Assembly: GCF_902809845.1 (NCBI RefSeq)
Contig: NZ_CADDWI010000013.1
Coordinates: 1,024,114-1,088,113 of the forward strand
Direction: 5' to 3'
From: Chelativorans sp. Marseille-P2723
GTDB taxonomy: Bacteria > Pseudomonadota > Alphaproteobacteria > Rhizobiales > Rhizobiaceae
DNA length: 64,000 nucleotides
In this document: in pieces, positions 1 to 64,000 of the stretch
Layout of the letters: each line of letters starts with the position of its first letter
Position numbering within the stretch: the stretch's first letter is position 1
The notes under the pieces: model-generated
Seen by the model: only the letters and a program-made list of their open reading frames with translations
The model's database searches: none
What the model was told of the DNA's origin: nothing
Made by a program: the position numbers and the translations under genes

Positions 1-817
1 CATTGGAAAACGCAGACCTTCCCTGTTCCTGCCGCCCCTAAACCCCCGACCTCAACCCCATCGGAACAGCCTTGCCAAGCTCAAGGCACACCCGCGCCGC
101 TGCAGCCAGAACTTTCAATGGCCTCTGAAGAGCCACCGGAAACATCTGCACCCTCTTCAAGAAAGCCGGCTACGCGTCCCGTTAAATGGGCGTTGCTTTA
201 ACCAACCTCGGTGCGCCCCTGCCGCGCAAGCATCCTTGTGGCCGTCACCTAATTGGGGAAAAAGGGAATGCATTTCGTTGTGCCGCCTATCGCGTCCCGG
301 AAGGTAGTGCGGAGCAGATGATGCACAGGGACCGCGAATGAGCATCCACAAGAATGCTGATTTCACACCTTTTATGGAGAAAAATGGCGGTGGTTGAAGG
401 CTTTTCTTCCGAGCTCAGCCGTCTACAGTGTGCCAGCGACTGTGGCGTTGATGGCGACCTGGATGGAGCCACGAGCCCTCGCCGCCAACTCGGGTAGCGC
501 GGGCCATCATACCTGGTCCACTGAGAGCATTGCTGCCTGCGCTCTTTGCGTGAGGGTCAAGCATATTGGTCAGGAAGTCGGCTCCTTGCCAACCATCGTC
601 AGCCCATGTTCAATGGGCCGGCTGTCGAGACCGAAGGCCATTGAAACTGCTCAGCCGGTGGTGCGCTGAAACAGGCAGGCCCTGAGAATAGTGAGCCACA
701 TCGACATCAAGCAAGCGTACTAGTCTCCGCCGAACAACGATACGCCTCCTGCATTCACCAGGGGCGTGTATCCGGCAGACCCAATGCGGGCAATGAGACT
801 TCGCAGGCGTTTTCCTC
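1..817. other. Gene-poor stretch with no recognisable gene
   Basis: No open frame here has a family signature, a good ribosome binding site or a plausible start. Several short overlapping frames exist on both strands, as expected for GC-rich non-coding DNA or decayed coding sequence. The leftward strand around 30-600 gives short Ala/Gly-rich runs broken by stops, which may be eroded coding sequence, but I cannot assign a family. The right end carries the promoter and operator region of the metal transporter. Confidence 0.4.
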
Positions 818-905
818 TTGCAAATCGTTTGCAATTGCATAAGATTTTTTGCGACGGGAACGCGGAGAAGGGTGAGGCGTTCCTGCAAACGGTTTGTAAC
901 TGCAT
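818..905 (+). promoter_or_regulatory. Two repeated Mur-like operator boxes before the metal ABC transporter
   Basis: Two similar sites lie 65 bp apart in the same orientation: TGCAAATCGTTTGCA followed by ATTGCAT at 819-840, and TGCAAACGGTTTGTA followed by ACTGCAT at 884-905. Each has an imperfect GCAAA...TTTGC dyad. This resembles the manganese-responsive (Mur/Fur-type) boxes described upstream of sit/mnt genes in rhizobia; that match is from memory of the family. The second copy lies just before the start codon of the substrate-binding protein, where a bound repressor would block transcription. Confidence 0.55.
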
Positions 906-927
906 CATTGCGGGCAAAATGGATGCC

Positions 928-1908
928 ATGATCACACGAAAACCGTATCGAAGGCTTTTGGCGGCGGGGCTTGCGGCGCTGTTGGTGGCAATCATGGCAC
1001 CTCTCTCACCAGCGCAGGCGCAGGAAAGGCTCAATATCGTCGCCACTACGGGAATGATCGCGGATGCGGCGCATCAGGTGGGTGGCGAACGGGTGGAGGT
1101 GCGCGGCCTGATGGGACCCGGGGTCGATCCGCACGCTTATCGGCAGACGCGCACTGATATTCTGGCAATGATGAGGGCGGATCTGGTCCTTTGGCACGGC
1201 CTCTATCTTGAGGCGCAGATGGAGTCCTTCCTGCGTGGGCTTGAAGCGCGCCGCCGGGTTGTCGCGCTGGCAGAGTTCATCCCGCCCGAGCTGCTGATTG
1301 CCCACGACACCTATAAGGATCATTACGATCCCCATATCTGGATGGATCCCGAGCTGTGGCAGAAGGTGGTTGGTGCCGTGCGCGATGTGCTAATCGAGGA
1401 GTGGCCCGAGCACGAAGCGGAGTTCCGGGCCAATGCGGAAAAGCATCTCGCGCAAATCGCTGAAATGTCCGCTTATGCCAAGCAGGTCCTTGCCACTGTG
1501 CCCGAGGGTGGGCGTGCCCTCGTCACGGCGCACGACGCGTTCAACTATTTTGCTCGCGCCTACGATTTCGAGGTGCTCGGCGTGCAGGGTATTTCTACCG
1601 AGAGCGAAGCAGGCCTGAACCGCATCTCGGAACTCGTTGACGTACTGGTGCAGCGTGAAATCAGTGCTGTTTTCGTGGAGTCTTCGGTCTCCGACCGTAA
1701 CATTCGCGCGCTTGTCGAAGGGGCGGCGGCGCGCGGCCATAAAGTGGAGGTGGGCGGACAGCTCTTCTCCGACGCCATGGGGCGCGGAGGCACCTATGAA
1801 GGAACATATATCGGCATGATTGACCACAATGTCACAACCATCGCCCGCGCGCTGGGTGGCGAGGCGCCGGAGCGTGGCATGCATGGCCGGCTTGCCGCGG
1901 GAAGTTGA
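928..1908 (+). CDS. troA: Metal ABC transporter, periplasmic substrate-binding protein (TroA/MntA type)
   Basis: Cluster A-1 solute-binding protein (326 aa) that captures Mn2+, Zn2+ or Fe2+ in the periplasm. A signal peptide runs to about residue 32 (basic start, hydrophobic core, AQAQE cleavage region). Visible metal ligands follow the TroA pattern: His in DPHAY (about 69), His in DPHIWMDP (about 136), His in TAHDAF and Asp in FSDAMG near the C-terminus. The His-His-His-Asp set is as in TroA rather than the Glu-containing PsaA/MntC set, so the metal is uncertain. The frame is open from 766, but the signal peptide and the operator at 884-905 favour a start at 928 (919 is possible). It is the first gene of a four-gene operon. 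Confidence 0.9.
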
Positions 1909-1922
1909 GAAGGCCGGAGCCG

Positions 1923-2732
1923 ATGAACGCCGTGCTTGAACTTGCCAGCAGGAAGGAGTGGGCGGCGGGCTCTGACGCGCTCGACGAAAGCCCGCTTGTC
2001 GTTGCGGGATTGACTGTTTCCTATGGTGAAAAGCCCGCGATCTTCTCCATCGATGCGGCCGTGGCTGCCGGGTCCATGACCGCGATCGTGGGGCCGAACG
2101 GTGCAGGCAAGTCGACCCTCATCAAGGCCGTGCTGGGCATCGTGCCGCGCCTGTCTGGTCAGGTTTTCGCCTATGGACGGCCGCTCAGGCAGAACATGCA
2201 CCGAATCGCCTATGTGCCCCAGCGTGCCTCAGTGGATTGGGACTTTCCCACGAGGGTCATCGATGTCGTGCTGATGGGGCTCTATCGCGAACTGGGGCTT
2301 CTGGGCCGCGTGCGGCAGCATCACCGGGAGCGGGCTCTCTCCTGCCTTGACCGCGTCGGGATGGCGGAATTCGCGCATCGGCAGATCGGCCAGCTTTCCG
2401 GCGGACAGCAGCAGCGGGTGTTTCTCGCCCGCGCACTGGCGCAAAACGCCGGACTCTACCTGCTCGATGAACCCTTCGCAGGCGTCGACGCCGCAACGGA
2501 GCGTGCCATCATAGACGTACTGAGAGCGCTGAAGGAGGAAGGACGAACCGCCGTCTGCGTGCATCATGACCTGGCCACGGTGGCTGATTATTTCGACAAT
2601 GTCCTGCTCATCAATGTGCGTAAGATTGCTGAAGGTCCGGTCGAGACGACGTTCACGGCAGAGAACCTGCAGAAGACGTATGGCGGCCGGCTTGCCACAG
2701 CGCATATCGACCAGCTTAAGCTTCCGGCGTGA
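1923..2732 (+). CDS. troB: Metal ABC transporter, ATP-binding protein
   Basis: Cytoplasmic ATPase subunit (269 aa) powering the importer. Walker [10 protein letters not shown] is near residues 57-65, the signature LSGGQQQR precedes Walker B LLDEPFAG, and the switch histidine is in VHHD. The ATG at 1923 has a GGAG ribosome site 4-8 bases upstream; an earlier in-frame start at 1905 overlaps the end of the binding-protein gene and is less likely. It lies 14 bases after that gene and runs into the first permease, consistent with one transcript. Confidence 0.9.
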
Positions 2733-2737
2733 CAGCG

Positions 2738-3949
2738 ATGTTCCGCGCCTTTCTCGATGCGTTCCTTTTCCAGGCTGGCTATAACGCGGCGCTGGTCGCA
2801 GCCGGCGCCGCGCTTCTCGGCGTTGCGGCAGGAAGCGGCGGCTCCTTCCTGTTCCTGCGCAAGCGCGCCTTGGTGAGCGATGCGGTGGCACATGCTACGC
2901 TTCCAGGCGTTGGCGCTGCGTTTATCGTCATGGTTGCGCTAGGCGGCGACGGGCGCAACCTTTTGGGGCTGCTGCTTGGCTCCGCCATTTCTGCAAGCAT
3001 CGGCCTGCTGGCGGTTGAATGGATCGTCAGCCGGACGCGGCTTGCAGAGGATGCGGCCATTGGCGCTGTGCTGTCGGTCTTCTTCGGCTTTGGCATCGTT
3101 CTTCTGACGGTGATCCAAACCCTTTCACGGGGGTATCAGGCGGGGCTGGAAAGCTTCCTGCTGGGTTCCACGGCCGGCATGCTGTTTGCGGATGCCATCG
3201 TGATCGCCACTGGCGGCGCTGCCACACTGGCTCTGATACTGATCATGTGCCGACCGATGACAATTGTTGCGTTCGATCCGGAGTTCGCGGCAGCCTCCGG
3301 CATCAACGTCCGGCGCATAGATCTTGCCATGATGGGGCTCGTCATGGCCGTCACAGTGATTGGTCTCAAAGTGGTCGGGCTGATCCTGATTGTTGCCATG
3401 CTCATCATCCCCCCCGTGACTGCTCGGTTGTGGACAGAGCGTGCCGAACATGTGTTGCTCTTCGGCGGCCTCTTCGGCGGCTTTTCCGGATATGTTGGCG
3501 CGGCAATCTCCGCCTCCGCGCCCAATTTGCCGACCGGGCCAATCGTCGTGCTCGTTGCGTTCAGCCTTTTCGCCGGCTCACTTCTCTTCGCGCCCGGCCG
3601 CGGTGTGATTGCCGCCTTTCTCAGGCATCGCCGGTTCCAGCTTGCAGTTCATCGCAGGCAGGGTCTGCTTGCGCTTGCCCGTGGCGAGGCGATCTTCGAT
3701 CCACTCACCCTTACCGTCCTGAGGCGTGAAGGGCTCATCCGGCAGGACGGGGTGGCGACGCAGAAGGGCAGGGCCCATGCGGCGAAGGCTCTCCGTGACG
3801 AGAAGCGCTGGGCTCTCGCCCGCCAGCTTTACGAGGACGAAGCGGTTGGCGGCGGTTACGATGGGCTGACGCCGATCGAAACTGTGCTGACCCGCGACGA
3901 ACTAGCGGATATCGACCACAGGCTTGGCCCGCCTGCTCCTGTTTCGTGA
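2738..3949 (+). CDS. troC: Metal ABC transporter permease with C-terminal DtxR/MntR-like domain
   Basis: ABC-3 family inner-membrane permease (403 aa). The first roughly 290 residues form the multi-helix permease, with the conserved GLKVVGLILIVAMLIIPP region. The last roughly 110 residues are soluble and charged and resemble the winged-helix and dimerisation part of DtxR/MntR regulators (LTLTVLRREGLIRQDG... and a LTPIETVLTRDELADIDHRLG ending). Such extensions are known in TroC/MntC-type permeases and could sense metal or load at the cytoplasmic face; that role is inference. The start at 2738 is preferred; a GTG at 2729 overlaps the preceding stop. Confidence 0.87.
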   Translation: MFRAFLDAFLFQAGYNAALVAAGAALLGVAAGSGGSFLFLRKRALVSDAVAHATLPGVGAAFIVMVALGGDGRNLLGLLLGSAISASIGLLAVEWIVSRTRLAEDAAIGAVLSVFFGFGIVLLTVIQTLSRGYQAGLESFLLGSTAGMLFADAIVIATGGAATLALILIMCRPMTIVAFDPEFAAASGINVRRIDLAMMGLVMAVTVIGLKVVGLILIVAMLIIPPVTARLWTERAEHVLLFGGLFGGFSGYVGAAISASAPNLPTGPIVVLVAFSLFAGSLLFAPGRGVIAAFLRHRRFQLAVHRRQGLLALARGEAIFDPLTLTVLRREGLIRQDGVATQKGRAHAAKALRDEKRWALARQLYEDEAVGGGYDGLTPIETVLTRDELADIDHRLGPPAPVS

Positions 3950-3956
3950 GGTTTCG

Positions 3957-4883
3957 ATGGGTTCGGAGTTCGTACAGCTCAGCTTGACGCCGCTGCTCAT
4001 CGGCATCCTTTCTGCCATCGCCTGTGCATTGCCCGGCAATTTTCTAATCCTGAGGCGGCAGGCGCTGATTGGCGATGCCATCAGTCATGTCGTGTTGCCG
4101 GGTATCGTCGTTGCCTTCCTCTTGACGGGAAAAGTTTCCACGTGGCCGATGCTTTTTGGGGCAGGGGGCGCTGCTATCGTTGCTGTCGTCATGATCGAAC
4201 TCATCAAACGGGTAGGGCGCATTGAGCCAGGCGCTGCAATGGGCGTCACTTTCACCGCGCTTTTCGCGGCAGGCGTGCTTCTACTGGAGCAAAGTGACAC
4301 GAGCGGTGTGCATCTTGATGTCGAGCATGCGCTCTACGGCAATCTGGAAAGCCTTATCTGGTTCGCCGCGGATGATTGGAGCTCGCTCTTCGATCCTGTA
4401 GCGCTTGCCGCTCTCCCGCCCGAGCTTTTCCGCATCGCTGTGGTGGCGCTATTGATCAGCATCCTGACCATCGTCTTCTGGCGTCCGCTCAAGCTCTCCA
4501 CCTTCGACGAAGCATTCGCCGGGGCTGTCGGGATCAGGACTGGCGTGCTCGGCCTTGGCCTTGTCATCACGGCGGCGGTGGCCGCGGTTGCGGCGTTCGA
4601 TGCCGTGGGCTCTATCATAGTCATTGCCATGTTTATCTGTCCGCCCGCCGCGGCGCGATTGATGACCAACCGGCTGGAAGTTCAGATTTTGTGGAGCGTC
4701 TTCTTTGCCGTCATTTCGGCAGTCGCCGGTTATGTGCTGGCGGGATACGGGCCTCTATGGATAGGCGGCCAACATGCCGTCAGCGCCGCTGGGATGATTG
4801 CCACTGTCTCCGGCGTCATCCTTGCCCTTGCATGCCTCTTCGGCCCGCAACGCATGCGGATGGGAGCGCCGGCGGGGAGCTAA
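3957..4883 (+). CDS. troD: Metal ABC transporter, second permease
   Basis: ABC-3 family permease (308 aa) with about eight hydrophobic segments and the family motif near VGSIIVIAMFICPPAAARL. It pairs with the preceding permease to form a heteromeric channel, as in TroCD and MntCD. It has no soluble C-terminal extension, unlike its partner. An ATG at 3957 with a GTGAGG ribosome site is chosen over an earlier in-frame start inside the previous gene. It is the last gene of the operon. Confidence 0.88.
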   Translation: MGSEFVQLSLTPLLIGILSAIACALPGNFLILRRQALIGDAISHVVLPGIVVAFLLTGKVSTWPMLFGAGGAAIVAVVMIELIKRVGRIEPGAAMGVTFTALFAAGVLLLEQSDTSGVHLDVEHALYGNLESLIWFAADDWSSLFDPVALAALPPELFRIAVVALLISILTIVFWRPLKLSTFDEAFAGAVGIRTGVLGLGLVITAAVAAVAAFDAVGSIIVIAMFICPPAAARLMTNRLEVQILWSVFFAVISAVAGYVLAGYGPLWIGGQHAVSAAGMIATVSGVILALACLFGPQRMRMGAPAGS

Positions 4884-5494
4884 GACGCAGTCTTGTTCCG
4901 CTGGCGGAGGAAAGAGCGCGCGTGCAGTCAGGTTATGTAAACAAACATTCAACGTGTACGCCGGGTACATCGAATCGTCTGCCGTAAACGAGGCTTGCGC
5001 GGGATGCTGCAAGCGTTAAAGTTGTACCGTTTATGGCTAGTGCAACTAAATTTCCACAGGAAATTTATACTGTAAAACGAATAGGTTAAGGAAAAATGAA
5101 ATATTTCCGTAGTTGCCCTTCGGGCTGTTTACGCGTTTAGGTTGTAATGCCACAACTCTTGCGTTAACTATCTCGGCGTGGCGATCGGGTTGGAGAAGGG
5201 GCACTCAAAAAAGAGACGATCCAGAGTTCAGTGCGCCCATGAGTCGAGTCGCGTTTCAACCATAGTCAGGAACCCGTCGGTAGCCGCCGCAAGACGGTCA
5301 CCCCGATTGGATGCCGAACCGTGCGGAGCAGGATAGCTCCTCGCGATGAGGTGGTTCGCCAGAGTGCAAATGGCGCTTTCCGCAGATGCGAGCGTCGATT
5401 TCAGCAGAAGGGAGAGGATAAGCGTGGAAGATAAGGTCAAGAGGTCGGGCGAAACGAAAGTTTCCTTCAACTGCAACGGGAAAGGGTGCGAAAG
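4884..5494. other. AT-richer intergenic region with a perfect inverted repeat and a very short ORF
   Basis: This 610-bp stretch has no ordinary gene. Two things stand out. A perfect 9-bp inverted repeat with a 3-base loop (TAAATTTCC, ACA, GGAAATTTA) occupies 5047-5067. A 14-codon frame at 5096-5140 (MKYFRSCPSGCLRV) follows an AGGTTAAGGA purine stretch. Base composition from about 5020 to 5200 is clearly AT-richer than its surroundings. It lies upstream of the frameshifted LysR gene and may hold its promoter. Confidence 0.5.
5047..5067. promoter_or_regulatory. Perfect 21-bp inverted repeat, possible operator
   Basis: TAAATTTCC and GGAAATTTA flank ACA. The dyad also satisfies the T-N11-A spacing that LysR-type regulators bind, and a LysR-type gene starts 430 bp downstream. 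There is no T-run after it, so a terminator is less likely. Function is inferred from symmetry only. Confidence 0.35.
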
Positions 5495-6402
5495 ATGACT
5501 ATTCAGAAGCAGGAAGGGCTGTCTTTTGCCACGCTCCGGGCCGCAGAGGCAGTTATTGAAACCAAAAGCCTGACAGGAGCCGCTTTGAAGTTGGGAATCA
5601 GCCAGCCGGCCATCAGCATGCATCTGGGCCGCCTGGAAAGGGCCATCGGTACATCGCTGATCAAGAAGGTTGGCAACAAGATCATCGTGAAGGAGGAAAT
5701 ATCACGCCTGATCCGCCAGATGCTCGACCTGGAAAGGCGCCTTAAATCCGTCGGCTACGAGCGCAACATTTCCAAGCTTAAGGTTGGTGTGTGCACTTAT
5801 TGCGCGCCGCTTTTGGTGGAGCGCACGGGTAAGCTTGGAAAGATGAAGGATATGCTGACCTGGCGTATCGCGGATTCGCGCCGGCTGGAAGAGATGTATG
5901 AACAGGGCGAACTGGACGCGGTTTTTCGTGCCCTTTACCCGTCGGAAATCGCGCCGGATCTTACAACCGAGTTCACCTTGCGTTGGATGGGCGAGAAGCA
6001 CCTGCTCGCTTTTATGAAGCAGGAAAGCCATGGATTGCCGGTGGTGCTCGCCTCACCGCTTTCGCCGTTGGGCGCCGTCTCGCGCGATTGGCTGCGGCGC
6101 CACGAGGTAGTCTACGATGTTGTGGGCGAGGTCGACGACATCATGACGGCGATCCGCCTCGTATCCAGCGGATTGGCCATCTCCCCGCTGCCGGTCTATC
6201 TCCAGCAGAACCTCCTTGAGGGAATTACAGCGGCTGCACGCAGATCCTGCCAGGACAGGCGAGCGCCCGCTACGGCATGTTCTTCGACGAGCGGCGTTTC
6301 AACCTGCGCACCGCTATGGATATTTTTGAGCTCTTACGGGACGACCTGACGCGCGTTCCTCCAGCGCTCGAAATGTCGCATGCGAGCCTGGCCCACCAAT
6401 AG
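5495..6402 (+). pseudogene. LysR-family transcriptional regulator, frameshifted near the C-terminus
   Basis: The N-terminus is a LysR-type winged helix (FATLRAAEAVIETKSLTGAALKLGISQPAISMHLGRLE), followed by an effector-binding domain. Reading frame 1 is good to about residue 242 (YLQQNLLEG), then gives a low-quality tail (ITAAARRSCQDRRAPATACSS). Adding one G to the GGG at 6220-6222 restores a sensible ending (GMFFDERRFNLRTAMDIFELLRDDL) that stops at 6402. The gene therefore has a 1-base deletion or a sequencing error there. As it stands, frame 1 ends at 6349. The start at ATG 5495 has an AAGGG site; a GTG at 5486 is an alternative. The target is unknown. Confidence 0.7.
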
Positions 6403-6593
6403 GCGCATTCGCATAAGCCCGGGCTCGCTCCTCCTGGGAGCGGCTGGGTCGTTGGAACCCGCTTGGTACAACACCGAGCGGGTTTTCCGGCATACAAAGA
6501 AGGGTGCAAACCCTGCTCTCACCTTTCTGAGGCTTCTGTCCATCGCGCTTTTCCCAGAATCTCTTCCGGTTTGGCGCATCTCCGTCAATACCG

Positions 6594-7616
6594 TTACGAA
6601 TTCTCTGGCGGGCGCGTTGTAGACTGGCGAACGTGCAGTTCCGGCTTAATGAGCTCCTGAACCGGGTTCACAGCGGCCCCGTTGAGGCGGTCGAGCAGGA
6701 CCCGCGCAGCGCGACGTCCGACCTCTCGCTGGCCGTTCCAGACGGTGGTTAGGGCCGGAGTGGCAATGGATGCTTCCTCCAGATCATCATAGCCGGTGAC
6801 GGAAATATCTTCCCCAGGCGTCAGTCCGGCGCGGGCGATACCGTTCATGAGGCCGATTGCTATGAGATCGTTCCAGCAGACGGCCGCCGTGAACTTTGCT
6901 TCATGGGCGAGAAAGGCACCTGTTATCTCGAAGCCCGCCTGTTTTGTACGCGGGCCGGGGAAACGCCATTCCGGCCGCACTTCGAGCCCTGCCTTGCGCA
7001 TGGCCGCGACATAGCCCTGGTAGCGGTCCCGACCTGTCGAAGTCTGGTCCGTACCCCCGATCATCGCTATGCGCGTGTGACCAAGTGAGATGAGATGGTT
7101 GGTGGCAAGCCCGATGCCATAGGCGTCGTCCCCGCGGAAGACGGGGACACACGCACCTTCCACGGTTCGGGCGACAAGGACGGTCGGCAAACCGTTTTTC
7201 TCACCCATCAGGATATCCTCCGGCGGCGTCCCGATTGCCGGCGACATGATGACGCCGTCCGCGCCGAGCTGGAGAAGCGTGTCGATGAAGGTGCGCTGCT
7301 TCTCGACCTGGTCATAGTGGTTTGACAGCAGAAAAGTCTGGCGGGAGCGGTCAAGCTCGCCTTCGATCGAGCGCAGGATCTCCGCATAGAAGGGGTTCAT
7401 GATGTCGTGAACGACAACCCCGATGATACCTGAGCGGGATGTGCGCAGGCTCGCTGCCCTTCGGTTGTAGATGTATCCGATAGCCCGCGCGTGCTCCTTG
7501 ATGCGCTGTCTTGTAGCATCGGCTACCAACGGACTATCGCGTAACGCGAGCGAAACGGTCGCTGTTGATACGCCAAGGGCATCTGCAATCGTCGATAGCT
7601 TGATCTTCTGTGCCAG
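6594..7616 (-). CDS. LacI-family transcriptional regulator (apparent CTG start)
   Basis: LacI/GalR-type repressor (340 aa) with an N-terminal helix-turn-helix (IKLSTIADALGVSTATVSLALRD, hinge with IGYIYNRRAASLRT) and a periplasmic-binding-protein-like effector domain (GIIGVVVHDIMNPFYAEILRSIE...). ATG/GTG/TTG starts in this frame only occur inside the DNA-binding domain. Upstream, the frame stays open with no such codon until a stop near 7750. The best candidate is CTG at 7616, preceded by AGGGGAG with a 6-base spacer and giving the family-typical start (M)AQKIKLSTIADALGVS. A 17-bp palindrome lies 46 bp upstream, suggesting autoregulation. Confidence 0.8.
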   Translation of the reverse strand: MAQKIKLSTIADALGVSTATVSLALRDSPLVADATRQRIKEHARAIGYIYNRRAASLRTSRSGIIGVVVHDIMNPFYAEILRSIEGELDRSRQTFLLSNHYDQVEKQRTFIDTLLQLGADGVIMSPAIGTPPEDILMGEKNGLPTVLVARTVEGACVPVFRGDDAYGIGLATNHLISLGHTRIAMIGGTDQTSTGRDRYQGYVAAMRKAGLEVRPEWRFPGPRTKQAGFEITGAFLAHEAKFTAAVCWNDLIAIGLMNGIARAGLTPGEDISVTGYDDLEEASIATPALTTVWNGQREVGRRAARVLLDRLNGAAVNPVQELIKPELHVRQSTTRPPENS

Positions 7617-7661
7617 CGCGCGCTCCCCTAATCCAGCAGAACCCTCTTCATGGGCATTTGG

Positions 7662-7678
7662 CTTTAAACTGTTTAAAG
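7662..7678. promoter_or_regulatory. 17-bp palindrome, likely operator of the LacI-family gene
   Basis: CTTTAAAC-T-GTTTAAAG is a perfect inverted repeat around a single central base. It lies upstream of the LacI-type gene reading left, where an autoregulatory operator is expected. The assignment rests on symmetry and position. Confidence 0.5.
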
Positions 7679-7745
7679 GGCTTATGACACTGCTGTGGCA
7701 GAGGTCAACGACATTTGTGCCAGTAAAGATGTCTGCGATGGCCGG

Positions 7746-8219
7746 CTATGTACGTTCCTCAACCTGACGGGAGCCTGGCATGAGGGGCTTTCGGTTTGAC
7801 AGGTTGGTTTGTATGCGCTCCAGCAATTGTGAAAGCGTCTTTTGGTCGTCTTTATCGAAGCTCTTCAGTGCCTGTTTCTCAGTCTTGCGCAAAGATTTCT
7901 CAATTGCCCTGATAGCATCCGTGCCGTTTTCGGTCAGATAGACATGCGCGCGCCGGGCGTCCGTCTCAGAAGCCTTTTTCTCAAGGAAGCCTTGTGCAGC
8001 AAGCCGATTGATGGTCTTGGTAATCGTTGGAGGGCGCACGCCGAGGCGTCCGGCAAGTTCTGTGGGAGTGAGTCCATTCTCCCGATGGAGCGCCAGCATG
8101 ATCTTGTCCTGGCCCGCATATAAGCCATGAGCAAGCAATTCCTCGGCGAGAGCGGTGCGGGACAGCCGTGCAGCGGACTGGAGCTGGCCGATGATCGAAC
8201 CTTTTGATGTCGTTGCCAT
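7746..8219 (-). CDS. MarR-family transcriptional regulator
   Basis: A 157-aa MarR-type winged-helix protein. The recognition region GLTPTELAGRLGVRPPTITKTINRLAAQGFLEKKASETDARRAHVYLT matches the family, including the DxRR wing. The start is ATG 8219 with an AAAGGAA site; the 14 in-frame residues before it lack one. It is transcribed away from the creatininase-family gene and may control it from the 133-bp shared intergenic region. Effector unknown. Confidence 0.85.
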   Translation of the reverse strand: MATTSKGSIIGQLQSAARLSRTALAEELLAHGLYAGQDKIMLALHRENGLTPTELAGRLGVRPPTITKTINRLAAQGFLEKKASETDARRAHVYLTENGTDAIRAIEKSLRKTEKQALKSFDKDDQKTLSQLLERIQTNLSNRKPLMPGSRQVEERT

Positions 8220-8352
8220 GCTGTTGTTCCTTTGCCGCGCCGGCTGCAGGAATTCTAACATCCAGCGCTTCCAGCCTAAAAAAGATAGTCCGGCTTAGCT
8301 TCTTGACAACAACCAGAGCTAGTAATTCGATAGGAAGGAGCGGCCTTTTCGG

Positions 8353-9213
8353 ATGCAGGCGATGAAAGCCGCGCCGGCTATCCTTTACAGGCCCGCATCA
8401 AAGCGGCATATCGTTCACATGTCCGAGAAAGAACGGGAAGCCCCGACTGGAACGACGATTGCTGTCCTGCCTCTTGGCGCCACCGAGCAGCATGGCCCTC
8501 ACCTTCCGCCCGAGACTGACTGGATGATCGCTGAGGCAGTCGCTTCGCGCGCTATGGCGTGTCTGCGCGCGGGAACGACGTGCGCTGGAACGACGGCTGG
8601 AATGACGGTTGAGTTTCTACCGGTGGAAAAACTGGGTTACTCCATCGAGCATTCACACGATCCAACCACACACTCGCTCGGCTTCGACGAGGCCGTGCGA
8701 CGCTGGATTGGCATTGGGGAGGCCTGCGCCGACAGGGGAATCGGCAAGTTCGTTCTGCTCAATGCCCATGGCGGCAACGCCCCGCTGATGACCATTGTCG
8801 CCACCGAGCTGCGGGTCCGCCGCAACATGCTTGCCGTCGCGACAAGCTGGACGCGCTTTGGCACACCCCACGGGCTCGTCACGGAGGAGGAGCGGGCGCT
8901 GGGCATCCATGGCGGATATGTGGAGACCTCAGTCATGCTCGCGCTTCGGCCGGATCTGGTGCAGATGGACAAGGCCAAGCAGTTTCCTTCCGCTCAGGCA
9001 GACTTCCAGCGCGACTTCCGGCACCTGCGCGCCTACGGACCGCACGCCTTCGGCTGGATGATGAAGGATCTTTCGCCCGAAGGAGCCGCGGGCGATGCCG
9101 CCTCTGCCAGCGCAGAAGCCGGCGAACGTATTCTGGACCACGCCTGCAACGGTTTCCTGGAACTTCTTGATGATGTCGCGCGGTTCGACCTCGGCCATTT
9201 TGGAGTGCGATAG
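8353..9213 (+). CDS. Creatininase-family amidohydrolase
   Basis: A 286-aa member of the creatininase/MftE family, metal-dependent enzymes opening cyclic or linear amides such as creatinine. The metal-binding signature LPLGATEQHGPHLPPETDW is near residues 36-54, NAHGGN near 138, and a glutamate in HGGYVETSVM near 185. The family includes creatinine amidohydrolase, formamide-type hydrolases and mycofactocin peptidase, so the substrate cannot be named; no creatinase or mycofactocin genes are adjacent. A MarR-type gene diverges from it. TTGACA at 8303-8308 could be its -35 box, but no good -10 is seen. Confidence 0.8.
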   Translation: MQAMKAAPAILYRPASKRHIVHMSEKEREAPTGTTIAVLPLGATEQHGPHLPPETDWMIAEAVASRAMACLRAGTTCAGTTAGMTVEFLPVEKLGYSIEHSHDPTTHSLGFDEAVRRWIGIGEACADRGIGKFVLLNAHGGNAPLMTIVATELRVRRNMLAVATSWTRFGTPHGLVTEEERALGIHGGYVETSVMLALRPDLVQMDKAKQFPSAQADFQRDFRHLRAYGPHAFGWMMKDLSPEGAAGDAASASAEAGERILDHACNGFLELLDDVARFDLGHFGVR

Positions 9214-9271
9214 GGTGGTGCATCGGCATTGCAGAGCCCCTATATGGGACTGACGCAACAACCTCCTGAAG

Positions 9272-10342
9272 ATGAGCCCAATGTCCGAACAGATCTCGCA
9301 AATTCCGGTCACCGTGCTTACCGGTTATCTTGGCTCGGGAAAGACCACGCTCCTTAACCGCATTCTCACGGAAGACCACGGCAAACGTTATGCCGTCATC
9401 GTGAACGAGTTCGGCGAGATCGGCATCGACAACGACCTGATCGTCGAATCCGACGAGGAAATCTACGAAATGAACAATGGTTGCGTGTGCTGCACCGTGC
9501 GCGGCGACCTGGTGCGTGTGGTGGAGGGGCTCACCCGCAGGCCCGGACGCTTCGACGCAATCATCGTGGAGACGACCGGGCTTGCCGATCCTGCACCCGT
9601 CGCCCAGACATTCTTCATGGATGACGACGTGCGCGCAAAGACGAAGCTGGATGCGGTGGTGGCGCTGGTCGATGCCAAACACCTGCCGCTGCGCCTTGAG
9701 GACTCCCGGGAAGCAGCCGACCAGATCGCCTTCGCTGATATCGTGATTCTGAACAAGTGCGATCTTGTGAGCGAGGAGGAGCTGGCACAGGTGGAGGCGG
9801 CAGTGCGCTCCATCAATCCTTATGCGCGCATTCACAAGACCACGCGCGCCGGGGTGGCGCTTGCTGACGTTCTTGACCGCGGCGCGTTCGACCTTAAGCG
9901 CGCGCTCGACAATGATCCGCATTTTCTGGACCATGACGATCCCGACCATGTATGTGGCCCGGACTGCGACCATGACCACCATCATCACCATGGGCATGGG
10001 CACGATCATCACCACCATGATCATGGCAAGCTTTCCGGCATCCATGACACAGGCGTGATCTCCGTCTCGTTGCGCGCCGGAGAGATGGACCCGAAGAAGT
10101 TCTTCCCGTGGATCAACAAGACTGCCCAGATGGATGGACCAAACATCCTGCGACTCAAAGGCATCATCGCCTTTGCCGGCGATTCCGATCGCTACGTAGT
10201 GCAGGGCGTGCACATGATTGTGGAGGGCGATCATCAGAGGCCATGGAAGGAAGGCGAGAGGCGCGAGAGCCGTCTCGTTTTCATCGGGCGCGAGCTCGAT
10301 GCGGAGCGGCTGAAGCGAACGTTCGAGGCGTGCCAAGCCTAG
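9272..10342 (+). CDS. CobW/COG0523-family GTPase (probable metallochaperone) with His-rich loop
   Basis: G3E-family GTPase (356 aa). Walker [13 protein letters not shown] is at residues 18-29, the metal-binding CVCC (CXCC) at 71-74, and NKCD near 160 gives guanine specificity. Between the GTPase and C-terminal CobW domains is a linker of about 35 residues made mostly of His and Asp, with the two Cys of [10 protein letters not shown]. Family members insert or deliver Zn, Co or Fe; cobalamin genes are absent here, so a zinc-type chaperone is more likely. It sits 145 bp before a WD40 gene. Confidence 0.88.
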
Positions 10343-10393
10343 ATCATTTCAGGATATCATGGAAAGGCTGGAATGATTTAAGTTCTTGTTTTG

Positions 10394-10437
10394 GCAATTC
10401 CGGACGGAAAACCGGTATCCATTCTTCCTGGAATTGC
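10394..10437. repeat. Hairpin-forming intergenic repeat of the type common in Hyphomicrobiales
   Basis: GCAATTCC and GGAATTGC bracket a core containing GGACGGAAAACCGG. I recognise this arrangement as a frequent intergenic palindrome in Mesorhizobium/Brucella-like genomes; that is recall, not a search. Only one copy is apparent in this window. Confidence 0.5.
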
Positions 10438-10487
10438 TTTAGAACCTCCGCCAGCCGATGTTCCGCTCCTCAATACAGGCCTGAAAC

Positions 10488-11462
10488 ATGCCCACCATCG
10501 CGCCGCTCAATCTCGATGGCCACTGCATCGCCGTTGCGTGGCTCAATGAAATTCCCCATTTCGCTCTGGCCGACGGGGTCGTCCACTGGCTCGGCAACGG
10601 CCACAAATGGGCGGAATTGCATGACGGACTGTTGACGGCGCGGCCGATGCCAGACAGTGCTCGGCTGCTGACGGGCGGCGAGGACGGTAGGGTATTTGCT
10701 CTTTCCACCGATGGCAGGGCAGAGCCTGTCGCGGAACTTGGCCGCAAGTGGATCACCAGCGTTGCAGCCGGTCCGCAGGGGGCGGTAGCCTATGCCAGCG
10801 GCAGGGTCGCCTATGTCCGGTTTGCGGACGGCAGGATCCGCGAACTGCAGCACCCGCGCACCGTGGAAGGACTTGCCTTCGCGCCAAAGGGCATGAGGCT
10901 CGGCGTTGCCCGCTATAATGGCGCGACGCTGCATTTCCCCGGCACAGAGGGCACGCCTACGGAACTGGAATGGGCAGGCGCCCACACCGGCATCACCTTC
11001 TCGCCCGACGGCAATTTCCTCGTCACCACAATGCACGAGAACGCGCTGCATGGCTGGAAGCTGACCGATGGAAAGCATATGAGAATGGCCGGATACCCCG
11101 GGAAGGTGAAGAGCTTTTCCTGGAGCGCCAGGGGGCGGTGGCTTGCCACCTCCGGTGCTCCAGCGGCCATTGTGTGGCCGTTCCAGAGCAAGGATGGTCC
11201 CATGGGCAAGGCGCCCCTGGAACTGGGCACGCGCGGCGATACCATGGTGACTCTGGTTGCTTGCCATCCCACGGAGGACATGGTGGCGATCGGCTACAGC
11301 GATGGCATGATCCTTGCCGCACGTATTGCCGACTCAAAGGAGGCGCTTCTGCGCCGGGCGGGGAGCGGGGCCGTGACGGCGATGGCTTGGGACAGCAAAG
11401 GACGCCGGCTTGCCTTTGGCAGCGAAGCAGGTGAATGCGGCATCGTCGACATTTCCGCCTGA
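10488..11462 (+). CDS. WD40-repeat beta-propeller protein
   Basis: A 324-aa protein with repeated WD40-like blades: VHWLGNGHKWAELHDG, ARLLTGGEDGRVFALSTDG, GAHTGITFSPDGNFLVTTMHENALHGWKL, VKSFSWSARGRWLATSG, VTAMAWDSKGRRLAFGSEAG. No signal peptide is seen, so it is probably cytoplasmic. It follows the CobW-type GTPase in the same direction, and this pairing recurs, to my knowledge, in rhizobial and brucella-type genomes, suggesting a role as a partner or scaffold of the GTPase. That function is inference. Confidence 0.75.
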   Translation: MPTIAPLNLDGHCIAVAWLNEIPHFALADGVVHWLGNGHKWAELHDGLLTARPMPDSARLLTGGEDGRVFALSTDGRAEPVAELGRKWITSVAAGPQGAVAYASGRVAYVRFADGRIRELQHPRTVEGLAFAPKGMRLGVARYNGATLHFPGTEGTPTELEWAGAHTGITFSPDGNFLVTTMHENALHGWKLTDGKHMRMAGYPGKVKSFSWSARGRWLATSGAPAAIVWPFQSKDGPMGKAPLELGTRGDTMVTLVACHPTEDMVAIGYSDGMILAARIADSKEALLRRAGSGAVTAMAWDSKGRRLAFGSEAGECGIVDISA

Positions 11463-11559
11463 ACGCTTCTTTTCTTTAAGATTGTAGGCTGTGGTGACAG
11501 TATAAGGCTTGAGATTCCTCTTTGGGAGCAAATCAGATTCAACGTCGGCTTTTGGAGGC

Positions 11560-12062
11560 TGGCGATGGATGGCGAAGCTCTTCGTGACGATCAGCAGGTC
11601 CCAACGGGACGGAAGGGCAAGCTTGGCCTGCGCAGCAATGTCGCCGCTTCTTCAAAGCGCTGTTGTGGATAGGACGTTCGGGCCATGCTGGTGCGATCTA
11701 CCGGTAGAGAGGTTCAGCCTATCAGACGGTGAAGCGTGGCTATTATCGCTGGATCGAGGCGGCGTCTTTGATCGCTTGTTCAAAGCCCTTGCCGGTGATC
11801 CCGACCCTGGAATGGCTGATGATCGATGCCACCCTTGTCTGTGCTCAAGCCGCCGGTGCGGGGGTGTGGCGCAACAGGTGATGGTCGACCGTCCTACGAT
11901 GCGGCTGCCTCTACGACGTTATCCTCGATCAGTGCGGCGAGCACGTCATCCCGCCGCTCCGTCATCGCAACTATCAGCACGACCAAGAAAGGATCGCCTG
12001 CAAGAACCGCTGGGGCATCGGCTTCGTCAAACTCGCAAGCATCATGCTGTGGCTCAAATGAT
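11560..12062 (+). pseudogene. Decayed IS5-family transposase
   Basis: Fragments of an IS5-type DDE transposase can be read in different frames: RRFFKALLWIG (11650-11682), GVFDRLFKALAGDPD (11760-11805), LEWLMIDATLVCAQAAGAG with the first catalytic Asp (11808-11865), VILDQCGEHVIPP, and the C-terminal GFVKLASIMLWLK ending at the TGA near 12060. At least two frameshifts, an internal stop and large internal losses make it non-functional. No terminal inverted repeats were identified with confidence. It separates the WD40 gene from udgX. Confidence 0.75.
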
Positions 12063-12138
12063 TAAGTTGTCACCCACAACCTGGAGTTCGGAACCTTTCC
12101 GGCCTGTACCGCTTGAGCGCGGAAGCCGGAGGTTCGTC

Positions 12139-12756
12139 ATGGTAGCCGATACGCCGGAAGCAAGGCTTGGCACACTCCAGCAGGTGCGCGAGGACGCGCG
12201 GGTGTGCACGCGCTGTGACCTCTACCGCAACGCTACCCAGACGGTGTTCGGGGAGGGAGAAAGCGGAGCACGGGCGCTTTTCGTGGGCGAGCAGCCGGGT
12301 GACCAGGAGGACGTGGCCGGGCGCCCCTTTGTCGGCCCTGCCGGCCGGCTCTTCGACAAGATTCTCGAAGAAGTCGGGATCGACCGTACGAAGACCTATG
12401 TCACCAATGCGGTGAAACACTTCAAGTTCGAGCCGCGCGGCAAGCGCCGCATCCACTCCAAGCCGAACGCCGGTGAGATCCGCGCCTGCCGCTGGTGGCT
12501 CGACCGGGAATTGGCCTTGATTCGGCCCAATATTGCCGTGGCGCTTGGGGCCACTGCCGTCCGGGCGCTGGTGGGCAAGTCCATGGCGATTACCAAGGTC
12601 CGCGGCAGCATCATGGAGAGCATCGAGGGCGTCCCGGTGCTCATCACCGTTCATCCTTCCTTCCTGCTGCGCATTCCCGATGAGGCGGACAGGCGCCGCG
12701 AACGAGAGCGCTTTGCCGCGGACATGCACAAGGTCAAGACCCTGATGAAAGAGTAG
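12139..12756 (+). CDS. udgX: UdgX-type uracil-DNA glycosylase (covalent uracil-DNA binder)
   Basis: A 205-aa family-4-like uracil-DNA glycosylase. The motif GEQPGDQED (residues 50-58) followed by GRPFVGPAGRLFDKIL, and the loop GKRRIHSKP with His106, are the hallmarks of UdgX, whose histidine forms a covalent bond to the sugar at the excised uracil. Cysteines C23 and C26, plus C117, fit an iron-sulfur site. Motif 3 is VLITVHPSFLLR. The ATG at 12139 has a GGAGG site 7 bases upstream; the open frame runs far upstream through transposase debris, which I exclude. Confidence 0.88.
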   Translation: MVADTPEARLGTLQQVREDARVCTRCDLYRNATQTVFGEGESGARALFVGEQPGDQEDVAGRPFVGPAGRLFDKILEEVGIDRTKTYVTNAVKHFKFEPRGKRRIHSKPNAGEIRACRWWLDRELALIRPNIAVALGATAVRALVGKSMAITKVRGSIMESIEGVPVLITVHPSFLLRIPDEADRRRERERFAADMHKVKTLMKE

Positions 12757-12760
12757 GGCC

Positions 12761-14029
12761 TTACCTCACCAGTACTCCCCGGAAGTCGTTAACATTCGTC
12801 CCGGTTGGTCCTGGCGCGAAAAGATCATCCAGCGCATCGAATGCAGCCCAGGCGTCATGCGCGGCGAGCAGAGCCTTGGGGTCATGGCCGCACTTGCGCA
12901 GGCGTGTTGCAGTCAGATGGTCGGCAAAGGCCCCGGCATTACTCTCGGAGCCGTCGATACCATCCGTGTCGGCGGCGAAGGCGGTAATGCCTTCCACACC
13001 CTCGATGGCAACAGCCAGCGAGAGCAGGAACTCGGTGTTGCGGCCGCCACGGCCGCCCTTTCTGCGAAGGGTGACGCTGGTTTCCCCTCCCGAGAGCATC
13101 AGAACCGGCTTGCGGAAGGGGCGGTCGCACAATGCTACCTCGCGGGCAAGTGCGGCATGCATCAGGCCAATATCGCGCGCTTCTCCCTCGATCGCGTCGG
13201 ACAGGATGACAGCATCCACACCTTGCCTTCCCGCCTCGGCGGCAGCCGCCTCAAGCGAGCGGGCGGCGGAGGCGACGATATGCACCTCATTGCCCCGGAA
13301 GCGCGGATCACCGGGCAAGGGAGCATCGGCTGCCGGCGAATACAGGTGCCGTACCGCAGCTTCGGGCAGCTTCAGCCCATATGTCTCGACAATCGCGAGT
13401 GCGTCACTGCGGGTAGAGGCGTCGGGGATTGTCAGTCCGGAGGAGACAAGGGCAGGGTTGTCACCCGGAATGTCGGAAACAATGAGCGAGACCACCCGCG
13501 CAGGATGAGCAGCGGCTGCAAGCCGCCCGCCCTTGATGGCCGATAGGTGCTTGCGCACTGTGTTCATGGCCGCAATGGGCGCGCCAGAGGCAAGCAGTGC
13601 CTCGTTGGTTGCAATCTCGTCGGCAAGGGTCATTCCGTTGGGCGGGCAGGGGAGAAGCGCAGAGCCCCCGCCGCAGACAAGGGCGATGACGAGATCGTCT
13701 TCCGTCAACCCTTGCACGAGTTGCAGGAGCCGCCGCGCACCTTCAAGCCCCGCGGCATCGGGTACAGGGTGCGCCGCCTCAATTACCTCGATCCGCTGCG
13801 TTGACGCACCGTAGCCGTACCGGGTGACAACGGCTCCTTCCACGGGACCGCTATCCCATGCTTCTTCAAAGGCTGCTGCCATCTGCGCTGCACCCTTGCC
13901 AGCGCCGATGACGATGGTCCGCCCCTTTGGTCGGGCAGGAAGAAATGGGGGGAGAACCTTGCGCGGATCGGCGGCTGAGACCGCCGCGTGAAAGATGCTC
14001 TCGAAGAAGGCTTTCTGCTTGTCTTCCAT
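12761..14029 (-). CDS. Glycerate 2-kinase (MOFRL family)
   Basis: A 422-aa type-2 glycerate kinase (GckA/TtuD-like) converting D-glycerate to 2-phosphoglycerate with ATP. Visible are VIGAGKGAAQMA near residue 42, CGGGSALLPCP near 120, NTVRKHLSAIKGG near 155, and the MOFRL domain with SGGETSVTLRRKGGRGGRNTEF near 315 and the closing GPTGTNVNDF. It precedes no obvious glyoxylate genes but lies beside guanine deaminase and PuuD; glyoxylate from ureide breakdown can feed glycerate, so a place in purine catabolism is reasonable. It converges on udgX with a 4-bp gap. Confidence 0.87.
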   Translation of the reverse strand: MEDKQKAFFESIFHAAVSAADPRKVLPPFLPARPKGRTIVIGAGKGAAQMAAAFEEAWDSGPVEGAVVTRYGYGASTQRIEVIEAAHPVPDAAGLEGARRLLQLVQGLTEDDLVIALVCGGGSALLPCPPNGMTLADEIATNEALLASGAPIAAMNTVRKHLSAIKGGRLAAAAHPARVVSLIVSDIPGDNPALVSSGLTIPDASTRSDALAIVETYGLKLPEAAVRHLYSPAADAPLPGDPRFRGNEVHIVASAARSLEAAAAEAGRQGVDAVILSDAIEGEARDIGLMHAALAREVALCDRPFRKPVLMLSGGETSVTLRRKGGRGGRNTEFLLSLAVAIEGVEGITAFAADTDGIDGSESNAGAFADHLTATRLRKCGHDPKALLAAHDAWAAFDALDDLFAPGPTGTNVNDFRGVLVR

Positions 14030-14121
14030 CCAAAGTCCCCTTCAGATATTCCGGCCTTTTCCGCGATGAGCAGCTTTCCAGGCGGTTTCAACTTTCCGCT
14101 GTTTTCAAGGGCAGGTCTAGT

Positions 14122-15438
14122 CTAGACGGGCGGAAGCGCGCTCTTCATCCGTTTGCCCGCGACAAAGGTCTCCACGACGGCGCGGTCATCACCCAGGGTC
14201 TGTAGAACGAACAGCTCTTCCTGCAGGCTCTCCGCCCGCTCCATCCGCAGGCGCATTGCGGGCGTGGCGGAGGAGTTAAGCACCACGAGGTCGGCATCGG
14301 TACCCGGCTCCAGCGTGCCGATGCGGCCGGAAAGGGACAGCGCCTCTGCATTGCCACGCGTGATCTGCCAGAATGAAAGGAGGGGATTCAGCTTCTCGCC
14401 CTGGAGGGCTACGACCTTGTAGCCCTCGTCCATTGTGCGCAGCATGGAGTAATTCGTCCCCCCGCCGATATCGGTCGCCGTGGCAATACGCAGCGGCTTG
14501 TCCCTGCGGCGGAAACGTTGGTAGCCGAACAGGCCCGAGCCGAGGAACAGGTTGGAAGTGGGGCAGAAGACGGCCACCGAACCGGAATCCGCCAACGCGT
14601 CCGTCTCCCTTTCGGAAAGATGGATGCAGTGGCCGAAGAGGCTCTTGTTCCCGAGGAGGCCGTAACGTTCGTAGATGCCTGCATAGTCGGCGCGGTCCGG
14701 AAAAAGCTCGCGCGCAAGCGCGACCTCCGCACGGTTTTCCGAAAGATGGGTCTGCATGTGCAGGCCGGGATGCTCCGCCATCAGGGAGCCTGCGGCTTCC
14801 ATCTGCTCCAGGCTAGACGTAATGGCGAAGCGGGGGGTTACGGCATAGCGAAGCCTTCCCTTGGCGTGCCACTTGGCAATTAGCCTCTTGGTCTCGTCAT
14901 AGCCGGTTCTTGCCGTATCCGTGAGCGCGGCCGGAGCGTTCCGGTCCATCATCATCTTGCCAGCGATCATGCACATATTGCGTTTTGCGGCCTCGGCGAA
15001 GAAGGCGTCGGCGGAGGCCGGGTGCACCGTGCAATAGACAGCCGCCGACGTGGTGCCGTGGCGGACGAGCTCATCGAGAAAACATCCAGCGATGCGGGCT
15101 GCATGGACCGCGTCGCCGAACTCGCTTTCTGCGGGAAATGTGTATGTGTTGAGCCAATCGAGCAGTTCCGCGCCGAAGCTTGCAATCACCTGCATCTGCG
15201 GAAAATGCGCATGCGCGTCGATAAAGCCCGGCAGTAGCAGATGCGGCCGGTGGTCGATGGTCTCCATAGAGGAGCCTGCCGTGCCGGCGATATCCGCATA
15301 CGAGCCGGCAGCCCGGATGGTGCCATTCTCCACAAGTACCGCTCCGTCCTCCTCGTACAGGTAGGATGTGTCGTCCGTTGCGGATTGCGGCTCGGAAAGA
15401 AAGGAAAGCAGGCGTGCTCGGATGAGTGTGGATGTCAT
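14122..15438 (-). CDS. guaD: Guanine deaminase
   Basis: A 438-aa amidohydrolase converting guanine to xanthine and ammonia. The metal site PGFIDAHAHFPQ lies near residue 71, further ligands in HMQTHLSEN near 217 and LFGHCIHLSERE near 255, and the Asp in TATDIGGGTNYSMLRTMDEGYKV near 320. This last block, with the GGGTNYSM run, is typical of guanine deaminases. It is 18 bp downstream of puuD on the same strand, supporting a purine catabolic operon. Confidence 0.92.
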   Translation of the reverse strand: MTSTLIRARLLSFLSEPQSATDDTSYLYEEDGAVLVENGTIRAAGSYADIAGTAGSSMETIDHRPHLLLPGFIDAHAHFPQMQVIASFGAELLDWLNTYTFPAESEFGDAVHAARIAGCFLDELVRHGTTSAAVYCTVHPASADAFFAEAAKRNMCMIAGKMMMDRNAPAALTDTARTGYDETKRLIAKWHAKGRLRYAVTPRFAITSSLEQMEAAGSLMAEHPGLHMQTHLSENRAEVALARELFPDRADYAGIYERYGLLGNKSLFGHCIHLSERETDALADSGSVAVFCPTSNLFLGSGLFGYQRFRRRDKPLRIATATDIGGGTNYSMLRTMDEGYKVVALQGEKLNPLLSFWQITRGNAEALSLSGRIGTLEPGTDADLVVLNSSATPAMRLRMERAESLQEELFVLQTLGDDRAVVETFVAGKRMKSALPPV

Positions 15439-15456
15439 CAGGTTCTCGCTCGCCGC

Positions 15457-16671
15457 TCAGCGCGCCTCTTTGAACCAGGTGACGAGCAGACGGCGCTCGT
15501 CCTCTGTCATGGCAGTAAGATTGCCGGGTGGCATTGCATGACTCAAGCCCGCCTGAAGGTAAATCTCACGCGCATGCGCCGCGATATCTGCGTCCGTCTC
15601 CAATTCCACTCCCTTGGGAGCTGTGCCAATGCCCTCGAAACCGGGCTCTGCCGCATGGCACATCGCGCAGCGGCCAAGTACGGTGTTCCGCACCGCAGGG
15701 AAATGGGCGGAGGCGACAAAACGTTCCTCGGCAGCAGAAGCGCGGCGCTCGCCGGTCAAAACTTGAGGCGCGGTAGACAGCCACATGATGACGACGAAAA
15801 GGATAGCCGAGACCGCCCAGGTCCAGTGAGGATTGCCCTGACGCGCATGAACCGTATTGAAATAGTGCCGGATCAGCATGCCGATGAGGAACACGAGGGA
15901 TGCGATCACCCAGTTGAACTGCGTGCCGAAGGCCAGAGGATAGTGGTTCGACAGCATCAGGAAGATCACTGGCAAGGTGAGATAGTTGTTGTGCAGCGAG
16001 CGTTGCTTGGCCTGTTGCCCGAGCCTTGGATCGGGTTTGCGGCCGGCCTTCAGATCCGCCACAACGATCTTCTGGTTGGGGATGATAATGAGAAAGACAT
16101 TCGCCGTCATGATGGTGGCGGTGAACGCACCCATATGCAGAAAGGCGGCCCGGCCCGTGAAAAGCTGTGTATAGCCCCAACTCATCGCCACCAGCACAAG
16201 GTAGAGCACCAGCATGAGAGCCGTGTCGCTCTTGCCAAGTGACGATCGGCACAGGGCATCGTAAAGAAGCCATCCAAGGCCAATGGAAGCAATGGAAATT
16301 AGAATCGCAGCCGGAGCAGAAACATCGAGCACGTTACGATCGATCAGATAGAGATCGGCGCCAGCATAGTAGACGATGGCAAGCAATGCGAAGCCTGACA
16401 GCCAGGTGGAATAGGACTCCCACTTGAACCAGGTGAGATGCTCGGGAAGCGATGCGGGCGCCACCAAATATTTCTGGATATGGTAGAATCCTCCGCCGTG
16501 GACCTGCCACTCCTCGCCGTGTGCCCCTTTAGGCAGGCCAGGCCGCTGCACAAGGCCTAAGTCGAGCGCGATGAAATAGAAGGATGAACCGATCCAGGCA
16601 ATGGCTGTTACGACGTGGACCCACCTTACGGCAAAGCTCAGCCACTCCCAAATAAGGGCGAAATCATTCAT
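15457..16671 (-). CDS. puuD: Membrane urate hydroxylase PuuD with C-terminal cytochrome c domain
   Basis: A 404-aa inner-membrane protein. About eight hydrophobic helices fill the first 310 residues (RWVHVVTAIAWIGSSFYF at the start), followed by a periplasmic cytochrome c domain with the haem motif CAMCH near residue 345 and a distal Met (SHAMPPGN). PuuD oxidises urate to 5-hydroxyisourate and passes electrons to the respiratory chain. It is the first gene of the leftward cluster puuD-guaD-glycerate kinase. No HIU hydrolase or OHCU decarboxylase genes are in view. Confidence 0.9.
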   Translation of the reverse strand: MNDFALIWEWLSFAVRWVHVVTAIAWIGSSFYFIALDLGLVQRPGLPKGAHGEEWQVHGGGFYHIQKYLVAPASLPEHLTWFKWESYSTWLSGFALLAIVYYAGADLYLIDRNVLDVSAPAAILISIASIGLGWLLYDALCRSSLGKSDTALMLVLYLVLVAMSWGYTQLFTGRAAFLHMGAFTATIMTANVFLIIIPNQKIVVADLKAGRKPDPRLGQQAKQRSLHNNYLTLPVIFLMLSNHYPLAFGTQFNWVIASLVFLIGMLIRHYFNTVHARQGNPHWTWAVSAILFVVIMWLSTAPQVLTGERRASAAEERFVASAHFPAVRNTVLGRCAMCHAAEPGFEGIGTAPKGVELETDADIAAHAREIYLQAGLSHAMPPGNLTAMTEDERRLLVTWFKEAR

Positions 16672-16887
16672 CCCCGCTCCCCGCTTTTATCCGGTTCGTT
16701 CAATCGCTGCCCGCGTCGCGGGCCTCATCTAGCTATCGGCAAAGTGCCGGCCCGCATTTGCACCCTTAGCCGACGTCCCATGCCGAAGTGATGGTATTAC
16801 GGTTTCCACTTCAAACAAAAAGGAATAGAAGCGCGATGACTTTCAAAAAAATATGGAAAATTACGGCCGCTTTAGGCTTCAGGAAGC
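16672..16887. other. Divergent promoter region between puuD and a LysR gene
   Basis: About 215 bp with no coding potential. The stretch 16800-16870 is AT-rich and would suit two divergent promoters. I see no strong palindrome. Confidence 0.4.
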
Positions 16888-17808
16888 ATGGCATATCTCG
16901 ATAATATTGCCGTCTTTGTGCGGGTGGTGGAACTGGGAAGCTTTTCGGCGGCGGGCCGTGACATGCGTATTTCGCCGGCGGTCGCTTCGAGCCGCATCAA
17001 GGAGCTGGAGAAGCGGCTTGGCGTGCGGCTGCTAAACCGCACCACACGGCAGTTGGCGCCAACCGAGCATGGCCGCGTCTTCTACAAGGGCGCAAAAAAG
17101 GTGCTGGAGGCGCTGGAGGAGGCGGAAGCCGCAGTGGCCTCGCTTTCCGGCCAGCCGCGCGGCACGATCCGTGTCACTGCGCCTCTCGGCTTTGGCCGGC
17201 GCTTCATTGCCAGCGGAATTCCGGATTTTCGAGCACAGTATCCTGATATCGAGGTCCGTCTCAGACTTTCAGATCACGACGTGGACATGATGCGCGAGAG
17301 CATCGATGTCGCCTTCAAGCTCGGCGTACTGGAGAATTCCAGCTTGCGAATGCGCGGGATCATGGATTGCGAACGTGTGCTTGCAGCCTCGCCAGAATAT
17401 CTTGCCCGCCGCGGTGAACCCCAGCGCCCGGAAGACCTTGTGAATGACGGCCATGACTGCCTGATGCTGCGGTTCCCCGGCGTGCGGGAGCACTTCTGGG
17501 TGCTGGTCACAGAAGCCGGGCCGCAGAAATTCGAAGTGCGCGGACCCTTTGATACTGATGATGGGGACGTCATTACCGGCTGGGCGTTGGACGGTCACGG
17601 CATCATCAACAAACCACGCTTCGAGATTGAGCCTTACCTGCGCGATGGTCGCTTGAAGATCATTCTTCCAGATACTCCACCCCTGCCGGTGAAGCTCGCC
17701 GCGATTTATCCGCACCGGAATCTGCAGGATCCCAAGTTGCGCCTCATTGTGGACTTTATGGCCAAGCGCTGCCAGCGCATGATTAACGACATCCTGACCG
17801 GGAATTGA
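16888..17808 (+). CDS. LysR-family transcriptional regulator
   Basis: A 306-aa LysR-type regulator. The N-terminal helix-turn-helix reads LGSFSAAGRDMRISPAVASSRIKELEKRLGVRLLNRTTRQL, followed by an effector domain beginning GTIRVTAPLGFGRRFIASGIPDF, which belongs to the subgroup with RVTAP at the linker. It is divergent from puuD, so control of the purine cluster is possible, though this subgroup often controls unrelated genes. Start ATG at 16888; the ribosome site is weak (AGGAAGC). Confidence 0.85.
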   Translation: MAYLDNIAVFVRVVELGSFSAAGRDMRISPAVASSRIKELEKRLGVRLLNRTTRQLAPTEHGRVFYKGAKKVLEALEEAEAAVASLSGQPRGTIRVTAPLGFGRRFIASGIPDFRAQYPDIEVRLRLSDHDVDMMRESIDVAFKLGVLENSSLRMRGIMDCERVLAASPEYLARRGEPQRPEDLVNDGHDCLMLRFPGVREHFWVLVTEAGPQKFEVRGPFDTDDGDVITGWALDGHGIINKPRFEIEPYLRDGRLKIILPDTPPLPVKLAAIYPHRNLQDPKLRLIVDFMAKRCQRMINDILTGN

Positions 17809-17823
17809 TCAGGTCGGCATTTA

Positions 17824-19014
17824 TCATACAGCCGCCAGGGCGCGCTCTATATCGGCCAGAAGGTCGGCGGCATCCTCCAGCCCCAGCGAGAGGCGCAACG
17901 TTCCGGGGTTGATGCCCGCCTCCGCACGTGCTTCTTCGGAAAGGTTCTTGTGGGTGGTGGTACCCGGATGCGTGATCAGACTCTTGGCGTCGCCCAGATT
18001 GTTGGAGATCCGGATGATCTTCAAGGCATTGGAGAAGTCAAAAGCCGCCTGCTTGCCGCCCTTTAGGTCCAGGCAGACGAGCGTAGAGCCACCCTTCATT
18101 TGCCTTGCCACGATGTCGGCCTGCGGATGATCAGCCCGGCCCGGATAGATGACGCGCGCGATCTTCGGATGATCGGCAAGATAGTCAGCGACGCGCGCGG
18201 CGCTTTCCGTCTGCTGGCGTACGCGCAGCGGCAGCGTTTCCAGCCCTTTGAGCAGAGTCCACGCATTGAAGGGAGAAAGGCTTGGCCCTGTATGGCGGAA
18301 ATAATCGTGCAGGTGCTCGTCGATCCATGCCTTATCCGAGAGGATGATGCCGCCTAAGCATCTTCCTTGGCCGTCAATATGTTTGGTGGCTGAATAGACG
18401 ACAACATGCGCGCCCAGCTCCAGCGGCTTCTGAAGGAGCGGCGTAGCGAAGACATTGTCCACGACAAGGCGCGCGCCGATACCGTCGGCAAGCTTGGCTA
18501 TCGCGCTGATGTCGCAGACCTGTAGTGTAGGGTTTGTAGGGCTTTCCAGGAAAAAGAGCTTGGTGTTGCTGCGGATCGCGCTCTCCCAGGCTTCTAGGTT
18601 CGAGCCGTCGACCAGTGTGGATTCGATACCATAGCGAGGCATAAGCGTTTCGACGATCCAGCGGCAGGACCCGAAAAGCGCACGGGCGGCCACCACATGA
18701 TCACCCGCCTTGAGTGAGCAGAGGAGTGCTGTGGCGACTGCCGCCATGCCGGAGGCCGTTGCCCGCGCATCTTCGGCCCCTTCCAGCGCACACATGCGCT
18801 GCTCGAACATGTCGATTGTGGGATTTGCGTAGCGTGAATAGATAAAGCCGGGCTCCTCGCCCTTGAAGCGCGCTTCCGCAGCTTCTGAGCTTTCATAGAC
18901 AAAGCCCTGTGTAAGATAAAGTGCCTCGGACGTCTCGCCGAAGGAGGAGCGCAAGGTTCCTCCGTGCACGAGGCGCGTTTTAAGCTGCCATTCGTCATCG
19001 AATCTTTGTGTCAT
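17824..19014 (-). CDS. metZ: O-succinylhomoserine sulfhydrylase
   Basis: A PLP enzyme (396 aa) of the Cys/Met metabolism family that makes homocysteine from O-succinylhomoserine and sulfide. The PLP-lysine block is VVYSATKHIDGQGRCLGG near residue 205, with SGMAAVATALL near 85 and the phosphate-binding SRYANPT near 57. The start is set at 19014 (MTQRFDDEW): earlier in-frame codons fall inside the leader terminator. A SAM-II riboswitch and terminator upstream show repression by S-adenosylmethionine. Confidence 0.92.
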   Translation of the reverse strand: MTQRFDDEWQLKTRLVHGGTLRSSFGETSEALYLTQGFVYESSEAAEARFKGEEPGFIYSRYANPTIDMFEQRMCALEGAEDARATASGMAAVATALLCSLKAGDHVVAARALFGSCRWIVETLMPRYGIESTLVDGSNLEAWESAIRSNTKLFFLESPTNPTLQVCDISAIAKLADGIGARLVVDNVFATPLLQKPLELGAHVVVYSATKHIDGQGRCLGGIILSDKAWIDEHLHDYFRHTGPSLSPFNAWTLLKGLETLPLRVRQQTESAARVADYLADHPKIARVIYPGRADHPQADIVARQMKGGSTLVCLDLKGGKQAAFDFSNALKIIRISNNLGDAKSLITHPGTTTHKNLSEEARAEAGINPGTLRLSLGLEDAADLLADIERALAAV

Positions 19015-19027
19015 CGCTGTGCCCAAC

Positions 19028-19070
19028 AAAAAACCGGCCGCGTAAGCCGGATCGAGCATCGAGCGCGGCC
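19028..19070 (-). terminator. Intrinsic terminator in the metZ leader
   Basis: Read leftward, GGCCGCG and CGCGGCC form a stem followed by GG and six T. An alternative inner stem, CCGGC with GCCGG, uses the same 3' arm. It lies between the SAM-II aptamer and the metZ start codon, so ligand binding can be coupled to premature termination. Confidence 0.75.
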
Positions 19071-19125
19071 TTTTAGCGAGTTCTTTAACGTGGCTGCAAG
19101 CCGACCGGCCAAATCACCACGGGAT
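19071..19125 (-). ncRNA. SAM-II riboswitch (metA/metZ element)
   Basis: Read leftward, the element contains the conserved SAM-II features: CGTGGTGATTTG, then the GC-rich GGCCGGTCGGCTTGCAGCC, then ACGTTAAA and finally TCGCTAAA. CGTGG pairs with CCACG, and the 3' segment supplies the pseudoknot strand. SAM-II is known almost only from alphaproteobacteria, upstream of metA, metX, metZ and similar genes. Here it sits about 57 bp before metZ with a terminator between. Confidence 0.92.
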
Positions 19126-19207
19126 AAGATTTTTTAGCCCTCGGTTTTGCTTGCGTCAATCGCCACGCACGTTAAACGTCCGTGGAAAGCAGGAAAAGAG
19201 GAAAATC

Positions 19208-20299
19208 TTGGCGAATAAAGGTATCCTGCCTGATAGCGAGATTGCCGCCTTGTTCGGGAGCGGCGCGCTCACGGCCGAGCGCGCGCCCGATAAGGACCAG
19301 ATCCAGCCGGCTAGCCTCGATCTGAGGCTGGGGAAGGTGGCCTACCGCGTGCGTGCCAGTTTCCTTCCAGGTCCCCGGCATCGGGTCGCCGATAAGCTGG
19401 ACCGGCTGAAGCTGCATGAGATCCGGCTTGAAGAAGGAGCAGTGCTGGAGACGGGATGCGTCTACATCGTGCCATTGATGGAAAGCCTGGCGCTCCCCGA
19501 AGAGATTTCCGCTTCTGCCAACCCGAAAAGCTCGACAGGCCGGCTCGACATCTTCACGCGGGTCATGACCGATTACGGGCAGGAGTTCGACAAGATCGCA
19601 GCCGGATATTCCGGTCCCATCTATCTGGAAGTAAGCCCGCGCACCTTTCCCATAGTCGTTCGCCCGGGATCCCGGCTTTCACAGATCCGCTTTCGCAGCG
19701 GCGATACGCTGTTATCTGAGAGCGAACTTGCCGAGTTGCACGAGCGGGATACCCTGGTTGCGACGGAAATGCCGAGTATCTCCGATGGCGGCATCGCGCT
19801 TTCCATCGATCTGGAGGGCGGCCCGAAAGGGCTTATCGGTTATCGTGCAAAGCACCACACGGGACTCATCGATGTCGACCGCAAGGCCGCTTATGATGTG
19901 AACGATTTCTGGGATCCGCTCTACAACCACGGATCACGGGACCTGGTCCTCGATCCGGATGAGTTCTACATCCTCGTCTCGCGCGAAGCGGTGCACGTGC
20001 CGCCGGCCTATGCCGCGGAGATGACGCCCTTCGATCCGCTGGTAGGCGAATTCCGCGTGCACTATGCCGGGTTCTTCGATCCGGGTTTCGGTCATTCGGC
20101 CGCCGGGGGCATGGGAAGCCGCGCTGTTCTGGAGGTGCGCAGCCACGAAGTGCCCTTCATCCTGGAGCACGGGCAGATTGTCGGGCGCCTGTTGTACGAG
20201 CGCATGAGCACGCTGCCGCGCATGCTTTATGGCGCAGACCTCAAGTCCCATTATCAGGGACAGTCGCTGAAACTCTCCAAGCATTTCCGCCAGGGCTGA
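19208..20299 (+). CDS. dcd: 2'-deoxycytidine 5'-triphosphate deaminase, long form
   Basis: A 363-aa dCTP deaminase of the double-length type seen in Brucella and relatives, composed of two dUTPase-like beta folds. The first half has IQPASLDLRLG near residue 36 and SANPKSSTGRLDIFTRVMTD near 100; the second half has AEMTPFDPLVGEFRVHYAGFFDPGFG. It deaminates dCTP to dUTP for dTMP synthesis. The TTG at 19208 is preferred because AGAGGA lies 6 bases upstream. It is divergent from metZ. Confidence 0.88.
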   Translation: MANKGILPDSEIAALFGSGALTAERAPDKDQIQPASLDLRLGKVAYRVRASFLPGPRHRVADKLDRLKLHEIRLEEGAVLETGCVYIVPLMESLALPEEISASANPKSSTGRLDIFTRVMTDYGQEFDKIAAGYSGPIYLEVSPRTFPIVVRPGSRLSQIRFRSGDTLLSESELAELHERDTLVATEMPSISDGGIALSIDLEGGPKGLIGYRAKHHTGLIDVDRKAAYDVNDFWDPLYNHGSRDLVLDPDEFYILVSREAVHVPPAYAAEMTPFDPLVGEFRVHYAGFFDPGFGHSAAGGMGSRAVLEVRSHEVPFILEHGQIVGRLLYERMSTLPRMLYGADLKSHYQGQSLKLSKHFRQG

Positions 20300-20569
20300 C
20301 CCCACCTGAATGCGATTGGTCGTCTCGACCGCCGTGTCACTTCCTTGGAAATAACGGCCCGCATGCCCGACAATCACGAACTGCATATCACCAACGTAGA
20401 GAAGCCAGGCGTCCGATGCTGCGACAGCCATGCGAGCCGTAGATGAGGTCTTGAACGCCTTAGCCGCTAACATGAAGGTGACGAGGGAAATATTGCAGCG
20501 GATCGAGGCGGCGCAGAGTGGGCGAAGGCCACCATAGTGAGCCCCGTCCCATTTCCTCGCGGAGCCTAC
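20300..20569 (+). other. Intergenic stretch with possible remnant of a small broken gene
   Basis: The forward strand reads LNAIGRLDRRVTSLE directly after dcd, then in another frame ASDAATAMRAVDEVLNALAANMKVTREILQRIEAAQSGRRPP. The two pieces look like one short helical protein broken by a frameshift, with no good start. I do not recognise a family, and the assignment is weak. Confidence 0.25.
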
Positions 20570-20809
20570 TCAGGCATCAGTACGTAACGTGCTCCCCGAT
20601 GATGTGAGTGGAGCCGAACACTGCTGCAGCAATTTCAACTCTACCGCAATTTCTTCGATCTGCGCCTGTATCTGCCGATTACTTTTGTGCAGGGCGTCCG
20701 CCAAAGCTTCCAAGCCAATTGATACGGCGCAAAGCAGTTCATCGGCATCGCCTTCAGCGATGTGCTTTCGTCGCATATCAGAAAGTTTTTTCTTTGCATT
20801 CAGGAACAT
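20570..20809 (-). CDS. Small hypothetical helical protein
   Basis: A 79-aa protein (MFLNAKKKLSDMRRKHIAEGDADELLCAVSIGLEAL...) predicted to be mostly alpha-helical, with no signal peptide or membrane segment. The ATG at 20809 has a strong GGAGGG site 5 bases upstream, the main reason to accept the gene; the longer in-frame start is rejected. Family unknown. It stands alone in a low-density stretch between dcd and the phosphoribosyltransferase gene. Confidence 0.6.
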   Translation of the reverse strand: MFLNAKKKLSDMRRKHIAEGDADELLCAVSIGLEALADALHKSNRQIQAQIEEIAVELKLLQQCSAPLTSSGSTLRTDA

Positions 20810-21016
20810 GAAGCCCTCCGTTGAATAACGGCGGCATGTTCCCCCGACGTGGTTAACCATGAATTAAAAAACAACGGTGGGTACTTCCGTCATCACAATT
20901 TCGACTTATTGTTTAGTCGGGGGCTGCGGGGCTCCGAGCTTGTTCAGACTTAATTAGCCTGTCGTTCGATCCGAACGCATTTTGGGTTAATTCCTCGTTT
21001 CGGAAAGGGGGGAGAG

Positions 21017-21613
21017 ATGGGAGAACACTCATCGGTAAGTTTTGCTGAATCTAATCTTGTTTATCAGAGCGCAGATCCAAATCTATTATTTCTAAGCTCT
21101 ACTTTGCTTTTTACCGGGCGACGTCTGGTGCGTGAATCTACTAGCTATTTTCCCGTCAGGGGCTGGAGGAAGGAGTTGAAGCCCCTCCAAATTGCCGCTG
21201 TTCGCAACATCAAAGTAAATCCGACTGAGGCAGCCTTAAGCACGATAGCGAAAGAAATAGCGGATTACGCGGCTACTGTCACGAATGGCTCGCCATACGA
21301 CTTTGTGTGCGGTGTGCCGCCGGGTACTTCGCGGTCGAAGGAAAATTTTGCGATGCTCATTGCTCGCGCAGTGGCGGATCGGATGAATATCGATTTTTCC
21401 GCTGCTTTGCGAACAACTTCCACCGGCAAAGGAAGATCGAGTCACCCGCAGGAGAGCGTTCGGTTTCGAGTTCGCCTCGAAGACGATGTGCCAGATGGGA
21501 AAATTGCGCTTCTCGTTGATGATGTTACGACCACAGGGAGTCATTTTCGTCGGTGCGTCGATCAATTCCGCCGGAAGGGAATGTCTGTAGTGTGTGTGTC
21601 ATGGATAGGGTAA
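21017..21613 (+). CDS. Phosphoribosyltransferase-like protein (ComF-like)
   Basis: A 198-aa protein with a type I PRTase fold signature: the PRPP-binding loop IALLVDDVTTTGSHFRRCVDQFRRKG at the C-terminus, and YDFVCGVPPGTSRSKENFAMLIARAVADRM, which resembles the ComF pattern (P.g.sR...n.a..La..la). The coding sequence and its upstream region are distinctly AT-richer than the rest of the window and the gene has no functional neighbours, which suggests transfer. A GGGGGGAGAG site precedes ATG 21017. The substrate is unknown; ComF proteins act in DNA uptake, but this one lacks the usual N-terminal zinc finger. Confidence 0.7.
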   Translation: MGEHSSVSFAESNLVYQSADPNLLFLSSTLLFTGRRLVRESTSYFPVRGWRKELKPLQIAAVRNIKVNPTEAALSTIAKEIADYAATVTNGSPYDFVCGVPPGTSRSKENFAMLIARAVADRMNIDFSAALRTTSTGKGRSSHPQESVRFRVRLEDDVPDGKIALLVDDVTTTGSHFRRCVDQFRRKGMSVVCVSWIG

Positions 21614-21665
21614 TGGGGGCAGCCTAGATCGTCGCCCCGGTTGACCCGTCATCAACCTTAGAGAA

Positions 21666-21700
21666 CCCCTCTGGCTCCGGCTGGCGGGGCTTTTCGCTTT
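21666..21700 (+). terminator. Probable intrinsic terminator after the phosphoribosyltransferase gene
   Basis: CCCCTCTGGC and GCTGGCGGGG form a stem with one mismatch and a short loop, followed by CTTTTCGCTTTT. Confidence 0.6.
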
Positions 21701-21860
21701 TGTGAAACAGTGAACATTAACGGAACATCACGTGGGAAATGCGTGGGACTTTTTACTACGCCTCCTGCCTCCGTGCGCCGTTCGTTCCAATTTGGCAATC
21801 TTGGATTACAAGACCACTTGCACGAAAAATGGTGTTTCGCTAAGGGTTTGAAGCTCGGAC

Positions 21861-21935
21861 GCGGGCGTAGTTCAGTGGTAGAACGCAAGCTTCCCAAGCT
21901 TGATGTCGTGGGTTCGATCCCCATCGCCCGCTCCA
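21861..21935 (+). tRNA. tRNA-Gly (anticodon CCC)
   Basis: The acceptor stem GCGGGCG pairs with CGCCCGC, the D arm is AGTTCAGTGGTAGAAC, the anticodon stem CAAGC/GCTTG encloses the loop TTCCCAA (anticodon CCC), and the T arm GTGGGTTCGATCCCCAT ends with T and an encoded CCA. It lies immediately before the denitrification block. tRNA-Gly genes are common integration sites, but I see no integrase and no second copy of its 3' end in the window. Confidence 0.95.
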
Positions 21936-21991
21936 ATCGTTTCCGGCAAATGGCCTGCATCCGTGAGTTTCCCTAGAAAGCCGCCGACGTT

Positions 21992-22007
21992 TTGCGAAGT
22001 CACGCAA
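21992..22007. promoter_or_regulatory. 16-bp inverted repeat upstream of nirK
   Basis: TTGCG-AAGTCA-CGCAA is a perfect 5-bp dyad with a 6-base spacer, about 150 bp before nirK. The half-sites resemble NnrR/FNR half-sites, but the spacing is 2 bp wider than the usual 14-bp box, so binding by that family is doubtful. Confidence 0.3.
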
Positions 22008-22079
22008 TCAAGACTCATTAGGCAAGCAATTGACACTTTGCCGCAGGTGGCAGTGGCGGGGAAACATACTCGTTCTTGT

Positions 22080-22093
22080 TTGCTTAATCACAA
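22080..22093 (+). promoter_or_regulatory. NnrR/FNR-type box before nirK
   Basis: TTGCTTAATCACAA fits the TTG-N8-CAA pattern of Crp/FNR-family activators of denitrification. Its centre is 68 bp before the nirK start, allowing a class II (-41.5) promoter with a leader of about 27 nt. An NnrR-type gene lies 3.4 kb downstream. Confidence 0.6.
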
Positions 22094-22154
22094 AGATGAT
22101 CTTGCGGATTCCTTTATTGGTCGGTCATCAACAACCGGTCAAAAGGACGATGTC

Positions 22155-23204
22155 ATGACCATCCGCAATCACTTGATGACGACAACCGCAGCGGCAGTTA
22201 TGGCGTTCGGCTGTCTTGCCACACAGCCGGGCTATGCGGATGAGGCAACCGGCACGGGTTTGGCACCAGTCGACATCGTCCGTTCCGCGACAGATCTGCC
22301 CGGAGCGCTTGGCGAACGGGGGCCCCAGACCGTTCGGGTCAATCTGGAGACCGTCGAGGTCGTCGGTGCGCTGGCAGATGGCACCACCTACAATTACTGG
22401 ACTTTCAACGGAAAGGTGCCTGGCCCCTTTGTCAGGGTGCGCGTCGGGGACACGGTAGAGGTGCTGCTGGAGAACCATGAGCACAGCATGGCCATGCACA
22501 ACGTGGATTTTCACGCAGTGACAGGTCTTCATGGCGGCGGGCAAGCAACTCTCGCAGCCCCCGGAGAGGAGAAGGGGTTCACCTTCAAGGCGCTCCAGCC
22601 CGGCCTCTACGTCTATCACTGCGCCGTCGGCCCCGCCGCCCAGCATATCACCAATGGCATGTATGGCATGATCCTGGTCGAACCGGAGGGCGGTCTGCCG
22701 CCGGTGGACCGCGAGTTCTATGTCATGCAGGGGGAACTCTACACCGAGGAGGCTTTCGGCACGAGCGGCATGCTGACGGAAAGCTATGACAAGTTGATGA
22801 ATGAGCAGCCGGAATATTACGTTTTCAACGGTGCTGCCGAGGCGTTGACCGGTGACAATGCGCTCAAGGCAAAGGTGGGCGAGACCATCCGCATCTATTT
22901 CGGCGTGGGCGGGCCCAACAAGACCTCCAGCTTCCATATGATTGGCGAAATCTTTGATACCGTCTACAATCTCGGCTCGCTCACTGGCGACCCGCTGCCC
23001 GATGTGCAGACCATCACCGTACCGCCGGGAGGTGCTGCCGCCGTAGACATCAAGCTCGACGTGCCGGGTGAATATCTGCTGGTCGACCACGCCCTGTCGC
23101 GCGTCATGCGCGGACTCGTCGGGACGCTGATCGTCGAGGGCGAGGAACAGCCCGAGATTTTCCGCGAAGGGGTTGAGGAGAGACTTGGGCAAGCGGTCTA
23201 CTGA
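22155..23204 (+). CDS. nirK: Copper-containing nitrite reductase NirK
   Basis: Periplasmic two-cupredoxin enzyme (349 aa) reducing nitrite to NO. A signal peptide covers about the first 29 residues (AVMAFGCLATQPGYADEA). The first domain has the copper ligands in HSMAMHNVDFHAV (type 1 and type 2 His) and KALQPGLYVYHCAVGPAAQHITNGMYGMILVEP (type 2 His, type 1 Cys, His and Met). The second domain supplies the remaining type 2 His (SFHMIGEIFD and DHALSRVMRG). Start ATG 22155 follows AAAAGGA. It is followed by nnrS after a hairpin. Electrons probably come from the pseudoazurin encoded nearby. Confidence 0.95.
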   Translation: MTIRNHLMTTTAAAVMAFGCLATQPGYADEATGTGLAPVDIVRSATDLPGALGERGPQTVRVNLETVEVVGALADGTTYNYWTFNGKVPGPFVRVRVGDTVEVLLENHEHSMAMHNVDFHAVTGLHGGGQATLAAPGEEKGFTFKALQPGLYVYHCAVGPAAQHITNGMYGMILVEPEGGLPPVDREFYVMQGELYTEEAFGTSGMLTESYDKLMNEQPEYYVFNGAAEALTGDNALKAKVGETIRIYFGVGGPNKTSSFHMIGEIFDTVYNLGSLTGDPLPDVQTITVPPGGAAAVDIKLDVPGEYLLVDHALSRVMRGLVGTLIVEGEEQPEIFREGVEERLGQAVY

Positions 23205-23223
23205 CCTTTCGCAGATATCTGAC

Positions 23224-23247
23224 AGGCCCGCCCTTGCCGGCGGGCCT
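23224..23247 (+). terminator. Hairpin between nirK and nnrS
   Basis: AGGCCCGCC and GGCGGGCCT form a perfect 9-bp stem around CTTGCC. There is no clear T-run (CAAGCTTTT follows), so it could stabilise the nirK message or lower read-through into nnrS rather than act as a full terminator. Confidence 0.55.
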
Positions 23248-23266
23248 CAAGCTTTTGGAGATATCC

Positions 23267-24505
23267 ATGGACCCTGTCGTCTCGCCCGAAGATCGTTCGG
23301 TTCCCAGGCGCCGGATTCGGGAGGGTGATCATTCCCGTGACGGCCGCGGCCGCATTCGCAACGGGCTGCCCGTTCTGCATTACGGCTTCCGCCCGTTTTT
23401 CCTGCTCGCCGGTCTTCATGCCGGCACCATGATCGGTCTGTGGCTGTGGCTGTACTTGACTGGTGCGGCGCTGCCCGGTCCGTTCTCACCGCTTGCCTGG
23501 CATGTGCATGAGATGCTCTTCGGCTATCTCGCAGCGACGATTGCGGGGTTTATCCTCACCGCCGTGCCGAACTGGACTGGGCGCCTGCCACTCAGCGGCC
23601 TGCCGCTTGCGAGCCTCGTCCTTTTATGGCTTGCCGGCCGAGCCGCAACGAGCCTCGTTCCGAGCCCGCTTCTAGCTGCAATCATCGATCTGGCCTTTCC
23701 TGTCGTGCTGGCTGCCGCGATCTGGCAGGAGATCGTTGCTGGACGAAACTGGCGCAACGCGCCGGTCGCGGTGATGCTTACCCTGTTCGGGGTCGCAAAC
23801 GGCCTGCATCATGCAGAGGCCGCAGGGCTGGTGCCGGATGGATGGGCGACGCGTCTGGCGCTTGCTGTCTCGGCAATGCTGATTGCGCTCATCGGCGGAC
23901 GCATCGTGCCAAGCTTCACGCGAAACTGGATGGTCAAGCGCCGCGAGACGGCTCTTCCGGCCTCATTCGGGCTCCTCGACAAAGCGGCGCTCGTGGCAAG
24001 TGCGCTCGCCCTCACCGCCTGGCTCTTCGCCCCCGCTCAGCTTCTGACCGGCGGCGGTCTCATTGTCGCTGGAACGCTCCTGTTCCTGCGGCTGATCCGG
24101 TGGCGTGGCTGGCGAACCCGCAGGGAAGCGATCCTCTTCGTTCTCCACGTCGGATATGCGTGGCTGGCCATCTCCCTGATCATGTTGGGCGTGAGCATCT
24201 TCTTGCCCGAAGCCGTGCCTCCAAGCGCCGCAATACACGCACTGACCGCCGGCGCGATTGCAACGATGACTCTGGCCGTCATGACCCGCGCAAGCCTCGG
24301 CCATACGGGCCGCACAATCCAGGCCGATGGCTGGATCGTGTCCATCTATCTGCTGGTCAATTTTGGTGCGGCACTGCGTGTTCTTGCACCATTCAGTGCG
24401 GAGGACTACGTCATGCTGCTCGCCGCCGGGGGCGTGTTATGGAGTGGCGCGTTTGTGCTGTTTGTGCTGCGCTTCTGGCGCGTCTTGACAGGTCCGCGCG
24501 TTTGA
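23267..24505 (+). CDS. nnrS: NnrS family membrane protein
   Basis: A polytopic inner-membrane protein (412 aa, about 12 hydrophobic helices) of the NnrS family, haem- and copper-containing proteins tied to NO exposure and relief of nitrosative stress. Family features include LHYGFRPFFLLAG near residue 37, WHVHEMLFGYLAATIAGFILTAVPNWTG near 75 and the C-terminal HALTAGAIATMTLAVMTRASLGHTG. The ATG at 23267 has a GGAG site. It lies downstream of nirK, the NO source. Confidence 0.92.
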   Translation: MDPVVSPEDRSVPRRRIREGDHSRDGRGRIRNGLPVLHYGFRPFFLLAGLHAGTMIGLWLWLYLTGAALPGPFSPLAWHVHEMLFGYLAATIAGFILTAVPNWTGRLPLSGLPLASLVLLWLAGRAATSLVPSPLLAAIIDLAFPVVLAAAIWQEIVAGRNWRNAPVAVMLTLFGVANGLHHAEAAGLVPDGWATRLALAVSAMLIALIGGRIVPSFTRNWMVKRRETALPASFGLLDKAALVASALALTAWLFAPAQLLTGGGLIVAGTLLFLRLIRWRGWRTRREAILFVLHVGYAWLAISLIMLGVSIFLPEAVPPSAAIHALTAGAIATMTLAVMTRASLGHTGRTIQADGWIVSIYLLVNFGAALRVLAPFSAEDYVMLLAAGGVLWSGAFVLFVLRFWRVLTGPRV

Positions 24506-24514
24506 AAGGCTTAT

Positions 24515-24543
24515 GCGCCACTGGACGGAAAATGCAGTGGCGC
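24515..24543. terminator. Bidirectional hairpin between nnrS and the small leftward gene
   Basis: GCGCCACTG and CAGTGGCGC form a perfect 9-bp stem with an 11-base loop, placed between convergent genes. No long T-run follows on either strand. Confidence 0.55.
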
Positions 24544-24557
24544 CTCGTTATCGAGGT

Positions 24558-24776
24558 TTATTCCCCAAGGTGCCGGCGCGCGGCGGCCAACCAGTCTTCC
24601 ATTAGCCGCCTGTCCTCCTTTGAGAAGGATGCCCGGCGGGCAAGGTCGGCAAAACTGTCATCCGGGTGGGTACGATTGTAGTGCTTTTCTGCCCACTCCC
24701 GCAGGGCATCGTCACGGACGGCCCTTTCTCCAGGGCGCTCCTCGATCTGCCCGCCAGCGTAGGTTTCCAGAAACAT
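24558..24776 (-). CDS. Small conserved-looking hypothetical protein
   Basis: A 72-aa soluble acidic/basic helical protein (MFLETYAGGQIEERPGERAVRDDALREWAEKHY...). The ATG at 24776 has a GGAGGC site 5 bases upstream. It lies between nnrS and the pseudoazurin gene inside the denitrification block, so a link to that process is possible. No family recognised. Confidence 0.6.
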   Translation of the reverse strand: MFLETYAGGQIEERPGERAVRDDALREWAEKHYNRTHPDDSFADLARRASFSKEDRRLMEDWLAAARRHLGE

Positions 24777-24944
24777 GCCTGCCTCCGACAAACGTTAGCG
24801 CGCCGTACGTCTTTCCGGACGCACAGGGGCGCGCCATCTCATTCAATCTACGCATCGTGCTATCCGGAAATCGATTCAGATTTTCGGGGCCGATGCTGTC
24901 GAGCGGCCAGAGATCAGCCGCCCTGTTGCTCGCGTCCGATATAT

Positions 24945-25394
24945 CTAGTTGGCCGCGACGGCGTGCCCAATGAGCTCTTCAAAAACGCCCTTCGCCTTGC
25001 CAGGATGTTTTACGGCTTGCGCCGCAGCGGCATTGACGGGCGCGCCAACGCTGATGACCGCTACCATACCCATTCCGTAATGTGGCGCACATTTGATGCC
25101 GTAAACGCCTTCCATCTCAACGGTATAGGCAATCTCCTCGTTGATCTTGCCCTTGAATGCTTCCGCACCGTCGGGAAGCATGCCCTTGATCGTTTCGGCA
25201 TTGTGGCCCTTGTCGGCGGCGATGAAGCGGATCGTGTCGCCCGGCTGAGCTGCGATGAAGGCCGGCTCGAACACCATCATCCCCTTCTCGCCCTTGTTGA
25301 GCATCCGAATCTCGTGATCGGCTGCCTGTGCGGCACCGGCGGTCCCGGCCGCCATTAGGGCGGCGATGGCCATTCTTGCAAAGATCAGTTTCAT
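24945..25394 (-). CDS. Pseudoazurin
   Basis: Periplasmic type I copper protein (149 aa) that carries electrons to NirK. A signal peptide ends at AQAADHE (about residue 25). The copper ligands are the His in DKGHNAETI and the Cys, His and Met in [12 protein letters not shown]. Length and spacing match pseudoazurins. It is transcribed divergently from the NnrR-type regulator, with an FNR/NnrR box between the two. Confidence 0.93.
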
Positions 25395-25467
25395 TCATCC
25401 AGTCCTTTTCTGCGTGCGGCGTCGAATGCCGCTGCAGATGAACTAGAATCAAAAGGACCTGCGCTCT

Positions 25468-25481
25468 TTGCGCCAACTCAA
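25468..25481. promoter_or_regulatory. NnrR/FNR-type box between pseudoazurin and the regulator gene
   Basis: TTGCGCCAACTCAA has the TTG-N8-CAA pattern. It is 80 bp before the pseudoazurin start and about 58 bp before the regulator start, so it could serve both. Confidence 0.5.
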
Positions 25482-25532
25482 ACAACAGATAGAACGTTTC
25501 AGATCGTGCCGACAGGAAGACAGGAGCATAGC

Positions 25533-26234
25533 GTGCCTGAACTTGATGGTTCCTTGATTGCTGGTCTGCCCCTCTTTTCCGGCATGAGCAAAAAGGAACT
25601 CGATTTCCTACTCTGCCGTGCCCGCTCTGCGCGCTATCCGAAAGATCTGGCGATATTCGAACAGGACGGCAATGCTGATGCTTTCTTTCTCCTGCTGGAC
25701 GGCCATATCCGGGTCGTCCGCCTCAACGAGGATGGGGAGCAGGTGATTGCGCGTTATATCAACCCGGGGGAGTTGTTCGGCATTGCGGTTGCGATGGGAC
25801 GTGCCACCTATCCGGCAAGCGCAATCGCCGCTGTGGACTGTGTCGCACTTGCCTGGCCCAACGAAGCATGGCCCGATCTGACAGCCCGCGTTCCACAATT
25901 TGCCTCCGGCGCCTATCGGACTATCGGCGAAAGGCTGCAGGAGACGCAGGACCAGGTCATGCAAATGTCCACCGAACAGGTGGAACAGCGCGTTGCACAC
26001 ACGCTGTTGCGGCTCGTCCAGCAATCAGGGCGCAAGACGGCGGAAGGCATCGAGATCGACTTTCCGATTACGCGCCAGGACATCGCCGAGATGACCGGTA
26101 CCACGCTTCACACGGTCAGCCGACTTCTCAGCGCATGGGAGGATATGGGGTTGGTGCGTGGGGGACGGCAAAGGGTGATCGTGACCGATGCGCACAATCT
26201 GATGCTGATAGCGGAGCACCGTCGCAAACGATAA
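25533..26234 (+). CDS. nnrR: Crp/FNR-family regulator, NnrR type
   Basis: A 233-aa protein with a cyclic-nucleotide-binding-like sensor domain (LPLFSGMSKKELDFLLCRARSARYPKDLAIFEQDGNADAFFLLLDGHIRVV) and a C-terminal helix-turn-helix (ITRQDIAEMTGTTLHTVSRLLSAWEDMGLV). It lacks the N-terminal Cys cluster of FNR, so it is not an oxygen-sensing FNR. Its position between pseudoazurin, nirK and nnrS points to NnrR, the NO-responsive activator of denitrification. The start is GTG 25533, which has AGGAG 6 bases upstream; a GTG at 25506 is an alternative. Confidence 0.82.
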   Translation: MPELDGSLIAGLPLFSGMSKKELDFLLCRARSARYPKDLAIFEQDGNADAFFLLLDGHIRVVRLNEDGEQVIARYINPGELFGIAVAMGRATYPASAIAAVDCVALAWPNEAWPDLTARVPQFASGAYRTIGERLQETQDQVMQMSTEQVEQRVAHTLLRLVQQSGRKTAEGIEIDFPITRQDIAEMTGTTLHTVSRLLSAWEDMGLVRGGRQRVIVTDAHNLMLIAEHRRKR

Positions 26235-26444
26235 TTACGGATCTCCCGATACCTTCTCGACGAGGTCCCGCAACACCTCTTCTTCGCATATTTCGTGGGC
26301 CTGACAGGCTTCGCGCAAGGTGTGAAACCTTCCGATCGGGCAGCCGACGCACAGCATACCGTGGCCGATCACGACAGGGATCGTGGACGGCCATCGGCGC
26401 ATGATTGCGTCGATCGTCATGTCCGGTTCCAGCTTGGCATGCAT
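26235..26444 (-). CDS. DUF1858 domain protein
   Basis: A 69-aa protein made of one DUF1858 domain (TIDAIMRRWPSTIPVVIGHGMLCVGCPIGRFHTLREACQAHEI) with the conserved CVGC pair. Related domains accompany ScdA/RIC-type iron-sulfur repair and hybrid-cluster proteins. Placement beside NO-related genes suggests a role in nitrosative stress or cofactor repair, which is inference. The ATG at 26444 has a GGAG site; the longer frame is rejected. It converges on nnrR with no gap. Confidence 0.8.
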   Translation of the reverse strand: MHAKLEPDMTIDAIMRRWPSTIPVVIGHGMLCVGCPIGRFHTLREACQAHEICEEEVLRDLVEKVSGDP

Positions 26445-26474
26445 CGTCTTTATCTCCGGCGGCAATGACAAACT

Positions 26475-26544
26475 GTCGCACCCTCCCGGGGAACTTTCCT
26501 TGCTGCTGCGCAAACAGGTCGCACCTTTTCGTACCAGGTGCGAC
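26475..26544. repeat. Three copies of GTCGCACC, two forming a 27-bp inverted repeat
   Basis: GTCGCACC occurs at 26475-26482 and 26518-26525, and inverted as GGTGCGAC at 26537-26544. The last two enclose an 11-base spacer, the same spacer length as in the nearby NsrR-like site. They lie between divergent promoters of the DUF1858 gene and the hemoglobin gene. Confidence 0.5.
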
Positions 26545-26578
26545 ATCTCTTCCATTGCCGCTTCAAAACGGCAAATCT

Positions 26579-26603
26579 AAAGTGGCATATAGTTTACCAC
26601 TTT
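26579..26603. promoter_or_regulatory. NsrR-like operator before the hemoglobin-nsrR-cco genes
   Basis: AAAGTGG-N11-CCACTTT is a perfect inverted repeat. As an 11-1-11 dyad its half-sites AAGTGGCATAT and AAGTGGTAAAC resemble the NsrR half-site AAGATGCATTT. It ends 9 bases before the hemoglobin start, so a bound repressor would block transcription or initiation. nsrR is two genes downstream, which supports autoregulation. Confidence 0.65.
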
Positions 26604-26612
26604 GGGATCGCT

Positions 26613-27068
26613 ATGAGCAATTTCCGCATCGAAGCGGCGCGGCCAAAGCCTGAGAAGCCTCTTGCCGATAAGAACGTCGACCGGGCTTTCATCGGGGGAA
26701 TCGTGCGTGATTTCTATGGCCGTGTGCGAAAAGACGAGCGGCTTGGCCCGATCTTCGCCCGTCACATTGCCGGGGACTGGGAGCCGCATCTGGAAAAGAT
26801 GACCGACTTTTGGTGTTCAGTGATTCTGAAGACCGGAGAATATCGGGGACGCCCCGTACCGGCGCATATGAAACTCAAGGAGGTGCGGGAAGAGGATTTT
26901 GCCATCTGGCTCGGCCTTTTCCGTCAGACGGTGGAAGAGCGCTGTTCGCCGGAGACAGCTGCGGTCTTTGTCGAGCGCTCCGAGCGCATTGCAAAGAGCT
27001 TGCAGCTGGCGATGTTTTTCACGCTCGGCACGGCGGCAAAGGAGAATCCCGATCATGGTCGGAAATAA
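26613..27068 (+). CDS. Group III truncated hemoglobin
   Basis: A 151-aa group III truncated hemoglobin. The pattern FIGGIVRDFYGRVRKDERLGPIFARHIAGDWEPHLEKMTDFWCSVILKTGEYRGRPVPAHMKL matches the family, with the proximal His in PAHMKL. Such globins bind O2 and NO and can support NO detoxification. Start ATG 26613; the in-frame extension to 26538 crosses the operator and is rejected. It overlaps the next gene by 14 bp. Confidence 0.92.
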   Translation: MSNFRIEAARPKPEKPLADKNVDRAFIGGIVRDFYGRVRKDERLGPIFARHIAGDWEPHLEKMTDFWCSVILKTGEYRGRPVPAHMKLKEVREEDFAIWLGLFRQTVEERCSPETAAVFVERSERIAKSLQLAMFFTLGTAAKENPDHGRK

Positions 27069-27528
27069 GCGTTTCCTTTATACCGCGACCGCTTTCGTTG
27101 CCATTTTCTGGCTCGGCATGCTTGTCGGCGTTTCCTTCCTCGCCACGCCGGTGAAGTTTCAGGCGCCGTCCCTCGACCTGCCCGTGGCGCTTGATGTCGG
27201 CCGCGTCACCTTTGCACTTTTCTCGCACATCGAATGGATTCCGGCGGTGCTTCTGCTCGCGCTCGTCGTGCCGCTGCGTCTGGACACCTGGATTGTCGCG
27301 GCGGCGGCGGCCGCTTCCGTATTGCTTGCAGCCGAGTTTTTCTGGCTGCTGCCGGTGCTCGATGTGCGTGTGGCGGCGATCATCGCCGGTGAGGCGGTGC
27401 AGCCCAGCCCGCATCATTTCCTCTACGCCCTGGCCGAAGTGGCGAAGGCCGTGCTCCTCCTGGTTATAGGGTTTGCCTGCCTTCTGCGGCTGGCAAGCTC
27501 CTCCGCCCCTGCGGCAGCAGCGGAGTAG
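27055..27528 (+). CDS. Four-helix inner-membrane protein of unknown function
   Basis: A 157-aa protein with four hydrophobic segments (about 8-30, 60-80, 83-102 and 125-147) and a possible relation to the TMEM205-like/DUF4149 type of small membrane proteins. It overlaps the hemoglobin gene and is followed by nsrR after 10 bp, so it is co-transcribed in an NO-linked operon. His-Ile in SHIEWIP and PHHF are candidate cofactor ligands, but this is speculative. Confidence 0.65.
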   Translation: MVGNKRFLYTATAFVAIFWLGMLVGVSFLATPVKFQAPSLDLPVALDVGRVTFALFSHIEWIPAVLLLALVVPLRLDTWIVAAAAAASVLLAAEFFWLLPVLDVRVAAIIAGEAVQPSPHHFLYALAEVAKAVLLLVIGFACLLRLASSSAPAAAAE

Positions 27529-27538
27529 GCCGGTGCGG

Positions 27539-27970
27539 ATGACGCTCCACACCGATTATGCGATGCGCATGCTGATCATGCTCGGCGCACATAACCGTGA
27601 GCCGGTGACGGTGCAGCAGGTGGCCGATACCTATGGGCTCTCGCGCAATCACCTTCTGAAGGTGGCTCGCAAGCTGCGACAGATGGGAATTATTGACACG
27701 ACACGCGGTCGCGCCGGCGGCATTCAACTCGCCAAAGAGCCCGCCGACATCAATATCGGTACGATCGTGCGCGCGACGGAAGATGACCTGGCGCTCGTGG
27801 AATGCATGAAGACGGGCGGCAGGTGCCTGCTTTCTCCATCGTGCCGTCTCAAGGGCATCGTGCGGGAGGCGCTGGACGCCTATCTTGCTGTTTTCGATAA
27901 GTATTCGCTGGCAGACCTGATCCAGAACAAGGACATGCTCGGCCTGCTGCTTCATAAGGAAGGGGTATGA
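27539..27970 (+). CDS. nsrR: Rrf2-family NO-sensing repressor NsrR
   Basis: A 143-aa Rrf2-type regulator. The winged helix reads VTVQQVADTYGLSRNHLLKVARKLRQMGIIDTTRGRAGGIQLA, and three cysteines at 89, 96 and 102 (ECMKTGGRCLLSPSCRLK) match the NsrR iron-sulfur ligands. NO damages the cluster and releases repression. The ATG at 27539 is chosen. Its last codon overlaps the ccoN start (ATGA), so sensor and oxidase genes are translationally coupled. Confidence 0.9.
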   Translation: MTLHTDYAMRMLIMLGAHNREPVTVQQVADTYGLSRNHLLKVARKLRQMGIIDTTRGRAGGIQLAKEPADINIGTIVRATEDDLALVECMKTGGRCLLSPSCRLKGIVREALDAYLAVFDKYSLADLIQNKDMLGLLLHKEGV

Positions 27971-29616
27971 GATTGATCGCGGGGTTGACCACTACAGAAC
28001 GGCAGACAGGCCTTTTGCTTGCCGGCATCGTCACCTTGATGGGCGCGGCACTCGGCATCGCCGGTCGCAACGACCTGTTGGGCTATCACGGATTGCTCAT
28101 CGTCGTTTTCGGCGCGGTCGTCATGATCGCGCTGCTGCGCAATCTGGATGCACCCGAGCCAGAGGAAAGCCGGCTCTCCGAATATTATGACGATCCAATC
28201 CGCTTTGGCATCGTGCTGACAATGGTCTGGGCCGTCTTCGCCATGTTCATCGGTGTGTGGGTGTCGGCGCTCCTGGCTAGGCCTGAACTAACCTTCGATG
28301 CGGGCTGGGCAAGTTTCGGCCGTTTACGTCCTGTCCACACCACCGGCGTCATTTTCGGCTTCGGCGGCAATGCCTTGATTGCCACATCGCTGCATGTCGT
28401 CCAGCGCACCTCGCGCGCGCGCCTTCCCGATCAGGTGAGCCCCTGGTTCGTCCTGCTCGGTTACAATCTCTTCTGCCTGTTGGCCGTCACCGGCTACTTC
28501 CTCGGCATCACCCAGTCGAAGGAATATGCCGAGCCGGAATGGTATGCCGATATCTGGCTGGTCATCATCTGGGTCACTTATTTCGTGCTCTATATCCGAA
28601 CGCTGGCGCGCCGGAAGGAGCCGCACATTTACGTAGCAAACTGGTATTTTATGGCATTTATCCTCGTAGTGGCGGTGCTGCACATCATCAATAATCTTGC
28701 AGTGCCGGTCTCCCTCGGCAGCGCCAAGGCCTATTCCGCTTTCTCGGGCGTGCAGGATGCGATGACGCAATGGTGGTACGGCCACAATGCTGTCGCCTTC
28801 TTTCTCACGGCCGGATTCCTCGGCATGATGTACTACTATCTGCCAAAGCGGGCAGAACGGCCCATCTATTCCTACCGGCTGTCGATCATCAGCTTCTGGG
28901 GCATTACTTTCCTGTATCTCTGGGCGGGCTCGCACCATCTTCACTACACCGCCCTGCCTCACTGGGTGCAGACACTGGGCATGACCTTCTCCATCGTGCT
29001 GCTGGTGCCCTCCTGGGCGTCGGCCGGCAATGCGTTGCTGACCCTCAATGGCGCCTGGCACAAGGTGCGTGACGACGCGACGCTCCGCTTCATGATGGTG
29101 GCGGCCGTCTTCTATGGCCTGACGACGTTCGAAGGTTCCTTCCTGGCGATCCGCGCCGTCAACTCCCTGTCCCATTATACGGACTGGACCGTCGGTCACG
29201 TCCATGCCGGCGCGCTTGGCTGGGTGGCGATGATCACCTTCGGCGCGCTCTACACGCTGACCCCTTCCATGTGGAAGCGCGAGCGCATGTACTCCAACAC
29301 GCTGGTGGAGGTGCATTTCTGGTGCGCAGTGATCGGGACGTTCATTTACGTCTTCGCCATGTGGAACTCCGGCATCATCCAGGGACTGATGTGGCGCACC
29401 TATAATGACAGCGGCACGTTGACCTACTCCTTCATCGAGTCGCTCGTCGCGATGCACCCCTACTACATTGCGCGTACCGTCGGCGGCCTCTTCTTCCTCA
29501 CTGGCGCAGTGGTCGGCACCTACAACATCTTGATGACGATCCGGCATGAGCCGCAGCCCTTGCGCGAGCGCGCGGAAACGCTCGGCGCAGACCAGCCGCT
29601 CGTGCCGGGGGAGTAA
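27967..29616 (+). CDS. ccoN: cbb3-type cytochrome c oxidase subunit I (CcoN)
   Basis: Haem-copper oxidase subunit (549 aa, 14 or so helices) of the C family. Haem and copper ligands are in RPVHTTGVIFGFGGNALIA, WWYGHNAVAFFLTAGFLGMMYYYLPK, AGSHHLHYTALPHWVQTLGM and VGHVHAGALGWVAMITFG. The N-terminus has about 60 extra residues with two helices before the core, as in several CcoN. It catalyses O2 reduction at high affinity, and some cbb3 enzymes also reduce NO. It is translationally coupled to nsrR. Confidence 0.93.
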   Translation: MRLIAGLTTTERQTGLLLAGIVTLMGAALGIAGRNDLLGYHGLLIVVFGAVVMIALLRNLDAPEPEESRLSEYYDDPIRFGIVLTMVWAVFAMFIGVWVSALLARPELTFDAGWASFGRLRPVHTTGVIFGFGGNALIATSLHVVQRTSRARLPDQVSPWFVLLGYNLFCLLAVTGYFLGITQSKEYAEPEWYADIWLVIIWVTYFVLYIRTLARRKEPHIYVANWYFMAFILVVAVLHIINNLAVPVSLGSAKAYSAFSGVQDAMTQWWYGHNAVAFFLTAGFLGMMYYYLPKRAERPIYSYRLSIISFWGITFLYLWAGSHHLHYTALPHWVQTLGMTFSIVLLVPSWASAGNALLTLNGAWHKVRDDATLRFMMVAAVFYGLTTFEGSFLAIRAVNSLSHYTDWTVGHVHAGALGWVAMITFGALYTLTPSMWKRERMYSNTLVEVHFWCAVIGTFIYVFAMWNSGIIQGLMWRTYNDSGTLTYSFIESLVAMHPYYIARTVGGLFFLTGAVVGTYNILMTIRHEPQPLRERAETLGADQPLVPGE

Positions 29617-29619
29617 AAA

Positions 29620-30372
29620 ATGCCCGAATTTCACAGGAAACTTGAACGCACCGCCATCGGGTTCGCACTGGCCATCATCGTCGTATCGAGCATCGGCGGC
29701 CTGGTCGAGATCGCACCCCTTTTCACCATCGACGAGACCGTCGAGAAGGTGGAGGACATGCGGGTATACACCCCGCTAGAGCTGGCCGGCCGCAACATAT
29801 ACATGCGTGAGGGGTGCTACGCCTGCCATAGCCAGATGATCCGTACCCTCCGCGACGAGGTTGAGCGTTACGGACCGTACTCGCTGGCGGTGGAGTCGCA
29901 ATACGACCACCCGATGCTATGGGGCTCGAAACGCACTGGGCCCGACCTTGCGCGCGTGGGCGGCAAATATTCGGACGAATGGCACGCCGCTCACCTTGTC
30001 GACCCGCGCGCCGTCGTGCCCGAATCCAAGATGCCGGCCTATGCATGGCTTCAGCGCAATACGCTGCGGATAGACGATCTGCCGGGGCATCTGAAGGCGC
30101 TGCGGCGCGTCGGCGTCCCGTACACGGACGAGATGGTGGCGAACGCCGCGCGCGACGCCTTCGCCCAGGCCTTTCCGGACAGCCCGCTGACCGAAGGCGT
30201 CGTCGAGCGCTACGGCGAGGATACGAATATCCGTGCCTTTGACGGCGAGCCAGGCCGGCTTACCGAGATGGATGCGCTGATCGCCTATCTGCAGATTCTC
30301 GGCAAGCTGACCGATGCTCCCCATAAGCAGGGCAGCGGGGAACAGGTTGTCCAGGCAGAGGAGACGGAATGA
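29620..30372 (+). CDS. ccoO: cbb3-type oxidase mono-haem subunit II (CcoO)
   Basis: Membrane-anchored cytochrome c (250 aa) with one N-terminal helix (about 13-35) and the haem motif in [24 protein letters not shown], near residue 68, a classic CcoO signature. The distal Met lies in SKMPAYAWL. It relays electrons from CcoP to CcoN. It begins 3 bp after ccoN and overlaps ccoQ. Confidence 0.93.
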
Positions 30373-30542
30373 TGGAAATCAGCCACGAAACCCTCGTCGG
30401 AATCGCCAAAAGCTGGGGGCTCTTCTACTTCATCGCAATGTCCATCGGGGTGCTTATCTACACTTTCTGGCCGCGCAACCGTGAGCGTTTCGCCCGTGCC
30501 AAGCTGATCGTGCTCGACAAGGAGGACCGGCCATGCAGATAG
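30369..30542 (+). CDS. ccoQ: cbb3-type oxidase small subunit (CcoQ)
   Basis: A 57-aa protein: [17 protein letters not shown], one membrane helix ([17 protein letters not shown]), then a basic tail. This length, the WPRNRERF pattern after the helix, and its place between ccoO and ccoP identify CcoQ, which stabilises the complex. It overlaps ccoO by 4 bp and ccoP by 10 bp. Confidence 0.88.
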
Positions 30543-31435
30543 GGGAACGCGATCCGGTCACCGGCCAATACACGACCGGGCATGACTGGAACGGCATCAA
30601 GGAACTGGACAACCGCGTCCCCCGTGTCGTCAAGTTCTTCCTCTACGCTACGATCCTGTGGTCGATCGTCTATTGGATACTGATGCCAGCTTGGCCGTTG
30701 GGCGTCAGCTATACAAAGGGCCTGCTGGGCATCGACCAGCGTCAGACGGTGGGGAAAGCCGTCGCCCGCGGCGCGGCCCAGCGGTCGGTCTGGGTAGACC
30801 AGATTGCACAACTTGATTTTGAAGCGATCAGGCAGGATCCTGCACTGATGGCGATCGTGCGGGAGACCGGCAGCACGCTGTTCGGCGATAATTGCGCCGT
30901 CTGTCATGGCACAGACGCGAGGGGCAACCCGGGTTATCCGAGCCTTGCAAGCAATGCCTGGTTGTGGGGCGGCGATGCGGAAACAATTGCGGAAACGCTG
31001 CGCGTCGGAATCAATTCGAGCCACCCGGAAAGCCGCTATGGGCAAATGCCCGCTTTCGGACGTGACGGCATTCTTGACCAGGCTGCCATTTCCTCGATCG
31101 TCTCGTTCATCCGCAACAATGCCGAGGGTATCGATGATCTCGGCCCGCTGGACACGAAGGGCGTGGAGGAAGGCCGGGAACTGTTCGTCGAGAATTGCGC
31201 CGCCTGCCATGGGGAAAGCGGACGCGGCGATCCGAGCATGGGCGTTCCCGATCTGATGGACGATGTGTGGATCACCGGCAGTAACCGACAGACGCTGTTC
31301 CGTACCATATGGCGGGGCCGGCAGGGGCACATGCCCCACTGGGAAGGGCGGCTCAGCGAGATAGACCGCAAGATCTTGACGCTTTACGTCACCAACATCG
31401 CCAGCGGGCAGACGGAGGGCGTCGATGAGCGCTAG
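30533..31435 (+). CDS. ccoP: cbb3-type oxidase di-haem subunit III (CcoP)
   Basis: A 300-aa subunit with the N-terminal HDWNGIKELDNRVPRW-like region, one membrane helix (about 36-55) and two cytochrome c domains with haem motifs CAVCH (near 122) and CAACH (near 222). It accepts electrons from soluble carriers or the bc1 complex and passes them to CcoO. Confidence 0.92.
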   Translation: MQIGERDPVTGQYTTGHDWNGIKELDNRVPRVVKFFLYATILWSIVYWILMPAWPLGVSYTKGLLGIDQRQTVGKAVARGAAQRSVWVDQIAQLDFEAIRQDPALMAIVRETGSTLFGDNCAVCHGTDARGNPGYPSLASNAWLWGGDAETIAETLRVGINSSHPESRYGQMPAFGRDGILDQAAISSIVSFIRNNAEGIDDLGPLDTKGVEEGRELFVENCAACHGESGRGDPSMGVPDLMDDVWITGSNRQTLFRTIWRGRQGHMPHWEGRLSEIDRKILTLYVTNIASGQTEGVDER

Positions 31436-31622
31436 CGCAGGCCGCCGCCGGACCAGACTGTGGGTCTTCGCAGGAGTTACCGGCGGGCTTCTCCTCTTCT
31501 TCGGCGCGAATGCGCATCTTCTTTATGTCGCGCTCGACGCGCAGCCTGAATGCGTCGAACATATCAAGATGCCGAATGAGGGGCAGCCCGCGCAATTCAG
31601 GGCGGCAAAGTCCGCGTGCTGA
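31425..31622 (+). CDS. Small single-helix membrane protein in the cco operon
   Basis: A 65-aa protein with a basic N-terminus, one membrane helix (about 12-36) and a short periplasmic tail containing two Cys. It overlaps ccoP by 11 bp. It is far shorter than FixH/CcoH (about 160 aa) and does not show its motifs, so I leave the function open; a small assembly factor is plausible. Confidence 0.6.
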   Translation: MSASAGRRRTRLWVFAGVTGGLLLFFGANAHLLYVALDAQPECVEHIKMPNEGQPAQFRAAKSAC

Positions 31623-31640
31623 GGGGATCAGAGCAAGACC

Positions 31641-32432
31641 ATGGCGAATGACATTCACGCAAACGATATCGAACCCTTCGTGCCGGCCATCCGCGACCAT
31701 GGACTGCCGCCTGCTGAAGCTTTCCGCTGGCTTGGAGCAGGGTGGCGGGATTTCTGCACCCGCCCCGGCTTGAGCCTTTTTCACGGGGTGGGTGTGCTTG
31801 CCCTTTCAATGCTCACGGTAGCGGTCATGTTCGCGGCAGGCTGGGACCACATCCTGTTTCCCGCCCTGTCGGGCTTTATGATCATCGGGCCGCTTATCGC
31901 CCTCGGGACCTATGAAAAAAGCCGCAGGCTGGCGGAAGGCGAGCCCTTGAGCCTTCGCCACGTCATCTTCGTTCCCATTCGCTCCGGGAGCCAGATCTTC
32001 TTTGTCGGGCTTATTCTCGCGCTGCTGATGATCTTTTGGATGCGGTCGGCTGTGCTGGTCTATGCTCTCTTCTTCGGCCTGCGGCCGTTTCCTGGCCTTG
32101 ACCAGATCGTGCCCATGCTCTTCACCGCGCCCATCGGCTGGGCGATGCTTGTTACGGGCACGATCATTGGCGGCATATTTGCGGCATTTTCCTTTTCGAT
32201 CAGTGTTTTTGCCATCCCCATGCTCATCGACAGGCGCACCGATGCGATGTCGGCCATGGGCGCGAGCATGGCACTGGTCTGGAACAATTTGCCGGTGATG
32301 CTGACATGGGGCGGCATTCTGCTCGCGTGGTTCGTATTTGCTGTTGCCACGGGGCTTCTGGGCCTCGTCCTCATTTTCCCGCTATTGGGCCATGCCACAT
32401 GGCACGCGTATGCGACGGTCGCACGGAGTTGA
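31641..32432 (+). CDS. DUF2189 family membrane protein
   Basis: A 263-aa protein with about six hydrophobic helices and DUF2189 features ([49 protein letters not shown]). DUF2189 genes recur beside cytochrome oxidase genes, and the role may be in assembly or copper handling, which is inference. It lies 18 bp after the small membrane protein and 4 bp before ccoI. Confidence 0.78.
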
Positions 32433-32436
32433 GATC

Positions 32437-34692
32437 ATGGCGGGCTGTTGCGCCCCCGGCGCGGACATGATCATGAATGAACAGGGTGGTGCCTGGCCGG
32501 TCGACGATGAAATACGCGTCGCAAGCCGCGACCTTTCGCCAACCCTAATGCAAACGGATCTGTCGGTGCCCGGCGCGCATTGCGCGGCCTGTATCAAGGC
32601 CATCGAGAAAGCGCTCGTGACGCTCCCGGGCGTAGAAGCAGCAAGACTCAACCTCTCGACCCGCCGCGTCTCGGTTCAGTGGCGCAAGGATGGCCCGGTG
32701 CCGCCCTTCTTCAAGGCGCTTTCCAAGGCCGGCTACGAGTCGACGCTCTTTTCCGAGGATCCCGAACGGGAGGATCCGGAATTTACACGCCTGATACGCG
32801 CGACGGCCGTGGCGGGTTTTGCTTCCATGAACATCATGCTCCTGTCTGTCTCCGTCTGGTCGGGGGCGGACGCCGGAGTTCGCCATGCGTTCCATCTGAT
32901 CTCGGCACTGCTTGCCGTACCCGCAATCGCCTATTCGGGCCGCGTCTTCTTCGCCTCTGCCTGGTCGGCGTTGAAAGCGCGCAGGACCAATATGGATGTG
33001 CCGATTTCCGTCGGGATCCTGCTGACGCTGGGGCTCAGCCTTCATGACACCCTCTTGAACGAACCGCACGCCTATTTCGATGCGGTAACGTCGCTTACCT
33101 TCTTCCTGCTCATCGGCCGCACGCTGGACCACATGATGCGCCGCAGGGCCAGGGTAGCCGTGATGGGGCTGGCGCGCATGATGCCGCGCGGAGCGGTGAC
33201 GGTGGCGGCGGACGGAACCCGCGACTACAAGGATGTGCGCACCATCGAGCCCGGGGAGATGCTGCTCGTCTCGCCGGGAGAACGCATTCCGCTCGATGGC
33301 ACGGTGGTGGAGGGCAGCGGCGAGATCGATGCCCACGTCGTTACCGGCGAGTCGCAGCCCGTCGAGGCCGAAGCAGGCAGCAAGGTCAGCGCGGGCATGC
33401 TGAACCTGACCGGCGCCCTGAAGGTCCAGGTCGAGAAAAGGGCCGACGACTCCTTCCTTTCCGAAATGATTCGGATGATGGAGGCGGCGGAAGCCGGCCG
33501 CTCGCGCTACCGCCGCATTGCCGACCGTGCAGCAAGCCTTTACTCGCCCGTCATCCACACCCTGGCGCTTGCCGCCTTTACCGGCTGGATGCTGGCGACG
33601 GGAGACTGGCACCGCGCGCTTACAATCGCCGTTTCGGTACTGATCATAACCTGCCCGTGCGCGCTCGGCCTCGCCGTTCCGATGGTCCAGGTGATGGCAG
33701 CGCGCCGGCTGTTCGAAGGTGGGATCGCGCTCAAGGATGGAAGCGCGCTGGAACGCCTCGTTCAGGTCGGTGCGGTTGTGTTCGACAAGACCGGAACGCT
33801 GACATTGGGGCGTCTGCGCGTCAGCGGCTCGACGGCCGCAGGGGATGATCTTGAAGCTGCTGCTACCCTGGCGTCCCGTTCGCTCCATCCTGCGGCAAGG
33901 GCCGTAGCAGCGATCCATCCCGGCGCGGCAGATCATCCGGTTGAAAACTTCGCGGAGCATCCCGGCTTTGGCATCGAGGGGGAAATCGGCGGCGCCCAAT
34001 ATCGGCTCGGGCGCCCGTCATGGGCGCATGACACCGGGGCATCGGAAAGCGCGCAGACCGTCAGCGTGCTTTCCCGCGATGGCGCTCCGGTGGGGACTTT
34101 TGCATTTACCGACACATTGCGCGGCGAAGCAAAAAACGCAGTCCGCGCGCTTCAGGAGAACGGCTTGGCGGTTGAGATCATTTCCGGCGACACGGAACAG
34201 GCCGTGGCTGCCGTGGCAGAGGAGCTTGGCGTAAAAAACTACCAGGCGGCCATGCTGCCTGCGGACAAGGTCGCGCGGCTTGCCAAACTGCGCAGCGAAG
34301 GCACGAAGGTGCTGATGGTGGGAGACGGGCTGAATGACGCACCCGCCTTGGCGGCCGCCGACGTATCCATGGCCCCCGGCAGCGCGGCGGAGGTGGGACG
34401 CAACGCCGCTGACCTCGTCTTCTTCAGCGGCACACTCGACTCGGTACCGGCGGCCCTGTCGATCGCCCGGCGCGCGGCAGCGCTTGTGCGCCAGAATCTG
34501 GGGCTTGCCGTTATCTACAATATACTGGTGCTGCCGCTGGCACTCGCCGGCTATGTCACGCCCCTCGTCGCTGCCATCGCCATGTCGCTGTCTTCGATCC
34601 TTGTCGTGGCCAATGCGCTCAGATTACGAGGTGCGGAAAAATTGGCGATACGCGAGGCCCGTATAGCTAAACCGGCGGAGGCTCCCGCATGA
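32437..34692 (+). CDS. ccoI: P1B-type copper ATPase for cbb3 assembly (CcoI/FixI)
   Basis: A 751-aa heavy-metal P-type ATPase. It has an N-terminal metal-binding domain with [13 protein letters not shown] near residue 47, the membrane CPC motif in [14 protein letters not shown] near 408, the phosphorylation site FDKTGTLT near 449 and [10 protein letters not shown] near 630. An extra GCCAPGAD stretch opens the protein. CcoI-type pumps supply copper to the periplasm for cbb3 maturation. Start ATG 32437 is favoured over an upstream in-frame start inside the previous gene. Confidence 0.9.
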
Positions 34693-34904
34693 GCTATCTC
34701 GTCTGGCTCGTTCCCATCGGACTTGTCATGGGCGCTTCCGCCCTTTTCATCTTCTTGTGGTCGCTGCGCCAGGGGCAGTACGAGGATCTGGACGGAGCGG
34801 CAGCGCGCATCCTCGTCGATGAAGACGACAGGCCCATTGTGGACTGCGCGGCAAAGCCCGTTTCTGTCCACCTTCGGGAGTTCGATTCTGCATCCGTGAA
34901 ATAA
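34689..34904 (+). CDS. ccoS: cbb3-type oxidase assembly protein CcoS
   Basis: A 71-aa protein with one N-terminal membrane helix ([20 protein letters not shown]) followed by the CcoS signature [23 protein letters not shown]. CcoS is needed to insert haem and copper into the oxidase. It overlaps ccoI by 4 bp and ends the cco series. No ccoG or ccoH gene is adjacent. Confidence 0.88.
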
Positions 34905-35190
34905 CGGCCTGAAACAGCACGCCGGATCAAGCACGCGCCGCATCAGCGGGTAGCAGGACGCTCCTTTGAAGCGCATTCCCTCGGCGTATTGCCATGTTTA
35001 TTTCCCGAGTTCGTTTGCATAGCGGCGCGTATTCGTACCCTGCCGCTCCTCCCCACGCGAATAGCGGACTGCACAAAATTCCGCCTAAGCAAATCTGCGA
35101 TTGACGTTGATAACAGGATTCCGCACCCTAGTTCCTGTCGGAGCTACTGAAATGCATACGGGTGCCCAAGCCCATTTGGGGGGAGTAACC
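34905..35190. promoter_or_regulatory. Intergenic region carrying the narGHJI promoter
   Basis: About 286 bp without coding potential. A half-matching FNR-like site, TTGACGTTGATAAC at 35101-35114, has a good left half but a poor right half. No other convincing TTG-N8-CAA site is present. A purine-rich GGGGGGAG ribosome site precedes narG. Confidence 0.45.
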
Positions 35191-38100
35191 ATGAGCCATT
35201 TCCTCGACCGGCTGACATTTTTCCGGAGGGACCGGGAAACCTTCGCGGACGGCCACGGCATCACGACAAGAGAAAGCCGCAAGTGGGAAGACGCTTATCG
35301 AAAGCGTTGGGCATCCGACAAGATCGTCCGCTCCACTCACGGCGTGAACTGCACCGGATCGTGCTCGTGGAAGATCTATGTCAAGGGCGGGATCGTCACC
35401 TGGGAGACGCAGCAGACCGACTATCCAAGAACACGGCCCGACCTGCCAAACCACGAGCCTCGGGGCTGCCCGAGGGGAGCAAGCTACTCCTGGTATTTGT
35501 ATTCCGGCACCCGCATCAAATATCCTCTGGTACGCGCACGTCTGATCAGGCATTGGCGTGAAGCCAGGAAGACCATGAGTCCGGTCGCTGCATGGCGGGC
35601 AATCGTCCAGGACAAGAAAAAGCGCCGCGACTGGGTTTCCAGGCGGGGCCGGGGCGGCTTCGTCCGCGCCGGCTGGGACGAGATCATGGAACTGATTGCC
35701 GCGGCCAACGCCTATACGATCCGTGAATACGGGCCGGACCGGGTCGCCGGCTTCTCACCCATTCCGGCCATGTCCATGATCTCCTATGCAGCCGGCTCGC
35801 GATATTTGTCGCTGCTTGGGGGCACGGTTCTTTCCTTTTACGACTGGTATTGCGATTTGCCGCCATCCTCGCCCCAGGTCTGGGGTGAGCAGACCGACGT
35901 ACCCGAGAGCGCCGACTGGTACAATGCGGGTTTCCTCCTTGTCTGGGGCTCGAATGTGCCGATGACACGGGCGCCCGATGCCCATTTCTACGCGGAGGTG
36001 CGCTATCGGGGCGCCAAGAGCGTCGTCATCGCTCCCGACTATAACGAGGCGGCAAAGTTCTCCGATATGTGGCTGCATCCGAAACAGGGCACGGATGCAG
36101 CGCTTGCATTGGCGCTCGGCCATGTCGTTTTGCGTGAATTCTACCTCGACAGGCAGACGGAATATTTCCTGGACTATACGCGGCGGTTCTCCGACTTTCC
36201 TCTTCTTGTCACGCTGAGCGAGCGCGACGGGCATATCGTTCCCGACCGTATGCTGCGGGCGGCAGACCTCGCTGACAACCTTGGCGAAACCAATAATCCG
36301 GACTGGAAGACGGTCGGTATCGATGAATCGACCAACGAACTGGTGGCTCCCCAAGGCGCAAGCGGCTTCCGCTGGGGCGACCAGGGCAAGTGGAATCTTG
36401 AGGAAAAGGATGGCAAGGGGCGCGACATCCGGCTGCGCATGAGTCTGGCCGACGCGCATGACGAGATTGCTCCCGTCGCTTTCCCGTATTTTGGCGGCAG
36501 TGCGGCGCATGACTGGGTGGCGACCGGACATGAAAACATCCTGGTGCGCAATGTCCCTGTGCGCCTCATTGAACGTGCCGATGGAGGCAGGGTCCGTGTT
36601 GCGACCGTGTTCGACCTGTACTGCGCCAGTTACGGTCTCGACCGCGGTTTCGGGGGCGACAATGTAGCCAAGAGCTTCGACGAAGATATCCCCTTCACCC
36701 CCGCCTGGGCGGAGAAAGTGACGGGTGTTCCGCGACAGGCCATCATCCAGGTAGCGCGCGAGTTCGCGGCCAATGCGGAGATTACCGAGGGCCGCTCCAT
36801 GGTGATCCTCGGGGCGGGGCTCAATCACTGGTATCACATGGACATGAGCTATCGCGGCATCATTCAGCTTCTGGTGATGTGCGGCTGCATAGGAAAGTCC
36901 GGAGGCGGATGGGCGCATTATGTGGGCCAGGAAAAGCTCCGCCCGCAAACCGGCTGGCTGCCGCTCGCTTTTGCGCTCGACTGGAGCCGCCCGCCCCGGC
37001 AGATGAACGGTACCAGCTTCTTCTACGCCCATAGCGACCAGTGGCGCTACGAGACCATGAAAGTCTCCGAACTCCTGTCGCCGCTGGCGCCGGAGGGTGA
37101 CTGGTCGGGCGCGATGATCGATTACAACATCCGAGCCGAGCGGATGGGATGGCTGCCGTCCGCGCCGCAGTTGGAGACGAATCCGCTTGAGCTTGGGCGC
37201 AGCATTGCCGCTTCCGGCCGCGCACCTGGCGAAGTGGTGGCGGAAGGGCTCCAGTCAGGCGAGATCAAGTTTGCGAATACGGACCCGGATAATCCGCGCA
37301 ACTGGCCGCGAAACATGTTCTTCTGGCGGTCCAACGTGCTGGGCGCCAGTGGCAAGGGCCACGAATATTTCCTGAAGCATTTCGTCGGCTCCTTGCACGG
37401 TGTGGTAGGGACCGACGACCGCGAAGAAATCCAGCGGCCCAAGGAGGTCATCTGGCGGGAGGAAGCGCCTGTCGGAAAGCTCGACCTGATGGTCACCATC
37501 GATTTCCGGATGTCCACCACCAGCGTCTATTCGGATGTCGTCCTGCCGACCGCGACCTGGTATGAAAAGCATGATCTGAACACCACCGACATGCACCCCT
37601 TCATCCATCCACTGACGGCGGCGGTGGACCCCTCATGGGAAACGCGTAGCGACTGGGCAATCTTTCGCGGCCTGGCACAGAAATTCTCCGAGGTCGCGCC
37701 CGAAGTGCTCGGGATCGAGAAGGACGTGGTGCTGTCGCCCATCCAGCACGACACGCCGGGAGAACTTGCTCAACCCTATGAACCGAAGGACTGGAAACGC
37801 GGTGAATGCGATCCTGTCCCCGGCAAGACGATGCCGAACGTGCATCTGGTCGAGCGCAACTACCCGGAGACTTTCGCCCGCTTTACCTCTTTTGGTCCCG
37901 ACCTCGAGAACTATGGAAACGGCTCGAAGGGCCTGACATGGAAGGCGGACCGCGAAATCGAGCTTCTGGGAAAACTGAACGGAATTGTCCGCGAGGGTCC
38001 GGCCGCAGGCCGGCCGAAGGTGGATGCCGACATCGATGCCTGCGAGACGATCCTGATGCTTGCGCCAGAGACGAACGGCGAGGTAGCCATCAAGGCATGG

Positions 38101-38976
38101 GAGGTCCTCTCGAAAGCAACCGGACGCCCGCATGTGCATCTTGCGGAGGGGAAGGAAGAAGAGAAGATCCGCTTTCGCGACATTGTCAGCCAGCCGCGCA
38201 AGATCATTTCCTCGCCGACATGGTCAGGCATCGAGAGCGAAAGCGTCTGCTACAATGCCGGCTATACCAATGTCCATGAGCTGATCCCCTGGCGGACCCT
38301 TTCCGGTCGCCAGCAGCTTTACCAGGACCATCATTGGATGCGCGCCTTCGGCGAGGCGTTCGTGACCTGGAAGCCGCCGATCGACACGCGCAGCGTGGCC
38401 CGCGCTCTGGGCAAGCTGCCGAACGGCAACCGCGAGATTCTGCTGAACTTCCTGACCCCGCACCAGAAATGGGGAATCCATTCCACCTATACCGAAAACC
38501 TCATCATGCTCAGCCTCAATCGTGGCGGGCCGGCGGTTTGGATCAGCGAGAAGGACGCGGCGGAGGCCGGAATCGTCGACAATGACTGGATCGAGGCGTT
38601 CAACGTCAACGGGGCGCTGACCGCCCGGGCCATTGTAAGTCAGCGTATCATGCCCGGCTCCTGCATCATGTATCACGCTCAGGAAAAGGTGGTTAACACC
38701 GTCGGCTCGGAGATCACCGGCCAGCGCGGAGGCATTCACAACTCGGTCACGCGCATAAACATGAAGCCGACGCATATGATCGGCGGCTATGCGCAGCTCG
38801 CCTACGGCTTCAATTACTACGGGACGGTCGGCGCCAATCGCGACGAGATCGTGATTGTGCGCAAGATGAGCGAGGTGAACTGGTTCGATAAGGTCGTCGA
38901 GGACGAGGCGAATGTGGAGGGGGGCACCGCCGATTGGGGGACCGGAAACAAGCAGCGCAGGGAGACCGCGGAATGA
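35191..38976 (+). CDS. narG: Respiratory nitrate reductase alpha subunit (NarG)
   Basis: Molybdenum bis-MGD catalytic subunit (1261 aa) reducing nitrate to nitrite at the cytoplasmic side of the membrane. The N-terminal iron-sulfur motif THGVNCTGSCSWKIYVKGG, with the His and Cys ligands of FS0, lies near residues 49-67, followed by QQTDYPRTRPDLPNHEPRGC. The protein lacks a twin-arginine leader, as usual for NarG. Length fits the family. ATG 35191 has a strong ribosome site; the in-frame extension to 35101 crosses the promoter. It overlaps narH by 4 bp. Confidence 0.96.
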   Translation: MSHFLDRLTFFRRDRETFADGHGITTRESRKWEDAYRKRWASDKIVRSTHGVNCTGSCSWKIYVKGGIVTWETQQTDYPRTRPDLPNHEPRGCPRGASYSWYLYSGTRIKYPLVRARLIRHWREARKTMSPVAAWRAIVQDKKKRRDWVSRRGRGGFVRAGWDEIMELIAAANAYTIREYGPDRVAGFSPIPAMSMISYAAGSRYLSLLGGTVLSFYDWYCDLPPSSPQVWGEQTDVPESADWYNAGFLLVWGSNVPMTRAPDAHFYAEVRYRGAKSVVIAPDYNEAAKFSDMWLHPKQGTDAALALALGHVVLREFYLDRQTEYFLDYTRRFSDFPLLVTLSERDGHIVPDRMLRAADLADNLGETNNPDWKTVGIDESTNELVAPQGASGFRWGDQGKWNLEEKDGKGRDIRLRMSLADAHDEIAPVAFPYFGGSAAHDWVATGHENILVRNVPVRLIERADGGRVRVATVFDLYCASYGLDRGFGGDNVAKSFDEDIPFTPAWAEKVTGVPRQAIIQVAREFAANAEITEGRSMVILGAGLNHWYHMDMSYRGIIQLLVMCGCIGKSGGGWAHYVGQEKLRPQTGWLPLAFALDWSRPPRQMNGTSFFYAHSDQWRYETMKVSELLSPLAPEGDWSGAMIDYNIRAERMGWLPSAPQLETNPLELGRSIAASGRAPGEVVAEGLQSGEIKFANTDPDNPRNWPRNMFFWRSNVLGASGKGHEYFLKHFVGSLHGVVGTDDREEIQRPKEVIWREEAPVGKLDLMVTIDFRMSTTSVYSDVVLPTATWYEKHDLNTTDMHPFIHPLTAAVDPSWETRSDWAIFRGLAQKFSEVAPEVLGIEKDVVLSPIQHDTPGELAQPYEPKDWKRGECDPVPGKTMPNVHLVERNYPETFARFTSFGPDLENYGNGSKGLTWKADREIELLGKLNGIVREGPAAGRPKVDADIDACETILMLAPETNGEVAIKAWEVLSKATGRPHVHLAEGKEEEKIRFRDIVSQPRKIISSPTWSGIESESVCYNAGYTNVHELIPWRTLSGRQQLYQDHHWMRAFGEAFVTWKPPIDTRSVARALGKLPNGNREILLNFLTPHQKWGIHSTYTENLIMLSLNRGGPAVWISEKDAAEAGIVDNDWIEAFNVNGALTARAIVSQRIMPGSCIMYHAQEKVVNTVGSEITGQRGGIHNSVTRINMKPTHMIGGYAQLAYGFNYYGTVGANRDEIVIVRKMSEVNWFDKVVEDEANVEGGTADWGTGNKQRRETAE

Positions 38977-40499
38977 GAATCCGAGCGCAGATCTCGATGG
39001 TATTGAATCTCGATAAGTGCATCGGCTGTCACACCTGTTCCATCACCTGCAAGAATGTGTGGACCAACCGGGAAGGTGTGGAATATGTCTGGTTCAACAA
39101 TGTCGAGACCAAGCCAGGTATCGGCTATCCCAAGGACTGGGAGAACCAGAAGCGCTGGCACGGCGGCTGGGTCCGCACCAAGCGCGGTAAGCTCGTTCCC
39201 CGGCAGGGATCGAAATGGCGCATTCTATCGAAGATCTTCGCCAATCCGCACCTTCCCGAAATCGACGATTTCTACGAACCCTACACCTACGAATATGAGT
39301 GGCTTCAAAAGGCGCCGGAACTGCAGGCGCAGCCGTCAGCCAAGCCCCGCTCGCTCCTGACCGGCGCCGTCATCAACAAGATCGAATGGTCCGGCAATTG
39401 GGAGGACATGCTGGGCGGCGAGTTCGAGAAGCGCAGCCATGACTACAATTTCGAAGGCGTCGAGAAGGAAATTTACGGCGAGTTCGAAAAGACCTTCATG
39501 ATGTATCTGCCGAGGCTGTGCGAACACTGCCTCAACCCCTCCTGCCTCGCCTCGTGTCCGTCGGGGGCGATCTACAAGCGCGAGGAGGACGGAATCGTCC
39601 TAATCGATCAGGAGAAGTGCCGCGGATGGCGCATGTGCGTCTCCGGCTGCCCCTACAAGAAGATCTATTACAACTGGTCCACGGGCAAATCGGAAAAATG
39701 CATCTTCTGCTATCCGCGTATCGAGACGGGCCAGCCGACCGTTTGCTCAGAAACCTGCGTCGGACGCATCCGCTATCTTGGCGTGGTGCTCTATGACGCC
39801 GACAAGATCGAGGCCGCCGCCTCTGTCGCGAACGAAAAGGACCTTTATCCGGCGCAACTCGACGTCTTCCTGGATCCGCACGATCCGCAGATACAGGCAG
39901 AAGCCCGGGCACAGGGCATTCCCGACCACTGGATCGAGGCGGCAATCCGTTCACCGATCTATAAGATGGCCGTGCAATGGAAAGTCGCCTTCCCGCTTCA
40001 TCCCGAATACCGCACGCTGCCAATGGTCTGGTATGTGCCGCCGCTCTCGCCGATCCAGTCGGCCCATGAGGCCGGGAAGATCAGCGCTAAAGATGGGATG
40101 CCGGATGTGCGCAGCCTTCGCATTCCTCTGCGTTACCTCGCTAATCTTTTGACCGCCGGCGACGAGGCACCCGTGGCGACGGCGCTGGAACGCATGCTGG
40201 CCATGCGCGCCTACATGCGCGCCAAGAGCGTTGAAGGCCGGATCGATCCATCTATTCCCGAGCGGGTGGGCCTCACACAGGCGACCATCGAGGAAATGTA
40301 CAGGATCATGGCCCTGGCCAATTACGAGGACCGGTATGTGATCCCGACAACACATCGGGAGAGGGACGAGGATGCCTATGTTCTGCGCGGCTCGGCGGGG
40401 TTCGGTTTCCAGGAGAGCACGAATGGCGCGACCAGGCTGAACCTTTTCGGAGGCGCGAAGCGGACGCCTCGCAAGCCCTATATGGACATCCCGACATGA
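38973..40499 (+). CDS. narH: Respiratory nitrate reductase beta subunit (NarH)
   Basis: Iron-sulfur electron-transfer subunit (508 aa). Four cysteine clusters are visible: CIGCHTCSITC near residue 16, CEHCLNPSCLASCP near 184, CRGWRMCVSGCPYKK near 217 (Trp in place of one Cys, as expected for the 3Fe-4S cluster) and CIFCYPR...CSETCVGRIRYLG near 245. It links NarI to NarG. The start is the ATG overlapping the narG stop. Confidence 0.95.
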   Translation: MRIRAQISMVLNLDKCIGCHTCSITCKNVWTNREGVEYVWFNNVETKPGIGYPKDWENQKRWHGGWVRTKRGKLVPRQGSKWRILSKIFANPHLPEIDDFYEPYTYEYEWLQKAPELQAQPSAKPRSLLTGAVINKIEWSGNWEDMLGGEFEKRSHDYNFEGVEKEIYGEFEKTFMMYLPRLCEHCLNPSCLASCPSGAIYKREEDGIVLIDQEKCRGWRMCVSGCPYKKIYYNWSTGKSEKCIFCYPRIETGQPTVCSETCVGRIRYLGVVLYDADKIEAAASVANEKDLYPAQLDVFLDPHDPQIQAEARAQGIPDHWIEAAIRSPIYKMAVQWKVAFPLHPEYRTLPMVWYVPPLSPIQSAHEAGKISAKDGMPDVRSLRIPLRYLANLLTAGDEAPVATALERMLAMRAYMRAKSVEGRIDPSIPERVGLTQATIEEMYRIMALANYEDRYVIPTTHRERDEDAYVLRGSAGFGFQESTNGATRLNLFGGAKRTPRKPYMDIPT

Positions 40500-41197
40500 G
40501 ACTGACGATACGCGCCCAGGCTGCCCTGCTCGGCTACCCCTCAGCCGAATTGCAGGCGCATATCGGCGAAATCCGCGATGCGCTCCAGTCTGAGAAGGCT
40601 TTGCCGCGAGGGCCGCTGCGCCGTCTGGAAGCTTTGCTTTCACGCCTGGAGACCCAGGATCTTCTCGACGCACAGGCCGACTATAGCGAGCTTTTCGACC
40701 GTTCGCGCGCCCTCTCGCTCCATCTTTTCGAGCACGTTCACGGGGACAGCCGGGAGCGCGGACAAGCGATGATCGATCTCGGCCAGCAATATGTCGACCG
40801 GGGCTATCTGCTGGAGAGCAACGAATTACCGGACTTCGTACCCGTTTTTCTGGAATTTGTCTCCTGTCTTCCGCCCGCGGAAGCGCGGGTGATGCTGGGC
40901 GAGCCCGCCCATATCTTCGCCGCTCTTGAGCAGCGGCTGCGCGAGCGAGGATCGGACTACTCCGCAGTTTTCGGCGCGCTCGTCGAACTTGCAGGCGTGC
41001 GGCCGGATTCTGTCGCGCTGGAGGAATTGCAGAAGAACGCGCCCTCGGACGACCCGGCGAAGATCGACGAGGAGTGGGAAGAAAAGCCGGTGACGTTTAC
41101 CGAACCGCACGAAATGGGCGGCCCTACCGGAATCGTCGCCAAGATACGCGCGGCAAGAAAAGCGATGGGGGGCGCGCGAACGGGGCTCAAGGGTTGA
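40496..41197 (+). CDS. narJ: Nitrate reductase assembly chaperone NarJ
   Basis: A 233-aa TorD/NarJ-family chaperone needed to insert the molybdenum cofactor into NarG. Family features include LGYPSAELQAHIGEI near the start, YSELFDRSRALSLHLFEHVHGDSRERGQAMIDL near residue 62, and ELPDFVPVFLEFVSCLP near 110. It overlaps narH by 4 bp and lies 10 bp before narI. Confidence 0.93.
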   Translation: MRLTIRAQAALLGYPSAELQAHIGEIRDALQSEKALPRGPLRRLEALLSRLETQDLLDAQADYSELFDRSRALSLHLFEHVHGDSRERGQAMIDLGQQYVDRGYLLESNELPDFVPVFLEFVSCLPPAEARVMLGEPAHIFAALEQRLRERGSDYSAVFGALVELAGVRPDSVALEELQKNAPSDDPAKIDEEWEEKPVTFTEPHEMGGPTGIVAKIRAARKAMGGARTGLKG

Positions 41198-41207
41198 GGA
41201 GAGCAAG

Positions 41208-41990
41208 ATGAACGACTTTCTCAATCAGTTGGCGTTCGGCTGGTATCCATATCTGGCGCTGACGGTTCTTTTCGTCGGTTCGATCCTGCGCTTCGATGCT
41301 TCCCAATATAGCTGGCGAGCCCAGTCGAGCCAGTTCCTGCGCCGCAGGCAGATGATGATCGGTTCGAACCTTTTCCACCTTGGCGTGCTGGTGCTCTTCG
41401 TCGGCCACCTCTTCGGTCTACTGACTCCCATCGGAGTTCTCGACACGTTGGGCATAAGCCACGGTTTCAAACAGCTTCTGGCCCTCGTCGTCGGCGGGCT
41501 TGCAGGCATCTGCGCGCTTGCCGGAGCGACAATCCTGCTCCATCGCCGGCTTTTCGATCCGCGCGTCCGGCAAACCTCCTCCTTTGGGGATATTGCCGTG
41601 CTCGTGCTCATCTGGCTGCAGCTCGTGCTTGGTGTCGGCACGATCTACTGGACCATGCAGCACATGGATGGCAGCGCGATGGTGCAGTTCATGGGCTGGG
41701 CGAGCGGCATCCTGACGCTCAATCCGGAAGCCCCGGACCTGATCGCCGACGTGGCGCTGGTCTACAAGCTGCACATCATTCTTGGACTGACGCTGTTCCT
41801 GATTACGCCGTTCACACGGCTGGTGCACATCTGGAGCGCACCCATCTGGTACCTGTTCCGTCCAGGCTATCAGATCGTGCGCTCGCGCGGACCGATCAGG
41901 CAGGGGGTGGCCGAGCCCGGGGTGTTGGGCGGATATGGAGGCCAGATAATCGCACGGCAGCAATCGGAAAGTGGGGAGAGCGGAGCATGA
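41208..41990 (+). CDS. narI: Respiratory nitrate reductase gamma subunit (NarI)
   Basis: Membrane b-type cytochrome (260 aa, five helices) that oxidises quinol and anchors NarGH. Haem-ligand histidines are in NLFHLGVLVLFVGHLFG near residues 52-66 and in KLHIILGLTLFLITPFTRLVHIWSAP near 188-206. The C-terminal tail of about 35 residues (RSRGPIRQGVAEPGVLGGYGGQ...) is longer than in E. coli. It overlaps the parvulin-like gene by 4 bp. Confidence 0.93.
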   Translation: MNDFLNQLAFGWYPYLALTVLFVGSILRFDASQYSWRAQSSQFLRRRQMMIGSNLFHLGVLVLFVGHLFGLLTPIGVLDTLGISHGFKQLLALVVGGLAGICALAGATILLHRRLFDPRVRQTSSFGDIAVLVLIWLQLVLGVGTIYWTMQHMDGSAMVQFMGWASGILTLNPEAPDLIADVALVYKLHIILGLTLFLITPFTRLVHIWSAPIWYLFRPGYQIVRSRGPIRQGVAEPGVLGGYGGQIIARQQSESGESGA

Positions 41991-42907
41991 GCAACATCAC
42001 GCCTGGCCGAGACCCCAATAGGGCAAAACGGCCTCAGCCCGTCATGATGAGCGCGTGCCAAAGCGGTGGCTGCGGCGGTGGCGCACTGGCGCGGCGCGCG
42101 CCTCCGCCAAGCTTTTCGCAGGTCCGGGTGAACGGTACCGAGATCACGCCCGAGGCGATTGCACGCGAAATCCAGCACCACCCCGCGCCGGAACCGGAGA
42201 CTGCCTGGAAGGAGGCTGCGCGCGCCCTCGCGATACGCGAACTGCTCCTGCAGGAAGCGCGCCGCTGCGAAATCGAAGCCGAGCCGCAGGCGGACGAGGC
42301 CGGCCGGATCGAAACGGATGATGACGCGGTCATCACTGCTTTGCTTGAGGAAAAGATCGCCGCGGCCGTTCCCAGCGATGAGGAATGCCGCCGCTTCTAT
42401 GACGTGCAACCGGAGCGGTTCCGCACGCCGGATCTCTTCGAGGCAGCGCATATCCTCATAGAGCCCGAAGGGGAAAAGGAGGGCGCATGGGCCGAGGCTG
42501 AAGCGCAGGCGCGCGCTATCATTGCCGAGATCGGCGACGATGCGGCAGCTTTCGCAGAGGTCGCAAGGCAGATGTCGGCATGCCCGTCGGCGCATCAGGA
42601 CGGGTCTCTGGGCCAGGTTCGGCGCGGTGATCTGCTGCCCGAAGTGCAGGATGCGATCGAGGCGCTGAGGGAGGAGAGGACAGGCCGCGAGCCGGTGCGC
42701 TCGCGCTATGGCTGGCATGTACTACGCCTGGCGCGGAAGATCGAGGGACGACAGCTTCCCTACGACTTGGTGAAGGGAAAGATCGCAGAGATGCTCGAGG
42801 CCCGTAGCTGGTCAGTGAGTGCCGCGCGCTACGTTGCGCAGCTTGCCGCAGGCGCGGAGATCGAAGGGATTGTCATCGAAGCCGCAGTGGAGCCGGGGGC
42901 AGCCTGA
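41987..42907 (+). CDS. Parvulin-like peptidyl-prolyl isomerase (NifM-like) of the nar operon
   Basis: A 306-aa protein with a C-terminal parvulin domain (TPDLFEAAHILIEPEG..., AFAEVARQMSACPSAHQDGSLGQVRRGDLLPEVQDAIEAL, SRYGWHVLRLARK) and an N-terminal helical region. It has no signal peptide, so it acts in the cytoplasm, like NifM. The start has an unusual CQSGGCGGGA motif near residue 24. Parvulin-type genes follow narGHJI in a number of proteobacteria and probably help fold or mature the reductase. Confidence 0.85.
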   Translation: MSNITPGRDPNRAKRPQPVMMSACQSGGCGGGALARRAPPPSFSQVRVNGTEITPEAIAREIQHHPAPEPETAWKEAARALAIRELLLQEARRCEIEAEPQADEAGRIETDDDAVITALLEEKIAAAVPSDEECRRFYDVQPERFRTPDLFEAAHILIEPEGEKEGAWAEAEAQARAIIAEIGDDAAAFAEVARQMSACPSAHQDGSLGQVRRGDLLPEVQDAIEALREERTGREPVRSRYGWHVLRLARKIEGRQLPYDLVKGKIAEMLEARSWSVSAARYVAQLAAGAEIEGIVIEAAVEPGAA

Positions 42908-43224
42908 TGGCGATGCTTGGCGACATCCTGGCCGAAGCCCGACGCTCCTCGGATGAATTCGAGAGCTGGCTGGGCGAATGCATGCCTGACCTACTGGCGC
43001 GGATCGGCAAAGCCGCTGAGCGGTCGGGCGAAAGTGCAGCCGAATATGTACGTGGCGCTTTGGCGGATTTTTCGCAGTTCGCATCAGAGGAAGAATGGGC
43101 CGGCCTGACTTCGCGGATGCGTGACAGCGCTGATCCAGGCACGGCATGCCTTTTGACGATGGTGCGGTGGCGTCTGGCGACCGAATCTGCTGGTGGAGGA
43201 GCGGAGCATGATCGACGAACCTGA
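42907..43224 (+). CDS. Hypothetical protein downstream of the nar genes
   Basis: A 105-aa soluble, helical protein (MAMLGDILAEARRSSDEFESWLGECMPDLLARIGKAAERS...). It starts at the base where the parvulin gene ends and overlaps the next gene by 17 bp, so it belongs to the same transcript. I do not recognise a family. Tight coupling suggests a nitrate-respiration accessory role. Confidence 0.65.
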   Translation: MAMLGDILAEARRSSDEFESWLGECMPDLLARIGKAAERSGESAAEYVRGALADFSQFASEEEWAGLTSRMRDSADPGTACLLTMVRWRLATESAGGGAEHDRRT

Positions 43225-43420
43225 TGGGGGCAAGCGCGACAGAGGGCTGAACCCGGCGCTTAAAAGCCGCCGCGAGACCAGCCACAACACATCGGAGTCA
43301 AGCCAGGCGCCTTTCGCGACGGCCTCGGTCCAGCGCGAAGAGGGACGCGCCTGGCCCATGATCTGGCTTGTCATTGCGATCATCGGCCTCCTGATCCTGC
43401 TCTATTTGGCCTTCGGCTGA
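43208..43420 (+). CDS. Small membrane-anchored hypothetical protein
   Basis: A 70-aa protein with a hydrophilic N-terminal half and one C-terminal membrane helix (MIWLVIAIIGLLILLYLAFG), so it is probably tail-anchored with most of the chain in the cytoplasm. ATG 43208 has GGAGGAGCGGAG upstream. Function unknown; a nar accessory by position. Confidence 0.65.
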   Translation: MIDEPDGGKRDRGLNPALKSRRETSHNTSESSQAPFATASVQREEGRAWPMIWLVIAIIGLLILLYLAFG

Positions 43421-43477
43421 GAAGAGCCATCATTGCGGGCTTCGGCCGAAACCGCCTGCGATCTGCGCGAGGGGAGC

Positions 43478-44713
43478 ATGTCGAATACTCGAAGCATCGT
43501 CGTCTTGCTGGTCACCACATGGGCATTCATTGTCTGCTTTGCGGTGTGGATGATGTTCGGCGTGACGGGCATCCCAATTCGGGACGAGCTGGGCCTGGAT
43601 GCGTTTCAGTTCGGCCTTCTGACGGCTACCCCGGTATTGACCGGGTCTCTGTTCCGCCTGCCTTTCGGAATATGGACCGACCGACTCGGGGGGCGGATCG
43701 TCATGTTTGTCTTGCTTCTGGCGTGCGCGATCCCGCTCTGGCTGTCCTCTTACGCGACTGCATTGTGGCAGTTTCTTCTGCTAGGCCTCGCGCTTGGGCT
43801 GGTCGGGGCTTCATTTTCAGTCGGCACGCCCTATGTCGCGCGCTTCTTCCCAAAGGAGCGGCGCGGTTTTGCTATGGGCGTATTCGGAGCCGGGACGGTC
43901 GGCGCCGCCCTTAACATGTTCGTCGCTCCGGCCTTAATAAACGCCTATGGCTGGCAGGCCGTCCCGCGTGTTTATGCCGTTACTCTCGTCATCACCGCGG
44001 TGCTCTTCTGGCTTCTGTCAGCGCCCGATCCGGGTGCAGGACGCACAGCGACCGTTTCCGTCCGCCAGCAACTTGCGGTTCTCAAGGACCCGCGTGTGTG
44101 GAAATATTGCCAGTACTATTCAATCCTGTTTGGCGGCTTCACGGCGCTGTCGGTCTGGATGCCCAGTTATTTCCGCAGCGAGTACGGTTTCTCGATTACG
44201 CAGGCTGCGCTGTTAGCAAGCTTTTTTTCGCTTCCGGGCGGCGCCTTCCGGGCGCTGGGCGGCTGGTTGGCCGACCGTTTCGGCGCGCACTCAGTGACCT
44301 GGTGGGTACTTTGGGTTGCCTGGGTCTGCCTGTTCCTGTTGTCCTATCCGAAGCATGAACTGATCATTCACACTGTCGATGGCGAGTCGCTACACTTTTC
44401 CATTGCGCTGCCTTTCTGGTTCTTTGCGGGGCTTCTTGCCATACTGGGCATCGCCTTTGCCTTCGGCATGGCATCGACTTTCAAATATGTTGGCGATGAA
44501 TTTCCCGAATCCATCGGCACCATCTCCGGTATTGTCGGACTGGTTGGCGGCCTTGGCGGCTTTCTGCTGCCGATCATGTTTGGCGCGATGCTGGAGTTCT
44601 TCCGCTTCAACTCAAGCATCTTCATGCTGCTTTACGGAATCGTCGCCGTGTCGCTGGTACTCAATTATGTCACGGAAGTTCGTAAGCTGCCGGTGATGGG
44701 TGAACGGACGTAG
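43478..44713 (+). CDS. narK: Nitrate/nitrite transporter NarK
   Basis: Major facilitator transporter (411 aa, 12 helices). NarK-family features include FGVTGIPIRDELGLDAFQFGLLTATPVLTGSLFRLPFGIWTDRLGGR near residue 30 and two glycine-rich nitrate-signature helices (GAGTVGAALN and GIVGLVGGLGGFLLP). It moves nitrate inward and/or exchanges nitrite for nitrate. It is single-domain, not a NarK1-NarK2 fusion. The start is ATG 43478 with GGGGAG; the upstream in-frame codons are excluded. It ends the rightward nar operon. Confidence 0.92.
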   Translation: MSNTRSIVVLLVTTWAFIVCFAVWMMFGVTGIPIRDELGLDAFQFGLLTATPVLTGSLFRLPFGIWTDRLGGRIVMFVLLLACAIPLWLSSYATALWQFLLLGLALGLVGASFSVGTPYVARFFPKERRGFAMGVFGAGTVGAALNMFVAPALINAYGWQAVPRVYAVTLVITAVLFWLLSAPDPGAGRTATVSVRQQLAVLKDPRVWKYCQYYSILFGGFTALSVWMPSYFRSEYGFSITQAALLASFFSLPGGAFRALGGWLADRFGAHSVTWWVLWVAWVCLFLLSYPKHELIIHTVDGESLHFSIALPFWFFAGLLAILGIAFAFGMASTFKYVGDEFPESIGTISGIVGLVGGLGGFLLPIMFGAMLEFFRFNSSIFMLLYGIVAVSLVLNYVTEVRKLPVMGERT

Positions 44714-44727
44714 TCGCGCGTGAATGG

Positions 44728-44754
44728 GCGATGGCAGCAATTTGTTGCTATCGC
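44728..44754. terminator. Hairpin between convergent narK and M20 genes
   Basis: GCGAT...AGCAA and TTGCT...ATCGC form a stem with a 3-base bulge and a TTTG loop. A second 16-bp palindrome, CGGTGCGGCCGCACCG, follows at 44776-44791. Neither has a T-run. Confidence 0.5.
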
Positions 44755-44792
44755 GCAGTCAACTCATCGTCCGTTCGGTGCGGCCGCACCGC

Positions 44793-46118
44793 TCAGGATA
44801 CGCGGCGGCCGCTCCATTCATGCACGGCAATCGCAATTGCCTTGGTGCATGCCACCAGATCCTCGATGGAGACGCGCTCGTTCGGCTGGTGGGCCTGGGA
44901 CGGGTCCCCCGGACCAAAATTCACCGTCGGCGTCTGCCCGAGCGTTGTCGGCAGCCCGATATCGCTGTGCGCGCCAAATCCGGAAAGTTCGGGGGATAGG
45001 GAAGCCGTCGACACGGCGTGCTGGAACGCGCCGATGAACGGGTGGTCGGCAGGCACCTCCGCGCAATCGGCATCGAGTATCCACTCAACGCGAGCGGGAT
45101 GCTTGCGCAGATAGGGGTCTGCCTGGCAAATATGCGCAACGTGCTCTTCAATCTCGCGTTTGACGTGACCGCCCAACCCGAATTCATCTTTTTCGCCAGG
45201 CAGATACTGGGCGTCGATGATTATCTCCGCACGTCCTGCCATCGATGAGGGATGCTCGCCTGCATTGATCTGGGTGACGATGATCTGGTTCGGAAGATCC
45301 ATGAGAGGGTGATTCTTCCTGGGATCGAACTGCCAGCGGCGGTTGAGGATATCGATGCCGTCAAGCATTTGCCGGCATAGCTGGATCGCGTCAACCGGGC
45401 CTCCCGCATACCAGGCATTGGGCGTCAGCTCGGCATGCCCGCCGATGCCATCGATGATGATCCTGCCCCAAAGGATGCCATGGCAAAGCGGGGCGATGCG
45501 GTTTGCCGTCGGTTCGGTCATGATGCCGGCATCGGCGCGGAAGCCGCGATCGACCATGGCAAGCGAGCCCATGCCGCCGATCTCCTCGTCTACGACAGTC
45601 GTAAAAACAACGTCGCCCGCAAGCGAAACACCAAGCTCTTTCAATAGTTCTACCGCCATCAGCATGCAGGCGACTCCGCCCTTCATGTCGACCGCGCCGC
45701 GGCCGTGCACGAAGCCATCGATGATCTCCGGCTTGAATGGATCGGTGCGCCAGTGCTCCATCGGTCCAGGAGGGACGACGTCGATATGGCCCGTCAGCAT
45801 GATCGACCGGCCCCCGCCTGTGCCCCTGAGCACCCCACCGAGATTGGGGCGCCCCTCAAAAGTCCTGCCCTTGTGAGCTCCCGGCCGACCGGCATATTTC
45901 TCATAAAGAGCAGGGCCATCCGGCTCCCACAGATCGGTTTCCATGCCGATCTTCCTGAGGCGTTCCTCAAGGTAAAGGTGGCAATCGCGCTCGCCCGGAC
46001 CAGCCTTGCTCGGGTCGCTCATCACGATCGATGGGAAAGCAATGAGATCGCACAGCGTCTCGACGATCCGTTGTGCATTATCCTCAACGTAGTGCGCAAT
46101 TTTCTGTGGGTTCGGCAT
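44793..46118 (-). CDS. M20-family deacylase/peptidase (ArgE/DapE type)
   Basis: A 441-aa zinc hydrolase. Metal ligands are in LTGHIDVVPPGP (near residue 108) and HGRGAVDMKGGVACMLMAVELLKE (near 138), the general base in TTVVDEEIGGMGS (near 175), and a C-terminal His in GFGAHSDIG/NFGPGDPSQAHQPNE. It removes acyl or carbamoyl groups from amino-acid-like compounds, but the substrate is unknown. It is the last gene of the ABC transporter operon, 2 bp after a permease gene, and so may process the imported compound. Confidence 0.85.
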   Translation of the reverse strand: MPNPQKIAHYVEDNAQRIVETLCDLIAFPSIVMSDPSKAGPGERDCHLYLEERLRKIGMETDLWEPDGPALYEKYAGRPGAHKGRTFEGRPNLGGVLRGTGGGRSIMLTGHIDVVPPGPMEHWRTDPFKPEIIDGFVHGRGAVDMKGGVACMLMAVELLKELGVSLAGDVVFTTVVDEEIGGMGSLAMVDRGFRADAGIMTEPTANRIAPLCHGILWGRIIIDGIGGHAELTPNAWYAGGPVDAIQLCRQMLDGIDILNRRWQFDPRKNHPLMDLPNQIIVTQINAGEHPSSMAGRAEIIIDAQYLPGEKDEFGLGGHVKREIEEHVAHICQADPYLRKHPARVEWILDADCAEVPADHPFIGAFQHAVSTASLSPELSGFGAHSDIGLPTTLGQTPTVNFGPGDPSQAHQPNERVSIEDLVACTKAIAIAVHEWSGRRVS

Positions 46119-46120
46119 TT

Positions 46121-47077
46121 CTATCCCCGATGTTGAGACAAGCGATCAGCGAGCAGAACCAGGATGAGGAGCAGGCCCACGACCCCGACCTGGAGTACCG
46201 TGTTGAAGCCCATTTGCAGCATGGCGGTCTTCAGCGTCACAAGCAGAATGACCGCAGCGAAAACGCCAAAAACATGACCCCGCCCGCCGAAAATCGCGAT
46301 GCCGCCCAGCATTGCAGCCGTCAGTGATTCCAGTTCGAGATTGACGCCGATGTTAGGCCGGGCGCTACCCAGCCAGGCAAGCGAAACGAGTGCAGCGAGC
46401 CCGCTGAGGGCGCCGCCGAGCGTGTAGAGCAGTATGCGTACGCGATCGACGGGGATGCCGACCAGACGCGCCGAGCGCTCATTGTAGCCCATTGCATAGA
46501 TCCAGCGTCCCCACGACGTTAGGGAGAGGATAATGGCTGCCATTATGAAGGCGGGAAGGACCAGCGTCAGGAAGGGCAGCGGGATCACTCCCCAGGAGCC
46601 GCGCCCCCAGGTCAGCGACCAGGTTGGAACGCCAGATATGGCGCTGCCGCCTGTGAGCGCCAGCGCGACGCCGGAATAGATATAGAAGGTGCCGAGAGTC
46701 ACAATCAGCGGATAAAAGCCAAGCCTGGTGACGAGGATTCCGTTCGTGAGCCCGAGCCCTGCACCGATCGCGACACAAAGTAGCGGCATCCAGCCTGCGT
46801 CCAAGCCTGCAACCAGCGCCATCATCGTCAGAACGGCCGTAAGGGAGACGTTTCCACCGACCGAAAGGTCGATTCCGGCCCCACCGGCGAGAATGACCAG
46901 CGACTGGCCGAGAGACACCAGAGCCAGGATTGAGGCGAATTGCAGAATGCCGGTGAAGGTATAGACGTTCAGGATATGCGGCTGAAAAAGGGCAATCGCG
47001 GAAATCAGCCCCACCCATAAGAGGGCAAGGACGAGAAGGACGGGCTGGTTGCGCCATGCGCCGAGCAACGCGCTCAT
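46121..47077 (-). CDS. ABC transporter permease, RbsC family
   Basis: Inner-membrane permease (318 aa, 8-10 helices) of the ribose/autoinducer-2 type (branched family BPD_transp_2). The motif GGAGIDLSVGGNVSLTAVLTMM and the C-terminal GGIAIFGGRGHVFGVFAAVILLVTLKTAMLQMG are typical. ATG 47077 overlaps the end of the second permease gene by 4 bp; an in-frame extension to 47260 is rejected. It forms a heterodimer with the next permease. Confidence 0.88.
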   Translation of the reverse strand: MSALLGAWRNQPVLLVLALLWVGLISAIALFQPHILNVYTFTGILQFASILALVSLGQSLVILAGGAGIDLSVGGNVSLTAVLTMMALVAGLDAGWMPLLCVAIGAGLGLTNGILVTRLGFYPLIVTLGTFYIYSGVALALTGGSAISGVPTWSLTWGRGSWGVIPLPFLTLVLPAFIMAAIILSLTSWGRWIYAMGYNERSARLVGIPVDRVRILLYTLGGALSGLAALVSLAWLGSARPNIGVNLELESLTAAMLGGIAIFGGRGHVFGVFAAVILLVTLKTAMLQMGFNTVLQVGVVGLLLILVLLADRLSQHRG

Positions 47078-48045
47078 GCGGGCCTCCTTCGCCAGATCGA
47101 AACAGGCATGCGTCCGGAAAGAGCATCGAGGCACAGGACGGCAATGAGCAGGCCGCCCGTCACGACAGTCTGCCAGAGCGACGGGACACCAACCAGCAGC
47201 AAGCCGTTCTGCAGGATGCGTATAAGAAGGACGCCGAGAACAGTACCCACAAGGCTGCACCGACCGCCAAGGATGCTCGTTCCGCCAAGCACCACTGCAG
47301 CAATTGCTTCAAGGGCGAGAGTGCTGCCGATCGACATTTCGACATTCCGGTAGGTGGCGACATAGAAGGTCGCCGCGAGGCCGCAAAGGGCACCATTGAT
47401 CACGAAAGCAGAAAATTGCACTTTCCTGACCGACACCCCGGAAAGCCGCGCCTTGGTTTCAGAGTTGCCGACCGCCAGCAGATGGGGGCCAAAGGGTGTG
47501 CGCCGCAGTGCTACCCAGATGACGAGATAGGCGGCGGCGATGGTCCACGCCATTAGCGGCACGCCCATGAAACTGGATGACACAATTGCCGTCAGGTCCG
47601 TCGGCAGACCGGAAAGCCATTGGCCGCCCAGCCATAGAAAGATTGCCGTACGGAATACGCCAAAAAGCCCAAGGGTTGCCACGATGGGCGGTATACGCCC
47701 CAGAACGACCACCGATGCGGTAACGATGCCGAGGGCGGCACCGACCAAAGGGCCGACCAGCGCCGCCGCAAGCGCGCCGAAACCTGCGGCCAGCACCTTG
47801 CCAACGCCAATAGCGGCAAGCCCCATGGCAACGCCCACCGAAACATCGATGCCTCCCATGGCCAGCAGCAGTGTCATGCCAAGCCCGATCAGGAGAAGCT
47901 CGACGCTGTTGCGCAGGATCGTGGTCAGGTTGGTGGCGGTTCCAAAATGGTCGGACACCATGGAAAATGCGATGATCGCCACCAGGCATGCAGCCGCAAG
48001 GGTGAGCTCACGGCTGCTCAGAGTGAGAATTCGGCGCAGGTTCAT
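47074..48045 (-). CDS. ABC transporter permease, RbsC family
   Basis: The second RbsC-type permease (323 aa). It carries LLIGLGMTLLLAMGGIDVSVGVAMGLAAIG and the closing GGTSILGGRCSLVGTVLGVLLIRILQNGLLLVGV. Two different permeases in one operon recall the rhamnose RhaPQ and autoinducer-2 LsrCD systems. It lies 10 bp downstream of the substrate-binding protein gene. Confidence 0.88.
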   Translation of the reverse strand: MNLRRILTLSSRELTLAAACLVAIIAFSMVSDHFGTATNLTTILRNSVELLLIGLGMTLLLAMGGIDVSVGVAMGLAAIGVGKVLAAGFGALAAALVGPLVGAALGIVTASVVVLGRIPPIVATLGLFGVFRTAIFLWLGGQWLSGLPTDLTAIVSSSFMGVPLMAWTIAAAYLVIWVALRRTPFGPHLLAVGNSETKARLSGVSVRKVQFSAFVINGALCGLAATFYVATYRNVEMSIGSTLALEAIAAVVLGGTSILGGRCSLVGTVLGVLLIRILQNGLLLVGVPSLWQTVVTGGLLIAVLCLDALSGRMPVSIWRRRPA

Positions 48046-48055
48046 CTAGAGCGCT

Positions 48056-49039
48056 TCAGAAGTCAAAGTCGTCGACGTTCTCCGCCGTGAAAACAGCCGG
48101 TGCGCCAAGCAGAAGCACGCCTGTCGCTTCATCATAGGCGATCGGCTCATCGAAGCCCGTCACTTCGTTCTCTGCCTGGAACTCATTGCCGTCAATGAGC
48201 TGCTTTCCGGCCCAGACCGTCAGGTAGCCAAGCTTCGCAGGATCCCACAGTACGGAGAAGCCGAACGCGCCGCTCTTGATGTAGGAGCGGGCTGTGTTGG
48301 GGCTGCAATAGCCGGTGCCAACAACCTCGCCGATCCTATTCGCCGTCTCGATAGCTTGGCCGACGCCAGGACAGGTGGTCGAGGCGACGGCGATGATGCC
48401 CTTAAGGTCCGGGTTGGAGGCCATCATATCGGTCGCAATCTGTGCCGCGCGCTGGGCAGTGCCCCCGGCGAACTGCGGTTCGAGCAGCGTTACATTCGGA
48501 TAGCGCTCGGCAACACGCTCCTGCATGAAGCCGATCCAGGCATTGAGGTTGGAAGCGGTTGCCTCGCCGGAGACGATACCGATCTTGGCATCCTCGCCCA
48601 CGCGCGCAACCAGTTCGTCGATAATCGTGTAGCCGAGGCCTTCATCCGTAGCTTGCGCCACATATACCGCGCGGCCACTATCCGGTGCATCGCTATCGCT
48701 AGTGTACAGGTGAATATCTTGAGCACGCGCCTGCTCCACGACCGGCGCGATGCTCGATGCATCGAGAACGCTGACCGCGATGGCCTCGACGCCCTGGGCA
48801 ATCAGGTTCTGCACGATCTGCAATTGGTCGATCGGGTTGGTATCGACGGGTCCTGTGTAAATGAACTCGACGCCAAACTCCTCTGCGGCGTCCTTGCCGC
48901 CTTGCTCCATGGCGTTGAAATATGGAATACCCACGATCTGCGGCACAAAAGCCACGCGTGGCGTGTCCTGCGCGAAGGCGCCGGCCGAGAGCATTGCAAC
49001 AGCGGATGCGGATGTCAGGATTTTCAGGTACTTCAACAT
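48056..49039 (-). CDS. ABC transporter periplasmic sugar-type binding protein
   Basis: A 327-aa cluster B (RbsB/LsrB/RhaS-like) solute-binding protein. The signal peptide is MLKYLKILTSASAVAMLSAGAFAQ. The fold signature VAFVPQIVGIPYFNAMEQGGKDAAEEFGVEFIYTGP is closest in style to autoinducer-2/rhamnose binders, but the ligand cannot be inferred. The neighbouring M20 hydrolase argues for a ligand with an amide bond. Confidence 0.88.
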   Translation of the reverse strand: MLKYLKILTSASAVAMLSAGAFAQDTPRVAFVPQIVGIPYFNAMEQGGKDAAEEFGVEFIYTGPVDTNPIDQLQIVQNLIAQGVEAIAVSVLDASSIAPVVEQARAQDIHLYTSDSDAPDSGRAVYVAQATDEGLGYTIIDELVARVGEDAKIGIVSGEATASNLNAWIGFMQERVAERYPNVTLLEPQFAGGTAQRAAQIATDMMASNPDLKGIIAVASTTCPGVGQAIETANRIGEVVGTGYCSPNTARSYIKSGAFGFSVLWDPAKLGYLTVWAGKQLIDGNEFQAENEVTGFDEPIAYDEATGVLLLGAPAVFTAENVDDFDF

Positions 49040-49072
49040 AGCGTGGTTCTCCTCCGAAGTTTGACGCGCGGA

Positions 49073-49840
49073 TTATAAGTTTGCCTGTTCGAGCGCGCGC
49101 ACGTCGGGATGCGCGCCCGTTATGAAGGAGACAATCTCTTCCGGATCCGTTGCCCGCCTCTCGCGTTCGGCGATCTTCCGGCCACGCCTGAAAACCACGA
49201 TGCGGTCGGCTACTTCGAAAACATCTGAGATATTGTGGCTGATCAGCAAGACAGCGCAGCCACGCTCGGCAAGCCGGCGGGTGAGGGCAAGCACCTTGCG
49301 GGTTTCCGCTACGGCCAACGCTGCCGTCGGCTCGTCCATGATGACGAGCTTTGCATTGAGATTGAGCGCCCGGCATATCGCCACCGCCTGCCTCTGCCCA
49401 CCCGAAAGAGAGCCTACCGGAGCTGCGGGGTCGGAAATATGTGCATCAAGCTCTTCGAGCAATTCCGCTACACGCTCGCGCATGGCACGGCTGCGAAGGA
49501 ATGGTACGCCGAGCACGCGCCGGGTTATCTCGCGACCAAGAAAAACATTCTCCGCAATAGAGAGGTTCTCCGAAAGTGCGAGTTCCTGGTAGATCGTGGC
49601 GACACCGGCTTCCGCGGCATCCCTTGGCGATGAGAACGAGACCGGCCGGCCCTCGATGCGCAACTCCCCTTCTGACTGCGAGTGCGCCCCGGCGAGAATC
49701 TTGATGAAGGTCGACTTCCCGGCGCCATTGTCACCAAGAAGGGCAAGGACTTCACCCTTCCTGATATCGAGATCCACGCCCTGAAGCGCAGTCAGCGCGC
49801 CAAAGCGTTTCGTGACGTTGCGTGCGGTGACGAGGGCCAC
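49073..49840 (-). CDS. ABC transporter ATP-binding protein, single-domain sugar type
   Basis: A 255-aa ATPase with Walker A GDNGAGKST near residue 36, signature LSGGQRQAVAICRAL near 145 and Walker B LVIMDEPTAAL near 165. It has one nucleotide-binding domain, unlike the double-domain RbsA/LsrA, so it works as a homodimer as in the Frc-type systems. The C-terminal VVFRRGRKIAERERRATDPEEIVSFITGA is typical of that group. Confidence 0.88.
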   Translation of the reverse strand: MALVTARNVTKRFGALTALQGVDLDIRKGEVLALLGDNGAGKSTFIKILAGAHSQSEGELRIEGRPVSFSSPRDAAEAGVATIYQELALSENLSIAENVFLGREITRRVLGVPFLRSRAMRERVAELLEELDAHISDPAAPVGSLSGGQRQAVAICRALNLNAKLVIMDEPTAALAVAETRKVLALTRRLAERGCAVLLISHNISDVFEVADRIVVFRRGRKIAERERRATDPEEIVSFITGAHPDVRALEQANL

Positions 49841-49856
49841 GGAAGCCTCCTTGCCA

Positions 49857-50639
49857 TCAGGGCATATCTTGGGAGGAAGCTGTCAGCCAGGAAAGGCAGT
49901 TCTTCCAGAAGGTCCCGTAGCCATCCCATTTTGTGAATTGCTGCGGCAGCCAGTGGTGTCCAATATCGGACATCCAGGCGATCGTCCGCCCCTTTCCGAA
50001 CCGGCCGGTAACGAGCAGCGGGTGCCCGCCCTCTTCCTCAGGCAAAGTAGCCAGCACCTCGATGCCTGGTGCCTGTTTCACCACCACTTCGTTTGCGCCC
50101 AAAAGAAGCGGCCACTCTCCGCCAAGCCCTGCCAGGATCGGGTGGTCCGCTTTCATGACCCTGGCACGGTATCCCTCCGGCACCTCAATCCGATCGTCGT
50201 AGGGCAGGCATTCCACCGGCAGTGCTTCCTCCACCGGGGTCCGGCGCCACCGGGCCTTGCCGTCGATGCCCTGATAGCTGAAATAGCCGCCGATCATCAT
50301 CAAGCCGCCGCCATTGCGGGTCCATTCCCGCAGCAGCTTGAGGCGGTTCGGTACCGGCTTGCCGTGAAGCCAGACGTCCGGGTGCAGAAGCAGCGTGTTG
50401 GATCCCACGTCTGAAAGCATGATTGCATCGTAAACTTCCAGATCGCTCATCTGGAAAGGCAGTTGCTCGGCCGCCTCGTGAGCCGGCATGTAGGTGAGGT
50501 CGAACTCGCTACCTTCGAGCGACTTGACGAAATCCTCAGCACCCAGATGAAAGGTCACGCTGCCGAACTGGTCAAAGCCCTTGTAATGTGTCGAAGAAGA
50601 CACCCAGCTCTCGCCGACCAGCAGCACCTTCTTTGTCAT
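49857..50639 (-). CDS. Glutamine-amidotransferase-like protein (DUF1355 type)
   Basis: A 260-aa protein with the class I amidotransferase-like fold of the DUF1355/PF07090 group: KKVLLVGESWVSSSTHYKGFDQFGS at the start, YDAIMLSDVGSNTLLLHP near residue 90, and GGGLMMIGGYFSYQGIDGKARWRRTPVEEALPV near 130. It has no obvious catalytic Cys at the nucleophile elbow, so amidotransferase activity is unlikely. In the operon it lies 16 bp upstream of the ATPase gene. Role unknown. Confidence 0.78.
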   Translation of the reverse strand: MTKKVLLVGESWVSSSTHYKGFDQFGSVTFHLGAEDFVKSLEGSEFDLTYMPAHEAAEQLPFQMSDLEVYDAIMLSDVGSNTLLLHPDVWLHGKPVPNRLKLLREWTRNGGGLMMIGGYFSYQGIDGKARWRRTPVEEALPVECLPYDDRIEVPEGYRARVMKADHPILAGLGGEWPLLLGANEVVVKQAPGIEVLATLPEEEGGHPLLVTGRFGKGRTIAWMSDIGHHWLPQQFTKWDGYGTFWKNCLSWLTASSQDMP

Positions 50640-50688
50640 GTCGAACCTCCCTGTTTCGCATTGTGCCTGACTTAAGCCCTTCCCCCTA

Positions 50689-51720
50689 TCAGGCCCGCCC
50701 CTTGCGCGGCGCGGTCACCGAAGCACGCTCGACCAGCCGAACCGGCAGTCGCTCCGTGGAAGCCTCCCCGTGTTCACCTGTGATTGCGGCTGCCATCAGC
50801 TCGAATGCGCGCCGCCCGATCTCGGCCGTCGGCTGCCTGATGGCAGTCACGGGAGGGTCCAGAAGATGGAGCAGGCCGACATCGTCGAATGTGACGATGG
50901 AAATGTCAGCGCCAACGCGCAATCCTTGCTCCCGCAACATTTCAAGCACGCCTAGCGTGATCTCGTCACTGCCGGCAAAAATCGCTGTTACGTCGGGATG
51001 ACGCGCCATGATTTCGGCCATCGCGGCCCGCCCGTGCTCACGCGTGTAGTCATTCTCCAGGCAGCATGCCAGGCGGGCATCGCTGGAAGAAGAAATCGCG
51101 TTAACCAGACCTTGACGCCGTTCCACCGTGCTCATGAGATTTGGCGGGCCACCAATGTAAGCAACCTCCTTGTGCCCAGCCGCAAGCAGGTGCCGGCCGG
51201 CGAGGAAGCCGCCTTGTTCATTGTCGGAAAAGACCTTTGCCACCTGAGCGCCCGGCACATCTTCATCGACCAGGACGATGTTGCTGTCAGCTCGGTTGAT
51301 GGCTTCGGCCAAGGCACCGTCATCGACATGATTGGTGGCAAGCAGCAAGCCGTCGAAAAAGCCCCGTTGTAGCCGCTCAATATAGTCGCGCTCCCTTGCT
51401 GGCTTGTTGGAGGTGGAGCAAAGCAGCAGACTCAGCTTGGCATCCTCGGCGCACCGGTCGACCGCGGATGCCAGCCGCGAGAAGAACGGATTCTGTATAT
51501 CGGGGATGGCAAGGGCGAGGACGTCCGTCCGCCCCCGGCTCAGGCTGCGGGCATATGGATTGGGGCGGTAGCCGAGTTCGGCTATCGCTGCGCGAATGCG
51601 CGCTGACGTTGCTGGCGGCAGATCGATACTGCCATTGAGAAAGCGAGAAACCGTCGCCGGCGCAAGGCGCGCGGCCTTCGCAACATCTCCCAGCTTTGGC
51701 GTCCTCTCATTACCGGCCAT
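50689..51720 (-). CDS. LacI-family transcriptional regulator of the ABC operon
   Basis: A 343-aa LacI/GalR-type repressor. The helix-turn-helix reads PKLGDVAKAARLAPATVSRFLNGSIDLPPATSARIRAAIAELGYRPN, and the effector domain starts VLALAIPDIQNPFFSRLASAVD. It is the first gene of the leftward operon and has a perfect 18-bp palindrome 29 bp upstream, so it very likely controls itself and the transporter. Confidence 0.9.
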   Translation of the reverse strand: MAGNERTPKLGDVAKAARLAPATVSRFLNGSIDLPPATSARIRAAIAELGYRPNPYARSLSRGRTDVLALAIPDIQNPFFSRLASAVDRCAEDAKLSLLLCSTSNKPARERDYIERLQRGFFDGLLLATNHVDDGALAEAINRADSNIVLVDEDVPGAQVAKVFSDNEQGGFLAGRHLLAAGHKEVAYIGGPPNLMSTVERRQGLVNAISSSSDARLACCLENDYTREHGRAAMAEIMARHPDVTAIFAGSDEITLGVLEMLREQGLRVGADISIVTFDDVGLLHLLDPPVTAIRQPTAEIGRRAFELMAAAITGEHGEASTERLPVRLVERASVTAPRKGRA

Positions 51721-51735
51721 ATAAGCATTCTGTCT

Positions 51736-51766
51736 TAGTAAAGCGATTTAGTAAAGCGCTTTACTA
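51736..51766. promoter_or_regulatory. LacI-type operator (18-bp palindrome) with an adjacent imperfect copy
   Basis: TAGTAAAGCGCTTTACTA at 51749-51766 is a perfect palindrome with a central GC pair as in LacI-family operators. TAGTAAAGCGATTTA at 51736-51750 repeats one half-site. Both precede the LacI-family gene reading left. Confidence 0.75.
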
Positions 51767-52545
51767 GAGAGCGGCTAGTCCTATTTTTAATGGCTGCTAC
51801 CGGAGGCCTGTCTTTCCGCCGTGGTTTATCCACCCCGAGCCTGTGAACGAAGCAGGAGTGAATCCGGTATGACCGGTCTGCCTGCTCTGCTCGACGAAAC
51901 AGCTATGCGCTGATGCGAACGGGCTTCCGGCCTGCCCGAGACCACATAGCTTAGGTAAGGCAGTTTGAAGAGCAGCACATGATCTGTGCGGTTTTTTCCC
52001 CGCTGTGATCATGATTGAGGCGGAAAGGACGCTTCAACTGCATTGAAGCCAACCCAAGACAGGCAATGCACAGGAGTTCGGACAATGAACAAGAATCACC
52101 ATCGAAAAGCCAGGCATAGATAGCCCGATACTCTTGGCGCAGTTGCGGTGTATCTTCGACTGCGAAGAGCGCTTCTCACACGTTTGCCGCGCTGCACTTT
52201 AAGAGGCGTGCCCCAGGGTTGGAGGTAGCTGTATTTCCACGCTTAAGGTGCAAGCAACCATCATCATCGCTCTCGACGATGCACCGCGGCCTGGAAATGG
52301 CGCTATGCGTGGCTGACCGTTGTCGCCAATCACTCGGAACACCTTTCACGAACAGCCAGCCACGATTTCCCGCTCGGCTTGTCTCAGCCGCTCTGCAAGT
52401 GTGCAATTTTCCGCCATACAAACACCGGCATACAAACAAATGTTTGATTGTTTCCGTTCTGCTCATATGATATCCGCCTGCATGGAGAGCATGGCCTGCT
52501 GGAAGCGGGCGAATGCGCAATGGAAATTGCCTAAGGAGTGCGAGA
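51767..52545. other. Gene-free stretch upstream of the short-chain dehydrogenase
   Basis: About 780 bp with no convincing gene on either strand. The longest leftward frame (to 52176) is antisense to the dehydrogenase and lacks a family signature. A very short frame starting MNKNHH at 52085 stops after 12 codons. Sections around 51990-52100 could be remnants of an insertion sequence, but I cannot prove this. The promoter of the dehydrogenase should lie in the AT-rich part near 52420-52480. Confidence 0.4.
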
Positions 52546-53301
52546 ATGAAGATCGATGGAACTGCTGTTGTGGTAACTGGAGGGGGCTCCGGTTTGGGGG
52601 CTGCGACAGCACGCCTACTGGCGGCAAAGGGGGCAAAAGTCGCGATCTTCGACGTTAACCTTGATGCTGCGAAAGCCCTTGCCGAGGAAATCGGCGGCGT
52701 GGCGATGCAGTGCGACGTTTCGGATGAAGCTGCAGCCGACGCAGTTGATGCGGCCGCTGAAGCGCATGGGCCGGCTCGGGTGCTGGTCAATTGCGCTGGA
52801 ATTGGAGACGCGGGAAAGACAGTAAGCAAGGACGGGCCATTGTCGCTGGCTGAGTTCAGCCGTGTTGTCAAAGTGAACTTGATCGGCTCCTTTAACATGC
52901 TGAGGCTTGTCGCGGCGCGGATGGTTAACCTTGAGCCGATCGGCGAGGAGCGCGGAGTTATCATCAATACCGCTAGCGTTGCTGCGTTTGAAGGGCAAAT
53001 CGGGCAGGTTGCCTACGCGTCCTCGAAAGGCGGCGTGGTCGGCATGACGTTGCCTGCCGCGCGGGACCTGGCGCGTTCGGCAATCCGTGTAAACACCATC
53101 GCTCCGGGGCTCTTCTTGACGCCGCTTTTGATGACGGTTTCTGAAGAATACCGTCAAAGCCTAGCAGCGCAGGTTCCTTTCCCGCCGCGGCTGGGAGACC
53201 CCAGCGAATACGCCACCTTGGTCGCGCACATCGTTGAAAACACCATGATCAATGGTGAGACGATAAGGCTAGACGGGGCGATCAGGATGGGGCCCAAGTA
53301 A
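52546..53301 (+). CDS. Short-chain dehydrogenase, 3-hydroxyacyl-CoA dehydrogenase type II-like
   Basis: A 251-aa Rossmann-fold oxidoreductase. The cofactor motif [26 protein letters not shown] is near residues 11-36 (Asp at the strand end suggests NAD), NCAG near 88, and the catalytic Ser, Tyr and Lys are in [24 protein letters not shown] near 145-170. The insert [30 protein letters not shown] resembles the human HSD17B10/bacterial 3-hydroxyacyl-CoA dehydrogenase group. It stands alone, ending 24 bp before the CRISPR array. Confidence 0.85.
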
Positions 53302-53325
53302 CCATCGGTTAAAGTCAAGGCTTCG

Positions 53326-53720
53326 GACGTATCCCCACATGCGCGGGGGAACCGTCTCTTTGCGCTGGCAATCGTGCTTTGTACGGGGCGTATCCCCACA
53401 CGCGTGGGGGAACCCCTTGGCATCATTCTTGATCTGAAATCATCCGCCGGCGTATCCCCACACGCGTGGGGGAACCCCGCCTCGAAGGTGCGGCCATCGC
53501 CCTCAAGCGGGCGTATCCCCACACGCGTGGGGGAACCTAGCCGCGCCCGTACCACGGGTAATACCGCAGGGGCGTATCCCCACACGCGTGGGGGAACCCT
53601 CTCGCCGCTGCCGGCCTCGCTTGTCGACAAGGGCGTATCCCCACACGCGTGGGGGAACCGCCGAATATGTGACACCGGCTTGGCTGACATCGGGCGTATC
53701 CCCACACGCGTGGGGGAACC
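53326..53720 (-). CRISPR. Type I-E CRISPR array: 7 repeats, 6 spacers
   Basis: Seven 28-bp repeats (plus strand: GGCGTATCCCCACACG then CGTGGGGGAACC) start at 53326, 53387, 53449, 53510, 53571, 53632 and 53693. Spacers are 33 bp, except one of 34 bp (53415-53448). On the minus strand the repeat is the typical I-E form beginning GGTTCCCCC. The copy at 53326 differs at three positions, as expected for the terminal repeat, so the leader is at the 53721 end. Spacer targets cannot be identified without a search. Confidence 0.97.
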
Positions 53721-53768
53721 TCTGTCCCTCAGTAAGTTGATTTATAACCACAATGTCAAAGAACAATG
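53721..53768 (-). promoter_or_regulatory. Leader-proximal remnant beside the first CRISPR repeat
   Basis: These 48 bp, AT-rich, are what is left of the leader on the array side of the transposon. On the minus strand they contain AATCAACTTACTG (53730-53742), one mismatch from the IHF consensus WATCAANNNNTTR, about 10 bp from the first repeat, where I-E leaders bind IHF. The outer 8 bases (GAACAATG, 53761-53768) are the duplicated target. The other part of the leader is at 57211-57234. Confidence 0.6.
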
Positions 53769-53792
53769 CGCCATTAGGTAGCAACCGCCACC
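53769..53792 (+). repeat. Left terminal inverted repeat of the IS1595-family element
   Basis: 24 bp beginning CGCCATTAGGTAGC, the exact reverse complement of 57187-57210. Confidence 0.95.
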
Positions 53793-53849
53793 AGACGTTT
53801 AACGCCTGATCTGGTATCCCCTGCGGCCTGGTTCCAGGGGATCGGCGGG

Positions 53850-54302
53850 ATGAGCGTTTCTGACGAGTTGAAGGCGAAGCGAGGCGAACTGGCGGAGCGT
53901 ATCCGCGACCTGACGGCGGAACTGGCAGATGTGCAGGCGCAGATGGCGGCCGTCGACACGGTGATCGCCATCTACGAGCCCGAATGGAAGCCTGAGCAGC
54001 CTCAGAAACGTCGCAGCCGCCCGCCAAAGGCCGAGAGCATCAAGGAACTCGACAAGATCATCGGCGGGACGAACAAGCGCCAGATGACGTTAGATATCCT
54101 TCGGACCGCCACCCGCCCCATGTCGACAGCCGAATGCGCGGCCGAATTCGCCACGAGGCACGGACTGTCGGAGAACGATCCGCGTGTCACAGTCATCGGC
54201 AACCGCCTGTCCTCTATCCTGGATGCTCTTCAGAAGGCCGGACGGGTCCGCCATGCCGGAATGCTCGACGGGCATCGCAAGCAATGGGAGATCGCCGCCT
54301 GA
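53850..54302 (+). CDS. Transposon passenger: coiled-coil/winged-helix-like protein
   Basis: A 150-aa soluble protein. Residues 1-35 are heptad-rich (SDELKAKRGELAERIRDLTAELADVQAQMAAVDTVI), then a basic, proline-rich linker (PEQPQKRRSRPPKAESIKEL), then a domain resembling a winged helix (MTLDILRTATRPMSTAECAAEFATRHGL...VTVIGNRLSSILDALQKAGRVRHAGML). It could bind DNA or a partner protein. Proteins of this general look accompany IS1595-type elements. It converges on the transposase gene with a 3-bp gap. Confidence 0.7.
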   Translation: MSVSDELKAKRGELAERIRDLTAELADVQAQMAAVDTVIAIYEPEWKPEQPQKRRSRPPKAESIKELDKIIGGTNKRQMTLDILRTATRPMSTAECAAEFATRHGLSENDPRVTVIGNRLSSILDALQKAGRVRHAGMLDGHRKQWEIAA

Positions 54303-54305
54303 GCC

Positions 54306-55400
54306 TTAGATCGGCTCGAACGGTCTGTCGAAGTCCTCAAAGGCCGGATCGGGCGGACTGTTGCCCTGCCAGTAGCCGCAGAAGTTCCTCGAGGTCGGGT
54401 TCAGCATCACCGCGAACAGCACCAGCGCGGTGAGCTGGCCGTTGCTCTTCCGGCGATGGTCCTCCCGCCAGGCGAGGTCGGCGACGTACCAGTCAAAATA
54501 CTTCAGCGAGAAGCGATGGTGGATGCCGACATAGGCCCGCTGGATGCGCGAGAAGAAGCTCTCGACATGGTTGGTGTCCGTGCCGTCCTCGGCCTGGTAC
54601 ATCTCCGAATGGTTGACGTGCTTGTGCTCGTTGAGGCCCGTGATGTCCGCGTAGCTCGTGTGCTCGTCGGTGACGATCGTAGCGTCCCGGCTGACGTGGT
54701 CGCGGACGGTCGCCCAGGCAGCGTCGCCCTGCTCCTCGCGCACAATGCGCGTGAAGGTCCGCTCGAAGCCGCTGCCGTTCTTTTCGCGCAAGGCAAGCAC
54801 GCACAGCCGCTTCATGTTCTGGTACTTCTTCAGCCTGCGGTCGATGCGGTCCTCGGCCTTGTTCTTCTGCTTGATGTGGCCGCCCGCGTATTTGCCGTCC
54901 ATCTGGACTTGGCCGTCGAGCTTCATGCCGACGCGACGGAGCCCCAGCGCCTCCTTGATCTTCAGGGACAGAACCCAGGCGGTCTTGTACTGGACCCCCA
55001 ACTCGCGGGAGAGGTGGAGTGCGGCCTTGCCCTTGACCGCGTTCACGGACATCCAGATCGCCGCCAGCATCTTCCAGAAGCTCAGCTTGTGGAAGGCGAA
55101 TACCGTGCCGGAGGTGACGGAGAACTCACGGCGGCAGCCGGAGCACTTGAAGGCGCGCCTGCGGAGCGCGTAGCAGTCGAGAATCCCGCAATGCGGGCAA
55201 ACCGGCTTCCCTTGCGTCTTGGGCCAGCGGAACTGGCAAAAGATCGCGAAGGCTTCCCCCTCGTCAATTCTGACGAGCTGGTTGATGGTGAGGTCGCGGC
55301 ATTCCGGCGACAGGAGGAAGTGCTGGCCCTGCTGGTATTTCAGACCTCCGTGCCTCGGCAACGGGGTCGAAGTAGACAGAATCCGAAGATGAGACCTCAA
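54306..55400 (-). CDS. ISXO2-like (IS1595 family) transposase
   Basis: A 364-aa DDE-type transposase. An N-terminal zinc ribbon (PVCPHCG near residue 67, FKCSGC near 84) precedes the catalytic region with DGKYAGGH, DEHTSYADI, and HVNHSEMYQAED followed by TNHVESFFSRIQRAYVGIHHRFSLKYFDWYVADLAWR. The frame begins at a TTG with a poor ribosome site. A better start (ATG 55452, AGGAG) opens another frame that would join this one if one base near 55340 were removed. The N-terminus may therefore be frameshifted, or made by frameshifting. The reading is otherwise intact. Confidence 0.85.
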   Translation of the reverse strand: MRSHLRILSTSTPLPRHGGLKYQQGQHFLLSPECRDLTINQLVRIDEGEAFAIFCQFRWPKTQGKPVCPHCGILDCYALRRRAFKCSGCRREFSVTSGTVFAFHKLSFWKMLAAIWMSVNAVKGKAALHLSRELGVQYKTAWVLSLKIKEALGLRRVGMKLDGQVQMDGKYAGGHIKQKNKAEDRIDRRLKKYQNMKRLCVLALREKNGSGFERTFTRIVREEQGDAAWATVRDHVSRDATIVTDEHTSYADITGLNEHKHVNHSEMYQAEDGTDTNHVESFFSRIQRAYVGIHHRFSLKYFDWYVADLAWREDHRRKSNGQLTALVLFAVMLNPTSRNFCGYWQGNSPPDPAFEDFDRPFEPI

Positions 55401-55449
55401 GGACCTTTGGGGTCAGGCGGGGCGTGCGGATAGGCTGGGAATGGATGTT

Positions 55450-55553
55450 CATGTTCAGGCTCCTGAGGACAGCGGGTCGTCGATACGCATGGCGATACGG
55501 CGGCCTCGGGAGGCCGTCGGGATCAGCGCCGTATGCGTATCCGCCTGAACATG
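55450..55553 (-). promoter_or_regulatory. 104-bp nested palindrome covering the transposase RBS and start
   Basis: The outer arms CATGTTCAGGC (55450-55460) and GCCTGAACATG (55543-55553) are exact complements. Inside are GATACGCAT (55482-55490)/ATGCGTATC (55533-55541), ATACGGCG/CGCCGTAT and a central GGCCTC/GAGGCC. On the minus strand the ATG at 55452 and most of the AGGAG site lie in the 3' arm, so any transcript from outside the element would fold and hide them. Confidence 0.7.
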
Positions 55554-55769
55554 AGCGGGGCCCTTAGTGGATCTGGCCGCAGGAGTCGATCGGCTTCTTA
55601 ACCTGGAGTTAACGGGAGGTAAACGCACCAACTTCATGATGGTTAATTCCAGACGAGTTGACGGAGGCTGTGTTTGCTGGGGAGGCCACGTCGGCTGGGT
55701 GGCGATGCGGTTCCAGATGTGAGAACGTCATCAGACCAGGTAGCCCCGAGCATCAAATATGAGTTCACG
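55554..55769. other. Intergenic region inside the transposon
   Basis: About 215 bp between the transposase palindrome and the ClpP-like gene. It is AT-richer than host DNA and should hold divergent promoters. No further gene is seen. Confidence 0.45.
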
Positions 55770-56834
55770 ATGAAGAATATCCTGCCCATGTTGTTTGTAG
55801 CGCTGTCGGCTTTGGTTGCACCACAGGCTGAGGCGATCGAGATCTCAATGGAGAGGGGGAACGCGACCTCGATTATCCGAGTCACCGGACCAATCGAAAA
55901 TGGCGATGCGGAGCGCTTCAAGGCCTACTGGAATGAGAATGCCTACGACTCGTGGAATTTCATTGTCTCTCTGGATAGTCCGGGCGGGAGCCTCATAGAC
56001 GGCATCGAGATTGGGCGCTTTCTCAGAAAGGTCGGGGCCGATACCGTAGTGAAGCGCTATTCTCCAACCGTTCCGGGCCGCTTTTCGGACGAATTGCCCG
56101 GCGCTGAATGCTACTCAGCTTGCGCGCTCGCATTCATGGGCGGTGTGGAACGCGATGTTCCGGATACTGGTAGGATAGGGTTCCATCAGTTCTATGGCGG
56201 CGGAGCATCAACAACCGCCGAGGCGATGGAGCGAACCCAGTACATCGCCGCTATGGTGGCAAATTACCTTCGCGACATGGGAGCGAAGGTCGAATTGTTT
56301 GAAATCATGTCGTTGAAATCACCTGAAGATATGTTCGTCCCGACCCGCGACGAGATTGCTGCCTTGGGCATCGTTCCGTCCACCAGCTTCCACGGTTTCC
56401 GACTTATGCCTAAAGACGGCTTGATAGTCGCTACCGCGACGAACGAACGAAATCCCAATATGCTTGAAAAGGTCTACGAAATAGAAACGTTCTGCTGGAA
56501 GACGATCCCTATTATCAATCTTTATGCTTCTAGCCCGGAGCAAGGGCTGAGCCAAGATCAAACGACATGGGTCGCTGAAGGCGGCGGATTCCAAATTGAG
56601 ACTGAGCTTGGCACCTTTGACCACGGCATCGAGCGCATTAGGCTTTACTCATCAACAAGGCTCTTAGCATCTCTGATCCTTGATGCCCGAGTAGCCCGTG
56701 CCCTCGGGAGCGGGAACGCTTGGGTAAGGGTGAAAGGCGGCTCTACAGCTTCCGGGGTATTCATGACAGGTGAGATTACCGCACCACCAGGGGGCGATCC
56801 TGCCATCATGGCGAGCTTTCGTGAATGCATTTAG
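55770..56834 (+). CDS. Transposon passenger: secreted ClpP-like serine protease domain protein
   Basis: A 354-aa protein with a signal peptide (MKNILPMLFVALSALVAPQAEA) and a ClpP/crotonase-like domain. LDSPGGSLIDGIEIGRFLRK near residue 70 matches the oxyanion region, Ser in ECYSACALAFMGG near 113 and His in RIGFHQFYGG near 135 fit a catalytic pair. The C-terminal 150 residues have no recognised domain. The signal peptide points to the periplasm, away from cytoplasmic ClpX/ClpA. GC is well below the host level. Role in the element unknown. Confidence 0.75.
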   Translation: MKNILPMLFVALSALVAPQAEAIEISMERGNATSIIRVTGPIENGDAERFKAYWNENAYDSWNFIVSLDSPGGSLIDGIEIGRFLRKVGADTVVKRYSPTVPGRFSDELPGAECYSACALAFMGGVERDVPDTGRIGFHQFYGGGASTTAEAMERTQYIAAMVANYLRDMGAKVELFEIMSLKSPEDMFVPTRDEIAALGIVPSTSFHGFRLMPKDGLIVATATNERNPNMLEKVYEIETFCWKTIPIINLYASSPEQGLSQDQTTWVAEGGGFQIETELGTFDHGIERIRLYSSTRLLASLILDARVARALGSGNAWVRVKGGSTASGVFMTGEITAPPGGDPAIMASFRECI

Positions 56835-56898
56835 TGCATAAGTGATCAATTGCGGCGATACAGAAGATATTGTATCGCTTCTTATTGAGGATGTTCGG

Positions 56899-57150
56899 AT
56901 GGACTGGAAAGATAAATTTGAAAGTACCTTTGGATGTAAAGCCATCCTTTGGAGTTTAATTTATCCGCGTGCGATGCTGTTGATTAATTCCGAGGGGATA
57001 CCTCCTCTATCAGAGGTCGGGGCGTTCTTTACGCGCGAGGTTCCAGAAGTGTCGAGCGTGCGAATAGTCACCCGGAATAACAAGTTCGTTCACTTTTTCA
57101 AACCGTCGCACCACGAAGATTGGCGTGTTTCGAAATCCAGCGACGACTAG
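56899..57150 (+). CDS. Small hypothetical protein of the transposon
   Basis: An 83-aa soluble protein (MDWKDKFESTFGCKAILWSLIYPRAML...), AT-rich like its neighbour. ATG 56899 has GAGGA upstream; an earlier GTG at 56842 would add 19 residues. No family recognised. It ends 37 bp before the right terminal repeat. Confidence 0.5.
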   Translation: MDWKDKFESTFGCKAILWSLIYPRAMLLINSEGIPPLSEVGAFFTREVPEVSSVRIVTRNNKFVHFFKPSHHEDWRVSKSSDD

Positions 57151-57186
57151 AGCCGACTGGCACCTGCGCAGGCTCCTATTTCCGTT

Positions 57187-57210
57187 GGTGGCGGTTGCTA
57201 CCTAATGGCG
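57187..57210 (-). repeat. Right terminal inverted repeat of the IS1595-family element
   Basis: 24 bp reading GGTGGCGGTTGC on the plus strand, the exact reverse complement of 53769-53792, followed by the target duplication GAACAATG. Confidence 0.95.
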
Positions 57211-57234
57211 GAACAATGAAAGCCTGAGCCGGGC

Positions 57235-57543
57235 TTAATTCATATTTGGCAGTGCGCGTCTCACCAGCAACATCGCGTCGTGTGAGACGATTTCTTTTGG
57301 CGGTTCGCCGAGCAAGGCAAGGCCAAGACCACCGTTGGCGCTACTGTCGGCCCAAGTCATCACAATGCTGCCGCGATGCAACTGGCCATGCCAGCCACTG
57401 AGCACCTGCCAGATTTGCTCTCTCACCCGCGCGTTCATGCGCGGGTGCGCATAGACGCCTGGCGCGAGCTCCAGCATCGCCGAGCCCAAAAAGCCGCGGT
57501 AGCGGTGCTCCACATCGCGCGTGATGACCACTACCATGGGCAT
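57235..57543 (-). CDS. cas2: CRISPR-associated endonuclease Cas2, type I-E
   Basis: A 102-aa Cas2e: MPMVVVITRDVEHRYRGFLGSAMLELAPGVYAHPRMNARVREQIWQVL is typical of the I-E subfamily. It partners Cas1 in spacer capture. It ends the cas operon, 1 bp from cas1, and reads toward the leader, now interrupted about 20 bp after its stop. Confidence 0.95.
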   Translation of the reverse strand: MPMVVVITRDVEHRYRGFLGSAMLELAPGVYAHPRMNARVREQIWQVLSGWHGQLHRGSIVMTWADSSANGGLGLALLGEPPKEIVSHDAMLLVRRALPNMN

Positions 57544-57544
57544 C

Positions 57545-58414
57545 TCAGATTTCCCTATCCGGTCCGATCAGGCTCTTGATCCTGTCAATCATCGAAGGGA
57601 TGACATTGCGCTGACGGAACAGCCGGGCGGCACGCCGGCGGGTCAGGCGCTCCACCGATTCGCCAGACTTCAGACACTCCGCGGCGGCACCAAAAGCAAT
57701 ATCCAGGGTCACGTCATGCCGATAAAGATCGGCAATATCGAGCACGAAAGATTGACCGGAATCCTCATGCACAAATCCTAGTTGCGGAATGGCTCCTACA
57801 GCTGCCACTGCAACGCAGCCAGCGGCGCGCATGGCACTGGCTGCATGGTTGAGGGCCTGGTTCGGAATGTCTCCCTTATTCGGATTGTCCCGGTCGTAAC
57901 GGCGCCCTTTCCAAGGGAGTCCGTGCCGTTCGGCGGCAAGTTGATAACTCCGCTTGATGCGGGCACCCTCCTGTCCGCGCAGTACCTCGATATCGCGCGT
58001 GCGCACAATCTCTCCGAAACGAATGGCATACATGGCGCGCGCCACCTCCATGCGTGTTGCGGGATCCGCCCATAGACGAACCTGCTCACGCGCTATGGCC
58101 GAGCTATCGGGCATCAGCGGAGGGGCGGTGTAGAAGCGGACCGCCCCTTCGCCGATAGCTGCAAGGGCACAGCCATGGCGGGCCAAAAGACGCAATGCAT
58201 CATGGGTGACGCTCGTTCCGGGCCCAAGCAAGATGACGGACAGGGATTGATGCGGGATCTGGTAATCTCCGGCTTGCAGCTCGCCTCCGCCCGCCGTCAG
58301 GAAACGCAAGCATCCGTCCTCAACCTCCAGACGCCCGCGGTCAAGCCAGACCAGGCCATGACGGTCGCTGTGGGGAATTCTGGCTTTCTCCAGCCCGAGG
58401 CGGCCGAGCAGCAT
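57545..58414 (-). CDS. cas1: CRISPR-associated integrase Cas1, type I-E
   Basis: A 289-aa Cas1e integrase. Metal-binding residues lie in YAIRFGEIVRTRDIEVLRGQEGARIKRSY (Glu near residue 142), in the histidine of PQLGFVHEDSGQSFVLDIADLYR, and in its Asp residues (near 208-221). The ATG at 58414 has an AAGGAGGA site, so the earlier in-frame start is rejected. It inserts new spacers with Cas2. Confidence 0.95.
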   Translation of the reverse strand: MLLGRLGLEKARIPHSDRHGLVWLDRGRLEVEDGCLRFLTAGGGELQAGDYQIPHQSLSVILLGPGTSVTHDALRLLARHGCALAAIGEGAVRFYTAPPLMPDSSAIAREQVRLWADPATRMEVARAMYAIRFGEIVRTRDIEVLRGQEGARIKRSYQLAAERHGLPWKGRRYDRDNPNKGDIPNQALNHAASAMRAAGCVAVAAVGAIPQLGFVHEDSGQSFVLDIADLYRHDVTLDIAFGAAAECLKSGESVERLTRRRAARLFRQRNVIPSMIDRIKSLIGPDREI

Positions 58415-58424
58415 CTCATCCTCC

Positions 58425-59153
58425 TTATGCGGGGCGCAGCAGCAGCATGCCGTAGCCGTAGGGTGTGTGCCGTCCCACTCCCCGGCGTAGTTTCTCGGCA
58501 AATGCCACTCCATCCGTAATGGACAACTCTCCCAGAAAGGTGACGTCTGGCCCGCTGGAGGATCTGCCGTTACGCAGGGCAGCGCTTCGCTCCATGCCCG
58601 TCATGCGTGCGTTTTCGAGCTTTGCGGCGCCTTCCAGACGTTCCGCCAGCCATTGGGCATATACCTGATCGCGCCGTACTTTCTGACTGGCATCTTCCGG
58701 AGGGCCGTCGGGGAATCGGTGCAGCGCCTCAAGAAGCCATGCGTCCACTTCCGCTCCCTTGCGGGCGAATGTCCCGACAGGCTTGTGCAGCCGCCGGACG
58801 GGCCGGATGCGAACGTCAAAGGCAAGTCGACGGCCCGCGCTCCAGCTCTCCGGCATGGATTTTATGGAAAGATGCTCAAGGCCGAACACTTTCGCGCTCT
58901 CCGGCGGCGCGGTTTCGGCGAGAGCACGGTACATGTTCTCAGCGGTCCGGCCCGTATAGCCGTAAAGGGTTGCTGTCCGGGAACCGTTACGCCCAGGCAT
59001 CAGGCGGAAAGGCTGCACGGCGCTCTTGCCAAAGGCTTCGCAAAGGAAGTGGTGCAGCGCTCGTCCCTCGTCAGCGCCAAGGCCATGTAATGCCGCCAGC
59101 CGGCGCAGCTCACGCAGGTCCACGGGAAGGCTGATCATATGGAGCGGATTCAT
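58425..59153 (-). CDS. cas6e: crRNA-processing endoribonuclease Cas6e
   Basis: A 242-aa RAMP protein (CasE). The N-terminal ADEGRALHHFLCEAFGKSAVQPFRLMPGRNGS, with the His near residue 34, and the C-terminal glycine-rich LRRGVGRHTPYGYGMLLLRPA identify it. It cuts the hairpin of the repeat and stays on the crRNA in Cascade. It overlaps cas5e by 4 bp. Confidence 0.93.
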   Translation of the reverse strand: MNPLHMISLPVDLRELRRLAALHGLGADEGRALHHFLCEAFGKSAVQPFRLMPGRNGSRTATLYGYTGRTAENMYRALAETAPPESAKVFGLEHLSIKSMPESWSAGRRLAFDVRIRPVRRLHKPVGTFARKGAEVDAWLLEALHRFPDGPPEDASQKVRRDQVYAQWLAERLEGAAKLENARMTGMERSAALRNGRSSSGPDVTFLGELSITDGVAFAEKLRRGVGRHTPYGYGMLLLRPA

Positions 59154-59878
59154 GCGGCAAGCCCTTCCGGCACCACCCGGCCCTCGACGACTTTGCGCGC
59201 GCCTCCATGCAGGCCCGTACGCCAGTTGCGAATGTCGGGAAGGTCGACGATGCGATCCACCTTGCTGCCTGTTTCCGGCCCTTCTCCGAGCGGCCAGAAA
59301 GCGCGCGCCTTTGCCCCCGCAATCTTGCGCAACGCATCATGGGCGGTCGCGGCGTGGACGAAGGGTTCTTCGCGCAGCAGCGGCCCTGCCGGCAGGCAGG
59401 GCTTACGGCCGATGAACAGCGGGCGGGCGGGTTTCGCCAGCGCCTCGGCGAGCGTATCGAGATCGGGGGCAGGACCACCCCGCAGCCGCAGCACCACGAC
59501 CACATGCGCATCCGTGTGGTAGTCCCGCAACCGCCGGTGCGGTGCTTTGTAAGTCCCGTCGCCGCCGCCACGCTTCTCGAATTCACCCCAGGTTGTCCAG
59601 CCCCTGTCGTTTTTCTCAAGCCGCGCATTCTGGGTGTCGGTGAGAAGCCCCGCAGGATTTTCCCGGTCCCGCCTCGCGGCAAAAACGAGCCGCTCCTGCA
59701 ACTCCTGATGCTTCTTCCAATCCGTGCGGCGGTAGCCCAGCGCATTGGCCAGAAGGCCAGTCATCATGGAAAGCGCGGGAAAATCGCGCGTGATGCCGAT
59801 ATGGTCGATCCTCACGCCCCCGAAGGCGATGAGCGGCGCCTCGAGGTGCAGGGTGAGCCAGCGATGGTCCTCAGGCAT
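59150..59878 (-). CDS. cas5e: Cascade subunit Cas5e
   Basis: A 242-aa Cas5 (CasD). LTLHLEAPLIAFGGVRIDHIGITRDFPALSMMTGLLANALGYRR at the start and RDYHTDAHVVVVLRLRG near residue 115 match the family. It binds the 5' handle of the crRNA. It overlaps cas7e by 8 bp. Confidence 0.93.
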   Translation of the reverse strand: MPEDHRWLTLHLEAPLIAFGGVRIDHIGITRDFPALSMMTGLLANALGYRRTDWKKHQELQERLVFAARRDRENPAGLLTDTQNARLEKNDRGWTTWGEFEKRGGGDGTYKAPHRRLRDYHTDAHVVVVLRLRGGPAPDLDTLAEALAKPARPLFIGRKPCLPAGPLLREEPFVHAATAHDALRKIAGAKARAFWPLGEGPETGSKVDRIVDLPDIRNWRTGLHGGARKVVEGRVVPEGLAA

Positions 59879-60998
59879 CCGGCGCGTCCTTCACCTTTTC
59901 CGCCGCCCATCCGGCAAGCGCGGCGAGTGAGCACTTTTCGATTCCGTCGATGTGGCCGTCCACGCACATATGCCGGCGATCCTCGCCGGTAGCATAGGCT
60001 TCATCGAACGCCTTGAGCTTCTCCTTCATCTTGTCCAGAGCTACGCCGATATCGTGCGGGATCGCCTCGCGATAGCTCGTGGCCAGCGAACGGGGCTGGC
60101 GGTCGCCCGCCTCAATCAGCATCAGATCGGCACGGCCATAGGGCGCGGTGGAGCCGAGCTTTGCGCCGGGTGAGACTTCGGCGATCAAATGGATGAGATT
60201 GTGCGTCACGCTGGAGGCCAGATCGCTGTCGCCGCCGCAGTTGGCGATCAGGCCGGGCAAATCAATGACCACATAGCCGTAGAACAGGCCGCAAGTGATC
60301 TCGGTTTCCTGGATTGTATCGGCTCCGCCATCATCATCGTCGCGCTTCAGATCATCGACGGCCGTGAAGTAGTCGTCCTCGGATTCAGCGGCATGCACGG
60401 TGAAGGCATGGGCAACATGCACCGGAGCGTCGATATTGGCCGCAGGATCGGATGTGACCATTCGCCCGAAAAGTGCGGCGGTCAGACCACCCGGCAGGGC
60501 GGTATTTTCGCTCATCGCCTTGAAATTCTTTGTTTTTGCCCACTCCGCGACGGCCATTTCAGCCACTTTGGGGTCGCTAGCGCTTGCGGCAATTTCCTCC
60601 GCACGAGCCGCCAGCCATTCCAGTTCGGGTTGGCCAAGAAGCAAGGTTTGCCGGCTTTTCTTGCCCTTGTCAGCCTTTTCACCATAAACCAGCTTTTGGA
60701 AGGATGGCTCAAGGACTGCCACCACCGCATCGGGATACCGGCCCTTCAGGGGCGCGATTACCTTTTCGGTGACCAGTTCCCGTGATCGGAAAGAATCCAC
60801 ATAGCCCGCAATGCGTTGTAGCGCATGGGGATCGTTTTCCGCTGTCCTCCAATGCCGCTTGAGGCATTGCGAGGAAATGCGCGTCCGGCTGGTGCCGCCA
60901 TAGACGAGCCGCTTAGCCTGGCCGCTGTCATCCCGGTTGAGAAGTGCTGCCGTATAGGAGTGGAGAGTATGGATCTGCAGGAAACGCGGGCTGGTCAT
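59871..60998 (-). CDS. cas7e: Cascade backbone subunit Cas7e
   Basis: A 375-aa Cas7 (CasC/Cse4). FLQIHTLHSYTAALLNRDDSGQAKRLVYGGTSRTRISSQCLKRHWR at the N-terminus is the family hallmark. Six copies coat the crRNA. An Asp-rich insertion, DDLKRDDDDGGAD (near residue 225), lies in the middle. It overlaps cse2 by 4 bp. Confidence 0.95.
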   Translation of the reverse strand: MTSPRFLQIHTLHSYTAALLNRDDSGQAKRLVYGGTSRTRISSQCLKRHWRTAENDPHALQRIAGYVDSFRSRELVTEKVIAPLKGRYPDAVVAVLEPSFQKLVYGEKADKGKKSRQTLLLGQPELEWLAARAEEIAASASDPKVAEMAVAEWAKTKNFKAMSENTALPGGLTAALFGRMVTSDPAANIDAPVHVAHAFTVHAAESEDDYFTAVDDLKRDDDDGGADTIQETEITCGLFYGYVVIDLPGLIANCGGDSDLASSVTHNLIHLIAEVSPGAKLGSTAPYGRADLMLIEAGDRQPRSLATSYREAIPHDIGVALDKMKEKLKAFDEAYATGEDRRHMCVDGHIDGIEKCSLAALAGWAAEKVKDAPDA

Positions 60999-61525
60999 GC
61001 GGCTTCATCCTCCTTGGAATCCGGTTTGGTTTGCGCCCCGTCGTGTGCGCGGTAATAGCTTTCCGCCAAACGGCGGGCATCGCGGACGTCATCGGCAAAC
61101 AGTAGGCGTGCAATGTCGACGCAGTTGACGCCGTCATGCCCCTTGGCCGCGAGCCAACGGGCCATGCGCTCTAACGATTCCCCGCGTTTGGCGACAGGCA
61201 GTGCGAGAAAGTTCAGCAGACGCGTTTCGGGATAACCTGCCTCGAAAAGGACAGCTCCAAGCGGCCTGTCCCTCTGATGCAGCTTCTTGTTCGCGCCCGG
61301 CTCACCTTTTGGTGTGAGCAATGCCATAAGGCGAACGAGCAGGAGACCTTTATTGTCGGTGCGCAGGTCATGCTGGACCGCAAGCCGCCAGAAGTCGCCT
61401 TCACCCGGGCCACTAGGGTCCATGCGCCGGAGGCGCGCAAGCTGCCCGGGATCGAGTTTCACCATGCTCTGGGCGAGACGAAAGACCATCTCGCCGAGTG
61501 TTTGTCCGTTGTCCTCAGGCGGCAT
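60995..61525 (-). CDS. cse2: Cascade small subunit Cse2 (Cas11)
   Basis: A 176-aa helical subunit (CasB). QLARLRRMDPSGPGEGDFWRLAVQH near residue 29 and RGESLERMARWLAAKGHDGVNCVDIARLLF near 112 match the family. It stabilises the non-target strand. ATG 61525 has GGAGG 9 bases upstream; the frame is open to 61657, but that part includes a GC-rich tandem repeat and lacks a ribosome site. Confidence 0.9.
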   Translation of the reverse strand: MPPEDNGQTLGEMVFRLAQSMVKLDPGQLARLRRMDPSGPGEGDFWRLAVQHDLRTDNKGLLLVRLMALLTPKGEPGANKKLHQRDRPLGAVLFEAGYPETRLLNFLALPVAKRGESLERMARWLAAKGHDGVNCVDIARLLFADDVRDARRLAESYYRAHDGAQTKPDSKEDEAA

Positions 61526-61693
61526 CCGTAATGGCCTCCACTTGCTGCGTTTCGAAAAGCTCCGGATGGCGCGCCCTCGCCATGCGGAGCAGGGCCCGTG
61601 CCCGCGCCTCGGCGCGCGCGCCTCGGCGCGCGGCCGGAACAGCGAGGCGCAGGGCATCGCAGGCAGGGCTTGATCGAAGATTGCCTCAGTGCG
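61526..61693. repeat. Spacer between cas8e and cse2 with a perfect 14-bp tandem repeat
   Basis: GCGCCTCGGCGCGC occurs twice in tandem at 61604-61617 and 61618-61631. In most I-E operons cas8e and cse2 abut or overlap, so a 168-bp gap is unusual. No separate gene is seen in it. Confidence 0.55.
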
Positions 61694-63130
61694 CTACCAG
61701 AGCTTCGCCGCGAACGCCTTTTCCGCTTTCCGTAACGCGTCAGTCCCCGCCTCTTGCGCTTCAAAGCGCGCCCAGAGGTGCTCGAAGAAAATCTCGTCCG
61801 CGTAACGATCGAGATGCGCGCGGGCTGGTTCGGAATGCTTGTAAAGGTCCCTCTGGACCCTATCCTGCTCACCTCCGGCAGCGGCGAGCACAAGGGCGTT
61901 CCTCAATGCTCTGTCGAACTCCGCAATGATTTCTACCTGCGCCTGCGCAAGCTGGTGCAGTTCCGCTCGCCTGGGGCCGAGAGCGCGGGAAACCCTGCCG
62001 GAAAGCGGCACGATGCGTGAATAGAAGCCGATTGAACCAGTTTTGACGCCTGGGTTGCCGGCAACACCCTGAGCGACGATAAGTAGTGTACGGGTTTCTG
62101 TGTCAGACTTCCCAAGCTCTAGTAGAGGTGGCAATACCCAGTCGTGTACATCCTCTCCCTTTCGCCTCTCGCCGAAAAGGAGTCTCACGATGACTTTGTA
62201 ATGGAACCCCTTCGAGGATAGTGCGAAAAGTCGACCTTGGGTTTTGTGCGTTGGCGTCCAAGGATCAAACGACTGTCCCTTCAGCGGCTGCGTGTCAATC
62301 AGCCCACTCTTATCTGATCTCGACAGCGCATGTAATTTTTCAGTATTGCTAAGCCGTGCTCGGCGGCAAATTTCGATAAACCAAATATCTAATTCTTTTG
62401 TTTGAATTGGCTTGTCCTTTGGCCATTCTGATAGCCATGTCAGCCCTAGGCCTCCAACCTCGCAAAACGCTTCGTTGTCTTTTCGCGATTCGATCAGGCG
62501 AACGACGCTACGTGAGAACCATGAGCCAAGACGTGGGAATTGAGCGTACTCGCATCTAGCGGAATACGGTGCAAGGCTCATACAAATGCGGGGCGCATTG
62601 CTATTGCCCGTCCTGACCGTGCTTGAGTTCTGCACGTCACGTGTTCCACCTGTCTGCTGCGTCACGAGCGCAAACAGCCAGTCCTCCGGCTCCGCCCTGC
62701 GCGCGACGGCCTGTTTGAGATCATGGTTCTTCGCAGTGATGAGAAGATCGAGGGCATCAGGAGAAGGGATAGGCTTGTCCAGCTTCACCCCATCAGGCAC
62801 TGCCGCCTGCATGAAAGCAGGCTTCGACCAGTCGTCCACCACCAGACACCAAGGCTCATCGTCGGGAAAATCCGCTGTCAGGCCGCGCAGCAGGCGGCGC
62901 CAACTGTCTTCATCCTCGGGAATTTCCGTTTCGCTCGCACGATGGAGCGCCAGCGCGGCAAGCTGGACCAGAAACATGTGCCAGAACATACCCTGATGCG
63001 CGCGCAGGGCCGGGAAGTCATCCACTGCATCGCGGGCGAGCGCCGCGAGGGTTCCCGGCAGTGTGAGAGGCCCGAGTGGGGCGGCGGTGATGATGGCCTC
63101 TTCCAGGAGATTAAACATCCGGTCGCTCAT
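61694..63130 (-). CDS. cas8e: Cascade large subunit Cas8e (Cse1)
   Basis: A 478-aa CasA/Cse1 that recognises the PAM and recruits Cas3. HQGMFWHMFLVQLAALALHRASE near residue 45, PWCLVVDDWSKPAFMQ near 92 and ALVTQQTGGTRDVQNSSTVRTGNSNAPRICMSL near 153 are family features. The middle part, roughly 62050-62560, is AT-richer than the two ends. It overlaps cas3 by 4 bp. Confidence 0.93.
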   Translation of the reverse strand: MSDRMFNLLEEAIITAAPLGPLTLPGTLAALARDAVDDFPALRAHQGMFWHMFLVQLAALALHRASETEIPEDEDSWRRLLRGLTADFPDDEPWCLVVDDWSKPAFMQAAVPDGVKLDKPIPSPDALDLLITAKNHDLKQAVARRAEPEDWLFALVTQQTGGTRDVQNSSTVRTGNSNAPRICMSLAPYSARCEYAQFPRLGSWFSRSVVRLIESRKDNEAFCEVGGLGLTWLSEWPKDKPIQTKELDIWFIEICRRARLSNTEKLHALSRSDKSGLIDTQPLKGQSFDPWTPTHKTQGRLFALSSKGFHYKVIVRLLFGERRKGEDVHDWVLPPLLELGKSDTETRTLLIVAQGVAGNPGVKTGSIGFYSRIVPLSGRVSRALGPRRAELHQLAQAQVEIIAEFDRALRNALVLAAAGGEQDRVQRDLYKHSEPARAHLDRYADEIFFEHLWARFEAQEAGTDALRKAEKAFAAKLW

Positions 63131-64000
63131 GATCTCACCCTCTCCAACCCGTCGCGGTCATAGGAAAATTCTGTGTCTCCGACGCCAAAGCACAGCTTCC
63201 CGCCTACGCGCTCGGGCGTGATCAGTTCTTCCGGCGGCAGGATGTGTTTCGACCAATGCGCGGGCAGCGTCACGCCGCTGATCACCCGTCCGAACGGACC
63301 CACGACTCCTTCCGTGAAATGGACCCGTGCGCCTTCGGCTCCGAGACGCGTTCGAATGGCCTGCTCGTCGCTCACGAACAGCAGCGGGTTGCCGCTCTCA
63401 TTGATAAAGGCCTTGTCCGTGGGCAGCGCGACATTCCGCGCACTTCCGGCAGCAGCGATTTCTGCTCCGTAGACGTCGTTCCAATAGTCTGCCCAGGCGG
63501 AACCCAATTCTTCGTTCAATGCCCCGATTTTTTCCGGATGGGTGGCGCTTTCCACCAGCAAACGGTTCATCCGCGGGATGACCCATTCGGGATGGTCGAT
63601 GATGAGCCGCCGGGTCAGTTCGCAGGCATGAAGGTTCTGGTAGACCCCGCCGCCGCTCTTGAACATACCGAGTCCGTTCTCGAACTTCGGTGCGGTGAAG
63701 TAATCGAGCCCACCTTCCGGCGCCAGAACCACGCAACACGGCGCCTCGAAGCCCTGCAGGCGTGGAACGGCGTGGCGGTGCAGCCTTCCGATGCGCTGCA
63801 GGAGAACGTCGGCGGGACAAAGGTCGGTGATGAGCATGTCTGCATCGATGTCCAGGCTCTGTTCGAGCGTCTGCGTGCCGATGACGATCAGCCCACCAGA
63901 AGGACGTTTCTCCCGCTTAGGTGAAAGCGCCTCTTCTACGGCCTCATCCAGTAATCTGCGATCTTCTGGCGCGAAGCGGGAATGGTGGAGGGCCGGTCCG
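63127..64000 (-). CDS. cas3: CRISPR-associated helicase/nuclease Cas3, partial (C-terminal part)
   Basis: The frame continues beyond the window edge. The visible 290 residues cover late helicase motifs (LIVIGTQTLEQSLDIDADMLITDLCPADVLLQRIGRLHRH) and the C-terminal domain. The HD nuclease and Walker motifs lie outside. It is the first gene of the cas operon in view, followed by cas8e through a 4-bp overlap. Confidence 0.93.
   Translation of the reverse strand, partial: GPALHHSRFAPEDRRLLDEAVEEALSPKREKRPSGGLIVIGTQTLEQSLDIDADMLITDLCPADVLLQRIGRLHRHAVPRLQGFEAPCCVVLAPEGGLDYFTAPKFENGLGMFKSGGGVYQNLHACELTRRLIIDHPEWVIPRMNRLLVESATHPEKIGALNEELGSAWADYWNDVYGAEIAAAGSARNVALPTDKAFINESGNPLLFVSDEQAIRTRLGAEGARVHFTEGVVGPFGRVISGVTLPAHWSKHILPPEELITPERVGGKLCFGVGDTEFSYDRDGLERVRS

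What the first reader, a model, noticed from the sequence alone, without database searches (positions are those of the whole stretch)
53761..57218. IS1595-family transposon splits a type I-E CRISPR leader between cas2 and the array
The element has perfect 24-bp inverted repeats and an exact 8-bp duplication, GAACAATG, on both sides. Joining 57218 to 53760 rebuilds a normal locus: cas2, about 70 bp of leader, then the first repeat. As it stands, 3.4 kb separates the leader's cas-side part from the 48 bp left by the array. Array transcription must now come from within the transposon or from the remnant, and adaptation may be lost or altered, although all visible cas genes look intact.
Basis: seen in the sequence. 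Interest (0 to 1): 0.85.

Follow-up and report, generated by a model that had tools for sequence, protein, structure and literature searches.

The report
Cargo transposon beside a CRISPR array
A mobile DNA element carrying extra genes jumped into the short gap between the immunity genes and the memory array of a bacterial CRISPR system, but it landed just outside the conserved control region, so the system may well still work.

Summary
A 3,442-bp element (53769-57210) with perfect 25-bp inverted repeats lies between exact GAACAATG duplications; without it, 64 bp separate cas2 from the first repeat. In the 61 of 71 related loci where an array was found after cas2, the gap is 15-109 bp. The element is single-copy: an IS1595-family "transporter IS" with a DDE transposase, an accessory ORF also present in the nine closest relatives read, and cargo that none of those nine shares.

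The interpretation needs correcting. In 52 aligned leaders, conservation begins abruptly at G.TCTTTGACA, about 44 bp before the repeat, and is near zero upstream. The array-side duplication keeps this whole block, with its TTGACA-like element and IHF-like site; the transposon begins 4 bp outside it. It separates the conserved leader from cas2 rather than splitting it. No cas gene is interrupted. Seven repeats is short but not exceptional (6 of 43 arrays have seven or fewer). The target 8-mer fits the family's own target preference.

Whether transcription and adaptation survive cannot be settled from sequence; I put largely intact function at about 0.6. New member of a known kind, useful as a natural test of how much leader is needed.

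The parts
53325..53720 (-). CRISPR array, seven 29-bp repeats and six spacers (32-33 nt); repeat 1 at 53692-53720
53721..53764 (-). Conserved leader block kept next to repeat 1
   Evidence: motif-aligned conservation of 52 leaders
53754..53762 (-). TCTTTGACA leader motif, containing a TTGACA hexamer at 53754-53759
   Evidence: 0 mismatches in the window
53730..53742 (-). IHF-like site, 1 mismatch to WATCARNNNNTTR (consensus recalled)
53761..53768 (.). Target duplication GAACAATG, array side
53769..53793 (+). Terminal inverted repeat, left
53850..54302 (+). 150-aa accessory ORF with homologues in nine of nine related elements read; no known family
54306..55400 (-). IS1595-family DDE transposase with zinc ribbon (start codon uncertain)
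55770..56834 (+). Cargo 1: protein with weak ClpP-related matches and a likely signal peptide by eye (listed ORF opens at TTG 55674)
56842..57150 (+). Cargo 2: 102-aa ORF, no known family
57186..57210 (-). Terminal inverted repeat, right
57211..57218 (.). Target duplication GAACAATG, cas2 side
57220..57236 (.). Terminator-like inverted repeat at the end of cas2 (7 such sites found in 53300-57600, 2.8 expected)
   Evidence: not a general feature of relatives
57235..57543 (-). cas2e
57545..58513 (-). cas1e (listed ORF; 57545-58453 was used in searches)
58425..59153 (-). cas6e
   Evidence: NCBIfam match slightly below its cut-off
59150..59878 (-). cas5e
59871..60998 (-). cas7e
60995..61657 (-). 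cas11e
   Evidence: no Pfam or NCBIfam match
61694..63130 (-). cas8e
   Evidence: NCBIfam match below its cut-off
63127..64000 (-). cas3, 3' part; whole 865-aa ORF is at L004 11241-13838
   Evidence: named from sequence and place, no family search

Best explanation
Shown: a cargo-carrying IS1595-family element made one simple insertion into the 64-bp gap between cas2 and the array of a type I-E locus, duplicating 8 bp. Shown by comparison: the joint lies just outside the conserved leader block, and the array-side copy of the duplicated bases carries the block's outer edge, so the complete block remains attached to repeat 1. Inferred: the insertion is recent (perfect ends, exact duplication, single copy); the array is still transcribed from the retained leader, and Cas1-Cas2 with IHF can still dock there, with transposon end sequence now serving as upstream flank; and the site was used because it fits the element's target preference, not because the element seeks CRISPR loci. 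The transposon is therefore mainly a spacer between two modules that each kept their own signals.
For: Perfect TIR and exact TSD. In 61 of 71 loci an array was found after cas2, and in all 61 the gap is 15-109 bp. Leaders aligned on TCTTTGACA: at most 0.27 bit at each of the 18 positions -20 to -3, then 1.37 bits at -2 and up to 1.96 bits inside the motif, 52 leaders including the window's. The window has 0 mismatches in the 9-mer and 1 in the IHF-like site. Zinc-ribbon cysteines and acidic residues of the transposase are invariant in nine elements. A target matrix from 12 TSDs puts GAACAATG in the top 1.05% of window 8-mers. No cas ORF interrupted; family matches; Cas1 keeps 100 of 101 residues invariant in 12 chosen relatives.
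Against: No transcription or adaptation data. The strict sigma-70 scan found no promoter in 53300-57600, so the -35-like reading rests on conservation. In Sulfolobus locus E, a leader that shares 45 bp next to the repeat but lacks positions -46 to -59 shows altered spacer uptake (PMC3839810, passages), and E. coli is said to need about 60 bp (recalled), so upstream DNA could matter without sequence conservation. No empty-site strain of the same species was available. Two of the 71 loci (L099, L121) have more than 5.6 kb after cas2 with no array found there. No protospacers were found that would show recent acquisition.
Confidence: 0.62

Rival explanations
1. The insertion abolished or strongly reduced adaptation: DNA beyond the 48-bp remnant is needed for Cas1-Cas2-IHF docking whatever its sequence or is needed in its native form, and the array is now frozen at six spacers.
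For: Only six spacers, against a median of 24 repeats in 43 relatives. Altered uptake with a similarly short leader in Sulfolobus locus E (PMC3839810, passages). About 60 bp needed in E. coli (recalled).
Against: 6 of 43 arrays next to uninterrupted leaders have seven or fewer repeats. No conserved sequence upstream of the retained block in 52 leaders.
Confidence: 0.25
2. The array is now driven by an outward-reading transposon promoter or by read-through of the transposase gene, which points toward the array.
For: The transposase lies on the minus strand and is read toward the array.
Against: No sigma-70-type promoter found in 53300-57600. A convergent 150-aa ORF lies between the transposase and the array. 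The conserved leader block is intact.
Confidence: 0.1
3. The element is not an insertion but a long-standing part of this locus in the species, with a function in CRISPR control.
For: Cannot be excluded without strains of the same species.
Against: Exact duplication and perfect ends. The gap is 15-109 bp in the 61 loci with an array. Eight complete relatives of the element lie between 8-bp duplications of differing sequence. No defence-family match for its genes.
Confidence: 0.03

Closest known systems
IS1595 family, transporter-IS (tIS) members such as tISCpe8 and MTnSag1/tISSag10
   Same: IS1595 transposase and passenger genes (PMC5704250, passages); 8-bp duplications and zinc ribbon typical of the family (PMC8101967, passages). 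Siguier 2009 is known here only through their citations.
   Different: Other cargo; here a second backbone ORF (150 aa) accompanies the transposase in the nine related elements read
Natural IS insertions that inactivate CRISPR-Cas (PMC10359306, passages)
   Same: An IS landing in a CRISPR-Cas locus
   Different: The 28 events listed there are insertions into the cas region; this one lies between cas2 and the array and interrupts no gene
E. coli ATCC 8739 CRISPR2 array disrupted by an IS (PMC2886076, passages); X. fragariae arrays next to ISXac3 (PMC6113873, passages)
   Same: IS separating parts of a CRISPR locus; the E. coli authors suggest the IS may supply cis regulatory signals
   Different: Insertion inside or splitting an array, not at the outer edge of the leader
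S. solfataricus locus E truncated leader (PMC3839810, passages)
   Same: About 45 bp of leader shared next to the repeat
   Different: Archaeal locus with missing leader DNA, not an insertion; altered spacer uptake was observed there

Membership tests
IS1595 family | DDE_Tnp_IS1595 transposase domain | tested here: met
   PF12762 6.1e-41; NF033547 127.4 bits, cut-off 75
IS1595 family | N-terminal zinc ribbon (except IS1016 group) | tested here: met
   PF12760 6.1e-11; four cysteines invariant in nine elements
IS1595 family | 8-bp target duplication and terminal inverted repeats | tested here: met
IS1595 family | Single transposase gene (stated as usual in PMC8101967, passages) | tested here: inconclusive
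   One transposase gene, but also ORF150 (present in nine of nine related elements) and cargo; cargo-bearing tIS are counted with the family in PMC5704250 (passages)
IS1595 subgroup (ISPna2, ISNha5, ISNwi1 and others) | Placement among ISfinder reference transposases | not testable with these tools
   No ISfinder sequences held
tIS (IS with passenger genes) | Genes unrelated to transposition between the inverted repeats | tested here: met
   ClpP-related ORF and 102-aa ORF have no tblastn match in the nine related elements fetched (L123 is cut by its contig end); eight complete ones carry other ORFs there
Type I-E CRISPR-Cas | cas8e, cas11, cas7e, cas5e, cas6e, cas1e, cas2e, cas3 and 29-bp repeats with ~32-nt spacers | tested here: met
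   cas3 named from its sequence and place, not by a family search
Type I-E leader | Conserved block next to repeat 1 with IHF-like site | tested here: met
Type I-E leader | Recognisable sigma-70 promoter | tested here: inconclusive
   TTGACA conserved but the consensus scan found no promoter
Type I-E leader | Transcription and spacer integration take place | not testable with these tools
   Needs RNA mapping and adaptation assays
Inactivating IS insertion in CRISPR-Cas | Disrupts a cas gene or a conserved leader element | tested here: not met
   No cas ORF interrupted; conserved leader block intact

The most novel reading that the evidence does not exclude
The transposon end has become the upstream half of the leader: its inverted repeat now lies where the bent Cas1-Cas2-IHF complex or RNA polymerase contacts DNA beyond -48, changing the specificity or rate of spacer uptake or array transcription, so that a mobile element tunes an otherwise intact CRISPR memory.
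Probability: 0.12. Interest if true: 0.65.

Novelty: new member of a known kind. Interest (0 to 1): 0.3.

Why it matters
It is a clean natural experiment on how much leader a type I-E array needs in this clade: everything conserved is kept, and everything upstream is replaced by unrelated DNA. The comparison gives a sharp outer boundary (G.TCTTTGACA, about -44) that can be tested directly. The element also points to an IS1595 group with a fixed backbone and an exchangeable cargo slot.

Tried and rejected
Hairpin as a conserved cas-operon terminator just outside the leader: visible in the window and some close relatives, but not significant over 51 leaders against 122 coding controls (mean z -0.49 vs -0.17; z below -1.5 in 8 of 51 and 17 of 122; Mann-Whitney p = 0.107). 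Dropped as a general feature.

CRISPR leaders as a hotspot for this element: the best 8-mer in each of 51 leaders has a median rank of 1.07% against 1.78% in coding controls, and the motif-centred 8-mer a median rank of 6%. Not convincing. In the rebuilt junction GAACAATG is only the third-best 8-mer.

Short array as proof of lost adaptation: rejected; 6 of 43 arrays counted to their end have seven or fewer repeats (18 of 61 arrays that ran off the fetched stretch were left out).

Protospacers: exact 24-nt cores of all six spacers gave 0 hits in viral contigs. The array against phages gave 1 record (25 nt, E 0.4); against plasmids 23 records, most of them 60-80% identical and multi-repeat in span, 5 with short 95-99% matches, those printed at E 0.4 (3 rows not listed). 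Self-targeting in the whole genome was not tested; in the window and the loci then held, own-genome loci left out, no match within 6 mismatches was found outside the array.

Cargo as defence gene: no PADLOC match. No solved relative of cargo 1 or ORF150 at E up to 1. Structure prediction was not run.

Literature: searches on IS at CRISPR leaders gave 142 papers holding at least 4 of 5 terms (15 listed), 7 papers and none. Searches on leader motifs gave none, 11 and 1. Searches on IS1595 are. Passages of nine papers were looked at; no paper was read whole. I do not claim that such insertions are absent from print.
Full report
What is there. The element spans 53769-57210 (3,442 bp). Its ends are a perfect 25-bp inverted repeat and it is flanked on both sides by GAACAATG. 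The genome (3.77 Mb, 13 contigs; the window lies in a 1.36-Mb contig) has one copy. To the right lie cas2e, cas1e, cas6e, cas5e, cas7e, cas11, cas8e and cas3, all on the minus strand; cas3 is an 865-aa ORF that runs beyond the window. Cas6e and Cas8e score below their NCBIfam cut-offs but match PADLOC models at 6.5e-32 and 1.7e-116. To the left lies a seven-repeat array; no other copy of the repeat was found in the genome within 3 mismatches. Its degenerate repeat is at the far end, so the leader end faces the transposon.

Relatives without the insert. A Cas1 search of genome contigs returned 71 loci. Two gave no cas2 match and eight no array after cas2. In six of those eight the contig stretch ends within 161 bp of cas2; L099 and L121 have more than 5.6 kb there without an array. 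In the remaining 61 the distance from the cas2 stop to the array start, as a script measured it, is 15-109 bp. These include Chelativorans intermedius and C. petroleitrophicus (L055, L057), whose contigs have the same lengths as those of G009 and G015, two genomes of the window's own genus. Removing the element from the window leaves 64 bp. The empty state is therefore the norm and the insertion is derived. No other strain of the same species was available.

Is the leader split? I compared the leaders of 60 of the 61 relatives (L108 was dropped because its repeat could not be anchored) plus the window's. Of these 61 leaders, 34 contain TCTTTGACA exactly and 52 within two mismatches, 46 of the 52 at 39-43 bp before the repeat; in shuffled leaders 0.1% were exact and 6.6% within two. 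Aligned on this motif, the 52 leaders carry at most 0.27 bit at each position from -20 to -3, then 1.37 bits at -2 and up to 1.96 bits inside the motif. An IHF-like WATCARNNNNTTR with at most one mismatch occurs in 26 of 61 leaders and in 2.3% of shuffles. In the window the block runs from 53764 to 53721. Its outermost bases lie inside the array-side target duplication, and the transposon begins at 53769. So the duplication preserved the whole conserved block. What was moved away is 24 bp (57211-57234) with no conserved sequence, overlapping a terminator-like inverted repeat (57220-57236). That inverted repeat is not a general feature of relatives.

How it most likely works. Leader function (transcription start and Cas1-Cas2/IHF docking) is probably kept, because every conserved leader element is in place and Cas1 keeps 100 of 101 residues that are invariant in 12 chosen relatives (the exception is Gly for Ala at 212). 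This is inference. The strict promoter scan found nothing, and upstream DNA might matter without sequence conservation, as the truncated leader of Sulfolobus locus E suggests (PMC3839810, passages). The short array does not decide it: of 61 relatives' arrays, 43 could be counted to their end, and 6 of these have seven or fewer repeats, median 24.

The element. Its transposase matches the IS1595 DDE and zinc-ribbon models, and the zinc-ribbon cysteines and several acidic residues are invariant across nine elements. Of 297 genomes of the family, 100 have a transposase match. I read the nine closest copies: eight complete ones (L124-L131) share similar ends and 8-bp duplications, exact in seven and 7 of 8 in L131, and one (L123) is cut by its contig end. 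All nine carry homologues of the 150-aa ORF, and none has a match to the window's two cargo ORFs. The eight complete ones carry other ORFs there: a LysR regulator in L131 (Pfam), and in others ORFs that look by eye like PIN, GIY-YIG, lipoprotein or small membrane proteins but have no Pfam match at E 0.01. This is a fixed backbone with an exchangeable cargo slot, which is what has been called a transporter IS (PMC5704250, passages). Cargo 1 has only weak matches to ClpP-related protease models (NCBIfam E 0.0077, below cut-off; PHROGs 'protease' E 0.0091 and an unnamed family E 2.3e-5). It has homologues, most of them partial and distant, in 182 other genomes of the 297 searched. The nearest plasmid relative, on S. 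meliloti pSymB, has no transposase or inverted-repeat pair of this kind nearby, so the gene was probably picked up from the general gene pool.

Why here. Twelve target duplications of the wider family (ten exact, two with 1-2 mismatches between copies), scored on both strands together, give a CANWWNTG-like preference. In leave-one-out scoring seven of the twelve rank within about the top 2% of window 8-mers and five do not (9% to 76%). GAACAATG ranks in the top 1.05%, though two other 8-mers of the rebuilt junction score higher. The rebuilt gap is AT-rich (44% G+C against 60% for the window). Leaders as a class are at most slightly better targets than coding DNA. Ordinary target choice is enough to explain the site. 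By my own arithmetic roughly a third of positions in a 64-bp gap would leave the block intact, so the fortunate position is not itself evidence of selection.

Verdict. The finding is real and correctly placed. Its main claim, a split leader, should be restated as an insertion at the outer edge of the leader that leaves the conserved block whole. IS insertions in CRISPR loci are known (PMC10359306, PMC2886076, PMC6113873, passages). The value lies in the precise boundary and in the natural test it offers.

Noticed in passing
window 55300-55470 (-): The transposase frame has no ATG upstream of the conserved GQHFLLSPECR; the listed start is TTG at 55400, and an overlapping frame opens with ATG (MNIHSQP...). 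Frameshifting or alternative initiation is possible.
   Followed up: partly
window 53805-53845; left ends of L123, L125, L129, L130: A hairpin lies just before or over the start of the 150-aa ORF in several elements with differing stem sequences, reminiscent of structures that block translation of transposon genes from outside transcripts. Weak or absent in L126 and L131; no statistics made.
   Followed up: partly
L124-L131: IS1595-group elements with constant transposase plus ORF150 and differing cargo.
   Followed up: partly
L171 3256-5624: The nearest plasmid homologue of cargo 1 (S. meliloti pSymB) is itself interrupted by about 1.3 kb near query residue 158.
   Followed up: no
L089: A record titled Bacillus sp. 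2B10 carries a Cas1 79% identical to the window's and a leader and repeats like those of the Sphingomonas records; possibly a mislabelled or contaminated assembly.
   Followed up: no
L099: Repeats lie only at the far cas-upstream end of the fetched stretch, none within 5.6 kb after cas2.
   Followed up: no
window 53325-53720, spacer 5: One spacer is 33 nt and the repeat on its leader side ends in G instead of C.
   Followed up: no
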